A stretch of DNA of 64,000 nt from an uncultured Roseobacter sp. (lineage in GTDB: Bacteria; Pseudomonadota; Alphaproteobacteria; Rhodobacterales; Rhodobacteraceae), in NCBI RefSeq assembly GCF_947493125.1, contig NZ_CANLQB010000002.1, forward strand, positions 124,001 to 188,000, written 5' to 3'. Shown piece by piece: positions 1 through 64,000 of this stretch. The translations under genes were made by a program, and so were the position numbers. Within the stretch, counting starts at the first letter, position 1; each line of letters starts with the position of its first letter. Under the pieces are notes generated by a model. The model worked only from the letters and a program-made list of their open reading frames with translations, was not told the DNA's origin and searched no databases.

Positions 1-16
1 CAACAAGGCCCGCGCC

Positions 17-1402
17 ATGCCGCTCCCCCTCTTCGCCGACCCCACCGACACCGCACGCCCTCTCCACATCGTCGACCAGGACCACTTCGAGACCTGGCGC
101 ACCGCCCAGCCTGACGAAATCGGCACGTGGATCGACGCCCAGGCCTTCACGGGCGCCCTTGGTCAGGCAATACCGGTCCCGGGTACCGACGGCGCCCCGG
201 CGGGTGCGGTTGTCGGCCTCGGGACGGCCCAGACCCGGGCGCGGGCCCGCTTCCATCTGGCGGCAGCCGCGGCCAAACTGCCCAAGGGCGCCTATGCCAT
301 CGCCTCGGGCCTGCCCGACGACATGGCGGAGGTCGAGGCTCTGGGCTGGCTGCTCGCCGGTTACCGCTTTGATCGCTACAAGACACAACCCCCCATGGCG
401 GCCCGGCTCGTCGCACCCGACACCATCGACGCAAACGCCGTGGCTGCCATTGCCACGGGCGAGGCGCTCACCCGCGACCTGATCAACACGCCGGCCTCCG
501 ACATGGGACCCGACGATCTGGAGCAAGCCGCGCACGACCTCGCTGCGCGCCACGACGCCCAGGTCCGCGTCATCCTCGGCGATGACCTGCTCGCCGAGAA
601 CTTCCCGATGATCCACACCGTGGGCCGGGCCGCCAACCGCGCACCCCGGCTGATCGACATGCGCTGGGGCGACACGGGGCCCCGCGTCACATTGGTCGGC
701 AAGGGTGTATGCTTTGACACCGGCGGTCTGAACCTCAAACCCGGCGCCTCGATGGCGCTGATGAAGAAAGACATGGGAGGCGCCGCCGCCGTTCTGGGCC
801 TCACGGACATGATCCTGTCCCATGGCCTTGCCGTGCAGCTCCGGGTGCTGATTCCAGCGGTGGAGAACGCCGTCTCCGGCAACGCGTTCCGCCCCGGCGA
901 CATCCTGACATCGCGCAAGGGCCTGACGGTGGAAATCAACAACACCGATGCCGAAGGCCGCCTCGTGCTCGCCGACGCGCTGGCGCTGGCGCAGGAGGAG
1001 AACCCCGATCTCATTGTCTCCATGGCCACGCTCACCGGTGCGGCGCGCGTGGCGGTCGGCCCCGATCTCGCCCCCTACTACTGCGATGACAACAGCTTTG
1101 CAGACCGGCTGGAGCAGGCCGCGCGGCAGCAGGCCGATCCGGTCTGGCGCATGCCCTTCCACGCACCCTACGAGGCGATGATCGAACCCGGCATCGCCGA
1201 TCTCGACAACGCGCCCAAGGGGGGGTTCGCTGGCTCCATCACTGCGGCCCTCTTCCTGCGACGCTTCGTGGAGCAGACCAGCTATGCCCATTTCGACATC
1301 TACGGCTGGCAGCCCAACGATGCACCGGGGCGTCCCAAGGGCGGTGTGGGTCAGGCCACCCGCACTCTGCTGAAATCCATCACCGAAATGTCCACCGCGT
1401 GA
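17..1402 (+). CDS. M17 (leucyl) aminopeptidase family protein
   Basis: 461-aa ORF with M17 metal-site signatures (VGKGVCFDTGGLNLK, NNTDAEGRLVLADAL); start may lie slightly inside. Confidence 0.93.
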   Translation: MPLPLFADPTDTARPLHIVDQDHFETWRTAQPDEIGTWIDAQAFTGALGQAIPVPGTDGAPAGAVVGLGTAQTRARARFHLAAAAAKLPKGAYAIASGLPDDMAEVEALGWLLAGYRFDRYKTQPPMAARLVAPDTIDANAVAAIATGEALTRDLINTPASDMGPDDLEQAAHDLAARHDAQVRVILGDDLLAENFPMIHTVGRAANRAPRLIDMRWGDTGPRVTLVGKGVCFDTGGLNLKPGASMALMKKDMGGAAAVLGLTDMILSHGLAVQLRVLIPAVENAVSGNAFRPGDILTSRKGLTVEINNTDAEGRLVLADALALAQEENPDLIVSMATLTGAARVAVGPDLAPYYCDDNSFADRLEQAARQQADPVWRMPFHAPYEAMIEPGIADLDNAPKGGFAGSITAALFLRRFVEQTSYAHFDIYGWQPNDAPGRPKGGVGQATRTLLKSITEMSTA

Positions 1403-2196
1403 GCGATCCGCGCGACACGCCCGATCCCGCCAAAGTCACAGGGTCCGACCCGATGCAGGTCATCCTGCCGCTCGCCGATCTCTGCCGCACGCCGGACGGC
1501 CCGCGCGACCGGCAACTGCTCTGCGGCGACGCTGTCACCGTGCTGCATCGGGAGGGCAACTGGAGCCTGCTGCGTACCGAGAAAGATGGCTACTGCGGGT
1601 ACCTGCCCGCCAAGGCACTGGGGCCGCCCCAAGCGCCGACCCACCACGTAACGGCCCGTGCGACACACGCCTATTCCGACGCCGACATGAAGTCACCGGA
1701 GCGCCACAGTCTGTCCTTCGGCAGCCGCCTTGCCGCGCGCGCCGAAACCGCCACCTTCATCGAGACCGATCTCGGCCACATCCCGCGCCAGCATCTGCAC
1801 CGAATAGGCGATATCGCCACGGATCCGGTTGCCATCGCACGGCTCTTCCTTGGCACCCCATACCTCTGGGGCGGCAACAGCGCCTGGGGGATCGACTGTT
1901 CCGGGCTCGTGCAGGCAGCGTGCCTGGCCTGCGGTCTGCCCTGCCCCGGCGACAGCGACCAACAGGAAACACAGCTCGGCGACACTTTGCCCGCAGGCAC
2001 TCCCTACCGGCGCAACGACCTGCTGTTCTGGGCGGGTCATGTCGCCTGGGTCCAGAGCCCCGACACACTGCTGCACGCCAACGCAGGGCACATGGCCGTC
2101 GCTGAAGAACCGCTGGAGCAGGCCATTGCGCGTATCGCGGCCCAAGGCGACGGACCCGTCACCGCACACAAGCGGCTGAGCCATATCAAGGGGTGA
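1399..2196 (+). CDS. NlpC/P60 (C40) cell-wall peptidase with N-terminal SH3-like region
   Basis: GTG start overlapping the upstream stop (GTGA); GTPYLWGGNSAWGIDCSGLVQ catalytic Cys motif and later His (RNDLLFWAGHVAWV). Confidence 0.9.
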   Translation: MSDPRDTPDPAKVTGSDPMQVILPLADLCRTPDGPRDRQLLCGDAVTVLHREGNWSLLRTEKDGYCGYLPAKALGPPQAPTHHVTARATHAYSDADMKSPERHSLSFGSRLAARAETATFIETDLGHIPRQHLHRIGDIATDPVAIARLFLGTPYLWGGNSAWGIDCSGLVQAACLACGLPCPGDSDQQETQLGDTLPAGTPYRRNDLLFWAGHVAWVQSPDTLLHANAGHMAVAEEPLEQAIARIAAQGDGPVTAHKRLSHIKG

Positions 2197-2210
2197 CGCC
2201 AGCGCCAAAC

Positions 2211-2229
2211 CAAGCGCCGGAGGCGCTTG
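2211..2229. repeat. Perfect inverted repeat caagcgcc-gga-ggcgcttg in convergent intergenic region
   Basis: 8-bp arms read directly; RNA stem-loop possible. Confidence 0.6.
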
Positions 2230-2241
2230 CATCGATCGCGT

Positions 2242-2264
2242 GGCCCGGACCCGGGCCTCCTTTT
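2242..2264 (+). terminator. Putative intrinsic terminator after NlpC/P60 gene
   Basis: ggcccgg-ac-ccgggcc followed by tcctttt. Confidence 0.65.
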
Positions 2265-2273
2265 GAGGGGGCG

Positions 2274-2621
2274 CTACTCGACTGCGCGGATCAGCTTGCG
2301 CTCCAGAACCCGCAACACAGATGTCAGATCATGCCCACGGCGCAGGATCCGCCCATCCATCCCCACCACCGCGTACATGCCTTGCTTGTCGCGCAGCCGG
2401 GGCCGCTTCTCGATCCGGTACATCGGGGTCTCTGCCGTGCGCCGAAACACGGAAAAGATCGCCACGTCCCTCAGGCAGGAGATGCCATAATCGCGCCACT
2501 CCCCCGCCGCCACGAAACGCCCGTAAAGCGAGAGGATCACCGAAAGCTCTGTGCGATGGAAGGAGACCTGCTGGGCCGGGAACTGATGCAGACTGCTGGA
2601 CGGTGGCACAGGGATATTCAT
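2274..2621 (-). CDS. DUF2794 family protein
   Basis: ORF 2274..2666; preferred start MNIPVPPSSSLHQFPAQQVSFHRTEL; GMYAVVGMDGRILRRGHDLTSVLRVLERKLIR resembles DUF2794. Confidence 0.75.
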   Translation of the reverse strand: MNIPVPPSSSLHQFPAQQVSFHRTELSVILSLYGRFVAAGEWRDYGISCLRDVAIFSVFRRTAETPMYRIEKRPRLRDKQGMYAVVGMDGRILRRGHDLTSVLRVLERKLIRAVE

Positions 2622-2678
2622 GAGGCCAGCTTTGCGCCGTTCCGCGCACAAATCAAGCCCCGACATCGCGGGGCCGGC

Positions 2679-2743
2679 ACCGATGCGCGCACCGACGCAA
2701 TACCGACAAAATACCGACGTGATACCGACGTGATACCGACGTT
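2679..2743. repeat. Phased short direct repeats, ACCGA core about every 11 bp (6 copies)
   Basis: ACCGA cores start at 2679, 2691, 2702, 2713, 2724, 2735; last four units are 11-mers ataccgacaaa / ataccgacgtg / ataccgacgtg / ataccgacgtt. Confidence 0.85.
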
Positions 2744-2781
2744 GATTTTGGCGGCCTGCCGGGCCTGTCCCGACCCGCTCC

Positions 2782-3399
2782 TCAGACCCCGTAGCGCGCC
2801 ATGAAGGTCTTCACGGCCCCATTGACCACGCGCTCGATCTCCTCGGGTGTGACCACCTTCGTCATGCCAAAGATCAGCCGTGGCCACACGTCCGCCTTGC
2901 ACAGTTCGCCGAACTGATCGGCTGCCAGAACCCGGTCCTCGATCTGCAACTCACCGCGCGCTTCGGCCTGCTCGAAGTAGGCCGCCATCTCCGCGCGCAT
3001 GACCGCCGGGCCGGAGTTGTAAAACTTCTGGCCCAGCTCAGGGAAGCGATCGGATTCCGCCACGCATATCCGGAAAATCTGCTGCCCGAACTTCGAGGTG
3101 ATGAAACGCAGAAAATGCCGCCCTGTCTGCAACAGCACCTCCTCGGGTGCCGCACTCATGTCGATCCGGCTGAGTGCATCATCGGCCTGCCGCTGGCATT
3201 CTGTCGTGGCCACCTCCATGAACAACAGGCGCTTGTCCGGAAAATAACTATACAGCGTGGCCTTTGAGACATTGGCGACCCGCGCGATCTCGTCAACACT
3301 GGCGCCTTCAAAGCCATCCGCCATGAACACCTGCCGCGCACCCTCAAGGACCTGATCAAATTTGCGCCCCTTGCGGATAATCTCGGCTGTCGATGTCAT
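2782..3399 (-). CDS. TetR/AcrR family transcriptional regulator (AefR-like C-terminus)
   Basis: N-terminal HTH (ILEGARQVFMADGFEGASVDEIARVANVSKATLYSYFPDKRLLF); start taken at MTSTAEIIRKG. Confidence 0.9.
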   Translation of the reverse strand: MTSTAEIIRKGRKFDQVLEGARQVFMADGFEGASVDEIARVANVSKATLYSYFPDKRLLFMEVATTECQRQADDALSRIDMSAAPEEVLLQTGRHFLRFITSKFGQQIFRICVAESDRFPELGQKFYNSGPAVMRAEMAAYFEQAEARGELQIEDRVLAADQFGELCKADVWPRLIFGMTKVVTPEEIERVVNGAVKTFMARYGV

Positions 3400-3430
3400 A
3401 GGCCCCCCGATCAAGCCTCCCTACAGTATA

Positions 3431-3442
3431 AACCGAACGGTT
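3431..3442. promoter_or_regulatory. Putative TetR-type operator palindrome aaccg-aa-cggtt
   Basis: Inverted repeat 32 bp upstream of the tetR start, in the divergent intergenic region. Confidence 0.5.
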
Positions 3443-3504
3443 CACTTCCAAGCAAAATCCGGACTGACCCTGCGCAAAGCCTATTGCCGCTTACGTCTCC
3501 AAAG

Positions 3505-3521
3505 TTTAGAATTGTTCTAAA
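3505..3521. promoter_or_regulatory. ICE/Irr-box: TTTAGAA-ttg-TTCTAAA
   Basis: Perfect 7-bp arm palindrome matching the known iron control element of alphaproteobacteria, 17 bp upstream of the mbfA ATG. Confidence 0.85.
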
Positions 3522-3537
3522 TAGGGTGATAGGCAAT

Positions 3538-4512
3538 ATGCGATTTCCTTTTTCTCACAAGCGCTTCCGAGATCTCAGCGAGCAGGAAATCCTGGCTCTT
3601 GCGATCTCTTCAGAGGAGGACGACGCAAGTATCTATCGCGGGTATGCAGAGCACCTGCGCCCCAATTTCCCCGATTCTGCCCGGGTTTTCGACGGCATGG
3701 CGCAGGAAGAAGACCGACATCGCCAGCTTCTGATCGACATGCACAAGGCCCGGTTCGGCGATGTCATTCCCCTGATCCGGCGCGAGCACGTCGCGGGTTA
3801 CTACCACCGCCGCCCCGTCTGGCTGGTCGAAAACCTCGGCCTTGATCGCATCCGGGCCGAAGCGGAAATGATGGAGCGGGAGGCACAGGCTTTCTATCTC
3901 GCAGCCGCAGCCAGGACCACGGATGCGGAAACCCGCAAACTGCTCGGCGATCTCGCAGCCGCAGAGGCCGGTCATCAGGTGGCGGCAAGCGATCTCGAAG
4001 CCCGCCATCTCGCTCCCGACGCCCGCGATACAGAAAACAAGACCGCGCACCGCCAATTCCTGCTCACATGGGTTCAGCCGGGGCTGGCGGGTTTGATGGA
4101 CGGCTCCGTTTCAACGCTGGCGCCGATCTTCGCGACCGCCTTCGCCACCCAGGATACCTGGACAACCTTCCTGGTTGGCCTGGCCGCCTCTGTGGGCGCG
4201 GGCATCTCCATGGGCTTTACTGAAGCGGCCTCGGACGATGGCCAACTCTCTGGCCGTGGCTCGCCGATCAAACGCGGTTTTGCCTCTGGCATCATGACGA
4301 CCGTGGGCGGGTTGGGCCACGCCCTGCCCTATCTGATAGCCGATTTCTGGACGGCGACCAGCATCGCGATTGCGGTCGTCTTTGTCGAGCTTTGGGCCAT
4401 CGCCTGGATCCAGAACCGCTATATGGAAACGCCCTTCTGGCGCGCCACGCTACAGGTCGTCTGCGGGGGCGCGCTGGTCTTCGGGGCCGGTGTCCTGATC
4501 GGCTCGGGCTAG
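3538..4512 (+). CDS. mbfA: Rubrerythrin/ferritin-like + VIT1 domain iron exporter (MbfA family)
   Basis: N-terminal ferritin-like ExxH motifs (EEDDASIYRGYAEHL, AQEEDRHRQLL) and C-terminal VIT-like membrane region (VSTLAPIFATAFATQ, GFTEAASDDGQLSGRGSPIKRG); start moved from TTG 3484 to ATG 3538. Confidence 0.88.
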   Translation: MRFPFSHKRFRDLSEQEILALAISSEEDDASIYRGYAEHLRPNFPDSARVFDGMAQEEDRHRQLLIDMHKARFGDVIPLIRREHVAGYYHRRPVWLVENLGLDRIRAEAEMMEREAQAFYLAAAARTTDAETRKLLGDLAAAEAGHQVAASDLEARHLAPDARDTENKTAHRQFLLTWVQPGLAGLMDGSVSTLAPIFATAFATQDTWTTFLVGLAASVGAGISMGFTEAASDDGQLSGRGSPIKRGFASGIMTTVGGLGHALPYLIADFWTATSIAIAVVFVELWAIAWIQNRYMETPFWRATLQVVCGGALVFGAGVLIGSG

Positions 4513-4548
4513 CTTGCAGCGCTGCGTCACAGCCTCTACCACTTCCCC

Positions 4549-5478
4549 ATGATCGAGATTTTCCTCAAGACCGTTCCCTTCTTCGCACTGATCGGTCTGG
4601 GATATTGGGCGGGCTACACACGGTTTTTCACCGAAGAGGCCACGGCGTATCTCACGAAATTCGTATTCTACTTCGCGCTCAGCGCGATGCTTTTCCGCTT
4701 CTCCGCCAATCTGTCTTTTGACGACATCTGGGACGTCAATCTCGTGACGGGATATCTCATCGGGACCCTCGCCGTCTATCTGGTGGCGACCCTCGTGGCG
4801 TATCTGCGCAAACTCGATGTGGCCACCACGGCGGTCGAAGCGCAATGCGCGGCCATTGGCAATGTGGGCTTTCTGGGCGTGCCGATGTTGACGCTGCTGA
4901 TGGGTGAGGCGGCAATTGGCCCGATCATGATGGCGCTGGCCGTGGATCTCATCGTCTTTTCCAGCCTGATCGTGATCCTCATCACCGGTTCGCGCGACGG
5001 ACGGCTGAGCTTGGGCATCCTGCGCACCGTTGGGCTGGGGTTGGTCAGGAACCCCATGATCGTCTCGATCGTGGCGGGGCTGATCTGGTCGGTCTATGAC
5101 CTGCCGATCCCGGTGCCCGCCAACGAATTCCTCGCCATTCTCGGAGCCGCCGCCACCCCGGGCGCGCTTTTTGCCATCGGCGCGTCGCTGGCCAGCAAGT
5201 CGGCGGAACGGCTGCAGATCGCCTGCTGGCTGAGCTTCTGCAAACTGGGGCTACACCCGCTCTTTGTCGCAATTGGGGTGCTCTACCTCTTCCCAGCCGA
5301 TCCCTATTTCGCCGCCGTGATCATCGCCGCTGCGGCCTTGCCGGTGGCGGGCAATGTCTACATCCTCGCGCAACACTACGGCGTGGCCCCGCATCGGGTG
5401 TCCGCTGCGATCCTTGTGTCCACCGTGATCAGCATCCTGAGCGTCAGCGGGATCATCTCCGTCGTTGCCCCAACCTAA
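4549..5478 (+). CDS. AEC family transporter (auxin efflux carrier-like permease)
   Basis: 10-TM type sequence, AIGNVGFLGVPML and GALFAIGASLA motifs. Confidence 0.85.
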   Translation: MIEIFLKTVPFFALIGLGYWAGYTRFFTEEATAYLTKFVFYFALSAMLFRFSANLSFDDIWDVNLVTGYLIGTLAVYLVATLVAYLRKLDVATTAVEAQCAAIGNVGFLGVPMLTLLMGEAAIGPIMMALAVDLIVFSSLIVILITGSRDGRLSLGILRTVGLGLVRNPMIVSIVAGLIWSVYDLPIPVPANEFLAILGAAATPGALFAIGASLASKSAERLQIACWLSFCKLGLHPLFVAIGVLYLFPADPYFAAVIIAAAALPVAGNVYILAQHYGVAPHRVSAAILVSTVISILSVSGIISVVAPT

Positions 5479-5543
5479 GGTGGCTATTGCCGCAAGGCTG
5501 CAGGCACGCTAGCCATGCGCCGATTGAACCGAGGAGCCCGCCC

Positions 5544-6374
5544 ATGAAAACCATCTCCGAAAACGCCTGTTTTGGCGGAACCCAAGGCGTCTATACCCAC
5601 GCCTCCAAGGTCTGTGCCTGCGACATGACCTTTGGTCTATTCCTGCCCGAAGAGGCCGCCGAAGGCCCGGTGCCGCTGCTGTGGTATCTCTCTGGGCTGA
5701 CCTGCACCCATGAAAACGCGATGACCAAGGCGGGCGCACAGACCTGGGCGGCGGACCACGGGATCGCACTGGTGTTTCCCGACACCTCCCCGCGCGGCGA
5801 GGGCGTGGCGGACGACGAGGCCTATGATCTCGGCCAGGGTGCGGGGTTCTATGTGAACGCAACCGAATCCCCTTGGGCCCCGCATTTCCAGATGTGGGAC
5901 TACATCACCGACGAACTGACCAAACTGCTGGACCATTCCTTTGCACTGGACATGGAGCGGCAGGCGATCACCGGGCATTCCATGGGCGGACATGGCGCGC
6001 TGACCATGGCGATGTCGCTGCCGGGGCGCTTCCGCTCCGTCTCGGCCTTTGCGCCGATCTCCAACCCGACCAACAGCGACTGGGGCCGCAAGCAGCTTTC
6101 TGCATATTTGGGGAACAATGAAGAGAGATGGGCCGCGCATGACGCGACCCTGCTGATGCGGGAGAAGGGTTTTGACGGGCCGATCCTGATCGACACAGGC
6201 ACAAGCGATCAGTTCATTGACCTCTTGAAGCCAGAGGCATTGGCCGAAGCCACTGCCGCGCGACGACAGCAGGCCACGCTGCGCCTGCAGCCGGGATACG
6301 ATCACAGCTATTTCTTCGTCTCGACCTTCATGGAGGAACATGTGGCCTTCCACGCCGACGCGCTTTACGCATGA
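5544..6374 (+). CDS. fghA: S-formylglutathione hydrolase
   Basis: Esterase D family: [37 protein letters not shown]; start ATG 5544. Confidence 0.95.
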
Positions 6375-6826
6375 CGGCGCTATACATCGACGCGGATGCC
6401 TGCCCGGTGAAGGCTGAGGCAGAGCGCGTCGCGATCCGACACCGGGTGCAGATGTATGTGGTTTCCAACGGCGGGCTGCGGCCCTCGCAAAACCCGCTCG
6501 TCGAGACGGTGATTGTCCCCGACGGCCCGGATGTTGCGGATCTGTGGATCGCGGAGCGCTGCGGCGCCGGCGATGTCGTCGTTACCGGAGATATTCCGCT
6601 GGCCGCGAAATGTATCGAGGCCGGCGCGCAGGTGCTCAAGCACAATGGCGAAGTGCTGACACAGGCCAACATCGGAAACGTCCTGGCCACGCGCGACCTC
6701 ATGGCCGACCTGCGTGCCGCCGATCCCTTCCGGCAGGGCGGCGGCAAGGGCTTTACAAAGGCCGACCGCTCGCGTTTTCTGGACGCGTTGGAGCGCACCC
6801 TGCGCGCCGCCAAGACACCCGGTTGA
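6371..6826 (+). CDS. YaiI/YqxD (DUF188) family protein
   Basis: [17 protein letters not shown] start and [17 protein letters not shown] motif. Confidence 0.93.
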
Positions 6827-6854
6827 TTTCGAACACTTTTTTGACGAGGCACGC

Positions 6855-7475
6855 ATGCAGCCCAAGGCCGTGGTTTTTGACATCGGGAACGTGTTGATCG
6901 AGTGGCAGCCAGAACGGTTCTACGACGCGGTGATCGGAGAAGACCGACGCCGGGCCATGTTCGCAGAAGTCGATCTGCACGGCATGAACGAGCGGGTGGA
7001 CCGCGGCGGACACTTCACCGACACGATCTATGCCCAGGCCGACGCCACGCCCGACTGGCGGGACGAGATCCGCATGTGGCACGACCGCTGGATCGAGATG
7101 GCTTCACCGGTCATCGACCACTCCGTGCGGCTGATGAAAGCCCTGCAGGGCAAGGGCGTGCCCGTCTTCTCGCTCACCAACTTCGGGATCGAAAGCTATG
7201 ATTTTGCGGCCACGCACTACCCCTTTCTGCGGGAATTCGACCGCGATTTCATTTCGGGCCACATGCGCGTGACGAAACCCGATCCGAACATCTATGCGCA
7301 ACTTGAAGATACCTCGGGACTGACTGGCACGGATCTGATCTTCACCGATGATCGCGCCGAAAACATTGCCGCAGCTGATGCACGCGGCTGGCTGACACAT
7401 CTGTTCGAAGGGCCCGGCGGTTGGGCCGCGCGACTTGTCGAAATCGGCCTGCTGACGGAGGCTGAGGCCGCATGA
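6855..7475 (+). CDS. HAD family hydrolase (HAD-IA)
   Basis: VVFDIGNVLIEW motif I, FSLTNFG, IFTDDRAENIAAA; start ATG 6855 inside the longer ORF. Confidence 0.9.
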   Translation: MQPKAVVFDIGNVLIEWQPERFYDAVIGEDRRRAMFAEVDLHGMNERVDRGGHFTDTIYAQADATPDWRDEIRMWHDRWIEMASPVIDHSVRLMKALQGKGVPVFSLTNFGIESYDFAATHYPFLREFDRDFISGHMRVTKPDPNIYAQLEDTSGLTGTDLIFTDDRAENIAAADARGWLTHLFEGPGGWAARLVEIGLLTEAEAA

Positions 7476-8389
7476 CCGCCCCGGTGATCTCCTTTGCCGA
7501 AGGCGATGCGCTGCTCGATTGGATCGCATTGACCGATGCGTTGGCCGAGGGACACAAGCGGCCTAAGGCGGAGATTGCCGACACTTTTCTCTATCGTGAC
7601 CCGGACACGCTCCTGAACCGTTCGGCCTGGATAGACGGGCTTGGGCTGGCGGTGAAATGTGCCACCGTGTTTCCCGGCAACACAGCACGCGGGGCCTCGT
7701 CCATCAACGGCGGCGTGATGCTGTTTTCCGATCAGGACGGCACGCTTGAGGCGATCATAGACTTTCACCTTGTGACGAAGTGGAAGACCGCGGGCGACAG
7801 CCTTCTCGCCGCGCGTCGCCTCGCACGGCCCGACAGCAAACGCATTCTAATCGTCGGCGCAGGCACGCAGGCGCGCGGACTGCACGCGGCCTATCGTGCG
7901 GCTTTCCCGCAGGCACGCTTCACCGTCTGGAACAGGACGGCAGAAAACGCCAAAGCACTTGCCATCGAAATCCCCGGCCTTGAGGTGGTCTCCTCGCTCA
8001 AAGACGCTGTGGCACAGGCGGACATCATCACCTCCGCTACCATGTCCACCGCGCCTCTCATTCAAGGCGATTGGCTGCGTCCCGGCCAGCATCTCGACCT
8101 GATCGGCGCCTACCGCCCCGACATGCGAGAAGTGGATGACACCGCCCTGCAGCGCGCGCGTGTCTTCGTCGACAGCCGAGACACCACCATCGGGCACATC
8201 GGCGAGATCAAGATTCCGCTGCAGACCGAAGCGATCGTGCAAGACGACATCATCGCCGACTACTACACGCTTGAAGCCTTCACGCGGCACACGCCAGAAG
8301 ATATCACGCTCTTCAAGAACGGTGGCGGGGCGCATCTCGACCTGATGACCAGCCGCTATATCCTGGATCAATGGATGGCCCACCGGTGA
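7472..8389 (+). CDS. Ornithine cyclodeaminase / mu-crystallin family protein
   Basis: KWKTAGDSLLAARRLARPDSKRILIVGAGTQARG Rossmann motif. Confidence 0.88.
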   Translation: MTAPVISFAEGDALLDWIALTDALAEGHKRPKAEIADTFLYRDPDTLLNRSAWIDGLGLAVKCATVFPGNTARGASSINGGVMLFSDQDGTLEAIIDFHLVTKWKTAGDSLLAARRLARPDSKRILIVGAGTQARGLHAAYRAAFPQARFTVWNRTAENAKALAIEIPGLEVVSSLKDAVAQADIITSATMSTAPLIQGDWLRPGQHLDLIGAYRPDMREVDDTALQRARVFVDSRDTTIGHIGEIKIPLQTEAIVQDDIIADYYTLEAFTRHTPEDITLFKNGGGAHLDLMTSRYILDQWMAHR

Positions 8390-9309
8390 TCTGGATTGCG
8401 TTGGCGGTTGCGGTCATCATCGCACTGCCCTTCGTGATCGAAGCGACCCGCAAACCGATGACAGCCAAGGCCCGTATGCGCGCGCCAGGCGCCTTTGCGC
8501 AACTGTCTCAAGGGGCGACACACTATCGCTGGTATGGCCCGGAAGACGGGCCCATTGCGGTTTGCGTGCACGGTCTTACGACCCCCAGCTTCGTCTGGGG
8601 CGGTCTGGCCAAGGGCCTCACCGACATGGGATTTCGGGTGCTGGTCTACGACCTTTATGGGCGCGGCTTTTCCGACCGCCCAGGCGGGCCGCAGGATCAT
8701 GCGTTTTTCCAATCCCAACTGAACGACCTGCTGACGGATCAGGGAGTTCAGGACGACATTACTCTGATCGGCTACTCCATGGGCGGCGCCATCGCCACGC
8801 GGTTTGCAGCACAACAGCCGCAGCGGATACGCCGGCTGATCCTGCTCGCACCCGCCGGAACCGCGCCCGTTGTGACTGGCCTTCTGGCCTTCGCCGCGCA
8901 CGCGCCGTTGATCGGACGGTGGCTCACGCTGCTGCGCTATCCGACTGTCCTGCGCAACGGGCTCAAGCGTGAGCAAAACCAGCCCAGCAGCGTCGTCGGT
9001 ATCAACGCGATGCAGGAGGCCGAGCTTGACTGGCGCGGCTTCGTGCCCGCCGTGTGGGAGAGCCTGTGCGGCGTCCTCGCCGAAGACATGCGGACGGAGC
9101 ATGAGCAGGTGCAGAAGGGCAGCATACCCGTGCTTGCCATCTGGGGAGAAGAGGACAGCGTCATTCCGCTGCGGTCTTCACAGGTTCTGAGGACGTGGAA
9201 CAACCACGTCCAAACCGCTGTCGTCCCGGGGGCTGGGCATGGCCTACCCTACTCGCACACGACCGATGTGCTGAAACACATCGACAGGTTTTTGAACAAC
9301 ACGACCTAG
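8371..9309 (+). CDS. Alpha/beta hydrolase
   Basis: GYSMGGAIA nucleophile elbow; VYDLYGRGFSDRP; C-terminal PGAGHGLPYSH. Confidence 0.9.
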   Translation: MDGPPVIWIALAVAVIIALPFVIEATRKPMTAKARMRAPGAFAQLSQGATHYRWYGPEDGPIAVCVHGLTTPSFVWGGLAKGLTDMGFRVLVYDLYGRGFSDRPGGPQDHAFFQSQLNDLLTDQGVQDDITLIGYSMGGAIATRFAAQQPQRIRRLILLAPAGTAPVVTGLLAFAAHAPLIGRWLTLLRYPTVLRNGLKREQNQPSSVVGINAMQEAELDWRGFVPAVWESLCGVLAEDMRTEHEQVQKGSIPVLAIWGEEDSVIPLRSSQVLRTWNNHVQTAVVPGAGHGLPYSHTTDVLKHIDRFLNNTT

Positions 9310-10547
9310 GCGGTACGGAGCCCCTCCAGCCTCCGCTCCCGGATCGGCAGGTGAATGATCGCGCTGAAGGCGCCGACACCGACGCCAATCCACCAGACCA
9401 GCGTGTAATCGCCGTAGACATCATACATCCGTCCACCCAGCCAGGCGCCCATGAAGCTTCCCAGCTGGTGGCTGAAGAAGATGATGCCATAGAGCGTGCC
9501 CATGTAACGCAGCCCGTAGATATGGGCGATCAACCCGGACGTCAGCGGGATGGTTGCGAGCCACAGGCTGCCCATGACGATGGCGAAGAGGATCACGCTG
9601 GTCGGTGTGATCGGCATCATGATGAAGAGTGCCGAGGCGACCGTGCGCCCCAGATAGATGCCAGCGAGCAGATATTTCTTGGAGTAATGCTTGCCCAGCC
9701 ACCCGGCCAGCAGGGTGCCCCCGATGTTCGCGACACCAATGAGCGACAGGGCCACCGCCCCAAGCGCAGACGTCGTGCTCACCCCCATGCTGTCGAGCAT
9801 CCCACCCGGTGCAATGGGGCCGCAGAGTTCCTCGACGAAGGCGGGAAAATGCGCGGTGATGAAGGCCAGCTGATACCCGCAGGAGAAAAAGCCAAGGAAG
9901 ATGAAGGTATAGGACGGGTCGCGAAAGGCCTTGATCAGGATCTCGCCCATGCTCTCTTCGAGCTCGGTCCTGCTGGCCAGCTTAGGAGCGCGCATCATCG
10001 GCAAGAGCAGCAGCACCAGCAGAATCGACAGTGCGAAAAACAGGAAGATGCTCTGCCACGGCATGAACCCCAGCATCCATTGCGCCACAGGCGGGCCAAA
10101 GATCTGCCCGCCGCTCCCCGCCGCCGAGACGATGGCCAGAGACATGGAGCGGTTCTCATCCGAGGCGGCGCGCCCGACGACTGCGAGGATCACTCCGAAC
10201 CCTGTGCCCGCGATGCCAAAGCCCACGAGCCAGGCATAAAGCTGATGTTCGATGGGCGTCACCGAATAAGCCGAGAGCACCAGCCCCAGCGCATAGATCA
10301 GGGCGCCGAGGACGATCGCCTTGCGGTCTCCGATCTTTTCGGCCAGCGCCCCAAAGAGCGGCTGGCCCACACCCCAGGCGAGGTTCTGGATGGCAATCGC
10401 CAGCGAGAACTCGGCCCGCAGCCAGCCGAACTCTTCCGCAATCGGGATCTGGAAGACCCCAAATGCCGAACGGATCGCGAAACTCGCGACGATGATCACA
10501 CAACCGACAATTAGAACCGGTGTGAAAAGGGGTGCACGTGATTGCAT
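9306..10547 (-). CDS. MFS transporter
   Basis: 12-TM type sequence; FGALAEKIGDRKAIVLGA MFS loop 2-3 motif. Confidence 0.9.
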   Translation of the reverse strand: MQSRAPLFTPVLIVGCVIIVASFAIRSAFGVFQIPIAEEFGWLRAEFSLAIAIQNLAWGVGQPLFGALAEKIGDRKAIVLGALIYALGLVLSAYSVTPIEHQLYAWLVGFGIAGTGFGVILAVVGRAASDENRSMSLAIVSAAGSGGQIFGPPVAQWMLGFMPWQSIFLFFALSILLVLLLLPMMRAPKLASRTELEESMGEILIKAFRDPSYTFIFLGFFSCGYQLAFITAHFPAFVEELCGPIAPGGMLDSMGVSTTSALGAVALSLIGVANIGGTLLAGWLGKHYSKKYLLAGIYLGRTVASALFIMMPITPTSVILFAIVMGSLWLATIPLTSGLIAHIYGLRYMGTLYGIIFFSHQLGSFMGAWLGGRMYDVYGDYTLVWWIGVGVGAFSAIIHLPIRERRLEGLRTA

Positions 10548-10630
10548 CGGCTGGCCTCCGTTCCTGCGAGACTACGCCGCCATCCGCACCGGTCAATTCA
10601 GCATTTTTTAGTCCGGCATAACAAATTCTG

Positions 10631-11737
10631 ATGTCAGAGCAGCTTTTCTCCGTCCGATGGCCGCGCTATGGCGAAGACATGCGAACTCTGGGCGACATCT
10701 ACCAAGGCCTGATCGACGCGGGCTCCCTCCAGCCCGACGCCGCGCAATTGTCCGTCCTGCCGGAGTTCGACCGGATCAGGACCGCGCTCCACACACCTGT
10801 AAAAAAGGGATTGTTCCGCAAGGCGCCCGAGCCGCCAAAGGGTCTCTATCTCTGGGGTGGCGTTGGGCGCGGCAAGTCGATGCTGATGGATCTTTTCGTG
10901 GAACATCTGGACGGAATTCCGGCCCGCCGGGTCCATTTTCACGCCTTCATGCAGGAGATCCACAGCGCCATGCACGAGGTGCGCAAGAGCGGCGTCGAGG
11001 ATGCGATTGCCCCGGTTGCCGCTGATGTCGCAGCATCGGTGCGCCTGCTTGCCTTCGATGAGATGCAGATCACCGATATCACCGATGCGATGATCGTGGG
11101 CCGACTGTTTGAAGCGCTCTTTGCCGACGGTGTCGTGGTCGTGACAACCTCCAACCGCGTGCCCGACGATCTCTACCTCAATGGGCTGAACCGCGATCTT
11201 TTCCTGCCGTTCATCGCGCTCATCAAGGAAAAGATGCATGTGGAGGAGCTCGCCAGCCCCACCGACTATCGGCAGGACCGCCTCGGCGGCCAGCCGGTCT
11301 ATTTCACTCCGGTGAACGCAGATGCGCGGGCCGCCATGGATGCCGTCTGGACGGATCTCGCAGGCGGGCGCGGCGATCCGCTGATCCTGAAGGTCAAGGG
11401 GCGCGAGGTCGAGCTTCCCGCCTTCCGGAACGGTGTTGCACGCGCCGGCTTTCACGATCTCTGCAGTCGCGCGCTTGGCGCAGCAGACTACCTGGCACTG
11501 GCCGACACGATCAAGGTGCTGCTGCTTGATGGCATTCCAACTCTCTCGCGCGACAATTTCAATGAGGCCAAGCGGTTCGTGACGCTGATCGACGCGCTCT
11601 ATGAAGCGAAGGTGCGGCTGATCTGTTCGGCGGCGGCCAAACCCGAGATGCTCTATCTGGAAGGCGAGGGCACATTCGAGTTCGAACGCACGGCCTCGCG
11701 CCTGCGCGAAATGCAATCGGACGGTTGGGGGCTCTAG
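10631..11737 (+). CDS. zapE: Cell division protein ZapE (AFG1-like ATPase)
   Basis: GLYLWGGVGRGKSMLMDLF Walker A, LLAFDEMQITDITDAMI Walker B, FDLCSRALGAADYLALA. Confidence 0.94.
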   Translation: MSEQLFSVRWPRYGEDMRTLGDIYQGLIDAGSLQPDAAQLSVLPEFDRIRTALHTPVKKGLFRKAPEPPKGLYLWGGVGRGKSMLMDLFVEHLDGIPARRVHFHAFMQEIHSAMHEVRKSGVEDAIAPVAADVAASVRLLAFDEMQITDITDAMIVGRLFEALFADGVVVVTTSNRVPDDLYLNGLNRDLFLPFIALIKEKMHVEELASPTDYRQDRLGGQPVYFTPVNADARAAMDAVWTDLAGGRGDPLILKVKGREVELPAFRNGVARAGFHDLCSRALGAADYLALADTIKVLLLDGIPTLSRDNFNEAKRFVTLIDALYEAKVRLICSAAAKPEMLYLEGEGTFEFERTASRLREMQSDGWGL

Positions 11738-13008
11738 CCGTTCTCGCGCAGGACCGCACCCGCAAGATAGAGCGACCCACAGATGAGCACACGGGCGGCG
11801 GGGCTCTGCGATACAATGCGCTCCAGCGCGTCCTGAACCGATGGAGCCGTCTCTGCGCGCATGCCGACGTGCGAAGCCGAATCTGCCGTGGCGTCGGCAG
11901 GCAACGTGTTGGCCTCCCCGGGGATTGAAACGGCCATCACCTTCTCAGCGACCATTGAGAGAGGCCCGAGATAGCCACCGATGTCCTTGGTGTTGAGCAT
12001 TCCACAGATCAGATAGGTCGGTCGCTCCGGCAGCGTCGCCAGATGCCGGGCCAGAGCGACTCCGGCCGCAGGGTTGTGACCGCCATCGAGCCAAAGCTCC
12101 ACGTTGGGGGCTGCGTCGACCAGAGGCCCGCTGCGCAGCCGCTGCATGCGCGCAGGCCATTCGGCCCGGGCCACCGCGGCCTCACAGGCGTCATTGCCGA
12201 TCCCCAGCGCGCGCAGGACGGCAAGAGCAGTACCCGCGTTCATCATCTGGTGATCTCCGGGCAGGTTCGGGCGCGGCAGGTCGAGCAGACCCCGTTCATC
12301 CTGATAGATCATCCCGTCTCGCTCGGGGGCCACATGCCAGTGCTGCCCATTGGCCAGCAGAGGGGCGCCACGTTGGGCCGCGACATCTTCGATGACCTCA
12401 AGCCCCGCCTCCTCTTGCCGCGAGACAACGCACGGAACGCCACGTTTGATGATCCCCGCTTTCTCGAAGGCGATCTTGTCGAGCGTGTCTCCAAGAAACT
12501 GCTGATGATCGAGGGAAACGGGCGTGATTACCGTCATCTCAGGTTTGGAAATCACATTTGTCGCGTCGAGCCGCCCGCCGAGCCCGACCTCCAGCAGGGT
12601 ATAGTCCGCCTCGGTCCGCGCAAAGGCGAGCAGAGCGGCGCAGGTGGTGATCTCGAAGTAGGTGATGCTCTCGCCCCTGTTCGCGGCATAGCATTCATCC
12701 AGAACCGCCGTCAGGTCCTCTTCGGAAATCAACTGACCGGCGACCCGGATCCGCTCGTGAAACCGTGCGAGATGCGGGCTGGTGTAAGCATGTACGGTCT
12801 TATCCGCCGCTTCCAAGCCCGCGCGGATCATCGCAAGGGTCGAGCCTTTGCCGTTGGTCCCGGCAATGTGGATCACAGGCGGCAGATCGTTTTGCGGATT
12901 GCCAAGCGCGTCAAGTAGGCGCCAGACACGATCCAGCGTCAGATCTATGATCTTGGGGTGCAGGGCCATCATCCGTTCGAGGATGACGTCCGAGGTGGCC
13001 TGCGTCAT
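11734..13008 (-). CDS. folC: Bifunctional folylpolyglutamate synthase/dihydrofolate synthase
   Basis: [24 protein letters not shown] and [13 protein letters not shown] signatures. Confidence 0.95.
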
Positions 13009-13955
13009 TTCTGCTCGGGCTCGGCGGCTTTGTCCTCTTCCTCCGACAGCGCATGAGGCAGATCGGCGGGCGGTTCAGGCGGCGGCAGATCCCCTCGCAC
13101 AGCAGGCGGAAGGCCAAGCAGCATCCGTGTGATCGAGATCAGCTCATCCCGCATCTGCCCCCGCGGTGTGACCCGGTCGAGCATCCCATGATCGAGCAGA
13201 TATTCCGCGCGCTGGAAGCCCTCCGGCAGTTTCTCACGAATTGTCTGTTCGATCACACGCGGCCCGGCAAAGCAGATGAGCGCATTGGGCTCGGCGATAT
13301 GCACATCGCCCAGCATGGCATAGCTCGCCGTCACCCCGCCTGTTGTGGGATGGGTCAGCACGACAATGTACGGCAATCCCGCCTCTTTCAGCATCTGCAC
13401 GGCCACGGTCGTCCGTGGCATCTGCATCAGGCTGAGAATACCTTCTTGCATGCGCGCGCCACCCGCGGCGGAGAAAAGGATCAGCGGGCGCTTCAGCTTC
13501 ACCGCCTCCTGCGCCGCAGCAATGATCGCGTTGCCCACATACATGCCCATGGACCCGGCCATGAAGGAGAAATCCTGCGCGGCGGCCACAATCGGCGTGC
13601 GCCCGATCTCACCACTGGCCACCAGCATCGCTTCGGCCTCACCGGTCTCTTTTTGCGCCGCCTTTAGACGGTCGGGATAGCGCTTCTGATCGCGAAAGTG
13701 CAGCGGGTCGGCCTTAGGCGCCTCCACCGGCACCTCGGTGAAAATGCCGCCATCAAACAGCGCCATGAACCGGTCCCGTGGCGTGATGTGCATGTGATGC
13801 CCGCAATTGGTGCAGACGTTCAGATTGTCCGACACTTCGCGGTGAAACAGCATCGTTCCGCACTCTGGACATTTGGTCCACAGATTGTCCGGCGTCTCAC
13901 GGCGCGAGAAGATCGAGTTGATCCGCGGCCGGACATAATTCGTGATCCAGTTCAT
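13005..13955 (-). CDS. accD: Acetyl-CoA carboxylase carboxyltransferase subunit beta
   Basis: Cys4 zinc region ([26 protein letters not shown]) and carboxyltransferase core; start [13 protein letters not shown] at 13955. Confidence 0.95.
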
Positions 13956-14113
13956 GGCGGTTCCTTTGGCGTCCCTTGCCTTTACAGCATGTCGCATTTC
14001 CTTTGAAACGAAAGACCGCTGTCTCTCACTCCGCTCGAACGCGCTTTTCGTTCCTGATGCTTTCGACAAAAACGCGACACGCTTTAGTTAATCCCGTCCC
14101 CGGGAAAGTGCAA

Positions 14114-15013
14114 TCAGCGGCGGATGGCGAGACGCGCGGCCAGCCAGCTGACAACCATGAAGGCGAAGTCAACCGGGAGCCAGGCCGCGACGGCCTCCGT
14201 CTCCGCCAGCGAGAACGGGCTGTGATAGAGCGCGAGACCGGACAGGCTGTCTGGCATCGAGACAATCAGGATGGCCGTGACATTATTCACAAAATGCACG
14301 GCAATGGCGGGGCCCAGCGTGCCCGCCCGTGCCGTGAGGTCCGCCATCAGCAGGCCAAAGACCGTGGCCCAGACTGCGATCGCCTGCGCATTCGAGCCCG
14401 CCTCTTCCGGTAGATAATGTCCCATGCCAAAGAGGATCGACGGGATGATCATCCAGATCACGGGCGATGCAAACCGCGCCGCAAGTTGTTGCTGGAGATA
14501 ACCGCGGAAGAGCACCTCCTCGGCACTGACCTGAATGAGAACGGAGAGCAGCGACATCGGCAGCAGGACAAGCCAGATGCCCAGACTGAGGTTCGAGATC
14601 AGCGGTGCGCCCATGTCCCAGGGTGGCAAAATCCAGATCACCGCATTGATCACGGCCAGAACGATCAAGACGTCCCGCATCTGCATGAAACAAAGGCGCA
14701 GATCACCGAATGTGTCGCCAAAGCCGCGCTTGTGCACCACCCGCAGCGCGACGGCAACACCCACGATCATGAAGCCGAAGCTGAAGAGCAGGAGGAACAT
14801 CGCCACCGGCGTATCGCCGCGGTCAAGCGCATTGGCGAAGCGCGGCGCATTCGCCCCCTGCCAGGTGAAGAGCGTCTGGAAAAACGTCTGATTGCAGAGC
14901 AGATAGACACCGGCGGCGATAATCAACCCCATGATCAGCCGCCAGATCTGCGCCGTCTCCCGGGCGGGAGCGATCAGCGCTTCATGCGCGCGGTAGGCGG
15001 TCCGCCAAAACAT
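14114..15013 (-). CDS. CPBP family intramembrane metalloprotease
   Basis: SAEEVLFRGYLQQ, SILFGMGHY, HFVNN motifs. Confidence 0.9.
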   Translation of the reverse strand: MFWRTAYRAHEALIAPARETAQIWRLIMGLIIAAGVYLLCNQTFFQTLFTWQGANAPRFANALDRGDTPVAMFLLLFSFGFMIVGVAVALRVVHKRGFGDTFGDLRLCFMQMRDVLIVLAVINAVIWILPPWDMGAPLISNLSLGIWLVLLPMSLLSVLIQVSAEEVLFRGYLQQQLAARFASPVIWMIIPSILFGMGHYLPEEAGSNAQAIAVWATVFGLLMADLTARAGTLGPAIAVHFVNNVTAILIVSMPDSLSGLALYHSPFSLAETEAVAAWLPVDFAFMVVSWLAARLAIRR

Positions 15014-15026
15014 GGATCGGTCTCCC

Positions 15027-18000
15027 TCAGGCGTTGGTGCGCGCGTATTCCTGATCGTCCTGCGGGATACTGACGCGCGCCTCGCGCAAAAGCTCCGCAG
15101 CGCCGGTCAGATGGCCTGCAACCGTCTGCAGCAGGCTCATCAGCACCTTCGGATCCGTCTCGATCACCGCCTTGAACTCCGCCGCCCCGATCCGCAAAAA
15201 CTGCGTTTCTTCCTGTGCGACAAGGTCAAGTTGCCGCGGCTCGTCCAGGATAACGGCCAGATCGCCGATCAATCGGCCGGGGCCGACAGCTGTCACATCG
15301 TGCCACTCATCGTCGTCGTCGCGATACCCCATCATCGCATAGCCCGAGAGGCAGAGGTAGGCTGCGTCGGGCTTCTCACCCATGGAGAAGATGCGCGCGT
15401 CGGCCTTCGCCGTGTACCACTGCGCCGAAAACGCCAGAAGGCGCTGCGACCGCGAGTCGAGATTTTCGAACAGCGGGGTGCGCGAGATCACCCGTATCTT
15501 GCGCCGCAAATCGTCCGAGCCGCTATCCTCAAGCTCGGGCGTCTCGCCCTGTTCAACACCATCGATCCGACCGTTCTTGATCTCGATGAACATGTCATAG
15601 GCCGTCGGGTTCTCGAACTTGTCTTCGAGGAAGATCATGGTGGCCTTGGGCAAGAGATCGCGCAGCTTGGCCCGTGCCCGTTTGCGGCTGGCGGCATCGT
15701 GACTGGCAAGAACCGTGTCGAGGATCAGCACATCAGGCCGCTTGATCCCCGCCCGGCTAAAGGCCGCGCGTTCCTGGAAGACACCTGCCAGATTGGTGCC
15801 GCCCAAGCCTGTCTTGACGTCGAGAATGGTCTCCGCGACCTGGCGTTTCAGCCCATGTTCGGACAGGACTTCCGCCACAAGATCCTCGATCAACTCGCCC
15901 TGAACGCCCGCAATGGCAGAGATACGACCGTAAAGCGCGTTCTCCATCAGATTGAGCCGCGGCAGGTAGTTCTCCGGTGCGATAGGGACAAACAGCCCGC
16001 GCATGCGCTCGCGCATCTCGTCGCCCTTGCTCGCTCGTATCTCCAGGATTTCAGTCTTGAAGCTCTCTGGAAATCCTGGGCCGATCTGCTCGGCGGTGAA
16101 GGCAAACGGCACCGTCAGCAAGAGCGTGAACTCTTCTTCGGTCAGTGCCCCATCGCCCTTTTCCTTCCGCCTGTTGGCAATGTCGACGAGCCGCTCATAG
16201 AGCTCTTCTTCAATGTCCAGAGCCGTAAAGAGCGGGTGGCTGGTACCATCCATGCCAAAGGTCTGATGCAGTGTCTCGATCAGGGTCTGCGAGATGGCAA
16301 TCGCCTGTTCGGCAAGGTTCAATTCGGTGATCAGCTGTACCAGACCGCTTTCTGCCGCAAGCCCACGCTGTGAGATCTGCCGCTTGGGCGCAGCGAACAT
16401 CAGGTTACCACCCAGCGGGATCGACGGGTTGAACTCATCTGGATGAAAGCGGTTCACAAAGCCGTCGAGGCCGCGATCAACAAGCCTTTCATGAACTTCC
16501 TCACGCAGCGAGACGATTGACGCGGCCAGCTGTGCGTGCAACTCCGCATCCATGCGCGATTTGAGCATGCGACGGAACATCAGCTCGTCAATGCCCATGG
16601 CCTCGACAAGTTGGAACCACCAGCCGCGGATCTCTTCGGCTGTGTTGAGACCCGCCATACCCGGATCGACCCAATCGGCCTTGATGCTGTCGAGGCTGTT
16701 GCCCGCGCGCTTGGCTTCCAGCGTCGTACGGTCCTTGCTGTCAGGATCCCAAAGCACTGTCTTGGGGCTGGATTTGAGTGGCATCAGCAGGTTGTCCCCC
16801 AGCGTGCCGTCAAAGAGATACGGTCGCGAGTGCGCATAGCCGATGCGGGCGGCAATCACAGACTGATGCAGCTCCGTGATATCGTGCCCTGCGATGGTCA
16901 CACTGCCGCGGGTCGGCAGAACCTCGCGCGTGAGGAGCTCGGCCAAGGCGGTGCGCTCCACCTGGCTTGTGGTCTGCACGGCGACGCGTGCGCCCGCCGG
17001 GATCTCAAGGCTGAAATTCTCCAGCACTGCGTTCCCGTCAGAGTTCCGCACTGTCACGTTGCGGATCGAAATCGCGCCATCCAGATGCGGCAACTCTTTC
17101 GGTTCTCCCTCAAAGAGCTTTTCGTCGATCATGCCTTTGGGCGCGAACCGTTCGGTCACGATCTCCCACCGCAGCGACATGTCCTGGACCTGATTGTAGT
17201 AGGTCAGCAACTCTTTCCAGGGCGAACTCAGGTCCTTGTAGGCGGCGAGCGCCGCGACCAGCGCGCCCACGGTGATCTCACCCTTGATCGCCAAATACCC
17301 CCCCGCGGAGTAGAAGAAGAAGGGCGTCAGCTGGGTGATGAAGTTATTGAGAAACTTCATGAAAAACTTTTTCTGGTAGATCTGGAAGCGGATCTCGAAA
17401 AGCCGCCCGAGCCGGTCGGTGAAACTTGCCAGCCGGTAGCGGAGCCCGCCGTTGGTGCGCAGATCACCGATACCCGCCGCTGTCTCGCCGATCTCGGAAG
17501 AGAACCGGCGCACCTCCACGATGCGCTTCTTATTCAGCTGGTTGATCTGTCGCTGCAGCATCGGGATCAGCCAGGCCTGAAGCGGGATCAGCGCCACGCC
17601 GGCGATGCCAAACCAGACGCTCTGGGCAAACAGGAAGATCACGATGATCAGCATCTGTCCGGCCTGAAAGACCGGTTGCGCCACGGCATCGCCCATGAGG
17701 CCGCCCATGGGCTCGGCCTCCGATGTCACCATGGAAACCAGCTCGCCCTGGCTGGTGTTGCGGAAATAGCTGCGCGGGAAGCGAGTCATGCGGTTGATCA
17801 GCCGGTAGCGGAACCGGCGCAGCATGCGTTCCGCCAGCACGCCTTTCATCGTGTTCAACCGCATCTTCAAGAGCCCGTGCACCACGACCGCCCCGAGATA
17901 GGCAAAACACAACGCCATCAGAAACTGCGTCTGCGTCATGCTGACCCCAAGCACGGTCACCGTTTCACTGGCCGCACCAATCGCATCGTTGATGATCCGC

Positions 18001-18116
18001 TTCGGCAGCTCGAGCGTGGCGTAGAGAAACGGGAAGGTGAACAGCGTGAAAAACAGCAGAAAGAGCTGTTCCCGTTTGGAAAACTTCCAAATGAACGCAA
18101 AGAGTGACTTTTCCAT
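15027..18116 (-). CDS. ABC-exporter-like membrane protein with degenerate, interrupted nucleotide-binding domain and C-terminal cyclic-nucleotide-binding-like domain
   Basis: Type-I exporter TMD; NBD-like segment with VAVQTTSQVERTA in place of Walker A; LILDTVLASHD Walker B-like; C-terminal Crp-like beta-barrel segment (GRLIGDLAVILDEPRQLDL); start MEKSLFAFIWKF. Confidence 0.85.
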   Translation of the reverse strand: MEKSLFAFIWKFSKREQLFLLFFTLFTFPFLYATLELPKRIINDAIGAASETVTVLGVSMTQTQFLMALCFAYLGAVVVHGLLKMRLNTMKGVLAERMLRRFRYRLINRMTRFPRSYFRNTSQGELVSMVTSEAEPMGGLMGDAVAQPVFQAGQMLIIVIFLFAQSVWFGIAGVALIPLQAWLIPMLQRQINQLNKKRIVEVRRFSSEIGETAAGIGDLRTNGGLRYRLASFTDRLGRLFEIRFQIYQKKFFMKFLNNFITQLTPFFFYSAGGYLAIKGEITVGALVAALAAYKDLSSPWKELLTYYNQVQDMSLRWEIVTERFAPKGMIDEKLFEGEPKELPHLDGAISIRNVTVRNSDGNAVLENFSLEIPAGARVAVQTTSQVERTALAELLTREVLPTRGSVTIAGHDITELHQSVIAARIGYAHSRPYLFDGTLGDNLLMPLKSSPKTVLWDPDSKDRTTLEAKRAGNSLDSIKADWVDPGMAGLNTAEEIRGWWFQLVEAMGIDELMFRRMLKSRMDAELHAQLAASIVSLREEVHERLVDRGLDGFVNRFHPDEFNPSIPLGGNLMFAAPKRQISQRGLAAESGLVQLITELNLAEQAIAISQTLIETLHQTFGMDGTSHPLFTALDIEEELYERLVDIANRRKEKGDGALTEEEFTLLLTVPFAFTAEQIGPGFPESFKTEILEIRASKGDEMRERMRGLFVPIAPENYLPRLNLMENALYGRISAIAGVQGELIEDLVAEVLSEHGLKRQVAETILDVKTGLGGTNLAGVFQERAAFSRAGIKRPDVLILDTVLASHDAASRKRARAKLRDLLPKATMIFLEDKFENPTAYDMFIEIKNGRIDGVEQGETPELEDSGSDDLRRKIRVISRTPLFENLDSRSQRLLAFSAQWYTAKADARIFSMGEKPDAAYLCLSGYAMMGYRDDDDEWHDVTAVGPGRLIGDLAVILDEPRQLDLVAQEETQFLRIGAAEFKAVIETDPKVLMSLLQTVAGHLTGAAELLREARVSIPQDDQEYARTNA

Positions 18117-18322
18117 GCAAAGGCTTTCGGTATCGGGCTGACGGCGTAAAAACCTGCCGGCCACCAGACGCACACACGCGGATGTTTGAAGTACTTAGGG
18201 CTGGACTTGGGCCAATACAAGCGCGCAAATGGTCAGCCCTTGTGCGCATCTGAACGCTTGTGCTTGCAGGCGAAAGGGCTGTTGGCTATTCGAACGGGGA
18301 TGTTTTTGAGGGGAGACAGCCC

Positions 18323-20056
18323 ATGACCAGCCAGCGCTTCGATAAATCGAAACTGCCCAGCCGCCATGTGACCGAGGGGCCTGCGCGGGCACCGCACCGG
18401 TCTTACTACTACGCGATGGGCATGACGGATGAGGAGATTCATCAGCCGCTGGTCGGAGTCGCCACCTGCTGGAACGAGGCAGCCCCTTGTAACATCGCGC
18501 TGAACCGTCAGGCGCAAGCGGTCAAGATGGGCGTGAAGCGCGAATATGGTACACCGCGCGAGTTCACCACCATCACCGTGACAGACGGCATCGCCATGGG
18601 CCACGAGGGCATGCGCTCTTCTCTCGCCTCGCGCGAGGCGATTGCCGATACGGTCGAACTGACCATGCGCGGGCATTGCTATGACGCCATCGTGGGGCTC
18701 GCGGGCTGTGACAAATCCCTGCCCGGTATGATGATGGCGATGATCCGGCTCAACGTGCCCTCGGTCTTTCTCTACGGCGGGTCGATCCTGCCGGGGCGTC
18801 TGAACGGGAAGGACGTCACTGTTCAGGACGTGTTCGAGGCCGTGGGTCAGCATCAGGCAGGCAATATGACCACCTGCGAGCTGGAGAAACTCGAAGCGGT
18901 CGCCTGTCCCTCCGCCGGGGCCTGTGGCGGCCAGTTCACCGCCAACACCATGGCCTGCGTGTCGGAAGCCATCGGCCTCGCGCTGCCCAATTCGGCCGGG
19001 GCGCCCGCACCCTATGAGAGCCGCGACGCCTATGCCGAGGCCTCCGGCGCCGCCGTGATGAACCTCATCGAGAAGAACATCCGCGCGCGCGATATCTGTA
19101 CCCGCGAGGCCTTCGAGAATGCCGCGCGCATCGTGGCCTGCACCGGCGGGTCAACCAACGCAGGCCTGCACCTGCCCGCGATGGCGCATGAGGCTGGCAT
19201 CGACTTCTTCCTCGAAGACGTCTGCGAGATCTTCCGCGACACGCCTTACTTCGTCGATCTGAAACCCGGCGGGCAATATGTGGCCAAGGACCTTTACGAG
19301 GTGGGCGGCGTGCCTGTTGTGATGAAAGAACTGCGCAAGGCTGGGCTGATCCACGAGGACTGCATGACCGTCACCGGCTATTCCATCGGCGAGGAACTCG
19401 ACAAGGTCAGTTTGGAGGCAGATGGGCGCGTGATATATCCGGTGGAAACGCCGCTAAGCAAAACCGGCGGCGTCGTGGGTCTCAAGGGCAATCTCGCCCC
19501 CGAAGGTGCTATCGTGAAGATCGCCGGGATGGAGCCGCAGCATCTGCTTTTCACCGGGCCTGCGCGCGTCTTCGAATGTGAGCAGGATGCCTTCGAGGCC
19601 GTGCAAAACCGCACCTATGAGGAAGGCGACGTCTTCGTGATCCGCAACGAAGGCCCCGCCGGTGGCCCCGGCATGCGCGAGATGCTGGCGACCACTGCCG
19701 CGCTCTCCGGGCAAGGCATGGGCAAGAAGGTGGCTCTGATCACCGATGGCCGCTTCTCCGGCGCCACGCGCGGCTTCTGCGTCGGCCATGTGGGCCCCGA
19801 GGCAGCGCATGGCGGCCCCATCGCCCTGCTGAAGGACGGCGACATGATCACGCTCAACGCCATTGAGGGCACCATCACCGTGGATCTCTCGGACGACGAG
19901 ATGGCTGAGCGCAAAGCCGCCTGGAGCGGGCCGCGCCAGACCATCTATGGCGCAGGCGCTCTTTGGAAGTACGCCAAACTGGTGGGCCCGACCTACCTCG
20001 GCGCGGTCACTCACCCCGGTGCCAAGGAAGAGGGTCACGAGTACATGGCCCTCTAA
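18323..20056 (+). CDS. ilvD: Dihydroxy-acid dehydratase
   Basis: [48 protein letters not shown]; start ATG 18323. Confidence 0.96.
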
Positions 20057-20261
20057 CCAACAGCGCTGCGGTCGCCGCCGATGCAGAGACCGCAGCCTCA
20101 ACCCCGGAAAAAGGCGCCCACCGGGGCGCTCCGATGGGCTATAGTGTTTTGAACACGCAGCACGCACGGAAATCGTCATCGGATAGCATGGGTAGAGAAA
20201 AATTCCTGTCAGGTTGGACCGCGCACCGGACCCTGCTCGGCGCCACAGCCGGAGGCCTCAG

Positions 20262-20924
20262 ATGAGTACCCGTCGAACCGGCCCCCTTTCACGAATGCTG
20301 CGCGCCTCACGTGGAGGGCAGACGTCGGAGGCACCGGAACCCGAGAGCATGCCGGACGACGCTGATGTGCCGAAGCCACACAATGCCGATTGGGCCTGGC
20401 GACCGCCGCTTTGGTCTGTGCCGCTACCCGAACCGGATGTTTCCGTGACCAGCGGCAGGACAGAGATTTGCAACGCTGCCACTCTCTTCCACGATGCCGA
20501 GGCCGCCGATATCATTCTGCATCGGCGGCACCAAGCCAAGCCCCCCATTGCCTATGAACTTGGCATCGAGGTAGGCGCCTTTGAGGGCAGTTTCCTGTCT
20601 CTGGCGCTCGATTTGCCCGAAGCAGCAACGCAGGGTCTGAAGCGCACGCACATCCTGCGCGTCACCAGCGCCGTGACCCTGACCCCTCCAATCACCGCTT
20701 TCGTCCGACTGAACGTCCGGCACGGCCCCAACACCGAACAGCTGCTCCGCCAGATCGACACGGAGTCGAGCAATGTCCAGGTCGAGTTCGATCTCGCCTA
20801 TTCCGAGGTGAACGACAGGCGGATCGAAGGTGCGTGGATCGACCTGATCTTCGAGGCCCCCGCTCGCACGCGTATCCTGCTGCAGGATCTTACGGTCTTG
20901 CGCCGCCGACGCGCACCGATGTAG
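20262..20924 (+). CDS. Conserved hypothetical protein (possibly DUF6478 family)
   Basis: ~220-aa ORF, plausible coding composition; start MSTRRTGPLSRMLRA; family assignment from memory only. Confidence 0.65.
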   Translation: MSTRRTGPLSRMLRASRGGQTSEAPEPESMPDDADVPKPHNADWAWRPPLWSVPLPEPDVSVTSGRTEICNAATLFHDAEAADIILHRRHQAKPPIAYELGIEVGAFEGSFLSLALDLPEAATQGLKRTHILRVTSAVTLTPPITAFVRLNVRHGPNTEQLLRQIDTESSNVQVEFDLAYSEVNDRRIEGAWIDLIFEAPARTRILLQDLTVLRRRRAPM

Positions 20925-20937
20925 CGCCCAAAGCAAA

Positions 20938-20960
20938 AGCCCCGCCGAAGGGGCGGGGCT
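20938..20960 (-). terminator. Intrinsic terminator for the gpmI-envC-ctpA operon
   Basis: agccccgcc-gaagg-ggcggggct; minus-strand continuation is ttttgcttt. Confidence 0.75.
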
Positions 20961-20984
20961 CGGAATTCGTTGGAGGGCCCAAGC

Positions 20985-22325
20985 CTACTCGACCGGAACC
21001 AGAGCGTTCAGACCCTTGAGAATGTCGATAGCATAGGCCAGCTGATAGTCCTCTTCCCGCAGCGCGGCTGCGGCTTCGGCTTTCGCGCGATCAGCTTCGA
21101 TCTGCTTGATTTCATCTTCAGTCAGGCTGTCATTGTTCAGGCTGCCACGCAGATCCGCCTCGGACCGCAGGGCGCGGACGGGGTTTTCCTCGTCGTCCTC
21201 TTCGGTGTTCTGAGGTCGGCGCGGTTGTGCCACGACAATGTCAGGTGAAACGCCCAGCGACTGGATCGAGCGGCCCGACGGCGTGTAGTACCGGGCCGTC
21301 GTCAGGCGCATCGCCCCCTCGCCGCGCAACGGCATCACCGTCTGCACAGATCCCTTGCCGAAGCTCTTGGTGCCGACCACGATGGCGCGGCGATGGTCCT
21401 GCAGAGCCCCTGCAACGATCTCCGAGGCCGAGGCGGAGCCACCGTTGATCAACACAACAATCGGCTTGCCCTGCGCCAGATCGCCGGCCGTGGCATTGAA
21501 GCGCTCTCCATCCTGGATCTCCCGACCCCGGGTGCTGACGATCTCCCCCTCTTCCAGGAAAGCGTCCGACACCTGAATGGCCTGGTTCAGCAGACCACCG
21601 GGGTTGTTGCGCAGATCGATCACGATACCCTCGATCTTGTCGATCCCGCCCGCCTCTTCGATCTGTTCTTCGAGGCCGGATTTCAGGTTGGTGTAGGTCT
21701 GGTCGTTGAAGGTCGTGATCCGCAGAACCACGGTTTCACCCTGGGTGCGCGTGCGCACCGCTGTCAGCTTGATCGTATCGCGGATAATTGACACGTCGAA
21801 GGGTTCTGATTCGCCTTCGCGGACAACGGTGATCAGGATTTCGGATCCCACCGGCCCGCGCATCATCTCCACCGCCTCGTCCAGCGTCAGTCCCAGAACG
21901 GACTCGCCGTTCACATGGGTGATGAAGTCGCCCGCTTCGACACCGGCCTCATCCGCAGGCGTGCCGTCGATGGGAGACACAACCTTCACGAAGCCTTCTT
22001 CCTGCGTGACCTCGATGCCGAGACCACCGAATTCGCCCCGCGTCTGAACGCGCATGGCCGCGGCGTCATCGGGCGAGAGATAGCTGGAATGCGGATCGAG
22101 CGACGTGAGCATGCCATCGATAGCCGCTTCGATCAGTTCCTTGCTGTCGACCTCCTCAACATACTGCGCACGAATGCGCTCGAAGATATCACCGAAGAGA
22201 TCAAGCTGCTCGTAGACATTGCTCGACTTCGCGCTTTCCTGCGCCAGAAGGGGGCCCACCACCTGCGTGGTCGCAAGGATGCCTGCGAGGGTACCGCCCA
22301 CTGCCGCCATGGCAAATTTTTTCAT
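20985..22325 (-). CDS. ctpA: S41 family C-terminal processing peptidase
   Basis: Signal/TM N-terminus, PDZ (GLGIEVTQEEGFVKVVSPIDGTPADEAGVEAGDFI), SASASEIVAGALQDHRRAIVVGTKSFGKGSVQ catalytic Ser/Lys region. Confidence 0.94.
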   Translation of the reverse strand: MKKFAMAAVGGTLAGILATTQVVGPLLAQESAKSSNVYEQLDLFGDIFERIRAQYVEEVDSKELIEAAIDGMLTSLDPHSSYLSPDDAAAMRVQTRGEFGGLGIEVTQEEGFVKVVSPIDGTPADEAGVEAGDFITHVNGESVLGLTLDEAVEMMRGPVGSEILITVVREGESEPFDVSIIRDTIKLTAVRTRTQGETVVLRITTFNDQTYTNLKSGLEEQIEEAGGIDKIEGIVIDLRNNPGGLLNQAIQVSDAFLEEGEIVSTRGREIQDGERFNATAGDLAQGKPIVVLINGGSASASEIVAGALQDHRRAIVVGTKSFGKGSVQTVMPLRGEGAMRLTTARYYTPSGRSIQSLGVSPDIVVAQPRRPQNTEEDDEENPVRALRSEADLRGSLNNDSLTEDEIKQIEADRAKAEAAAALREEDYQLAYAIDILKGLNALVPVE

Positions 22326-22331
22326 TGGTCT

Positions 22332-23462
22332 CTATCCATCCTTATCGGTTCGGAACCAGAGGCTCGGGTCCTCGGGCGCGTTCTCATGTCTGACCTCTAT
22401 ATAGAGCGTTTCTGACCTTGTGACGCCAGTGTCATCACCATCTGTTGACAATTCCCGCCGGTTTTCAGCCGCAGCGTCCCCCATAAGCCCCAAGGGCGCG
22501 CCCGCGTCAATGACCTCCCCGGCAGTACCGTAAACAACATTCAGACCTGCCAGAATGAAAAGCACATCTGCCTGTGGTTCGAGAATCACTACCTCCCCGA
22601 GATCGAGAAGCGGCCCGGTGTAGCGAATTGTCGCCGCAACCGGGCTGGTCACAATTGCCCTGGGCCTCGTCGCCATGATGATACCGGGCCGCGTGATCCC
22701 CGCCGCATCGGCGGTCCCCGCTCGGCGCAGGATCACACCCTGCACCGGCAGCGGAAGGTCGCCCTTCTCACCAGCCAAGCTCTCTGGTGCAGCCGCGGTT
22801 TGATCTGCCGTGACCTGTGACAAACCTCGGGCAAAACTGTCGAGGGTCTGCGCCGTATCGAGCAGGATCGCCTCACGGACCGGATCCTGCGTGAACCGCG
22901 TGGGCAAGGTGGCGCGCTCCGCGATCGCCTGGTTGAGCGCCATGCGCGCCGCCTGTACCTCGTTCAGCCCAATGGCCAGCTGATCGGCCGCGTCGGTCTG
23001 TACGGCCCGAAGCACCTGCAGATCCTCCAGATCCCGTCTCAGATCACTGACGCGCGCGTTCAATGCCGGTGTCATCTCCGCCAGCAGCATGCCGGCCCGT
23101 GCCGTGCCGGTTGGTCCACCCGGATGCAGGAACGCCACCGGTGACCGCTGCGCCCCGATCCGCTGCAGAACGGCGAGCAGAGCCGCGATTTCCTCATCGC
23201 GGGCCTGAAGCTGCGCGGAGAGCTGCGCCTCCCGCACCGCGACCTGCCGAAGCCCGCTGCGCAACGCTGCCAAGCCTTCCTCAAAGGCCTGGATCGTGCG
23301 AGTGAGGGCGCGCACCCGGTCCCGCGCGGTCTCCGCGGTGTCAAGCTGCTCGGACGCGGCCTGAAGCATCTCCATCGCGGCGCGCGCGCGGTCCGCGTTG
23401 TCCTGCTGGGCCATAGCCGCGCCTGGCAGCACCAGCCCGAGGATCAACGCGGCCCATTTCAT
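22332..23462 (-). CDS. envC: Murein hydrolase activator EnvC (LytM/M23-like domain)
   Basis: Signal peptide, long coiled coil, C-terminal degenerate M23 domain; position between gpmI and ctpA. Confidence 0.88.
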   Translation of the reverse strand: MKWAALILGLVLPGAAMAQQDNADRARAAMEMLQAASEQLDTAETARDRVRALTRTIQAFEEGLAALRSGLRQVAVREAQLSAQLQARDEEIAALLAVLQRIGAQRSPVAFLHPGGPTGTARAGMLLAEMTPALNARVSDLRRDLEDLQVLRAVQTDAADQLAIGLNEVQAARMALNQAIAERATLPTRFTQDPVREAILLDTAQTLDSFARGLSQVTADQTAAAPESLAGEKGDLPLPVQGVILRRAGTADAAGITRPGIIMATRPRAIVTSPVAATIRYTGPLLDLGEVVILEPQADVLFILAGLNVVYGTAGEVIDAGAPLGLMGDAAAENRRELSTDGDDTGVTRSETLYIEVRHENAPEDPSLWFRTDKDG

Positions 23463-24976
23463 GTCAACAAACACCGCCCCGTCATCTCGGGTGGCACCGC
23501 GAGACCCATCAACGACAGCACCGTCGGCGCCAGATCCGCCAGGCGCCCGTCAGAGAGTTGTGCGCCGGCTGCTGCGCCTATGACAGCGACCGGCACCGGG
23601 TTCAGTGTATGCGCCGTATGAGGTCCACCGGTCTCCGGGTCGATCATCACATCACAGTTGCCGTGATCCGCCGTCACGATCATCGCCCCGCCAGCGGCCT
23701 CCAGCGCTTCCAGCGCCCGCCCCAGCCCGCGATCAACCGCCTCGCAGGCCCTGATCGCAGCATCGAGATCGCCGGTATGCCCGACCATATCGGGGTTGGC
23801 GTAGTTCACGACAATAAGGTCATAACCACCCTCAATCGCGCCGACCAAGGCCTCGGTCACCTCCGCCGCCGACATCTCGGGTTGCAGATCGTAGGTCGCC
23901 ACATCGGGCGACTTCGGCATCTTGCGGTCTTCACCGTCGAACGAGACTTCCTCGCCACCATTCAGAAAGAACGTCACATGCGGATATTTCTCTGTTTCCG
24001 CGAGCCGGAATTGGCGCAATCCCTTCTGCGCGACCCAATCCCCCAACGTGTTCACGATCTCGGGTTTGGGGTACATCACCGACATATACTCCGAATGCGC
24101 TTCAGAATACTGCGCCATGCCCATGAGCGCCGCCCAGTTGGGCCGGGCTCCGGTGGAAAAGGCATCGAACTCCGGATCGCCAATCGCCGCCATGATCTCG
24201 CGCGCGCGGTCGGCCCTGAAGTTCAGACAGAAAACGGCATCGCCATTCTTCGCACCCCCATATCCCTCCAGTACCGTGGGCGCGATGAACTCATCCGTTT
24301 CCTCCCGTCCGTAAGCGGCGGCCACTGCGGTTTGCGCATCTGGAGCCGCCGCACCCTCCGCGCGCACAATCGCGGCATAGGCTTTTGAGACGCGGTCCCA
24401 ACGCGTGTCGCGATCCATGGCATAGTAGCGCCCCGTGACCGTTGCAATCTGCGCGCGCGCGGGCAAACCGGCCTCCAGGACCTTGAAGAACTCGAGGGCC
24501 GTCTTTGGCCCGACATCCCGCCCGTCTGTCAGGGCATGGATCACAACCGGCACATCCGCCGCATCCAGCGCCCGGGCCGCCGCGATCATGTGGTTGAGAT
24601 GCCCATGCACGCCACCATCCGAAACGACGCCGATCAGATGCGCCGTGCCACCCGTACCGTGTAGCCGCGTCACAAAGGCCCTCAGCCGGGTGTTCTCGGC
24701 AAAACTGCCCTCTTCAATTGCGAGGTCGATCTGCCCCAGATCCATCGCCACGACACGACCCGCCCCGATATTCGTATGGCCGACCTCAGAGTTGCCCATT
24801 TGCCCTTTCGGCAACCCGACATCGGGGCCAAAAGTGGTCAGCGTCGCGTTCGGACAGGTTGCCATGATGCGGTCCATGTTGGGCGTCTCGGCCAGCAGCG
24901 GCGCATTTCCGTCCCTGCGATCACCGATGCCCCAACCATCGAGGATACAAAGAACAACGGGCTTTTTCGCAGACAT
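23459..24976 (-). CDS. gpmI: 2,3-bisphosphoglycerate-independent phosphoglycerate mutase
   Basis: CILDGWG, MGNSEVGHTNIGAGRVV, ADHGNCDVM, HTAHTLNPVP. Confidence 0.96.
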   Translation of the reverse strand: MSAKKPVVLCILDGWGIGDRRDGNAPLLAETPNMDRIMATCPNATLTTFGPDVGLPKGQMGNSEVGHTNIGAGRVVAMDLGQIDLAIEEGSFAENTRLRAFVTRLHGTGGTAHLIGVVSDGGVHGHLNHMIAAARALDAADVPVVIHALTDGRDVGPKTALEFFKVLEAGLPARAQIATVTGRYYAMDRDTRWDRVSKAYAAIVRAEGAAAPDAQTAVAAAYGREETDEFIAPTVLEGYGGAKNGDAVFCLNFRADRAREIMAAIGDPEFDAFSTGARPNWAALMGMAQYSEAHSEYMSVMYPKPEIVNTLGDWVAQKGLRQFRLAETEKYPHVTFFLNGGEEVSFDGEDRKMPKSPDVATYDLQPEMSAAEVTEALVGAIEGGYDLIVVNYANPDMVGHTGDLDAAIRACEAVDRGLGRALEALEAAGGAMIVTADHGNCDVMIDPETGGPHTAHTLNPVPVAVIGAAAGAQLSDGRLADLAPTVLSLMGLAVPPEMTGRCLLT

Positions 24977-25339
24977 CGGCTTCGGCTTTCGATCAAGAGC
25001 TTTGGCGACCTTCTAGCGGCTCGCGCGGTTGGGGTGAACCCGTTTCCCGGCCCCGGGGCCCGTCAAGGCGCAGGTTCTGATCTGCAAATCCATCGCCGGA
25101 GCGGTGCGGCCGGGAGAGCTGGACGGTTCCAATGTGGCATTGATGTGCGAGCGGACCCGGACCCGTTGTCCTTAACGGCCCTATGAACTGATACCTCTTC
25201 GCGCTCTTTGCATCAGCTCCCCTGCCGAAAAGCATCCGAAACAGATGGCAGTGCGAGGTCAACCGCAGCACACAGAGAGACTTGCGACCCGACAGCGCAT
25301 TGGTCATAACGGCGACACACGTCTAAAGGGTTTTCCGTC

Positions 25340-25516
25340 ATGCAACAGCCGCCCGAAACCAAGATCGTCGAGAGCTATCGCATCGCCTGTGACGGCGGCG
25401 AAGGGGCGCTGGGGCATCCGCGCGTCTGGCTGCAAATCCCCAAAGACACCGGCTGGGTCGAATGCGGCTACTGCGACTGCAAATACATCCACAAGGACTT
25501 TGCAGACATAGCCTGA
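25340..25516 (+). CDS. Small zinc-finger (zf-CHCC/NDUFS6-like) protein
   Basis: 58-aa ORF missing from the supplied track: [58 protein letters not shown]; Cys/His pattern C-x-H-x-C-x2-C. Confidence 0.85.
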
Positions 25517-25577
25517 TCCGCGCCCTTTTTCTGCCCCTTTCGGCGGGTACGCCCGCTGGACGCAAAGGAGCAGTACC

Positions 25578-26033
25578 ATGCAGATCGAGGTCTCTGACAA
25601 GCCAATGCCCTTCTCCATCGCCGCCATTGCGTTTGGCGGCGCAGGTCTCTTTATCGCCTTGCTGGTGATGTACGCAGGTCCCTTTGCGCCGCAACCGGAT
25701 ATCGGCACCACCATGGGCGAGATCGCAGGCAACATGCGCGCCGCCGCGTGGCGCGCGTTTCTCGGGCTGGAACAACCCGACACCACGATCGCGCAACGCG
25801 CCTGGGACATTGACCGCATCTTGATGACTGCAGCACCGGCCGCAGGCGTGCTGGGCATCCTCATGGCGATCATCGCCTACATCCGACAGGAGCCGAAGCG
25901 GGCCGCGTCCTGCGGCGTGGCGCTGAGCGTCTGTGCCGTTCTTGTTCAGGTTCTGCTCATGATCCTGATGATCGTCGCTGGCGTGATGCTGCTGATGAGC
26001 ATCATCCAGAACATGGACTCCATCTTCGGCTGA
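25578..26033 (+). CDS. Hypothetical membrane protein (~4 TM)
   Basis: 151-aa ORF with several hydrophobic segments, ribosome-binding-like ggag upstream. Confidence 0.75.
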   Translation: MQIEVSDKPMPFSIAAIAFGGAGLFIALLVMYAGPFAPQPDIGTTMGEIAGNMRAAAWRAFLGLEQPDTTIAQRAWDIDRILMTAAPAAGVLGILMAIIAYIRQEPKRAASCGVALSVCAVLVQVLLMILMIVAGVMLLMSIIQNMDSIFG

Positions 26034-26111
26034 CCGCCATCCGGACCAAGCCTTTCTGGACTTCGCCGCGATGTCGCGCCATGTAGGCAGACAGCAGCGA
26101 GGGAGACGGGC

Positions 26112-28907
26112 ATGGCATTCGGCAAAGGGCATCATCTTCATCTGATCGACGGCTCGGCCTTCATCTTCCGCGCCTATCACGCGCTGCCTCCCCTTACGCG
26201 CAAATCGGATGGGCTTCCCATTGGGGCAGTGTCCGGCTTTTGCAACATGCTGCAGCGCTATGTGGAGACGAGCACTGGCGATGACGCCCCCACCCATGTG
26301 GCCGTGATCTTCGACAAGGGCAGCCACACTTTCCGCAACGAAATCTACGACCAGTACAAGGCCAACCGGGATGAGATGCCCGAAGACCTGCGCCCGCAGA
26401 TCCCGCTGACCCGCCGCGCCACCGAAGCCTTCAACATCGCCTGCAAGGAGCTGGAGGGCTATGAGGCGGACGACATCATCGCCACGCTCGCAGTGCAGGC
26501 CCGCGCGGCTGGCGGCCGTTGCACCATCATCAGCTCAGACAAGGACCTGATGCAACTGGTGGGTGACGGGGTCGAGATGCTTGATGCGATGAAGAACAAG
26601 CGCATCGACCGCGACGGCGTGTTCGAGAAGTTCGGCGTCTACCCAGACCGCGTGGTCGACGTGCAGGCGCTCGCCGGGGACAGCGTCGACAATGTGCCCG
26701 GCGCGCCCGGCATCGGTATCAAAACCGCGGCCCTTTTGATCAATGAATATGGTGACCTTGAGGCACTCTTGGGGCGGGCTGAAGAGATCAAACAGCCGAA
26801 GCGGCGTCAGACCCTGATTGACCACGCCGAGCAGATCCGCCTGTCGCGCCGGTTGGTGCTGCTCGATGAGAACACGCCTCTGGACTTCACCATCGACGAT
26901 CTGGAGGTGCGCACGCCGGACCCCGATCAGCTGATGCCGTTTCTGGCCGAGATGGAGTTCCGCACGCTCACCAAACGCATCGCCGAAAAGCTCGAGGTCG
27001 AGCCGCCCGAGATCGACGACACACCGGCCACGGCCCCCGACGCGCCCGAGATCGAAGATGTTCCCTTTGATCGCGCGGGCTATACACGCGTCGGCACCGC
27101 TGAGGAGCTGCAAACCTGGATCGACCAGATCTATGAGCGCGGCTATGTGGCCGTGGACACCGAGACCACGGGCCTCAATGAGATGACCGCCGAGTTGGTC
27201 GGCATTTCACTGAGCGTCGAGCCCGGCAAGGCCTGCTATGTCCCGCTGATCCACAAGAAACACAGCGGCGACGATCTCTTTGGCTCTGATGATCTGGCCG
27301 AGGGGCAGATGGGCGTGCAGGCCGCGCTGGAGATGCTGAAGCCGGTCCTGGAGGATCCGTCGGTCCTCAAGATCGGGCAAAACATGAAGTACGATCTGAA
27401 GATATTCGCCCGGCACGACATCACCGTTGCGCCCATCGACGACACGATGCTGATGTCCTACGCGATGCACGGCGGGCTGCACAATCATGGCATGGACACG
27501 CTGGCGGAGCGCTACCTGAACCACACGCCGATCCCGATCAAGCCGCTGCTGGGCTCGGGCAAATCGGCGATCACCTTCGACAAGGTGCCGCTGGATGACG
27601 CAGTGCCCTACGCCGCAGAAGATGCGGACATTACTCTGCGGCTCTGGCAACAGTTCAAACCCTCGCTGCACCGCGCCCAGGTCACCCGTGTCTATGAGAC
27701 ACTGGAGCGTCCGATGGTGCCCGTTCTGGCCGAGATGGAACGCACCGGCATCAAGGTCGACCGCGACACGTTGAGCCGCATGTCAAACGCCTTCAGCCAG
27801 AAGATGGCGGGGCTGGAGGCCGAAATTCATGAGCTTGCCGGTGAGACGTTTAACGTGGGCTCGCCCGCCCAACTCGGCGATATATTGTTCGAAAAGATGG
27901 GGCTTGAGGGCGGCAAAAAGGGTAAGAATGGCAAATATTCCACGCCTGCAGACGTACTGGAGGATCTGGCCACCGAGCACGACTTGCCCGGTCGAGTCAT
28001 GGACTGGCGACAGCTTTCAAAGTTGAAATCAACCTACACCGACGCGCTGCAGGAGCATATCAATGCCGAGACGGGGCGCGTGCACACGTCCTATTCGATT
28101 GCGGGCGCCTCGACCGGGCGACTGGCCTCCACCGACCCGAACCTGCAGAACATCCCGATCCGCACCGAGGAAGGCCGCCGCATCCGCGAGGCCTTCGTCG
28201 CCGAGGAGGGCAAGACGCTGGTCGCTCTCGATTACAGCCAGATCGAGCTGCGCATCCTCGCCCATATCGCGGGCATCGACGCCTTGAAAGACGCCTTCAA
28301 GCGGGGGGACGACATCCACGCGATGACCGCCTCCGAGATGTTCGACGTCCCGATGGAGGAGATGACACCCGAAATCCGCCGCCGCGCCAAGGCGATCAAC
28401 TTTGGCGTGATCTACGGCATTTCAGGCTTTGGCCTTGCGCGCAACCTCCGCATCCCACGGGGCGAGGCGCAGGACTTCATCAACCGCTACTTTGAACGCT
28501 TCCCGGGCATTCGCACCTACATGGACGACACCAAGGCCTTCGCCAAGGAGCACGGCTATGTGCAGACGCTCTTTGGACGGCGCATCCACACGCCCAACAT
28601 CGGGGCCAAGGGCCCGCACGCAGGCTTTGCGGCGCGCGCTGCGATCAACGCGCCCATTCAGGGCACCGCCGCCGATGTGATCCGCCGCGCCATGGTGCGT
28701 ATGCCCGCCGCAGTCGAAAATCTGCCCGCGAAGATGTTGTTGCAGGTGCACGACGAGTTGCTGTTCGAGGTGGATGAGGGCGCCGAGGGAGATCTGATCG
28801 AGACCGCCCGCACCGTCATGGAAGCCGCCTGCGACCCGGTGGTCAAGCTGGACGTTCAGCTGAGCGTCGATGCGGGACAGGGTGCGAACTGGGCCGTGGC
28901 CCACTAA
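26112..28907 (+). CDS. polA: DNA polymerase I
   Basis: 5'-3' exo domain, 3'-5' exo motif AVDTETTGLNEM, polymerase motifs DYSQIELRILAHIAG, RRRAKAINFGVIYGISGFGLA, QVHDELLFEV. Confidence 0.97.
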   Translation: MAFGKGHHLHLIDGSAFIFRAYHALPPLTRKSDGLPIGAVSGFCNMLQRYVETSTGDDAPTHVAVIFDKGSHTFRNEIYDQYKANRDEMPEDLRPQIPLTRRATEAFNIACKELEGYEADDIIATLAVQARAAGGRCTIISSDKDLMQLVGDGVEMLDAMKNKRIDRDGVFEKFGVYPDRVVDVQALAGDSVDNVPGAPGIGIKTAALLINEYGDLEALLGRAEEIKQPKRRQTLIDHAEQIRLSRRLVLLDENTPLDFTIDDLEVRTPDPDQLMPFLAEMEFRTLTKRIAEKLEVEPPEIDDTPATAPDAPEIEDVPFDRAGYTRVGTAEELQTWIDQIYERGYVAVDTETTGLNEMTAELVGISLSVEPGKACYVPLIHKKHSGDDLFGSDDLAEGQMGVQAALEMLKPVLEDPSVLKIGQNMKYDLKIFARHDITVAPIDDTMLMSYAMHGGLHNHGMDTLAERYLNHTPIPIKPLLGSGKSAITFDKVPLDDAVPYAAEDADITLRLWQQFKPSLHRAQVTRVYETLERPMVPVLAEMERTGIKVDRDTLSRMSNAFSQKMAGLEAEIHELAGETFNVGSPAQLGDILFEKMGLEGGKKGKNGKYSTPADVLEDLATEHDLPGRVMDWRQLSKLKSTYTDALQEHINAETGRVHTSYSIAGASTGRLASTDPNLQNIPIRTEEGRRIREAFVAEEGKTLVALDYSQIELRILAHIAGIDALKDAFKRGDDIHAMTASEMFDVPMEEMTPEIRRRAKAINFGVIYGISGFGLARNLRIPRGEAQDFINRYFERFPGIRTYMDDTKAFAKEHGYVQTLFGRRIHTPNIGAKGPHAGFAARAAINAPIQGTAADVIRRAMVRMPAAVENLPAKMLLQVHDELLFEVDEGAEGDLIETARTVMEAACDPVVKLDVQLSVDAGQGANWAVAH

Positions 28908-28910
28908 CTT

Positions 28911-29153
28911 TTAGGGCTGCGCCTGACTGTCGGGGCGGGTCAGCTTGGCCACCAGCCGCCGTGTAAGGGGCGACACGATCAACAGTGTCGGAAAGGCGAC
29001 CGACCAGCTCGGCAGCCAATTCGTGATCCACAGCATGAAAAACCCATCGATCAGGCCCAGGCTGCGGAAGGTCGCGATGCCTGACACCATGAAGGACATC
29101 AGGCCGGACAGGATGAACCCAAAAAGGATGTGCTGATACCGGGCGGGGATCAT
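28911..29153 (-). CDS. DUF2798 family small membrane protein
   Basis: 80-aa, 2-TM ORF (QHILFGFILSGLMSFMVSGIAT, FMLWITNWLPSWSVAFP). Confidence 0.75.
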   Translation of the reverse strand: MIPARYQHILFGFILSGLMSFMVSGIATFRSLGLIDGFFMLWITNWLPSWSVAFPTLLIVSPLTRRLVAKLTRPDSQAQP

Positions 29154-29223
29154 GGGTACTCTCTCATGCAGAAATGCTCAGCATAGACGGACGCGCGTTA
29201 ATCAAAACCTGCGGACATACACA

Positions 29224-29979
29224 TCAGGCCCACAATTTGCGCAGCTTTTGATATGTTTCACGATGAATTTCGGGGGGTTGGGACGCGTCATAGGCGACAC
29301 TGACCCATCCTTTGTGATCGATATCCGCCAGGCCAGTGCCCAACGCTTCCAAATCGGGGGAGCCGCCCGGTGTATCGGAAATCTGGACGTGACCGACAAG
29401 CTTTGCATGGGTCTCCAGCACGGCAATGGGGTCCCCGTGCAAGAGCTCCGCCTGACGGTTGTCGAAGAGCAGCGCAAGATTCGGCGCAGCCACCTCGGCC
29501 AGGATATCTGCTGCGAGGTCATAGTTGTTCAGGAACGAACCGGGCAGATCGTCCGCGCTGACTGGGCAGATCGTGATCAAAAGACCCTCGGGCGCCTGAT
29601 CCGCCGCAATCTTCAGATTGTCCACAAGGGTCTGTCGCGCCGCATCCCCCTCTGCCGCGCCCGCCAGAAGCTGGAGGATCGGCGCACGCAAGGCCCCGGA
29701 ATAGCGGATCGCGCGCCGCAGATCATACCGGAAACGCTCCGCCGCCTCGGGCACCGCAGCAAAGCCGCGCGCCCCACCGGTATAGTTGGGCGGCGGCGCC
29801 GCGATCCGCACCATCGACAGGCCTGCGCGCATCAGCGCACGCTGCGTATCCTTCGCAGGCATCTCGTAAGGGAACATGACCTCGGCCCCCTCAAACCCCG
29901 CCTCAGCCGCCGCGTCGAACCTGTCGAGATAGGGCAGGTCTGGCCAAAGGACGCTGAGATTTGCGGCAAATTTCATCAA
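29224..29979 (-). CDS. Hydroxypyruvate isomerase family TIM-barrel protein
   Basis: FAANLSVLWPDLPYLDRFDAAAEAGFEGAEVMFPYE; GHVQISDTPGGSPD; family resemblance to Hyi. Confidence 0.85.
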   Translation of the reverse strand: MMKFAANLSVLWPDLPYLDRFDAAAEAGFEGAEVMFPYEMPAKDTQRALMRAGLSMVRIAAPPPNYTGGARGFAAVPEAAERFRYDLRRAIRYSGALRAPILQLLAGAAEGDAARQTLVDNLKIAADQAPEGLLITICPVSADDLPGSFLNNYDLAADILAEVAAPNLALLFDNRQAELLHGDPIAVLETHAKLVGHVQISDTPGGSPDLEALGTGLADIDHKGWVSVAYDASQPPEIHRETYQKLRKLWA

Positions 29980-30052
29980 TGGGGATCCGGCAGCAGTCGT
30001 CAGTCAGCGGCACGTTAGGCTGCACCCGGACAGACCGCAAACCGGTTTCGCC

Positions 30053-30628
30053 TCAGGGCAGTTCGGCGCTCGGAATGATCGGAAAGAAGGTGCCTTTCGA
30101 CCACACCCCGAACCAATCGTCATGATGCACGCCGAGATCTACGAGCCGGTAGAAACTCTTGCGGTCGATCAACGCTTCAAGCTCCGCGCGCACACGGACA
30201 TAGGGCGAAGGCTCGCCTGTCGCCGCGTCCCTCACCACGCGAATGGGCAACTCGGCGCTCGCGACGGCCTTGTCGTCGACCTGCGTGAAAAAGGTCAGCA
30301 CCTGCGCATCGCCGGCGCCCGTCGCTTCGAAATCCACCGCGACGAAGGGGGCATCATCCACCGTGATGCCGACCTTCTCGACCGGGGTCACCAGGAAATA
30401 CTTCTCGCCCTCTTTCTTGAGAATCGACGAGAACAGCTTGACCAGACCGGGCCGCCCGATGGGCGTGCCCTCGTAGAACCACGTCCCGTCCCGCGCGATC
30501 CGCATGTCCAGATCACCGCAGAACGGCGGGTTCCAGAGATGTACGGGCGGCAATCCGCGCGTTTTTGCAGCAGTTAACGACGCCGCAAGGCTCTCTGCCG
30601 ACGGTGTCACGGTTTTTTGTCCACTCAT
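30053..30628 (-). CDS. DUF1285 family protein
   Basis: Start MSGQKTVTPSAES at 30628; LWNPPFCGDLDMRIARDGTWFYEGTPIGRPGLVKLFSSIL. Confidence 0.88.
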   Translation of the reverse strand: MSGQKTVTPSAESLAASLTAAKTRGLPPVHLWNPPFCGDLDMRIARDGTWFYEGTPIGRPGLVKLFSSILKKEGEKYFLVTPVEKVGITVDDAPFVAVDFEATGAGDAQVLTFFTQVDDKAVASAELPIRVVRDAATGEPSPYVRVRAELEALIDRKSFYRLVDLGVHHDDWFGVWSKGTFFPIIPSAELP

Positions 30629-30695
30629 TGCTTTTGCCATTTGCCTTATGCACGATAGGTTACTGCATGCATATAAGATACCGGAGCAGGTTGTC

Positions 30696-31699
<1,004 letters not shown>

Positions 31700-31703
<4 letters not shown>

Positions 31704-32602
31704 CAGCCTCCGTCCAACCTTATGCAGCCGAGCCAAAAGCCCTGCGGTCCGACGCCGAAGCACAGGCGGCACGGCTGCCGGACCTCCTGGCCCGCGCCGA
31801 ACATCTCGCCGGGGCCGTGCTGCTGGGGGACCATGGGCGCCGGCGGGCTGGGATGGGCGACGACTTCTGGCAATACCGCCCGGCGCAGGTAGGCGACAGC
31901 CGCCGGTTGATCGACCACCGCCGCTCCGCCCGCGGCGATCAGGAATTCGTGCGCGAACGCGAATGGCAGATCGCCCAATCGGTCATGCTGTGGATCGACC
32001 AGGGCGCCTCCATGCGCTTTGCCAGCGATGCGGCACTGCCCCTCAAGGCCGATCGCGCGAGGTTGCTGGGCCTGGCGACCGCCATTCTGCTGGTCCGCGG
32101 TGGTGAACGTGTCGGCCTGACCGGTACGTCCCTGCCGCCCCGACGCGGCAATACCCAGATCCTGCGCCTGGCCGAGGCTTTCAGCGCTGACGCAGAGCAC
32201 GACTACGCCCCGCCCGAACACCGCGCGATGATCCCTTCAGCCCGGGCGCTTTTCGTCTCGGACTTCATGGGCGATGTGGACGAGGTGAAACTCGCACTGA
32301 CCAAGGCCGCCGACCGGGGCGTGCGCGGCGTACTGCTGCACGTGCTCGACCCGTCTGAGGAGTCCTTCCCCTTCCGGGGTCGCACCATCTTTGAAAGCGT
32401 CGGCGGAAGCCTGGTACATGAGACTTTGAAGGCCAACGACCTGAAGGATCGCTATCTCGACCGCCTGGCCGCCCGAAAGGAAGAGCTGCAACAGCTCTGC
32501 GCCCTGACCAGTTGGCAATACGGCATACATCACACGGATGCCTCCGCGCAATCTGCGTTGCTGTGGCTGTACCGTGCGCTTGATACCGGAGGGGTGCGAT
32601 GA
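31700..32602 (+). CDS. DUF58 domain-containing protein
   Basis: DFWQYRPAQVGDSRRLIDHRRSARGDQEFVREREWQIAQSVMLWIDQGASM. Confidence 0.92.
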
Positions 32603-35376
32603 CGGTTCTGGGCGGTATCGGCTTCACCGCGCCCTGGCTGCTGCTCGCGTTGCTGGCGTTGCCCATCCTTTGGATCATCCTGCGCGCCGTGCCGCCCGCG
32701 CCGATGCGGCGGCGCTTTCCAGGTGTGGCACTGCTTCTCGGGCTCAAGGACGATGAAACCGTCTCCGACCGCACGCCGTGGTGGCTTCTGTTGCTGCGTA
32801 TGCTGGCGGCGGCCGCGATCATCATCGGCCTCGCCGGTCCTGTTCTGAATCCGAACGAGGATCAGGCGCAGGGGAGCGGACCCCTGCTCATCGTGCTCGA
32901 TGGCAGTTGGGCCGGTGCAACCCGCTGGGCCGAGCAGGAAGAGGCCATCGCCGCCCAGCTGACCCGCGCCAGCCGTGCGGGCCGCACCGTCGCATTCCTT
33001 GATCTCGCCCGTCCGCAACCGCCTGTCTTCCAAACCGCGGACGCCTGGCGCAGCCGACTGCCCGGCTTCCGGCCCGCTCCCTGGCAACCGGATCAGGCCC
33101 GCAGCACTCTTGCCTTGTCCTTTCTCGACGACACAGCGGATTTCGACACGCTGTGGTTCAGCGACGGCCTCGACTACCCTGGCCGCGAGGCCGCTCTGCA
33201 GCGCTTCGAGAGCAGCGGCAGCGTCGAAGTCTATCAGACCGCCGCCAATGTGCTGGCCATGGCGCCCGCAGGGTTCGAAGATGGCGCTGTCCAGTTGACG
33301 GCCATCCGCGCCGCCGCGGGCCCCGAGCGTGATGTCACCGTGCAGGCGCGCGGCAAGGATCCGGCGGGTAATGCGAGCATCCTCGCCACCGCCACCGCAA
33401 CCTTCGCCGCGGGCGAGACGACGGCCGACACCGCCCTCTCCCTACCCTCCGAACTGCGCGCCCGGATCACCCGCTTCGATCTGCAGGGCCAGCGCTCTGC
33501 GGGCAGCACCACATTGGCGGACGATGGCCTGCGCCGCCGCGAAGTGGCGCTGATCGCGGGTCGTGAGAGCCGCGAAGGGCTCGAGCTGCTGTCGCCGCTG
33601 CACTACATCGAGCAGGCGCTCGCGCCCAATGCCGACTTGATCGGCGGTGCCCTTGACGAGATCCTGCCCGCGAACCCGGATGTGATCGTCCTCGCCGATG
33701 TGGCGACACTCTCGCCGGCCGAGGAAGAGGGCCTGGGCACCTGGATCGACAATGGCGGCATGCTGGTGCGTTTCGCCGGGCCGCGTGTGGCCGCCAGCGA
33801 CGTCAGCCGAGCCGACGAAGACCCCATGATGCCTGTGCGTCTGCGCTCTGGCGGGCGGACCGTTGGCGGCGCGATGAGCTGGGGCCAACCCAAGGCGCTC
33901 GCGCCTTTCCGCGAAGGCTCGCCCTTCTTCGGTCTGGCGATCCCGGAGGATGTGCAGGTGACCAGCCAGGTGATGGCCCAGCCGGATCCAACGCTGGCCG
34001 AGCGTGTGATCGCCGAGTTGACCGACGGCACCCCTCTGGTGACCCGTAAGGCCAGAGAACAAGGGCAGATCGTGCTGTTCCACGTCACCGCCACCGCGGA
34101 TTGGTCGACCTTGCCGCTCTCCGGGCTCTTCGTGCAGATGCTCGAACGGTTGGCGATTTCCAGTTCCGCCTCCCGCCCCGATGCGGGCCAGCTCGAAGGC
34201 ACGACCTGGACGCCCGAGCAGGTGATGGATGGTTTTGGCACGCTGCGCGAGGCCGGCACCCTGCCCGGTGTGCCGGGGGCCGATCTGCTCACCGCGCGCC
34301 CCGGCCCCGACATGCAGCCGGGTATTTATGCCTCCGGCGACCGGCGGCTGGCGCGCAATGTCATCGAAGACGGTGACACGCTGACCCCTGTGATTTGGCC
34401 CGAGCGGATCCCGGTCAAGGGTTTCGCCGTCCCGCCTGAACAGCCTGTTGCCGGCTGGCTCTTGAGCTTCGCGATCCTTCTGCTGCTGGCCGATGTGATC
34501 GCATCACTGGCGCTCTCGGGCCGCTTGCTGAGCCGCGCCAACCGGATCGCCGTCGTTGCGCTCATTGCGCTCGCTCCGCTGAGCATGGCGCCGGGCGCAC
34601 AGGCCCAAGCCGCCGAAGACGACGCCTTCGCCCTCAATGCAGCTGCAGAACTGGCGCTGGCCTATGTTCTGACCGGCAACCGCTCCGTCGATGAGATGTC
34701 CGATGCCGGGCTGCGCGGTCTCTCCGACACACTCTTCTTCCGCACCTCGGTTGAGCCCGCCGCCCCCGTCGGCGTCGATCTCGAAATGGATGAGCTGGCC
34801 TTCTTCCCAGTGCTCTACTGGCCCATCACCCCCGACCAGCCGCGCCCCTCCGCCGAAGCCTATGCCAAGCTCAATGCCTATCTGCGCTCTGGCGGTCTGA
34901 TCCTCTTTGATACCCGCGACGCCGATGTGGCCCGCTTCGGCAACGCCAGCCCCAACGGGCGCAAGCTGCAGGACCTCGCAGCTCCGCTCGACATCCCACC
35001 GCTGGAGCCGCTGCCCGCCGACCACGTGCTGACCCGCACCTTCTATCTGCTGCAGGACTTCCCCGGACGCCACACCAGCCGTGATGTCTGGGTCGAAGCC
35101 GCCCCGCCCGACGCCGAACAGGTCGAGGGCATGCCCTTCCGCAACCTCAACGACGGCGTCACCCCCGTTGTCATCGGCGGCAACGACTGGGCTGCGGCCT
35201 GGGCGATCAGCACCACGGGTGCGCCGCTGGTGCCCATCGGGCGCGGCTTCACCGGCGAGAGACAGCGCGAACTGGCTTTCCGCTTCGGTGTGAACCTCAT
35301 CATGCATGTGCTGACCGGTAACTATAAGTCCGATCAGGTGCACGTGCCCGCATTGCTCGATAGGTTGGGTCAATGA
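32599..35376 (+). CDS. DUF4159 domain-containing membrane protein with BatA-like N-terminus
   Basis: N-terminal BatA-type TM region and VWA-like segment; C-terminal DUF4159 (ELAFFPVLYWPI, AYAKLNAYLRSGGLILFDTRDAD). Confidence 0.88.
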   Translation: MTVLGGIGFTAPWLLLALLALPILWIILRAVPPAPMRRRFPGVALLLGLKDDETVSDRTPWWLLLLRMLAAAAIIIGLAGPVLNPNEDQAQGSGPLLIVLDGSWAGATRWAEQEEAIAAQLTRASRAGRTVAFLDLARPQPPVFQTADAWRSRLPGFRPAPWQPDQARSTLALSFLDDTADFDTLWFSDGLDYPGREAALQRFESSGSVEVYQTAANVLAMAPAGFEDGAVQLTAIRAAAGPERDVTVQARGKDPAGNASILATATATFAAGETTADTALSLPSELRARITRFDLQGQRSAGSTTLADDGLRRREVALIAGRESREGLELLSPLHYIEQALAPNADLIGGALDEILPANPDVIVLADVATLSPAEEEGLGTWIDNGGMLVRFAGPRVAASDVSRADEDPMMPVRLRSGGRTVGGAMSWGQPKALAPFREGSPFFGLAIPEDVQVTSQVMAQPDPTLAERVIAELTDGTPLVTRKAREQGQIVLFHVTATADWSTLPLSGLFVQMLERLAISSSASRPDAGQLEGTTWTPEQVMDGFGTLREAGTLPGVPGADLLTARPGPDMQPGIYASGDRRLARNVIEDGDTLTPVIWPERIPVKGFAVPPEQPVAGWLLSFAILLLLADVIASLALSGRLLSRANRIAVVALIALAPLSMAPGAQAQAAEDDAFALNAAAELALAYVLTGNRSVDEMSDAGLRGLSDTLFFRTSVEPAAPVGVDLEMDELAFFPVLYWPITPDQPRPSAEAYAKLNAYLRSGGLILFDTRDADVARFGNASPNGRKLQDLAAPLDIPPLEPLPADHVLTRTFYLLQDFPGRHTSRDVWVEAAPPDAEQVEGMPFRNLNDGVTPVVIGGNDWAAAWAISTTGAPLVPIGRGFTGERQRELAFRFGVNLIMHVLTGNYKSDQVHVPALLDRLGQ

Positions 35377-37415
35377 CCGGAAGTATCATCTTCGACCCGC
35401 TGATCCCCTGGTCACTGCTGATCATGGTGGCAGTCATCGCCGCCATCAGCGTGATGCTTGCCGTGGTGCGCGGGCTTAACGGCTGGGCCCTGCGCGCGCT
35501 CGCGGCGCTTGTGGTGATCGCCGCATTGGCTGGCCCCTCTTACCAGCAGGAAGACCGCACGCCGCTCACCGATATTGTGATGCTGCTGGAAGACCAAAGC
35601 GCCAGCCAGCAGCTTTCGGATCGGCCCGCGCAAACAAGTTCTGCTGCCGACACTCTGGCAACCACCATCGCAGCCCGGCCCAACACCGAGGTACGCCGCA
35701 TCACTGTTCCGGACGGCGAGGGTGACGCGGGAACCCAGTTGATGACAGCCCTGTCCGCCGCGCTTGCCGAGGAGCCGCGCGCACGCATCTCCGGCATCGT
35801 CGCGATCAGCGACGGGCAGGTGCATGACCCGGAGCTGCCGCTCGACCTGCCCGCCCCCATGCACCTTCTGATGACCGGCAAGGAGGACGACTGGGACCGC
35901 CGCCTCAGCATCCGCAACGCCCCGGCCTTCGCGATCATCGACGAGCCCGTCACGCTCACCCTGCGGATCGAGGACATGGGCGCCGCGCCCGAGGGCTCCG
36001 GTCTCGCCCCGCTCGATATCTCGGTCGACGGCGCCGAGCCGCAAAGCTTCCAGGTGCCCATCGGCGAAGACATCGAGCTGCCGATCACCCTGCCCCACGG
36101 CGGGCGCAACGTGATCCAATTCACCGTACCGGAAGCAGACGGCGAGTTGACCGACCGCAACAACACAGCACTCATCCAGATGAACGGTGTGCGTGACCGG
36201 CTGCGCGTGCTGCTTGTCTCGGGCGAGCCGCACCCCGGCGGGCGCACCTGGCGCAACCTGCTGAAATCCGACAGCTCCGTCGACCTCGTGCATTTCACCA
36301 TCCTGCGCCCGCCCGAGAAACAGGACGGTGTGCCGGTGAGCGAACTCAGCCTCATCGCCTTTCCCACGCGCGAGTTGTTCCTTGAGCGGATCGACGACTT
36401 CGATCTGATCATCTTTGATCGCTACAAGCGCCGCGGCATCCTGCCGGCGCTCTACCTCGACAATGTGGCCAACTATATCCGTCAAGGCGGTGCCGTTCTT
36501 GTGGCCGCGGGTCCCGATTTCGCCAGCGCCGACAGCCTCTATCGCTCACCGCTCGGCTCGGCCCTGCCCGCCTCGCCCACGGCCCGTGTGCTTGAGGAGC
36601 CTTACCTGCCCACGGTGACCGACCTCGGCGACCGTCACCCGGTGACCACCGGTTTGCCCGAAGGCGGTGACTGGGGGCGCTGGCTGCGCCAGATCGACAT
36701 CGCGCAATCCAGCGGCCACAGCGTGATGTCCGGCATCGACGACCGCCCGCTTCTGGTGCTCGACCGCGTCGGTGAAGGCCGTGTGGCGCTGCTGGCCTCG
36801 GACCACGCCTGGCTGTGGAACCGTGGCTATGAAGGCGGCGGGCCACAGTTGGAGCTGCTGCGCCGCCTCGCCCACTGGATGATGAAGGAGCCCGAGCTCG
36901 AAGAAGAATCCCTCACCGCCGACGCCACCGGCCAGACCATGCGTATCAAACGCCGCACGCTGTCGGACCAGGTGCCGCCGGTCACCGTCACCGATCCTGA
37001 CGGTGAGACCACCGAACTTGCATTAACAGAAACCAGCCCCGGCGTGTTTGAAACCACCTTCGAAGGCCCCGAGATCGGTCTCTACCGCCTGGTCAACGGC
37101 GATGAGACCGCCGTGATCGGTCTTGGCCCCGCCGCGCCTCGCGAATTTGAGCAGACCATCGCAACCGCGGATGTGCTCGAGCCCGTCATTGCGACGCTGC
37201 GGGGGGGGACTATCCGCCTAGAAGATGGGCTGCCGCGATTGCGCAACGTGCGTGACGGTCGGCCTGCGGCAGGGCGTGGCTGGATCGGACTGACCCCGCG
37301 CGATGCTTTTGAAACCCGCGACGTGCGCCAGACCAACCTGCTGCCGGGCTGGCTCGTCCTGCTGTTGTCGCTGGGGCTGCTGACTGCGGCCTGGCTGCGC
37401 GAAGGGCGCCGCTGA
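35373..37415 (+). CDS. Large membrane-anchored protein with glutamine-amidotransferase-like/VWA-like region (Bat operon partner)
   Basis: N-terminal TMs, C-terminal TM, RDRLRVLLVSGEPHPGGRTWRNLLKSD, GEGRVALLASDHAWLW; ATGA overlap with upstream gene. Confidence 0.8.
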   Translation: MTGSIIFDPLIPWSLLIMVAVIAAISVMLAVVRGLNGWALRALAALVVIAALAGPSYQQEDRTPLTDIVMLLEDQSASQQLSDRPAQTSSAADTLATTIAARPNTEVRRITVPDGEGDAGTQLMTALSAALAEEPRARISGIVAISDGQVHDPELPLDLPAPMHLLMTGKEDDWDRRLSIRNAPAFAIIDEPVTLTLRIEDMGAAPEGSGLAPLDISVDGAEPQSFQVPIGEDIELPITLPHGGRNVIQFTVPEADGELTDRNNTALIQMNGVRDRLRVLLVSGEPHPGGRTWRNLLKSDSSVDLVHFTILRPPEKQDGVPVSELSLIAFPTRELFLERIDDFDLIIFDRYKRRGILPALYLDNVANYIRQGGAVLVAAGPDFASADSLYRSPLGSALPASPTARVLEEPYLPTVTDLGDRHPVTTGLPEGGDWGRWLRQIDIAQSSGHSVMSGIDDRPLLVLDRVGEGRVALLASDHAWLWNRGYEGGGPQLELLRRLAHWMMKEPELEEESLTADATGQTMRIKRRTLSDQVPPVTVTDPDGETTELALTETSPGVFETTFEGPEIGLYRLVNGDETAVIGLGPAAPREFEQTIATADVLEPVIATLRGGTIRLEDGLPRLRNVRDGRPAAGRGWIGLTPRDAFETRDVRQTNLLPGWLVLLLSLGLLTAAWLREGRR

Positions 37416-37525
37416 CCCACCTTCGCGACACCAGAATCTTGCCTCCGATCCATCAAGGTTAAACAGTTCTTCACCTCATGTGACGCAAAGTGCCGCAAAA
37501 AGGTTTGAAGAACACCGGTGGTCGG

Positions 37526-39805
37526 ATGAGTCTCGCCAACAAATTGGCCGAAGAACGCCGCGGTCGGTTGGCTGCGGAGCGCCTGCTTGAGCTCAAGCAG
37601 GCGGAGCTTTTTGCCGCCAATCGCAAACTTGGCGAACATGCCAAGCAACTCTCGCACGAAATCGTCGAGACCAGGGCCGAAGTGGCCAATGTCCGCGATG
37701 AAAACCAGCGCGTGAAATCCGACCTCTCCGCCGCACATGAGAAGATCGAGATCGTCGAGCGCCGTCTCTGGCACTCGATCGAGACCATCAACGACGGTTT
37801 TGCCTTCTTCACGCCCGATCTGGAAATGATCATGGCGAACAAGGCCTATCTGGCCGTGTTCGACGGGCTGGAGGAGGTCAAACCCGGCGTCAGCTACGTG
37901 ACCATTCTCCAACTTTTGACCGAAGAAGGCATCGTCGATATCGGCGACAATACCCCAGCCGCCTGGCGCCAGCACATGATCGACCGGGTGCAGCGCACCG
38001 TGCCGGAGCCGGAGGTGATCCGCCTCTGGAACGGCGAGTACATCAAGATCATCGACCGGCGCGGCCCGGACGGCGATATCATCTCGCTCGGGCTCAACAT
38101 CACGTCCACCGTAAAGTACGAGAAGAAACTCAAGGCCGCCCGCGAGAGCGCCGAGGCCGCGAACCGCGCCAAATCCGCATTCCTCGCGAACATGAGCCAC
38201 GAGATCCGCACACCGATGAACGGCGTTGTGGGCATGGCCGATGTGCTGGTCGACACACCGCTGACCGAGGAACAGCGGCTCTACGTCGATACGATCAAGA
38301 ACTCGGGCGAGGCGCTTCTGGTCATTATCAACGACGTGCTCGACTACTCCAAGATCGAGGCCGAGCGGCTGCAACTGCACCCCGAACCCTTCGATCTGGA
38401 GCAGTCCATCCTCGAAATCATGATGCTGCTGCAGTCCTCCGCCCGCGACAAGGGCCTTGGCCTCACCCTGGACTATGGCCTCTTCCTGCCATCGGAATTT
38501 GTCGGCGATCCCGGTCGCTTACGCCAGATCCTGACCAACCTGATGGGCAACGCGGTCAAGTTCACATCCGAAGGCCACGTGCTGGTGAAGGTGCGCGGCA
38601 CGCCAGATGCCGACACGGGGGAGGTGACGCTCAGCGTGACAGTCGAAGACACTGGCATCGGCATAGCCGAGGACATGATCGATCACGTCTTCGGCGAATT
38701 CAACCAGGTGGAGAACGAGCGCAATCGCCAATTCGACGGCACCGGGCTCGGGCTCGCGATCACGCAGCATCTGGTAAAGATGATGGATGGCAAGATCTGG
38801 CTCACCTCGGAGGAAGGTGTCGGCTCCTGCTTCGGGTTCGAGGTGACCTTCCCCGCCGCCGGTGGTCTGCAGCCGGACTACCCCACGCTGCCCGATACGT
38901 TGCGCCATGTGATGGTGATCGACGACTTTGAGCCAAACCTGCAGATCCTCACCACACAGCTGGAGCAGCTGGGCCTGAAGGTCACCAACTGCACCGAGCC
39001 CGCCGCCGCCCTGGCGCTGCTGGACCGCAGCGTTGATCTGGTGTTGGTCGATCATATCATGCCCGACATGAACGGCCTCGAATTCGCGAAAACCGCCCGC
39101 GCGGCCGGACATGAGACGCCCCTTCTACTGCTCAGCTCAAACGTCGGCTATGCGCGGGCCGATGCGGCCAAGGAATACGTCGATGCCATCGTCCAGCGCC
39201 CCTTCCCGCGCCGGGACCTGCTGCAATGGCTGTCCACCTGGGAGGGCAAACAGGCCCCCGAAGCAGCAGATGATGAGGAAACGGGCAACCCGACGTTCTC
39301 GCACCAAGGCACCCCACCACAGCCGGCGCCGTCAGCCGACGCGCCCGCTCCGGAGGAGCCCGACGCACCGGAGCCGCCCCAGCCACGTCGCATGCGGGTG
39401 CTCGCTGCAGAAGACAACAAGACAAACCAACTTGTTCTGCGCAAGATGCTCAAGGATGTGGATGTCGAGTTGAAATTCGCCAACAACGGTCTGGAAGCGG
39501 TCGAAGCCTATACCGCCTTCTCGCCCGATCTGATCTTCATGGACATCTCGATGCCGAAGATGGACGGAAAGGAGGCCACACAGAAGATCCGCGAGATTGA
39601 GGCGGAGACCGGTCGCCACGTGCCGATCATCGCGCTCACCGCCCACGCGATGGAGGGTGACAATGTAGACATTCTCGCCGTGGGCCTCGATCACTACATG
39701 TCAAAACCTGTGCGCAAGGCCGAAATGCACGCGCATATTCTCGACTACTGTCCACCGGATGCGGTCAATCCAAAAGAGGATCTGCCCAGTCAGTCGGTGG
39801 GATAG
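37526..39805 (+). CDS. Hybrid sensor histidine kinase with PAS-like domain and two receiver domains
   Basis: Coiled coil, PAS-like, His[19 protein letters not shown], HATPase [10 protein letters not shown] / [12 protein letters not shown]1 ([20 protein letters not shown]), REC2 ([20 protein letters not shown]). Confidence 0.93.
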
Positions 39806-40569
39806 TCCCGCACGAACACGGGCGCATCCGGCTTTGACAGATCCGGCCGATAGGCATAGCCGCCTTCACTGAAGGCTTCGATCCCCGCAGGCTCCGTGAG
39901 CCGATTCTCGATGATATGCCGCGCCATGGCCCCTCGCGCCTTCTTGGCGAAGAAACTCGCAATCCGGGGCCCCTTCCCGTCGTGCTTGTCTTCCATGAAG
40001 GACGGTGTGATCACCCGCAGCCTGAGCGTCTTCGGCGCAACCGCACCAAAATACTCCTGGCTTGCACAGTTCACCAGCACCTGCGCTCCCACGGCATCCG
40101 CCTGCGCATTCAACGCTTTCGAGAGCCCGTCACGCCAATAGTCATACAGGTTTGCTCCGCGGCGAGTCTGCAGCCGGCTGCCCATCTCCAACCGATAGGG
40201 CTGGATCGCGTCGAGCGGGCGCAGCAGCCCATAGAGACCCGACAGGATCCGCAGATGGTCCTGCGCCCAGTTCAGATCATCGGCGCTGAGGCTCTGCGCC
40301 TCCAAGCCTTGATAGGTATCACCCGCAAAGGCCAGAACAGCGGGTCGGGTGACCTCCTCCACGGGATCCGCCTCGAAGGCCGCAAACCTGTCCCGGTTGA
40401 GCCGTGCCAGATCATCCGAGAGATCCATCAGCCCCTTGAGCTTGCCCAAGGTCAGGTTGCGCGCGGTCTTGACCAGCCGCACGGCATCTTCCTGAAAGGC
40501 GGGCGCGGTCGTCGCCACATCCCGCATCGCCCAATCCAGCCGCTTGGCCGGCGAAATCACCACCAACAT
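39790..40569 (-). CDS. yaaA: Peroxide stress protein YaaA
   Basis: MLVVISPAKRLDW start; LSGLYGLLRPLDAIQPYRLEMG; LVNCASQEYF. Confidence 0.95.
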   Translation of the reverse strand: MLVVISPAKRLDWAMRDVATTAPAFQEDAVRLVKTARNLTLGKLKGLMDLSDDLARLNRDRFAAFEADPVEEVTRPAVLAFAGDTYQGLEAQSLSADDLNWAQDHLRILSGLYGLLRPLDAIQPYRLEMGSRLQTRRGANLYDYWRDGLSKALNAQADAVGAQVLVNCASQEYFGAVAPKTLRLRVITPSFMEDKHDGKGPRIASFFAKKARGAMARHIIENRLTEPAGIEAFSEGGYAYRPDLSKPDAPVFVRDYPTD

Positions 40570-40610
40570 GCCCGCATCCCCATCGGTTCCAGCTCTCTTA
40601 CCCGGTCGAC

Positions 40611-42656
40611 TTAGCCCGCCTCCCGCAGCACGTCCAGAAAGGCCGGGCCAAAGCGTGCGGCGCGCCGGTCACCCAACAACCGCTCCAGCGCGGATGGGTC
40701 CGCATCCCGCATCTGCGCCACCTTTGCGAGCAGCGAGGCCGAACAGCTCAACGGTTTGTCCACCCCGTCCACACCGCGCGCCAAATCGGCTTGCACCGCC
40801 AGCAAACGGTCATAGATCGAACCAGCCGTGCGCCCCGCCAGCTTGCGGCGGGTCGGGTGCATCTGTTCCGCTTCGCCGACGATCACCGCGAGGAAGTCCG
40901 CACCATACCGCTCCAGCTTCTTGGCCCCGACCCCGCCGATCCGCGCCATCTCGTCCAGCGTCTGCGGGCGTGTCTGCGCCATCTCGATCAGTGTCCGATC
41001 ATTGAAGATCACATAGGCGGGTGCCTTTGCCGCCTCGGCAAAAGCACGGCGCTTGGCTTTCAGCGCAGAGAGCAATGGCGCATCCTCATCCGAGACCATC
41101 GCTTTCACCGCCGGGCGCCGCGATGCAGAGGCCGTGCGGATGCTGTCGCGCCGCAGCGTGATCTGCGCCTCGCCCCGCAGGATCGGCAGTGCTGCATCGG
41201 TCATTCGCAACGCCCCATGCCGCTCAGGATCGGGCCGCACCAGATCATGCCCCATCATCTGCCGGAACACCGCCTGCCATTGCCGCCGGTCATATTCGGT
41301 ACCCACACCATAGGTCGGCAGTACCTGATGCCCGCGCTGCCGCACCTTGTCGGTCTCATTGCCGAGCAGGATGTCGATGAGATGCCCCGCACCAAACCAC
41401 TCCTCCGTGCGGAGGATCGCCGAGAGCGCCTTGCGCACCGCTGTGGTGCCGTCGAACACCTCCGCCGGGCGGTCGCAGAGATCGCACTTGCCACAAGTAA
41501 CCTCACCTTCGTCGAAATACCCCAAAAGGGTCTTGCGCCGACACTCCAACGCCTCGGCGAGCCCCAGAAGTGCATTCAGCCGCGCGTGATCCGCCGCCCG
41601 CCGCTCGGGTGGGGCCAACCCCTCGTCGATCTGGGAGCGGCGCAGGCGAATGTCATCCGGACCAAACAGCGTCAGCGTCTCCGCCGGGGCCCCGTCCCGG
41701 CCCGCACGCCCGATCTCCTGATAATAGGCCTCGATGGATTTGGGCAGATCCGCATGGGCCACCCAGCGGATATCCGGCTTGTCGACCCCCATGCCAAAAG
41801 CCACGGTCGCGACCACGATCAATCCGTCTTCGCGCTGAAACCGTGTCTCGGCGATGCGCCGATCTTCCGCCTCCATGCCTCCGTGATAGTGCAACGCCGC
41901 ATGCCCCGCGTCGCGCAGTGCGGCGGCCAGCCCCTCGGTCTTGGCGCGTGTCCCGCAATAGACGATCCCCGACTGCCCCTTGCGCGCCGCGGCAAACTCC
42001 AGAATCTGCCGCCGGGGGCCATCCTTGGCAGCAAAGGCCAGGTGGATGTTTGGCCGGTCAAACCCGCGCAGAAAGGCATGCGGCGCCTCGCCATCAAACA
42101 GCTTCTCGACAATCTCCGCCCGCGTCTCCGCATCTGCCGTCGCCGTGAACGCCGCCAGAGGCACCCCCAGGTCCCGCCGCAGCGCCCCGATCCGCAAGTA
42201 ATCTGGCCGGAAATCATGACCCCACTGGCTCACGCAATGTGCCTCGTCGACCGCGATCAGCGACACATTCGAGCGCCGCAGCAGCGCGGTCGCCGACCCC
42301 GCCGCCAACCGCTCCGGTGCCATATACAAAAGCTTGAGCCGCCCCGCCGCCAGCGCCTCGAACACTGCATCGGTCTCCTCAGGCGTATTGCCCGACGTCA
42401 GCGCCCCGGCCGCGACCCCCGTCTCCTGCAGCGCGCGCACCTGGTCGCGCATCAGCGCGATCAGCGGCGAGATCACCACCGTGACACCCTCGCGTATCAG
42501 TGCAGGCAGTTGGAAACATAAGGATTTTCCACCGCCTGTGGGCATGATGGCCAGAACGTTTTCGCCTGCCGAAACCGCATCTACGATCTCGCCCTGGCCG
42601 GGACGAAAGGCGTCAAACCCAAAGATGTCCTTCAACAACGCTGCCGCGTCCGACAT
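40611..42656 (-). CDS. recQ: ATP-dependent DNA helicase RecQ
   Basis: FRPGQGEIVDAV, MPTGGGKSLCFQLPA, DEAHCVSQWGHDFRPDY, RQC Zn site CGKCDLC, HRDC region. Confidence 0.96.
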   Translation of the reverse strand: MSDAAALLKDIFGFDAFRPGQGEIVDAVSAGENVLAIMPTGGGKSLCFQLPALIREGVTVVISPLIALMRDQVRALQETGVAAGALTSGNTPEETDAVFEALAAGRLKLLYMAPERLAAGSATALLRRSNVSLIAVDEAHCVSQWGHDFRPDYLRIGALRRDLGVPLAAFTATADAETRAEIVEKLFDGEAPHAFLRGFDRPNIHLAFAAKDGPRRQILEFAAARKGQSGIVYCGTRAKTEGLAAALRDAGHAALHYHGGMEAEDRRIAETRFQREDGLIVVATVAFGMGVDKPDIRWVAHADLPKSIEAYYQEIGRAGRDGAPAETLTLFGPDDIRLRRSQIDEGLAPPERRAADHARLNALLGLAEALECRRKTLLGYFDEGEVTCGKCDLCDRPAEVFDGTTAVRKALSAILRTEEWFGAGHLIDILLGNETDKVRQRGHQVLPTYGVGTEYDRRQWQAVFRQMMGHDLVRPDPERHGALRMTDAALPILRGEAQITLRRDSIRTASASRRPAVKAMVSDEDAPLLSALKAKRRAFAEAAKAPAYVIFNDRTLIEMAQTRPQTLDEMARIGGVGAKKLERYGADFLAVIVGEAEQMHPTRRKLAGRTAGSIYDRLLAVQADLARGVDGVDKPLSCSASLLAKVAQMRDADPSALERLLGDRRAARFGPAFLDVLREAG

Positions 42657-42666
42657 GCCTGATCCC

Positions 42667-42703
42667 TAGTGTGAACTGCTCTTTTTTGCAGAGTCACACA
42701 CTA
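42667..42703. repeat. Inverted repeat upstream of recQ
   Basis: tagtgtga ... actgc-tctttttt-gcag ... cacacta; arms read directly, with internal mismatches. Confidence 0.5.
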
Positions 42704-42765
42704 AGGAATCGTGAACAAGCCCCGGCCCTTCATTGTTCGAAAAATATGCAGTCCACGGTCTGAAT

Positions 42766-43053
42766 TCAGACAAACAGACCGTAGTTGTTGACCAGCACGA
42801 TCCGCAGGATCGCCACGCCAAGAAGCACCGCCAGAGGCGCCAGGTCTATCCCGCCCATCGCTGGCAGGATCCGGCGCACCGGGGCATAGAGCGGCTCCAG
42901 AATGCGGTTCAGCCCGTACCAGATCTGCGCCACCAGTTGCTGGCTGGTATTGAGCACCTGAAAGTTGATCAGCCAGCTCATGATCACATGCGCGATGATG
43001 AAGAACCACAGCACATCCAACAGCAACATGATGACTTGGAACAGCGATTGCAT
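42766..43053 (-). CDS. YggT family membrane protein
   Basis: MQSLFQVIMLLLDVLWFFIIAHVIMSWLINF; LEPLYAPVRRILPAMGGIDLAPLAVL. Confidence 0.92.
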   Translation of the reverse strand: MQSLFQVIMLLLDVLWFFIIAHVIMSWLINFQVLNTSQQLVAQIWYGLNRILEPLYAPVRRILPAMGGIDLAPLAVLLGVAILRIVLVNNYGLFV

Positions 43054-43191
43054 CGGCAAACCTCTCTTTGCGTGCGCTTCAATTAAGCAAGAGCGCTTCA
43101 TTTCGCAAGGCCGCGTGCCGGTCTTGGTTGATCAGGTCCAAAGCGTGACTTGCCTGATGCCTGTGCGCCTGCTCTACCTCGAAGGGCAACA

Positions 43192-44538
43192 ATGACGGGC
43201 CGGGGCATGAGCAGCGCACGCAAACGCATCTGGGGGTGGTACGCCTTCGATTGGGCCAGCCAGCCCTACAACACGTTGCTGATCACCTTCATCTTTGCGC
43301 CCTACGTCAGCGAACTCATGCAGGATGGCGCGCGCGCTCAGGCGGCGTGGGGCTTTGGCATCGGGGCGGCAGGCATCACGATCGCCGTCCTCGCCCCGGT
43401 GCTGGGGGCCATCGCCGACACCTCCGGCAACCGCATGCGGTTCATCTGGCTCTTCTCCGCGCTCTACTTGGTGGGCAGTGCAGGCCTGTGGCTCGCCAGC
43501 CCTGACGACTTCAACCTTCCCCTGACGCTGTTTCTCTTTGCCCTTGGTCTCATCGGCATGGAGTTCGCGACCATTTTCGTCAATGCCATGCTCCCGGACC
43601 TCGGCCCGCGCGAAGAGATCGGCCGCATCTCGGGCACCGGCTGGGCCATCGGCTATCTGGGCGGGCTGGTCACGCTTGTGATCATGCTGTTTTTCTTCGC
43701 CGAAAGCGCCACCACCGGCAAAACCTTCCTTGGGCTCGACCCCGCACTCGGCCTCAACGCCGAAGCCCGTGAAGGCACCCGCTTTGTGGGCCCTTTGACG
43801 GCCATCTGGTACGCGATTTTCATGATCCCCTTCTTTCTCTGGGTGCGTGATCCCAAGCCCGTCAAAGCCACCACCGGCGCCGTGCGCACCGCCCTGCGAG
43901 GCCTCCGCCGCACCCTCCGCCGGCTGCCGCAAACCCCCTCGCTGTTTTCCTACCTAGGCGCCTCGATGTTCTACCGCGACGCGCTGAACGGCATCTATGC
44001 CTTCGGCGGCATATACGCCCAGGGCGTGCTGGGCTGGACGGTCGTCGATGTGGGCGTCTTCGGCATCATCGCGATCATCACCGGGGCGCTCTTTGCCTGG
44101 CTCGGCGGCAAGGCCGACGTGCGTTTCGGCCCCGGGGCGGTGATCAAGGTGTCCATCGCCGCGCTTACCGCCGTCGCCATCACCATCGTCTTCGTCTCCC
44201 GCGACAGCCTCTTCGGCATCGCACTTCCCGAAGACAGCCGCGCCCCCGATATCGCCTTCTATATCCTCGGCGCGGTGATCGGCGCGGCGGGCGGCACGCT
44301 GCAATCGGCCAGCCGCTCTATGATGGTCCGGCAGGCCGACCCGCACCGCATGACCGAAGCCTTCGGCCTCTACGCGCTCTCGGGCAAGGCAACAAGCTTC
44401 CTCGCACCGCTTCTGATCGGAATTGTGACAGCGGCCAGCGGGTCTCAGCAAATCGGTGTCACTCCGATTATCGGGCTGTTCATCCTCGGGCTGATCCTGC
44501 TAGCGTGGGTCAAGCCGAATGGAGATTTCAGGACATGA
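43192..44538 (+). CDS. MFS transporter, UMF1-like
   Basis: RIWGWYAFDWASQPYNTLLITFIFAPYV; GTGWAIGYLGGLVTL; 12 TM. Confidence 0.92.
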   Translation: MTGRGMSSARKRIWGWYAFDWASQPYNTLLITFIFAPYVSELMQDGARAQAAWGFGIGAAGITIAVLAPVLGAIADTSGNRMRFIWLFSALYLVGSAGLWLASPDDFNLPLTLFLFALGLIGMEFATIFVNAMLPDLGPREEIGRISGTGWAIGYLGGLVTLVIMLFFFAESATTGKTFLGLDPALGLNAEAREGTRFVGPLTAIWYAIFMIPFFLWVRDPKPVKATTGAVRTALRGLRRTLRRLPQTPSLFSYLGASMFYRDALNGIYAFGGIYAQGVLGWTVVDVGVFGIIAIITGALFAWLGGKADVRFGPGAVIKVSIAALTAVAITIVFVSRDSLFGIALPEDSRAPDIAFYILGAVIGAAGGTLQSASRSMMVRQADPHRMTEAFGLYALSGKATSFLAPLLIGIVTAASGSQQIGVTPIIGLFILGLILLAWVKPNGDFRT

Positions 44539-45464
44539 CCCTCCGCCCCCTCATCGCGCTCAGTGCCCTCATGCTCGCGCTTGCAGCCTGCTCGGATGGC
44601 ACCCCGCAATCCGAAGCGCAGGCCTCCGCCATCCTGCCCACCATCGGCACCTCGGGTCACACCCAGAGCAACACACCCGCCAAGCAGATCTTCGGGGCCG
44701 AGCGCGTGGCCTCGGTCGGGGCGCCGGCGCCCTTCGGCAGCTATTCAAAGGGCTGTGTCGCCGGTGCCGCACAGCTGGCCGAAACGGGCCCGACCTGGCA
44801 GGCGATGCGGCTCTCGCGCAACCGCAACTGGGCCCACCCTGCGACCGTCGATTACGTCAAGGACCTCAGCCGCAAGGCCGCGCAGCAACCCGGCTGGAAC
44901 GGGCTCTACGTGGGCGATCTCAGCCAGCCGCGCGGCGGGCCGATGCTCACCGGACACGCCAGCCACCAGATCGGGCTCGATGCCGATATCTGGCTGCGAC
45001 CGGCGGACAATCTGACCCTCTCGGTCGCTCAACGCGAGAGCATCTCGTCGATCTCCCTGCGTCGCGAGCGCGGCGCCTTCGTGAACGACAACTGGACGCG
45101 CCAGCACCACGAGATCCTGAAAGCCGCGGCCTCCGACCCGCGCGTCGCACGGATCTTCATCTTCCCGGGCGCCAAGGTGCAGATGTGCAAGGATGCCACG
45201 GGCGACCGCTCCTGGCTCAACAAGATCCGGCCATGGTACGGGCACCACTACCACTTCCACGTCCGCCTCGCCTGCCCCGCCGGGGCCCAGGGCTGTGTCA
45301 ACCAGGCTCCGCCACCGCCCGGTGACGGCTGCGCCGACGCCGAAGCCTGGGTGCAGACGATCCTGAACCCACCACCGCCCGACCCCAATGCCCCGCCGCC
45401 CCGACCCCGGCGGCAGATTCTGCTCGCCGATCTTCCCCAACAATGCGCAAACGTCTTGCAGTAG
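44535..45464 (+). CDS. mepA: Penicillin-insensitive murein endopeptidase (lipoprotein)
   Basis: Lipobox LALAAC; GGPMLTGHASHQIGLDADIWL; WYGHHYHFHVRLACP. Confidence 0.93.
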   Translation: MTLRPLIALSALMLALAACSDGTPQSEAQASAILPTIGTSGHTQSNTPAKQIFGAERVASVGAPAPFGSYSKGCVAGAAQLAETGPTWQAMRLSRNRNWAHPATVDYVKDLSRKAAQQPGWNGLYVGDLSQPRGGPMLTGHASHQIGLDADIWLRPADNLTLSVAQRESISSISLRRERGAFVNDNWTRQHHEILKAAASDPRVARIFIFPGAKVQMCKDATGDRSWLNKIRPWYGHHYHFHVRLACPAGAQGCVNQAPPPPGDGCADAEAWVQTILNPPPPDPNAPPPRPRRQILLADLPQQCANVLQ

Positions 45465-46360
45465 CCGCAGCCACTCTCGGCATCGCAGCACTGATCCTCA
45501 TCTTTTCGTGGTGGCCTAGGGCCTCCGCTGTTCCGTCCGACGGCCAGCCCGCCCGGCATGTCTCGACCTATGTCTGGCAGGACGCCAACGATTGGTTCGG
45601 TGGATTTTCGGGGTTGGAACTCACGTCTGACGGCGCGGCCTTCTACGCGGTGACCGACCGCGCCTATCTCGTGCGCGGCTCCATCACGCGGACCGACGGG
45701 CAAATCACGGCCACGACAATCGACGACCACCGCCAACTGGTCGACCGCAACGGCAACACCCGCCGCTTCCCCCATGACGACGCCGAAGGGCTGGCGCTTG
45801 ACGGGCAAGGCCGCCTCTTCGTGTCCTTCGAAGGGGCCCAACGCATCCTGCGCTATGATGACTGGGAGGCCAACGCCCGCTGGCCCTCCTACACCCGCGC
45901 CTGGCGTGCCCTGCATATCAACGGCGGGCTTGAGGCGGTCGCCGTGGACGCGGCGGGCACGCTCTACACCCTGCCCGAGGGCGTTCCGCGCGGCGCTTAT
46001 GAAGCGCTGGTCTATCGCCGGCACCCTCAACAGAAGTGGCAGCAGCCCTTCACGCTGCCGCTCGACATCGGCTATCTGCCCGTCGGTGCCGACTTTGGAC
46101 CGGACGAGCGGCTCTACCTGCTCGAGCGCAAGCTCACCACACTCGGCTTCCGCAGCCGCATTCGCGCCATGTCAGTCACCGAGGACGGGGTCAGGGACAT
46201 CGAAACCGTGCTTGAGACACCGCGGCGCATTCACGGGAACCTCGAAGGCCTGTCGGTCTGGCAGGACAGCGACGGGCGCATCCGGCTCACCATGATCTCA
46301 GACAATAACTTCTGGCGCGCATTACCCACACATATTGTCGAATATGTGCTGATCAACTGA
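45443..46360 (+). CDS. Esterase-like activity of phytase family protein
   Basis: GGFSGLELTSDGAAFYAVTDRAYLVRG; DDAEGLALDGQGRLFVSFEG; NLEGLSVWQD. Confidence 0.88.
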   Translation: MRKRLAVAAATLGIAALILIFSWWPRASAVPSDGQPARHVSTYVWQDANDWFGGFSGLELTSDGAAFYAVTDRAYLVRGSITRTDGQITATTIDDHRQLVDRNGNTRRFPHDDAEGLALDGQGRLFVSFEGAQRILRYDDWEANARWPSYTRAWRALHINGGLEAVAVDAAGTLYTLPEGVPRGAYEALVYRRHPQQKWQQPFTLPLDIGYLPVGADFGPDERLYLLERKLTTLGFRSRIRAMSVTEDGVRDIETVLETPRRIHGNLEGLSVWQDSDGRIRLTMISDNNFWRALPTHIVEYVLIN

Positions 46361-46449
46361 CTTGTGCCGTCGGGCAATTGCGCCTAAAGACCGCGCGTTG
46401 GACCTTCGTCCGACCAAGTGCCGCACCCTTGCCAAAACGGAAAGACCTC

Positions 46450-47070
46450 ATGACACGCGCTCACCTCCCCGGCATTCTCGCCATGGCCGCCATCGTTGTG
46501 GCCTCGAACATCCTCGTTCAATTCCTCTTCGGCCAATGGCTGACCTGGGGAGCCTTTACCTATCCACTGGCCTTCCTCGTCACGGATGTGATGAACCGAG
46601 TCTACGGTACAGGCCCGGCGCGCCGCGTGGTCTTTGTCGGATTTCTCGTGGGCGTCGGCTGTTCGCTGATCGGCACCCAGATCATGGGCGAGTTCGGCCC
46701 GCTCGTCACGCTGCGCATCGCGCTCGGATCCGGCCTCGCCTTTCTAACCGCGCAATTGCTCGACGTGGCAATCTTCTCCGCCCTGAGGGAGGGCCGCTGG
46801 TGGCGCGCGCCGCTCGCTTCCACGCTGATTGGCAGCACGGTGGATACAGCGCTCTTCTTCACCATCGCCTTCTCAGCCAGCCTCACCTTCATTGAGCCCG
46901 CAAATGACGTCAGCTGGGCCGGTGAGGTCCTGCCAATCCTCGGTGTCGGTCCCGCAGCCCCGCTCTGGGTCTCGCTGGCCGTGGCCGACTGGATGGTGAA
47001 ACTGTCGCTGGCTTTGGTGGCACTGATCCCGTTCCGCTTAATCACCACCCGGATCGCAGCTGCAAGCTGA
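46450..47070 (+). CDS. Queuosine precursor transporter (VUT/YhhQ family)
   Basis: FPLAFLVTDVMNR-type motif (TYPLAFLVTDVMNRVYG), 6-TM; start ATG 46450. Confidence 0.9.
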   Translation: MTRAHLPGILAMAAIVVASNILVQFLFGQWLTWGAFTYPLAFLVTDVMNRVYGTGPARRVVFVGFLVGVGCSLIGTQIMGEFGPLVTLRIALGSGLAFLTAQLLDVAIFSALREGRWWRAPLASTLIGSTVDTALFFTIAFSASLTFIEPANDVSWAGEVLPILGVGPAAPLWVSLAVADWMVKLSLALVALIPFRLITTRIAAAS

Positions 47071-47217
47071 GGGTTTGCATATTTTTGGAACAATGAAAGA
47101 CACATGTCTTTGCCGTTGCCGGCAGAGCCGCGCCGTTAACGAAAAAATGCTTGGTGATTTCCAAAACCTGTGCGACGATTCTGTCAACGTCAACAGATAG
47201 GTAAAGGAGGTGATCCA

Positions 47218-47274
47218 GTGTCGAGAAAGGTATTGGAGCGAGGTGTCGGAACAGCTTTGGAGGTCGCCTGCTGA
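47218..47274 (+). CDS. Putative leader peptide, 18 aa (VSRKVLERGVGTALEVAC, GTG start)
   Basis: Follows a full-length Shine-Dalgarno; very short, so coding status needs data; the SD overlaps the G of GTG so initiation spacing is tight-to-normal (core AGGAGG 7 nt upstream). Confidence 0.5.
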   Translation: MSRKVLERGVGTALEVAC

Positions 47275-47346
47275 GGCAGCCCTTGACGGGCAGACCACCT
47301 GAGTGGACATCGGTCTAACCGATCCCCCTCCTGAAGCCATTCGATT

Positions 47347-47375
47347 GGGCCGCACCACACCGTGCGGCCCTTTTT
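47347..47375 (+). terminator. Intrinsic terminator gggccgcac-cacacc-gtgcggccc-ttttt
   Basis: 9-bp perfect GC-rich stem plus T5. Confidence 0.88.
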
Positions 47376-47405
47376 CGTAGGCAGCTTTCATGGCAGAAGG
47401 CAGGA

Positions 47406-47828
47406 ATGCTGTGGATCAACGATCAGATAGAACTCCAAGACTGGGAACTGACCGAGAGCTTCGTGCGCGCCTCCGGCCCCGGCGGGCAGAACGTGAACAA
47501 GGTCGCCACCGCGGTTGAGCTGCGGTTCGAGGCCGCGCGCTCGCCCTCGCTGCCCGGCCCGGTGAAGACCCGGCTCAAACGCCTGGCCGGGCGGCGCTGG
47601 ACCACCGAGGGCGCGCTGGTCATCCAATGCGACGAGACCCGCAGCCAGGCCCGCAACCGCGACATCGCCCGTGACCGCCTCGCCGAGCTGATCCGCAAGG
47701 CCCTTGTGCGCCCCAAACGCCGCATCCCGACCAAGCCGACGCTCGGCTCGAAAAAACGGCGGCTGAAGGCCAAAAAACTGCGCGGTGAGGTGAAGGCGTT
47801 GCGCGGCTCCGTGCGCGATTCGGACTGA
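47406..47828 (+). CDS. arfB: Alternative ribosome-rescue peptidyl-tRNA hydrolase ArfB
   Basis: RASGPGGQNVNKVATAVELRF and basic tail RRIPTKPTLGSKKRRLKAKKLRGEVKALRG. Confidence 0.95.
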   Translation: MLWINDQIELQDWELTESFVRASGPGGQNVNKVATAVELRFEAARSPSLPGPVKTRLKRLAGRRWTTEGALVIQCDETRSQARNRDIARDRLAELIRKALVRPKRRIPTKPTLGSKKRRLKAKKLRGEVKALRGSVRDSD

Positions 47829-47996
47829 TCCCCCGGTCTCGGAAATGCATGCCGGTGCGAGTATGCCTGTACCAATGCGGTCCAAGGTTGCGGGGGCGCG
47901 ACCTGGCGATGTGTTTCCTATCTGCCTTGTAAACAGCCGCAAAAGCGACCTTCCAAAAAGTTAATATCATTCCAAAACAGTGTGTTCTGGCATTCT

Positions 47997-48012
47997 TGAG
48001 GGGCGTACCTCA
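47997..48012. promoter_or_regulatory. LacI-like operator 1 (tgaggggcgtacctca)
   Basis: Imperfect 16-bp palindrome with central CG; with the second copy forms 15-bp inverted arms (14/15 identity). Confidence 0.65.
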
Positions 48013-48026
48013 AAAATATGTCGACA

Positions 48027-48042
48027 TGAGGTACGTCCCTCA
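48027..48042. promoter_or_regulatory. LacI-like operator 2 (tgaggtacgtccctca)
   Basis: 14/16 palindrome, central CG, 30 bp from operator 1, upstream of operon encoding a LacI regulator. Confidence 0.7.
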
Positions 48043-48111
48043 TCTAGCGTGAAGAGGTCCGGAACCGACTCGGCGGGGACCGAGCGGGCAGGACCACTAG
48101 GGAGGTACCAC

Positions 48112-49431
48112 ATGACATATTCGAAACTGACGGCCGTCAGTGCGCTCAGCCTTGCCGCAGCAGGCTTCGGCGCATCCGCACATGCCGAAGACCTGACACT
48201 CTGCTGGGCGGCCTGGGATCCGGCAAACGCGCTCGTGGAGCTCAGCAAGGAGTTCGAAGAGCAATCCGGCCACACCATGAACTTCGAGTTCATCCCCTGG
48301 CCCAACTTCGCCGACCGCATGCTGAACGAGCTTAACTCCGGCGGCAATCTTTGCGACCTGCTGATCGGCGACAGCCAGTGGATCGGCGGCGGCGCCGAGA
48401 ACGGGCATTACGTCAAGCTGAACGACTTCTTCGACGCCGAAGGCATCTCCATGGGCGATTTCGCCGATGCCACCGTCTATGCCTATTCCACATGGCCCAA
48501 GGGCTCGGAAAACTACTATGCGCTGCCTGCGATGGGCGATGCCAACGGGTGGTTCTATCGCAAGGACTGGTTCGAACGGGAGGACATCCGCGCTGCCTTC
48601 AAGGAAGAGACAGGCCGCGAGCTTGGAGAGCCTCAGACGCAAAAAGAGCTGCTTGAGATCGCGCAATTCTTCCAGGAGCGCGAGATCGACGGTCAGACAG
48701 TCTATGGCGCCGCCATCTTCACCGAGCGTGGCTCGGAAGGCATCACCATGGGGGTCACCGGGGCGCTCTACCCCTGGGGCTTCAAATACGAAAACACCCC
48801 GGGATCTTACGACATGGAAGGTGCCGTGAACTCGCCGGAAGCCGTGGAAGCACTTGAATTCTACAAGGAATTCTACGAAACCGCGACACCGCCGGGCTAC
48901 ACGAACTCCTACATGGGGGAATCGCTCGACGCCTTCAAATCCGGTCAGGTGGCGATGGCGATGAACTGGTTCGCTTTCTTCCCCGGCCTCTACGCCGACC
49001 CGAACACCGGGGGCGACAAGATCGACTTCTTTGTGAACCCGCCGCAGAACCAGGCAGGCTCCACATTGGGCGGTCAGGGCATCAGCGTGGTCGCCTACTC
49101 CGACAAGCAGGACGCGGCGCTCGAATACATCAAGTGGTTCGCCCAGCCGGACGTGCAGCAGAAGTGGTGGGATCTGGGCGGGTATTCCGCGCATAAGGCC
49201 GTGCTCGAAAGCCCGGAGTTCGTCGACAGCGCACCCTTTGCCGGCGACTTCCTCGAGGCCATGAATGACGTGCAGGACTTCTGGCAGGAACCGGCCTATG
49301 CCGAACTCCTGCTCGCCATGCAGAAGCGCGTGCATGACTACGTGGTCGCCGACCAAGGCACGGCCAAGGAAGCACTCGACAAGCTGATCGAGGATTGGAC
49401 CGAGACCTTCGAAGACGAAGGCAAGCTCTGA
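48112..49431 (+). CDS. Sugar ABC transporter substrate-binding protein (family 1)
   Basis: Signal peptide MTYSKLTAVSALSLAAAGFGASAHA; ggaggt SD upstream; EFIPWPNFADRMLNELNSGG. Confidence 0.93.
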   Translation: MTYSKLTAVSALSLAAAGFGASAHAEDLTLCWAAWDPANALVELSKEFEEQSGHTMNFEFIPWPNFADRMLNELNSGGNLCDLLIGDSQWIGGGAENGHYVKLNDFFDAEGISMGDFADATVYAYSTWPKGSENYYALPAMGDANGWFYRKDWFEREDIRAAFKEETGRELGEPQTQKELLEIAQFFQEREIDGQTVYGAAIFTERGSEGITMGVTGALYPWGFKYENTPGSYDMEGAVNSPEAVEALEFYKEFYETATPPGYTNSYMGESLDAFKSGQVAMAMNWFAFFPGLYADPNTGGDKIDFFVNPPQNQAGSTLGGQGISVVAYSDKQDAALEYIKWFAQPDVQQKWWDLGGYSAHKAVLESPEFVDSAPFAGDFLEAMNDVQDFWQEPAYAELLLAMQKRVHDYVVADQGTAKEALDKLIEDWTETFEDEGKL

Positions 49432-49530
49432 CTGCCTCCGGGTGGGGTGGCCTGAAAGCCCACCCGACCTGCCTGTTCACACCGTAGGGTTGGCCCATTG
49501 GGCCGCCCTGCGACGGGAAAGTCGTGCCAG

Positions 49531-50478
49531 ATGACCCAAGCTCCCATCACCCGCGCCGCTGAGGCCACACCGCTCCCTGTGGCGCGCAAGATCCGCGGCC
49601 TGAGCGACCGCGCCATCGCCTGGATCTTCGTAGGCCCGACGATCTTCCTGCTTCTGGCGATCAACATCTTCCCGCTGATCTGGACGATCAATCTCAGCTT
49701 CACCAACTTCCGCGCCAATCGCCCCAACCGTGAGGTCGAGTATGTGGGCCTGCGCAACTACGAGCGCATCCTCACCGACACCGACATCTGGCTTAACATG
49801 CAGGCCACCGCGCATTTCCTGTTCTGGACCATCCTGTTGCAGGTGCTGATCGGCTTTACGCTGGCCTACCTCATCAACAAGAAATTCAAGGGCAACGACC
49901 TCTGGACCACGATCATCGTGCTGCCCATGATGCTGTCGCCAGCGGTTGTGGGCAACTTCTGGAAGTTCCTCTACCAGCCGCAGATCGGGCTCTTCAATTA
50001 CATCGTCGCCTTCTTCACCGGCAAGGACCCCTCCAGTTTCGAGATGCTCGGCCAAGTGAACCTCGCCCCCTGGTCCATCGTGATCGTCGACACATGGATG
50101 TGGACCCCCTTCGTGATGCTGATCTGCCTCGCCGGGCTGCGCTCCATCCCCGACTACATCTACGAGGCGGCCGAGATCGACCGCGCCTCCAAATGGCGGC
50201 AGTTCTGGACAATCACCGTGCCGATGGTCATGCCGTTCCTGATGCTGGCCGTGCTCTTTCGCGGAATCGAGAACTTCAAGATGTTCGACCTGGTGGTCCA
50301 GCTGACGGGTGGCGGGCCTGGCTCGACGACCGAGCTGACCTCGATCAACCTCAAGCGCGAAGCTTTCGAGAAGTGGCGCACAGGCTATGCCTCGGCCTAT
50401 GCGATCATCCTCTTCGTGACCGTCTTCGGCCTCGCCTCGATCTACGTGAAAGCCCTCAACAAGGTGAAGGAACGCTGA
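49531..50478 (+). CDS. Sugar ABC transporter permease (MalF type)
   Basis: 6 TM, EAAEIDRASKWRQFWTITVPMVMPFL EAA loop; start ATG 49531. Confidence 0.93.
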   Translation: MTQAPITRAAEATPLPVARKIRGLSDRAIAWIFVGPTIFLLLAINIFPLIWTINLSFTNFRANRPNREVEYVGLRNYERILTDTDIWLNMQATAHFLFWTILLQVLIGFTLAYLINKKFKGNDLWTTIIVLPMMLSPAVVGNFWKFLYQPQIGLFNYIVAFFTGKDPSSFEMLGQVNLAPWSIVIVDTWMWTPFVMLICLAGLRSIPDYIYEAAEIDRASKWRQFWTITVPMVMPFLMLAVLFRGIENFKMFDLVVQLTGGGPGSTTELTSINLKREAFEKWRTGYASAYAIILFVTVFGLASIYVKALNKVKER

Positions 50479-50663
50479 TGGCTGTCTGTGACATCCGCCT
50501 GCCGAAGAGCGCCCATCTCTCCAGCTGGGCCGCACCGTTGACGCCTCTGGCGCTCGCCATTGCATCGCTGGCCGATCCGGCAAACACCGATGCCATACCG
50601 GCGGTGATCGAAAGCATGCGCATTGCGGATCAACAGCCCGACCCGTCGGAGACCCCGTCATGA
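50478..50663 (+). CDS. Small ORF (61 aa) between permease genes
   Basis: MAVCDIRLPKSAHLSSWAAPLTPLALAIASLADPANTDAIPAVIESMRIADQQPDPSETPS; TGATG overlap with upstream stop and ATGA overlap with downstream start. Confidence 0.65.
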   Translation: MAVCDIRLPKSAHLSSWAAPLTPLALAIASLADPANTDAIPAVIESMRIADQQPDPSETPS

Positions 50664-51598
50664 GCAGCTTCTCCGTCACCGAGCCCAACGCCCGCTCCAA
50701 ATGGGTCGCCGGCTCCCTCGTGATCCTTTACGCGCTGATCACCATGGTGCCGCTGGCGTGGATCATGCTCACCGGGTTCAAATCTCCCGCCGATGCGATC
50801 AGCTACCCGCCCAAGGTGATCTTTGACCCCACCCTCGAAGGCTACGTGAACCTCTTCACCACCCGCACCCGGCAGACCGACGACTTCCTCGCCGCCAACC
50901 CGCCCGAGACCTGGTACGAGGAGATCGTGCGCCAGTACGACATGGTCATCGCGGGCCCGTCGAAATTCGGCGAACGGTTTCTCAACTCGGTCATCATCGG
51001 CTTTGGCTCGACCTTTCTCAGCGTCTTCCTTGGGACCCTCGCGGCATACGCCTTCTCGCGCTTCAAAATACCGCTGGCGGACGATCTGCTGTTCTTTATC
51101 CTGAGTACAAGGATGATGCCGCCCATCGCCGTCGCCATTCCGATCTTTCTGATGTACCGGCAACTCGGTCTCAGCGACACGCACCTCGGGATGATCCTGC
51201 TCTACACGGCGGTGAACATCTCGCTCGCGGTCTGGCTGCTCAAAAGCTTCATCGACGGCATCCCCACCGAGTACGAGGAAGCCGCCCTCATCGACGGCTA
51301 CACCCGCTTCCAGGCCTTCTACAAGGTTGTGCTGCCACAGGCGGCGACCGGCATCGCCTCCACCGCGATCTTCTGCCTGATCTTTGCGTGGAACGAATAC
51401 GCCTTTGCCGTGCTGCTCACCTCCGGCACCGCGCAAACGGCGCCGCCCTTCATTCCGACGATCATCGGCGTGGGGGGTCTCGACTGGCCTGCCGTGGCGG
51501 CTGGCGCTACCATCTTCCTGCTGCCGGTCATGATCTTCACGGTTGCCCTGCGCAAACACCTACTGCGCGGCATAACATTCGGAGCCGTACGGAAATGA
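50660..51598 (+). CDS. Sugar ABC transporter permease (MalG type)
   Basis: 6 TM, EEAALIDGYTRFQAFYKVVLPQAATGIA EAA loop. Confidence 0.94.
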   Translation: MSSFSVTEPNARSKWVAGSLVILYALITMVPLAWIMLTGFKSPADAISYPPKVIFDPTLEGYVNLFTTRTRQTDDFLAANPPETWYEEIVRQYDMVIAGPSKFGERFLNSVIIGFGSTFLSVFLGTLAAYAFSRFKIPLADDLLFFILSTRMMPPIAVAIPIFLMYRQLGLSDTHLGMILLYTAVNISLAVWLLKSFIDGIPTEYEEAALIDGYTRFQAFYKVVLPQAATGIASTAIFCLIFAWNEYAFAVLLTSGTAQTAPPFIPTIIGVGGLDWPAVAAGATIFLLPVMIFTVALRKHLLRGITFGAVRK

Positions 51599-51783
51599 TT
51601 GATTTCATCCAAGGTCTTCTCCGCCTGCGCCGCGGCCCCTGGGAAATGCTGGCCACCATCATCATCGCCGTGGGAGTCTTCATGCTCATGCAACCCTTCG
51701 TGATGTGGGCCTTCACCTATTCCTTCATCACAACACTGATCGGCACGGTGATGTTCATCGTCGTCAGCCACTTCCCGGAGTAA
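51595..51783 (+). CDS. Small membrane protein (62 aa, 2 TM)
   Basis: MIDFIQGLLRLRRGPWEMLATIIIAVGVFMLMQPFVMWAFTYSFITTLIGTVMFIVVSHFPE; ATGA overlap with permease stop. Confidence 0.78.
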   Translation: MIDFIQGLLRLRRGPWEMLATIIIAVGVFMLMQPFVMWAFTYSFITTLIGTVMFIVVSHFPE

Positions 51784-51788
51784 CCGAG

Positions 51789-52151
51789 ATGCTGGAGCAA
51801 ATCTGCCCGATCCTGCCCTCCCGCGACTTCGGCCAGACCGAAGCCTTCTACACCAGACTGGGATTCGAAACCCAGTACAAACAGGCCAATCAATACATGC
51901 TGATGACCCGCGACAAGGTCGAGATCCACTTCTTCCACCACTCCGGTCACCGCCCCGAACAGAGCAATCATGGCGCCTATATGCGCCCCGCGGATGTGGA
52001 TGCCTTCTCAGCCCAGATCGAAGCATTGGGACTGCCCCGCACCGAGGGGTTCCCCCGGTTCTGGCCCGCTGAAGACAAGCCCTGGGGCATGCGCGAAGCG
52101 GTCATCTGGGACCCGGACGGCAACCTCATCCGCGTCGGGCAGGAGCTCTGA
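51789..52151 (+). CDS. VOC/bleomycin-resistance-like protein
   Basis: ICPILPSRDFGQTEAFYTRLGFETQYK; EAVIWDPDGNLIRVGQ; start ATG 51789. Confidence 0.88.
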   Translation: MLEQICPILPSRDFGQTEAFYTRLGFETQYKQANQYMLMTRDKVEIHFFHHSGHRPEQSNHGAYMRPADVDAFSAQIEALGLPRTEGFPRFWPAEDKPWGMREAVIWDPDGNLIRVGQEL

Positions 52152-52152
52152 G

Positions 52153-53250
52153 ATGGCCCAGATCGTGATCAAAAACGTGCGAAAGGAGTTCGGTGACTTC
52201 ACCGCAGTGAAGGAGTCGAGCTTCACCATCGAGGACGGCGAGTTCTTCATGCTGCTCGGCCCCTCCGGCTGCGGCAAGACCACGACGCTGCGCATGATCG
52301 CCGGTTTAGAGCTGCCGACCTCCGGCGAGATCTACCTCGACGGCGAAGAGATCAGCCAGCGCCCGCCCAGCCAGCGCGACATCGCCTTCGTGTTCCAGAT
52401 GTTCGCGCTCTACCCGCACATGAACGTTTACAAGAACCTGAGCTACCCGCTGGTGAGCCAAGGCATGCCCCGCGCCGCCGTGCGCGACAAGGTCGAGGAC
52501 GTCGCCCGGATCCTTGGCATCCAGAGCATCCTGAAGAAACCCGTGGGCGGCCTCTCGGGCGGCGATCGCCAGCGCGTGGCCCTCGGCCGCGCCATCGTGC
52601 GCGACCCCAAGGCCTTCATGATGGACGAACCGCTGGGCGCGCTTGATGCGGAGTTCCGCGAGCATATGGCCGAAGAGCTGCGCGCCCTGCACGACCGCAT
52701 GGGCGCCACCACCGTCTACGTCACGCACGACCAGCTTGAGGCGATGCAGATGGGCGACAAGATCGTGGTCATGAACAACGCCGTGGTTGAGCAATTCGGC
52801 ACGCCACAGGAAATCTACGACAAGCCCGCAACGATGTTCGTGGCCGACTTCATCGGCTCGCCCTCCATGAATTTCCTCAGCTTCGAAGGCTCGGTCGCAG
52901 CTGGCGCGCAGGAGATCGAGATGCAGGGCCACGCCCTGGCCGTCCCGCGCCAGATGCAAAGCGCCTCTGGCAAGCTGGTCTTCGGGGTCCGGCCGGAACA
53001 TGTAATCCTCAGCGACACTGGCAACTATCGCGGCGAGGTGCTGGCAACCGAATATCTCGGCACCACCCAGATCATCACGCTCGCCACACCCAATGGCGAG
53101 TTGAAAGCGCGGGTCCCCGCAGGTCAAGCGGCCAAGATCGGCGAGAAACTCGGCCTCGGTTTCAAGGGGGAGGCGGTGACGCTCTTCGACGACGCCACAG
53201 GCCGCGCCCTGCGCTCCGAGCTCAACCAGGGGATCGTGACCCATGGCTGA
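52153..53250 (+). CDS. Sugar ABC transporter ATP-binding protein (UgpC/MalK type) 1
   Basis: LGPSGCGKTTTLRMIAG, LSGGDRQRVALGRAIVRDPKAFMMDEPLGALDAEFR; start ATG 52153. Confidence 0.95.
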   Translation: MAQIVIKNVRKEFGDFTAVKESSFTIEDGEFFMLLGPSGCGKTTTLRMIAGLELPTSGEIYLDGEEISQRPPSQRDIAFVFQMFALYPHMNVYKNLSYPLVSQGMPRAAVRDKVEDVARILGIQSILKKPVGGLSGGDRQRVALGRAIVRDPKAFMMDEPLGALDAEFREHMAEELRALHDRMGATTVYVTHDQLEAMQMGDKIVVMNNAVVEQFGTPQEIYDKPATMFVADFIGSPSMNFLSFEGSVAAGAQEIEMQGHALAVPRQMQSASGKLVFGVRPEHVILSDTGNYRGEVLATEYLGTTQIITLATPNGELKARVPAGQAAKIGEKLGLGFKGEAVTLFDDATGRALRSELNQGIVTHG

Positions 53251-54238
53251 AGTCATCCTCAAGGGCGTCTGCAAGTCCTTCGGCGACACGGTCGGCGTCG
53301 CAGACATCGACATGACGATCCCCGATGGCGCCTTCGTGGTCTTGCTCGGCCCCACCGGTGCCGGCAAGACAACGACCCTCCGTCTGATCTCGGGCCTCGA
53401 AACCCTCGACGCGGGGGAGATCAGCATCGGCGGGCGCATCGTCAACGGCGAAACGCCCGCACAACGCGACATCGCCATGGTGTTCCAGCAATACTCGCTG
53501 TACCCGCATCTGACCGTGCGCGAGAACCTCGAATTCCCGCTGAAATCGCCGATCCTCAACACGCCGAAGGACGAGATTACCCGCAAAGTGAATGAGGTCG
53601 CGCAGGTGCTGCAGATCGGTCACAAGCTCGACAACAAGGCAACCGCCCTCTCGGGGGGCGAGATGCAGCGGGTCTCCATCGGACGTGCGCTGGTGCGCGA
53701 CCCTCAGGTCTATCTCATGGACGAGCCGCTCAGCTCGCTTGACGCCAAGTTGCGCACCGATCTGCGGATCGAACTCAAACGCATTCAGGCCAGCCTTGGC
53801 GCCACGATCCTCTACGTCACCCACGACCAGATCGAGGCGATGACCATGGCCACCCATGTCGGCGTTCTCAACGAAGGGCAGCTGGTGCAGTTCGGCACCC
53901 CGCGCGAGATCTACGAGAACCCGAACTCCGTCTATGTCGCTTCCCGCCTCGGCCAGCCGCGCATCAACATCCTGCCCGGCGACCTCTTCGGCACCGCCCC
54001 CAAAGGTGCGCATCACATCGGCTTGCGGCCCGAGCACGTGGCGCAAGGCCAAGGCCGCGCCGCGCGCATCGACCGGCTGGAGCGCTTGGGCGATCACACC
54101 CGCCTGCACCTGAATCTCGACGGGCATGGCATCATCACGCTGGCAGACCCGCACGCCGACTATGCGCCCGGCAACACGCTGAACATCGCACCGCAGGACC
54201 CGCTGTGCTTCGATGCACAAGGCGACCGGATTTACTGA
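53243..54238 (+). CDS. Sugar ABC transporter ATP-binding protein (UgpC/MalK type) 2
   Basis: LGPTGAGKTTTLRLISG, LSGGEMQRVSIGRALVRDPQVYLMDEPLSSLDAKLR. Confidence 0.95.
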   Translation: MAEVILKGVCKSFGDTVGVADIDMTIPDGAFVVLLGPTGAGKTTTLRLISGLETLDAGEISIGGRIVNGETPAQRDIAMVFQQYSLYPHLTVRENLEFPLKSPILNTPKDEITRKVNEVAQVLQIGHKLDNKATALSGGEMQRVSIGRALVRDPQVYLMDEPLSSLDAKLRTDLRIELKRIQASLGATILYVTHDQIEAMTMATHVGVLNEGQLVQFGTPREIYENPNSVYVASRLGQPRINILPGDLFGTAPKGAHHIGLRPEHVAQGQGRAARIDRLERLGDHTRLHLNLDGHGIITLADPHADYAPGNTLNIAPQDPLCFDAQGDRIY

Positions 54239-54252
54239 AGAAGGAGACGACC

Positions 54253-55884
54253 ATGGCCCAGTTCATCAACGACAAGGAAACGCTGGTCACAGATGCGATT
54301 GACGGTCTCCTCGCGACCTCGGGCGGGCGGCTCCATCGGCTCGACGGCTACCCGCATATCAAGGTGGTCTGCCGCAGCGACTGGGGCAAATCGCGCGTCG
54401 CGCTGATCTCAGGCGGCGGCTCCGGGCACGAGCCCGCGCATGCCGGGTTCGTCGGCGAAGGCATGTTGACGGCGGCGGTCTGCGGCGAGGTCTTTGCCTC
54501 GCCCTCGGTTGACGCGGTGCTTGCCGGCATTCTCGCGGTGACGGGCGAGGCGGGCTGCCTTCTAATCGTGAAGAACTACACCGGTGATCGGCTGAACTTC
54601 GGTCTCGCCGCAGAACGTGCGCGGGCGTATGGCTTGAAGGTCTCCATGGTCGTTGTGGACGACGACATTGCTCTGCCAGATCTGCCGCAGGCCCGTGGCG
54701 TCGCGGGGACGCTCTTCGTGCACAAGATCGCCGGTGCCATGGCCGAAGAGGGCGCCGACCTTGAAAAGATAACGGAGGCTGCGGAACGTGTGATCGGCCA
54801 GATGGCCTCTATCGGCAAGTCCCTCGACACCTGCACCGTGCCCGGTTCCGCCAAGGAGGACCGCATCGCGCCGGGCAAGGCAGAGCTGGGCCTCGGCATC
54901 CACGGCGAAGCAGGCGTCGAGCAGGTCGATTTCACCGGCGCCACCCGCGCCATGGAAATGGTGCTCGACAAGCTGGCCCCCCATATGGGCGACCAGCCCC
55001 ACGTTGCCCTGTTGAACAATCTTGGCAGCACCACGCCGCTGGAAATGGCGGTGCTCGCGCACGCACTGGCCACATCCGACAAATCCACGTCGATCAAAGC
55101 CATCGTCGGTCCTGCGCCCCTGATGACCTCGCTCGACATGCACGGGTTTTCCGTCTCCGTCCTTCCGCTGACCGACGACGCGCAGGCGGGGCTGGCCCGC
55201 CCGGTCGACCTGCCCGACTGGCCGGGCCTCGCGATGCTGAGCCCTGTCGATGTGAAACCCCTGCCCGATGGGCTGAGCCCGATCCAACCCATCCCGTCCG
55301 ATCACCCGGCCACCCGCAGCCTGATCGAGACCTGCTGCGACCTGCTGATCGCCGCGGAGACCGATCTCAACACGCTCGACGCCAAATCCGGCGATGGCGA
55401 CACCGGCAGCACGCTCGCCACCGCCGCACGCGCGCTGAAGGGGTCGCTCGACCGGATGCCGCTCGCAGATCTCACCCAGCTGTTCCGCGCGGTCGGCAAC
55501 GAGCTGAGCCAGACCATGGGCGGCTCGTCGGGCGTGATCCTTGCGATCTTCTTCGGGGCCACCGGCGATGCCTGCGCCAATGGAAAACCAACGCCCGAGG
55601 CCCTGCGCACCGGGCTGAAGCGCATCAGCGAAGTCGGCGGCGCCACGACCGGAGACCGCACGATGATTGACGCGCTGCACCCGGCATTGGAGACGCTCCC
55701 GCAAGGCATAGCCGCCGCAGCACAGGCCGCCCGTACGGGCGCGAATGGAACGGCACAGATGACCCGCGCAAAGGCAGGCCGCGCCTCTTATGTGCCGGAA
55801 GCAAACCTGATCGGTCACAACGATCCCGGCGCCGAGGCGGTCGCCCGGCTCTTTGAGGGGCTGGCCACCGCACTCAAGGACTAG
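54253..55884 (+). CDS. DhaK-DhaL fusion kinase (dihydroxyacetone / ketotetrose kinase family)
   Basis: SGGGSGHEPAHAGFVGEGMLTAAVCGEVFASPS (DhaK); KSGDGDTGSTLATAARA (DhaL); start ATG 54253. Confidence 0.92.
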   Translation: MAQFINDKETLVTDAIDGLLATSGGRLHRLDGYPHIKVVCRSDWGKSRVALISGGGSGHEPAHAGFVGEGMLTAAVCGEVFASPSVDAVLAGILAVTGEAGCLLIVKNYTGDRLNFGLAAERARAYGLKVSMVVVDDDIALPDLPQARGVAGTLFVHKIAGAMAEEGADLEKITEAAERVIGQMASIGKSLDTCTVPGSAKEDRIAPGKAELGLGIHGEAGVEQVDFTGATRAMEMVLDKLAPHMGDQPHVALLNNLGSTTPLEMAVLAHALATSDKSTSIKAIVGPAPLMTSLDMHGFSVSVLPLTDDAQAGLARPVDLPDWPGLAMLSPVDVKPLPDGLSPIQPIPSDHPATRSLIETCCDLLIAAETDLNTLDAKSGDGDTGSTLATAARALKGSLDRMPLADLTQLFRAVGNELSQTMGGSSGVILAIFFGATGDACANGKPTPEALRTGLKRISEVGGATTGDRTMIDALHPALETLPQGIAAAAQAARTGANGTAQMTRAKAGRASYVPEANLIGHNDPGAEAVARLFEGLATALKD

Positions 55885-55893
55885 CACATCCGC

Positions 55894-56970
55894 ATGAAGC
55901 CCGGCCGAGACACGCCTCTGAACCCCACGGTCAACGACATCGCCCGCGTCGCACAGGTGAGCCTCGCCACCGTGGATCGGGTGCTGAACGAACGCCCGGG
56001 CGTGCGCAAGGTCACGGTCGAGAAGGTCAACCGCGCCATCGCCGATCTGGGGTATGTACGCGACACCGCTGCCGCCAATCTGGCGCGCGGGCGGGTCTAT
56101 CGGTTTCTCTTCATCCTGCCTGCGGCGAACAACGAATTCATCGACCTGATTGAACGGCAAGTGACCGATCTCGCCACCGGGCTGAAACGCGAGCGGACGC
56201 AAGTCTCCTGCATGCGGGTGCCCGCCTTCGACCCGATGGCGCTTGCGGACGCGATCAATGCCCTTGATCCGGCGGAGGTCAATGGCGTGGCCATCTTCGG
56301 GCCTGAGACGCCTTCCGTTCGCGACAGCATATCGCGGCTGCGCGCCCATGGGGTGTCGGTCGTCTCTCTGGTCTCCGACATTCCCAGCTCGGAACGCAAT
56401 GCCTATGTCGGCATCGACAACATCGCCGCCGGGCGCACCGCTGCGCAGCTCATGGGCCGGTTTCTCGGACCCCGGGGCGGAGACGTCCTTGTCGTCACGG
56501 GCTCCATGCTTGCGCGCGATCATCTGGAGCGTCGCCTCGGCTTTGACGAGGTCATGGCGCAGGACTTCCCGCAGTTGAATGTGTTGGCCTCCCTCGAAGG
56601 GCGGGACGATCCCGAGCTCATCGAGCGGCTCCTGCCGCAGGCGCTCGCGCCCGAGCGCAACATCGTCGGCATCTACTCGTCGGCAGCCGGGAACGCCGGG
56701 CTGATCCGGCATTTCGATGCCACCGCCCCGGCGCCGCACCCCGTGGTGATTGCCCATGAGCTCACACCGCTGTCGCGCGATGCGCTGGGGCGCGGGCTCT
56801 TCGACGCGGTAATCAGCCAGGATTCGGGCCACCTGGTGCGCAGCGCCATCCGGATCATGCGCGCGAACAGCGACAGCGCCCCGATCAACATGGCGCAGGA
56901 GCGGATCCGGATCGACATTTATCTGAAGGAAAATCTGCCACCCGACCCGGGTGGCGCAACGGGAGGATGA
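55894..56970 (+). CDS. LacI family transcriptional regulator
   Basis: PTVNDIARVAQVSLATVDRVLNERPGVRKVTVEKVNRAIADLGY HTH; periplasmic-binding-like effector domain. Confidence 0.94.
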   Translation: MKPGRDTPLNPTVNDIARVAQVSLATVDRVLNERPGVRKVTVEKVNRAIADLGYVRDTAAANLARGRVYRFLFILPAANNEFIDLIERQVTDLATGLKRERTQVSCMRVPAFDPMALADAINALDPAEVNGVAIFGPETPSVRDSISRLRAHGVSVVSLVSDIPSSERNAYVGIDNIAAGRTAAQLMGRFLGPRGGDVLVVTGSMLARDHLERRLGFDEVMAQDFPQLNVLASLEGRDDPELIERLLPQALAPERNIVGIYSSAAGNAGLIRHFDATAPAPHPVVIAHELTPLSRDALGRGLFDAVISQDSGHLVRSAIRIMRANSDSAPINMAQERIRIDIYLKENLPPDPGGATGG

Positions 56971-56971
56971 C

Positions 56972-58030
56972 ATGAAAACCATCAAGGGACCGGCGCTGTT
57001 TCTGGCGCAATTCGCGGGCGACGACGCGCCCTTCAATTCCTGGGACGCGATCACGAAATGGGCGGCAGGCTGCGGTTATAAGGGCGTGCAGGTGCCCAGC
57101 TGGGACGGGCGGCTGTTCGATCTCGCCAAAGCAGCAGAGAGCAAGGACTACTGCGATGAGATCAAGGGCACAGCGGCAGACAACGGCGTCGAAGTGACGG
57201 AGCTGTCAACCCACCTGCAGGGCCAGCTGGTCGCCGTGCATCCGGCCTATGACGCAGCGTTCGACGGGTTTGCCGACCCGTCCGTGCATGGCAACCCCAA
57301 GGCCCGGCAGGAATGGGCGGTCGATCAGGTCATGAAGGCGATCAGCGCCTCGGCCAACCTCGGCATCCGGGACCACGTCTCCTTCTCCGGCGCGCTCGCC
57401 TGGCCTTACATTTACCCGTGGCCGCAACGTCCCGCGGGCCTGGTTGAAACGGCCTTCGACGAGCTTGCCAAACGCTGGCGCCCGATCCTCGACCATGCCG
57501 AGGAGAACGACGTCAACATCTGCTATGAAATCCATCCCGGCGAAGACCTGCACGACGGCGTGACCTTCGAGATGTTCCTGGAGCGGGTCGACAACCACGC
57601 GCGCTGCAACATGCTCTACGACCCGTCGCATTTCGTGCTGCAGTGCCTCGACTATCTCGATCACATCGACATCTACGCCGAGCGGATCAAGATGTTCCAC
57701 GTCAAGGATGCCGAGTTCAATCCGACCGGACGGCAGGGGGTCTACGGCGGCTACCAATCTTGGGTGGATCGCGCCGGGCGCTTCCGGTCCTTGGGCGATG
57801 GGCAAGTCGATTTCTCCGCGATCTTTTCGAAGCTGACGTCCAATGATTTCGACGGCTGGGCCGTGGTCGAATGGGAGTGCTGCCTCAAGCACCCGGAGGA
57901 CGGTGCCCGCGAAGGCGCACAGTTCGTGAAGGACCATATCATCCGCGTGACCGAACGCGCCTTTGACGACTTCGCCGACGGCGGCACGGATGAGGCCGCA
58001 AACCGCAAGATGCTGGGGATCGGATCATGA
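56972..58030 (+). CDS. Sugar phosphate isomerase/epimerase (xylose-isomerase-like TIM barrel)
   Basis: NICYEIHPGEDLHDG, NMLYDPSHFVLQCLDYL, IKMFHVKDAEF; start ATG 56972. Confidence 0.92.
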   Translation: MKTIKGPALFLAQFAGDDAPFNSWDAITKWAAGCGYKGVQVPSWDGRLFDLAKAAESKDYCDEIKGTAADNGVEVTELSTHLQGQLVAVHPAYDAAFDGFADPSVHGNPKARQEWAVDQVMKAISASANLGIRDHVSFSGALAWPYIYPWPQRPAGLVETAFDELAKRWRPILDHAEENDVNICYEIHPGEDLHDGVTFEMFLERVDNHARCNMLYDPSHFVLQCLDYLDHIDIYAERIKMFHVKDAEFNPTGRQGVYGGYQSWVDRAGRFRSLGDGQVDFSAIFSKLTSNDFDGWAVVEWECCLKHPEDGAREGAQFVKDHIIRVTERAFDDFADGGTDEAANRKMLGIGS

Positions 58031-59160
58031 GCAATCGCATACGCCTAGGTATGGTTGGCGGCGGCAATGATGCCTTCATCGGCGCCGTCCACCGCATCGC
58101 CGCGCGGCTGGATGATCGCTATGAGCTTGTCGCGGGCGCGCTGTCCTCGACGCCCGAAAAGTCCCGCGCCTCGGGGGAGGCGCTCGGCCTCCCGCGCATC
58201 TATGACGGCTTCAAACAGATGGCGATCCGCGAGGCGCGCCGCAAAGACGGCATCGAAGCGGTCGCCATCGTCACGCCCAACCACATGCACTTCGCCGCAG
58301 CCCGCGAATTCCTCAAACGCGACATCCATGTGATCTGCGACAAGCCGCTGACCTCGACCATGGCGGACGCCCGCAAGATGGTGAAGGCGGTCGAGGCGTC
58401 GAACGCGCTCTTCGTGCTGACGCACAATTACACCGGCTACCCGATGGTGCGGCACGCGCGCGAGATGGTCGCCAAGGGCGAAATCGGCAAGATCCGTGTC
58501 GTGCAGGTCGAATACCCGCAGGACTGGCTCACCGTCGAGCAGGACTTCAAGCAGGCGAACTGGCGCACCGACCCCGCGCGCTCCGGCGCAGGCGGCTCGA
58601 CCGGCGACATCGGCACCCACGCCCACAACCTCGCGCGCTTCATCACCGGGCTGGAGGTCGAAAGCCTCGCCGCCGACCTCGATGCCTTCGTGCCGGGCCG
58701 GCAGGTCGACGACAACGGTCACGTGATGCTGCGGTTCCACGGAGGCGCCAAGGGGATGCTCTGGTGCAGCCAGGTCGCGCCCGGGAACGAGAACGCCCTG
58801 CGCATCCGCGTCTATGGCGAAACCGGCGGCCTCGAATGGGCGCAGGAGGACCCAAACGGCCTCTGGCACACGCCGTTCGGCGAGCCCAAGCGGCTGATCA
58901 CCCGCAATGGCGCAGGCGCCGGAGACGCCGCCGCACGGGTCAGCCGCGTGCCACCGGGCCATCCGGAGGGCTATCTGGAAGGGTTTGCGAACATCTACAG
59001 CGAAGCCGCCGAGGCCATCGTGGCCCACCGCGACGGCGCAAAACCCCATGGCGATGTCACCTACCCCACCATCACCGACGGCTGGCGCGGCATGCAGTTC
59101 ATCGATGCCTGCGTGCGCTCCTCTGCGCGCAACGCCGCCTGGGTGACGCTGGGCGATTAA
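58027..59160 (+). CDS. Gfo/Idh/MocA family oxidoreductase
   Basis: RLGMVGGGNDAFIGAVHR Rossmann, VICDKPLTSTMADARKMV, GGSTGDIGTHAHNLARF. Confidence 0.94.
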   Translation: MSNRIRLGMVGGGNDAFIGAVHRIAARLDDRYELVAGALSSTPEKSRASGEALGLPRIYDGFKQMAIREARRKDGIEAVAIVTPNHMHFAAAREFLKRDIHVICDKPLTSTMADARKMVKAVEASNALFVLTHNYTGYPMVRHAREMVAKGEIGKIRVVQVEYPQDWLTVEQDFKQANWRTDPARSGAGGSTGDIGTHAHNLARFITGLEVESLAADLDAFVPGRQVDDNGHVMLRFHGGAKGMLWCSQVAPGNENALRIRVYGETGGLEWAQEDPNGLWHTPFGEPKRLITRNGAGAGDAAARVSRVPPGHPEGYLEGFANIYSEAAEAIVAHRDGAKPHGDVTYPTITDGWRGMQFIDACVRSSARNAAWVTLGD

Positions 59161-59398
59161 CCAAAGCTGACCTACCCCCGGGGTATCAACACACTGTTTA
59201 TGCTCCGGATACAGTCACGCAGACACCAGCGGCGCGGACCGTATCATATTGGATTTGTTTACCTTTCGAATAGGGCAACGACGCGCGATCTTTCGCACCT
59301 GCAGCACCGGGAAAATACGTCTCAAATCCGCCCGGCTTCCGAAAGGACTTGGCAACACCTCTGGGCCATCCTCTTCATTTTAATGATAGAGAGGACCC

Positions 59399-60082
59399 AT
59401 GTTAGACACCAGTTCCGCCGAGAACCTTGCGGCATTACTTGATCAATTTTCAATTCCGATGTTCGCCGCAGAGCGGGCCACCGCGGATCATGATTTCGAA
59501 CTGATCTGCATCAACCGCGCGCATGCAGACGCCACCGGCTTTGATCCGGCAACCGCCCGCGGTGTGGCGCTGCGCAACCTGCTGCCGCCCAATCAGGCGG
59601 AGATCGTTATCGGCCGCTATACCGAATGCACGCGGACCCAAAGCCCGCAGCGCTATCTCGAGACGCTGACATTGCCCGGCGGCATCCAGCAATGGGATAC
59701 GACGATCCAGCCCGTGCGCCTGCCCTCGGGCGGGGACAGAGTGATCGGGACGGCCATCCAGATCGCCGGTGACAGCCCCTCCGACGGCACCCAGATGACC
59801 TATGACGATATCCGGTATTTCTCGGCCATGGCGGATATGCAGCTTCAGAACCTGCTGTCCATGTTCGAAGCTGCGCGCGATCAGGGGCTCTTCAGCGACG
59901 ACAGCGCCAGCCGCGTCACCCAGCTCTGCTGTGTCTGTCGCTCGGTGCAACGCTCCGTCGAAGATATCCGGGAAACCGTGCGGCGCGCCAGGCCCGAGAC
60001 GTCCGACACGCCTGCAGACCTGGATCAGACCGGCGGCGACACCCTGCGCGCGTTGAACGACTCGACACGGTCCGACGGCTGA
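59399..60082 (+). CDS. PAS domain-containing protein
   Basis: LICINRAHADATGFDPATARGVALRNLLPPNQ, PAS-fold-like; helical C-terminus without obvious output domain. Confidence 0.7.
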   Translation: MLDTSSAENLAALLDQFSIPMFAAERATADHDFELICINRAHADATGFDPATARGVALRNLLPPNQAEIVIGRYTECTRTQSPQRYLETLTLPGGIQQWDTTIQPVRLPSGGDRVIGTAIQIAGDSPSDGTQMTYDDIRYFSAMADMQLQNLLSMFEAARDQGLFSDDSASRVTQLCCVCRSVQRSVEDIRETVRRARPETSDTPADLDQTGGDTLRALNDSTRSDG

Positions 60083-60163
60083 GCGGAACCGGGCCAAACA
60101 CCGCCGATCTTTCCCCCCAAGCGGCGCTTTCACAGACGCACAAGGCAAGCTATAGGGGGGCGC

Positions 60164-60778
60164 ATGACACACAGCGTTTACAAACATGATCTGCCGGATG
60201 GGCTCGACCTCGGGCCCATCGTCGCCATCGACTGCGAGACCATGGGGCTTCACCCGCACCGCGATCGGCTCTGCGTCGTGCAGCTTTCGGGCGGCGATGG
60301 CAAAGCGCACCTCGTGCAGATCGCGAAAGGACAGACCGAGGCGCCGAACCTCTGCGCCCTGCTGGCCGATCCGAAGGTGCTCAAGCTCTTTCACTTCGGG
60401 CGGTTCGACATCGCGGCCATGCACCACGCATTCGGTACGCTGGCGTCGCCTGTCTATTGCACGAAGATCGCCAGCCGCCTCGTGCGCACCTACACCGACC
60501 GGCACGGGCTGGCCAAACTGCTCCAGGAGATGCTCAACATCGACATCTCCAAACAGCAGCAATCGAGCGACTGGGGCGCCGATACGCTGGCCGAGGCACA
60601 GGTCGAGTACGCCGCATCCGACGTACTCTATCTGCACCAGTTGCGCGAGGCGCTGAACGCAATGCTCGAGCGCGAAGGCCGAATGGAGCTCGCGCAGGCA
60701 TGCTTTGATTTCCTGCCCACCCGCGCCCAGCTTGACCTCCAAGGCTGGCCCGACACGGATATCTTCGCCCATTCATGA
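60164..60778 (+). CDS. rnd: Ribonuclease D
   Basis: VAIDCETMGLHPHRDRLCVVQLSGGDG; LFHFGRFDIAAM; QVEYAASDVLYLHQL. Confidence 0.93.
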   Translation: MTHSVYKHDLPDGLDLGPIVAIDCETMGLHPHRDRLCVVQLSGGDGKAHLVQIAKGQTEAPNLCALLADPKVLKLFHFGRFDIAAMHHAFGTLASPVYCTKIASRLVRTYTDRHGLAKLLQEMLNIDISKQQQSSDWGADTLAEAQVEYAASDVLYLHQLREALNAMLEREGRMELAQACFDFLPTRAQLDLQGWPDTDIFAHS

Positions 60779-61740
60779 GCACGCCCTTCCTCGATACCGC
60801 CCGCCGGGTGATCCGCACCGAAGCCGAGGCGCTTGGCACGCTGGCCGAAACGCTCGATGGCCGGTTTCGCGACGCCATCGACCTGCTGCTCAACGCCAAG
60901 GGCCGCGTGATCGTCACCGGCATCGGAAAATCGGGCCATATCGCCCGCAAGATCGCGGCGACCATGGCCAGCACCGGCACGCCCGCGCAATTCGTGCACC
61001 CGGCCGAGGCGAGCCACGGCGATCTCGGTATGATCACCTCGGCCGATGTGGTGCTGGCGATTTCGAACTCGGGCGAGGCACCGGAGCTTGCCAACCTCAT
61101 CGCCTACTCCCGCCGCTTCAGCATCCCGCTTCTGGGCATCACCAGTGTCGAAGGCTCCAGCCTCGGGCGGGAATGTGATGTCGTTTTGCTGCTGCCACGT
61201 TTGGGCGAGGCCTGCGGCACCGGCGTCGTGCCCTCGTCGTCCACCACGATGACACTGGCGCTGGGGGACGCGCTGGCCATAGCACTCATGGAGCACCGCG
61301 CCTTCACGCCGGAAAACTTCCGCGACTTTCACCCCGGCGGCAAGCTGGGCGCCCAGCTCAGCCGGGTCTCCGACCTGATGCACACCGGCGACGCCCTGCC
61401 GCTGATCTCGCTCGATACACCCATGTCCGACGCTCTGATCGAGATCAGCCAGAAGGGCTTCGGCGTCGTGGGCGTGCAAAACCCCGACGGCCACCTGGCC
61501 GGGATCATCACCGATGGCGACCTGCGGCGCCATATGGACGGGCTGCTCGGCCAGCGCGCGCAGGACGTGATGACGCCCAGCCCCACGACCATCACACCCG
61601 ACGCGCTCGCCGAAAAGGCCGTGGCGGTGATGAATGACGGCAACAAGGGCCGCGGGATCACCTGCCTCTTCGTCGTCGACGGCCCGAAACCCGTGGGTCT
61701 GATCCACATTCACGACTGCCTGCGCGTCGGCCTCGGGTAG
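60775..61740 (+). CDS. kdsD: KpsF/GutQ (KdsD) arabinose-5-phosphate isomerase
   Basis: SIS domain TGIGKSGHIARKIAATMASTGTPAQFVHPAEASHGDLGMI; tandem CBS domains. Confidence 0.94.
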   Translation: MSTPFLDTARRVIRTEAEALGTLAETLDGRFRDAIDLLLNAKGRVIVTGIGKSGHIARKIAATMASTGTPAQFVHPAEASHGDLGMITSADVVLAISNSGEAPELANLIAYSRRFSIPLLGITSVEGSSLGRECDVVLLLPRLGEACGTGVVPSSSTTMTLALGDALAIALMEHRAFTPENFRDFHPGGKLGAQLSRVSDLMHTGDALPLISLDTPMSDALIEISQKGFGVVGVQNPDGHLAGIITDGDLRRHMDGLLGQRAQDVMTPSPTTITPDALAEKAVAVMNDGNKGRGITCLFVVDGPKPVGLIHIHDCLRVGLG

Positions 61741-61746
61741 GCCGCG

Positions 61747-62355
61747 ATGAAGGGAGACCGCTATTCGCGCACGGTGGCCTGGCTGAAGGTGGTGCTGCCA
61801 CTGGCCGCGCTGGGGATCCTCTCCACCCTGTTCCTGCTCTCCCGTGTCATCGACCCGACCGAGGCAATCCCCTTCGCCGACACCGAGGTGCAGGACCGGC
61901 TGCTCAACCAGCAGGTCACCGGACCTTACTATTCCGGCACCTCCGCCGATGGAGACCAGATCGCCTTTGTGGCCGAGAAAGTCACCAGCCCCAACGGGCT
62001 GACCGGCGCGACCCAGGCGGAAGATGTCTTCGTGAAGATCGACATGGCATCCGGCACCACAATCAACGTGACGTCAGATTCAGCCCTCGTGAACGTCGCC
62101 AACGACCATGCGAACTTGACCGGCAATGTGGTCATCACCACCTCCCAAGGGTACGTGATGACCAGCCAGGCGCTTTCGGCCCGGGTGACCGTGCTAAACC
62201 TGCGCTCACCCGGCACCGTGCTTGCCACGACCCCCGGAGGCGACCTCGTCGCAGGCGCCATGGAGCTTTCGACGGAAGAATCCGGCGGCCCCGCCCAATT
62301 GGTTTTCACAAACGGCGTGAAGCTGGTATATCAACCGAAACAGGTGGATGACTGA
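61747..62355 (+). CDS. lptC: LPS export protein LptC
   Basis: Single N-terminal TM, position between kdsD and lptA, LptC-like beta segment. Confidence 0.88.
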   Translation: MKGDRYSRTVAWLKVVLPLAALGILSTLFLLSRVIDPTEAIPFADTEVQDRLLNQQVTGPYYSGTSADGDQIAFVAEKVTSPNGLTGATQAEDVFVKIDMASGTTINVTSDSALVNVANDHANLTGNVVITTSQGYVMTSQALSARVTVLNLRSPGTVLATTPGGDLVAGAMELSTEESGGPAQLVFTNGVKLVYQPKQVDD

Positions 62356-62358
62356 CCC

Positions 62359-62847
62359 GTGACATTGTTAAGACTGATCCTCTTGCCCCTGGTCCTGATG
62401 GCCACAGCACAGGCTCTCGCTGCGCAGGGCACCCAGGTCGCCTTTGGCGCAATCAAGCAAGACACGGACCTTCCGGTGGAGGTCACCGCCGACAATCTCG
62501 CCGTCGATCAGGACACCGGCGAAGCCGTCTTCACCGGCAATGTGGTCGTCGGCCAGGGTGAGATGCGGCTCTCCGCCAAACGGCTGCTCGTCGTCTACCG
62601 CGAGGACACCCAGGGCATCGAACGGATGGAAGCCACAGGCGGGGTCGTGCTGGTCTCCGGACCCGATGCCGCCGAATCCGAACGCGCGGATTACAGCATC
62701 GATGACGGCGTGATCGTGATGACCGGCAACGTGCTGCTGACCCAGGGGCCTTCCGCGCTCACCGCGGACAAGATGACCGTGCAGCTCGAAGACGGCACCG
62801 CGCAGATGAGCGGATCGGTCAAGACCATCCTGCAGACGGGCGACTGA
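62359..62847 (+). CDS. lptA: LptA/OstA periplasmic LPS transport protein
   Basis: GTG start, signal peptide, DLPVEVTADNLAVDQDTGEAVFTGNVVVGQGEMRL. Confidence 0.92.
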   Translation: MTLLRLILLPLVLMATAQALAAQGTQVAFGAIKQDTDLPVEVTADNLAVDQDTGEAVFTGNVVVGQGEMRLSAKRLLVVYREDTQGIERMEATGGVVLVSGPDAAESERADYSIDDGVIVMTGNVLLTQGPSALTADKMTVQLEDGTAQMSGSVKTILQTGD

Positions 62848-62849
62848 TC

Positions 62850-63608
62850 ATGGCGCACCCCACGCTGACCGTCGCCGAAGGCTCTGCGGGGCTGCATGTC
62901 GAGCACCTGCGCAAGTCCTACCGCAAAAAGACCGTGATCCGCGACTTCTCCATGTACCTCGAACGCGGCGAGGTCGTGGCCCTGCTCGGCCCCAACGGCT
63001 CGGGCAAGACGACCACCTTCTACGCCGTGGCGGGTCTTGTCACTCCCGAGGGCGGCAGCGTCACGATTGACGGGCAGGACGTGACCACCCTGCCCATGTA
63101 CCGTCGCGCGCGTCTCGGCATCGGCTACCTGCCGCAGGAAATGAGCATCTTTCGCGGCCTCTCCGTGCAGGACAACATCAGCGCGATCCTCGACATCACC
63201 GAGGACGACCGCCACAAGCGGCGCGAACGGCTCGAAGAACTGCTCAGCGAGTTTTCCATCGAACACCTGCGCCGCGCCCCTGCACTGGCGCTCTCGGGCG
63301 GTGAACGCCGCCGGGTGGAGATCGCCCGCTGCCTCGCCGCCAATCCGAAATACCTGCTGCTCGACGAACCCTTCGCCGGCGTCGATCCGATTTCCGTGGG
63401 CGATATCCGCCACCTCGTGGCCGATCTGAAAAAGCGCGGCATCGGCGTGCTCATCACTGACCACAACGTGCGCGAAACGCTCGAAATCGTCGACCGCGCC
63501 TATATCCTGCACGAAGGCCGCGTGCTGATGTCCGGCACCCCCGACGAGGTGGTCCAGAACGAGAACGTCCGCCGTGTCTATCTCGGCGACAACTTCAAAA
63601 TCTCGTAA
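62850..63608 (+). CDS. lptB: LPS export ABC transporter ATP-binding protein LptB
   Basis: LGPNGSGKTTTFYAVAGLV, GIGYLPQEMSIFRGLSVQDNI, LSGGERRRVEIARCLA, LLLDEPFAGVDP. Confidence 0.96.
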   Translation: MAHPTLTVAEGSAGLHVEHLRKSYRKKTVIRDFSMYLERGEVVALLGPNGSGKTTTFYAVAGLVTPEGGSVTIDGQDVTTLPMYRRARLGIGYLPQEMSIFRGLSVQDNISAILDITEDDRHKRRERLEELLSEFSIEHLRRAPALALSGGERRRVEIARCLAANPKYLLLDEPFAGVDPISVGDIRHLVADLKKRGIGVLITDHNVRETLEIVDRAYILHEGRVLMSGTPDEVVQNENVRRVYLGDNFKIS

Positions 63609-63859
63609 CCGAAGCCATCGGCACAAAAACACTTTTTACGCGAATCCGATCCGCTTTTGTTTGACTCTCTGCGCGCTTTTCGGGCTCAATGAGGGCATGG
63701 CGCGCACCCATTTCTGTCTGACCACGCATCCGCCTCTCTGCAAGAGGCCAGCCGCCGGTCATTGGGCAAAGCGTCATTTTCCGCGACCGTCAAACGCTGC
63801 ATCCCGGTGCCCCCGCGCCCGGGCGGCAAGCCCACGGTCCGCCATACGAAGGAGTGACT

Positions 63860-64000
63860 ATGCGGTATCAAATCAGCGGCAAACAGATCGACATCGGCGA
63901 AGCGCTGCAAACCCATGTAAAGGAAGAGCTGGGGGAAGCTGTGAAGAAATATGCCGAACGCCCGACCGAAGCGGTCGTCGTGTTCTCCAAGTCGGCCCAT
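63860..64000 (+). CDS. hpf: Ribosome hibernation promoting factor (HPF/RaiA), truncated by window end
   Basis: MRYQISGKQIDIGEALQTHVKEELGEAVKKYAERPTEAVVVFSKSAH. Confidence 0.9.
   Translation, partial: MRYQISGKQIDIGEALQTHVKEELGEAVKKYAERPTEAVVVFSKSAH

Follow-up and report, generated by a model that had tools for sequence, protein, structure and literature searches.

The element described here lies on the forward strand of a 64,000-nt stretch of DNA (the window), between a Vut_1 gene upstream, which we take to be of the queuosine-precursor-transporter type, and an RF-1-domain gene downstream, identified as arfB by family and size. A first-pass annotation had read the intergenic sequence as a possible ribosome-sensing attenuator of arfB. 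The anatomy of the element (ribosome site, ORF, anti-SD and terminator) is well supported by sequence comparison, and its features, all on the + strand, are listed below with the evidence from which they were assigned.

47151-47179 (+): putative sigma70-type promoter, TTGGTG (47151-47156), 17-nt spacer, GACGAT (47174-47179); enrichment of -35 words, with a probable RNA start at about 47187
47203-47218 (+): SD1, perfect 16-nt complement of the 16S 3' tail; sequence match and duplex energy
47214-47237 (+): hairpin UCCAGU/AUUGGA, which takes up the 3' half of SD1 and the beginning of the GTG start codon; consensus fold, 98.4% of cells paired, mostly invariant
47218-47274 (+): 18-codon ORF VSRKVLERGVGTALEVAC, stop TGA at 47272-47274; stop position and frame comparison
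47245-47249 (+): 5' arm GUCGG of an inner helix (codons 10-11); consensus fold and pair counts
47259-47263 (+): SD2, a second GGAGG inside the ORF, putative alternative partner of the anti-SD; GGRGG in relatives
47274-47284 (+): short hairpin AGG/CCU beginning at the last stop-codon base; consensus fold, with G-C and A-U versions among relatives
47315-47319 (+): conserved CUAAC just upstream of the anti-SD; alignment, mostly unpaired in the consensus fold
47319-47323 (+): CCGAU, the 3' arm of the inner helix, shortly before the anti-SD; consensus fold and pair counts
47325-47331 (+): anti-SD heptamer CCCCTCC (in many relatives CACCTCC, the actual 16S sequence), pairing with SD1; consensus fold and pair counts
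47347-47375 (+): intrinsic terminator (stem 47347-47370 and T-run) and end of the RNA; terminator scan and covariation

The 16S-tail complement and its genomic setting

The 16-mer AAAGGAGGTGATCCAG is, as had been noticed in the first-pass annotation, perfectly complementary to the 16S 3' tail. Since a search of the genome's own assembly did not find a 16S gene, the 16S end was taken from two genomes of the same genus; it reads CCTGCGGCTGGATCACCTCCTTT (continuing as CTAAGGA in L178), so that the complementarity is exact over all 16 nt. Beyond the match the element reads GTGTC, whereas CCGCAGG would be expected from the continuation of the 16S gene. The 16S end and its continuation together indicate that the match spans the single-stranded tail of the rRNA and stops at about the start of helix 45. 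The GTG start codon that had been placed directly after the 16-mer is present, but at 47218-47220 it overlaps the last base of the block rather than following it. The match is unique in the window when up to 2 mismatches are allowed (shuffled sequences average 0.05 matches), and unique in the 4.83-Mb genome at up to 1 mismatch, where about 0.002 exact matches are expected by chance. The calculated energy of the SD1:16S duplex is -29.7 kcal/mol, against -16.7 kcal/mol for the strongest start site among the 124 ORFs of at least 150 aa in the window; about 8 kcal/mol are needed to open the 16-nt block.

A relic of an antisense 16S fragment, or an accidentally strong SD, would explain why the block is identical to the 16S complement, and nothing further. 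The 16S sequence continues on neither side of the block, which is moreover conserved class-wide together with structure and ORF length; we consider an origin of this kind extremely improbable, and treat it as ruled out by the flanks and the conservation. Extended Shine-Dalgarno start sites, in which a longer stretch of mRNA close to the start codon pairs with the 16S tail, have been described, for example, in Staphylococcus aureus (PMC13009471). The element shares this extended pairing, but its match runs over the whole tail and hardly varies from genus to genus, and it is predicted to be masked by an internal 16S mimic within a short stand-alone RNA.

The genomic setting bears directly on the proposed attenuator, a cis-acting device in which what the ribosome does at the SD and short ORF would decide whether the terminator forms ahead of arfB. 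In most Rhodobacterales both the Vut_1 gene and arfB are found close to the element, with arfB downstream on the same strand, and an SD, a short ORF, an anti-SD and a terminator are the parts from which such a device would be built. The neighbourhood is, however, less constant than this reading demands. Another gene intervenes in about 10 genomes of the same genus, a count that rests on the position of arfB and on one example that was read, and two loci (L024 and L026) have no arfB within 1.5 kb. Outside the Rhodobacterales no neighbour is common to the loci compared, and the orientation of the downstream gene, as given by a crude gene caller, is random (41 same strand, 43 opposite). The SD/anti-SD/terminator arrangement is kept among relatives, but its position next to arfB is essentially confined to the Rhodobacterales, and does not extend to all of these. 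In the example that was read (L004), the intervening gene (1764-2120) encodes a glyoxalase-fold-like protein of 118 aa; about 9 further genomes of the genus were judged by the position of arfB.

The terminator itself, called at 47347-47375 in the earlier reading, is real. Its stem and the anti-SD occupy separate stretches, and both form in the consensus fold described below; for this reason no antiterminator is apparent. Upstream, at 48-52 nt before the block, there is an excess of TTG-type -35 words in the Rhodobacterales and in other loci alike, while a strict scan for consensus promoters found none. The promoter-like sequence between the transporter gene and the element, taken with the neighbourhood data, makes an independent transcription unit the best reading of the element; on these grounds regulation of arfB in cis appears very unlikely. 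The comparison with leader-peptide attenuators of the trp type leads in the same direction: the short ORF, the competing SD/anti-SD pairings and the terminator are shared, but the element has neither a conserved downstream gene nor an antiterminator overlapping the terminator, carries a promoter-like sequence of its own, and is found next to randomly oriented genes outside the Rhodobacterales.

Conserved structure and the short ORF

A consensus fold calculated with RNAalifold from an alignment of 53 Rhodobacterales sequences consists of the SD1:anti-SD helix, the UCCAGU/AUUGGA hairpin, the inner helix GUCGG:CYGR(C/U), the stop-codon hairpin and the terminator. Over this fold 96.2% of the cells are paired, and 14 pairs show changes on both sides; none of 500 shuffled controls was as good, and slid controls reached at most 58%. 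Covarying pairs, which the first-pass annotation had suggested looking for, are thus present in helices other than SD1:anti-SD. Nine of the 14 two-sided pairs belong to the terminator, in which all 9 stem pairs change on both sides, and the covariation of the inner helices is consequently modest. The SD1:anti-SD helix displays one-sided changes only, because its SD1 side hardly varies. The inner helix is conserved and had been missed in the earlier reading. The competing hairpin atcggt-cta-accgat, by contrast, had been proposed there but occurs in close relatives only and is not conserved beyond them.

The pairing between anti-SD and SD is borne out by the consensus fold, with 47325-47331 as the best-paired heptamer. 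Among 63 sequences, counted over the heptamer chosen because it pairs best, 7 of 7 bases pair with SD1 in 46 and 6 of 7 in 17; the CCCCTCC of the window forms 6 of 7 pairs, with one mismatch. The resting RNA is accordingly predicted to hide its ribosome site by pairing with the anti-SD. In other subtypes SD1 appears to be masked by different complements. The VSHCH type carries a 16S mimic, CUGGAUCNUCGCCUC, inside the ORF, although this pairing was read by eye and RNAalifold preferred a small local hairpin; in Bradyrhizobium a 15-bp hairpin would cover the SD block. In all 4 subtypes compared, the internal complements of the SD block are on average stronger than those of shuffled sequence.

The downstream C-rich segment could also be viewed as the business end of a classical base-pairing sRNA, in which CUAAC...CCACCUCC would pair with the ribosome sites of mRNAs, SD1 would mainly cap this segment, and the ORF would be a by-product. 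CCUCC-type sRNAs are common in alphaproteobacteria, and the CUAAC motif is strongly conserved even though the consensus fold leaves most of it unpaired. Such a role would leave unexplained why the full 16-nt tail complement stands beside a start codon and why the position of the stop is fixed, and we regard it as possible but unlikely. The known anti-SD sRNAs (mmgR/suhB, RF00519, and the 'cuckoo' RNAs) share with the element a CCUCC-type anti-SD and a terminator, and RF00519 gives a weak match (17.7 bits, E 0.24) to the 3' part of the element only. In those RNAs CCUCC is displayed in single-stranded loops, whereas the anti-SD of the element is predicted to be paired with the internal SD1; the element has in addition the 16S complement and the ORF.

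The ORF of 18 codons reported behind SD1 holds up on comparison. Its stop falls at codon 19 in all 64 Rhodobacterales ORFs counted (TGA 28, TAG 22, TAA 14), and TGG is absent there, although A or G at both positions should yield several. One Rhodobacterales copy added after this count (L194) is an exception, with an ORF of only 12 codons. The in-frame ORF has 14-26 codons in 158 of 170 loci and is shorter in none, while in the other two frames of the same loci 58 of 340 fall within this range and 102 are shorter; these counts come from related, non-independent sequences and are not readable as probabilities. Selection on start, stop and frame, as expected of a translated small mRNA, can thus be recognized, and points to translation of the ORF, short of proof. 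A second GGRGG in codons 14-16, about 9 nt upstream of the stop, is found in 59 of 63 Rhodobacterales sequences; it too had been overlooked, and could provide an alternative partner for the anti-SD.

The peptide is a different matter. If the RNA were a very small mRNA that used an optimal ribosome site to make a functional peptide of 18 residues, and its structure merely set the level of expression, then the conservation of start, stop and ORF length would be expected, as would the motif LERGVGT, which is recognizable across the Rhodobacterales. The coding sequence itself argues otherwise: pN/pS is 0.65; the changes number 201/162/197 over the codon positions, without codon periodicity; in codons 4-5 of the Rhodobacterales sequences it is the first two bases that vary and the third that is kept; and the peptide is wholly different between subtypes and even in L191, where the ORF still has 18 codons but another sequence. 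A small-peptide gene is therefore quite unlikely. By these comparisons the peptide is barely or weakly constrained while the length of the ORF is selected, and the fixed ORF ends together with the weak amino-acid constraint suggest that selection acts more on where translation begins and ends than on the peptide.

Relation to CC2171 and distribution

At the gathering threshold no Rfam family matched anywhere in the window. At relaxed E-values a relationship becomes visible with RF01867 (CC2171, a Caulobacter sRNA), which aligns to 47194-47371 with 31.2 bits (E 4.4e-5; cut-off 75). The window matches model positions 1-159, i.e. the full length of the model including the 5' block AAAGGAGGUGAUCCAGUGUC; since this shared block supplies much of the score, homology outside it is less certain. 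The cut-off of 75 bits is exceeded in none of the 121 genomes of the family, and is exceeded by 9 of 20 other loci scanned with Rfam. CC2171 and the element have in common the 5' block GAAAGGAGGUGAUCCAGUGUC, a similar length, an ORF directly after the block (the RF01867 consensus reads as a 22-codon GUG...UAA ORF), a 3' intrinsic terminator and their occurrence in single copy. They differ in that the CC2171 helix CAUUGUC:GACAAUG is not kept as such in the element, where the long-range pairing of codons 2-4 with the segment before the terminator has several mismatches, and in that only the element's branch has the downstream anti-SD masking and the inner GUCGG helix. A UCGAGA:UCUCGA-like helix, a putative homologue of the CC2171 helix, is weakly supported (-5.8 for the element's own sequence, -4.2 for shuffled sequence, with swapped versions weaker in 56%).

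The element thus looks to be a relative of an orphan sRNA family in Rfam, diverged far enough to score below the threshold, and that it is an independent CC2171-like RNA is in our estimation very probable. The first-pass annotation had held that an Rfam family with another established role would speak against the attenuator; RF01867 does match, below its cut-off, but no function for it was found in the literature searched, with subscription journals mostly outside the search. On CC2171/RF01867 that literature contains a list of predictions for Mesorhizobium and a note from Rfam that one covarying pair had been added, and work on Bradyrhizobium sORFs and Paracoccus sRNAs yielded nothing that could be mapped to the element. 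A Caulobacter study reports that its new ncRNA regions, most of them intergenic, were not translated according to ribosome profiling (PMC4117421), which argues against translation here unless CC2171 stands apart from them.

A search at the DNA level recovered the element from 18 of 18 genomes of the same genus and from 10 of 16 sampled genomes of the same family. With the RF01867 model, one full-length copy each was recovered in 96 of the 121 family genomes (E<=0.001); when 12 genomes missed by the model were viewed through the neighbouring transporter gene, at least 5 had a diverged copy there, bringing the total with the element's arrangement to at least 101 of 121. In the class as a whole, the 18-nt block with up to 1 mismatch occurs once each in 52 of 385 genomes, while the reversed control gave 0 matches; this count cannot gauge how strictly the block is conserved, because the search selects for it. 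In the scan of named genomes the matches listed are mostly from Rhodobacterales, Rhizobiales, Caulobacterales and Rhodospirillales.

A candidate ribosome-responsive RNA

The explanation that we prefer is that of a free-standing small RNA of about 190 nt (about 47187-47375), acting in trans and either responsive to 30S subunits or titrating them, instead of an arfB leader; for this reading as a whole we would put the probability at about 0.5. The alternative that the first-pass annotation had itself named, an independent small RNA or small mRNA that possibly titrates 30S subunits, is viable. In the resting RNA, the internal 16S mimic would mask the maximal ribosome site SD1. A 30S subunit whose 16S tail is free would displace the anti-SD, start at the GTG and translate the 18 codons; the roughly 30 kcal/mol returned by the 16S duplex, against the opening cost of about 8 kcal/mol, suggest that the subunit could indeed displace the mimic. 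While the ribosome sits on the RNA, the anti-SD would be open to pairing, either with SD2 or with other RNAs.

Under this mechanism the capture of a ribosome and the act of translation would be selected more than the peptide, from which it would follow that the RNA acts in trans. Its output might consist in engaging 30S subunits, in releasing the anti-SD, or in the peptide. This is the least certain step, and although the element looks built to respond to free ribosomes, a ribosome-responsive output in trans is a tentative proposal, for which we would give somewhat less than even odds. If ribosome capture is the function, the RNA would read the level of free 30S subunits. It is a more doubtful extension that the element represents a class-wide ribosome-gated switch, in which free 30S displaces the mimic, and either the freed mimic or the trapped 30S tunes translation globally; if true, such a switch would measure free 30S directly, as a molecular gauge.

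The orphan family to which the element is related would by this account have much wider relatives across the Alphaproteobacteria, one per genome wherever found, with a common logic that has gone unremarked as far as we searched: a complete complement of the 16S tail, an ORF whose length is restricted, and an internal mimic of 16S.

A few loci carry the block in other company. In L033, L103, L131, L143 and L049 the 5' block is followed by an ORF of 56-59 aa instead of a tiny one; it resembles a small secreted protein (MSHGA...ALFG...LLTAG), L103 and L131 being from Azospirillum, while the ORF of L049 differs in sequence and has a signal-peptide-like start. The 18-nt block stands with unrelated ORFs in L110 (labelled SAR92) and L142, and an MSSE-type element is found in L133, which is labelled as a gammaproteobacterial MAG and may be misbinned.
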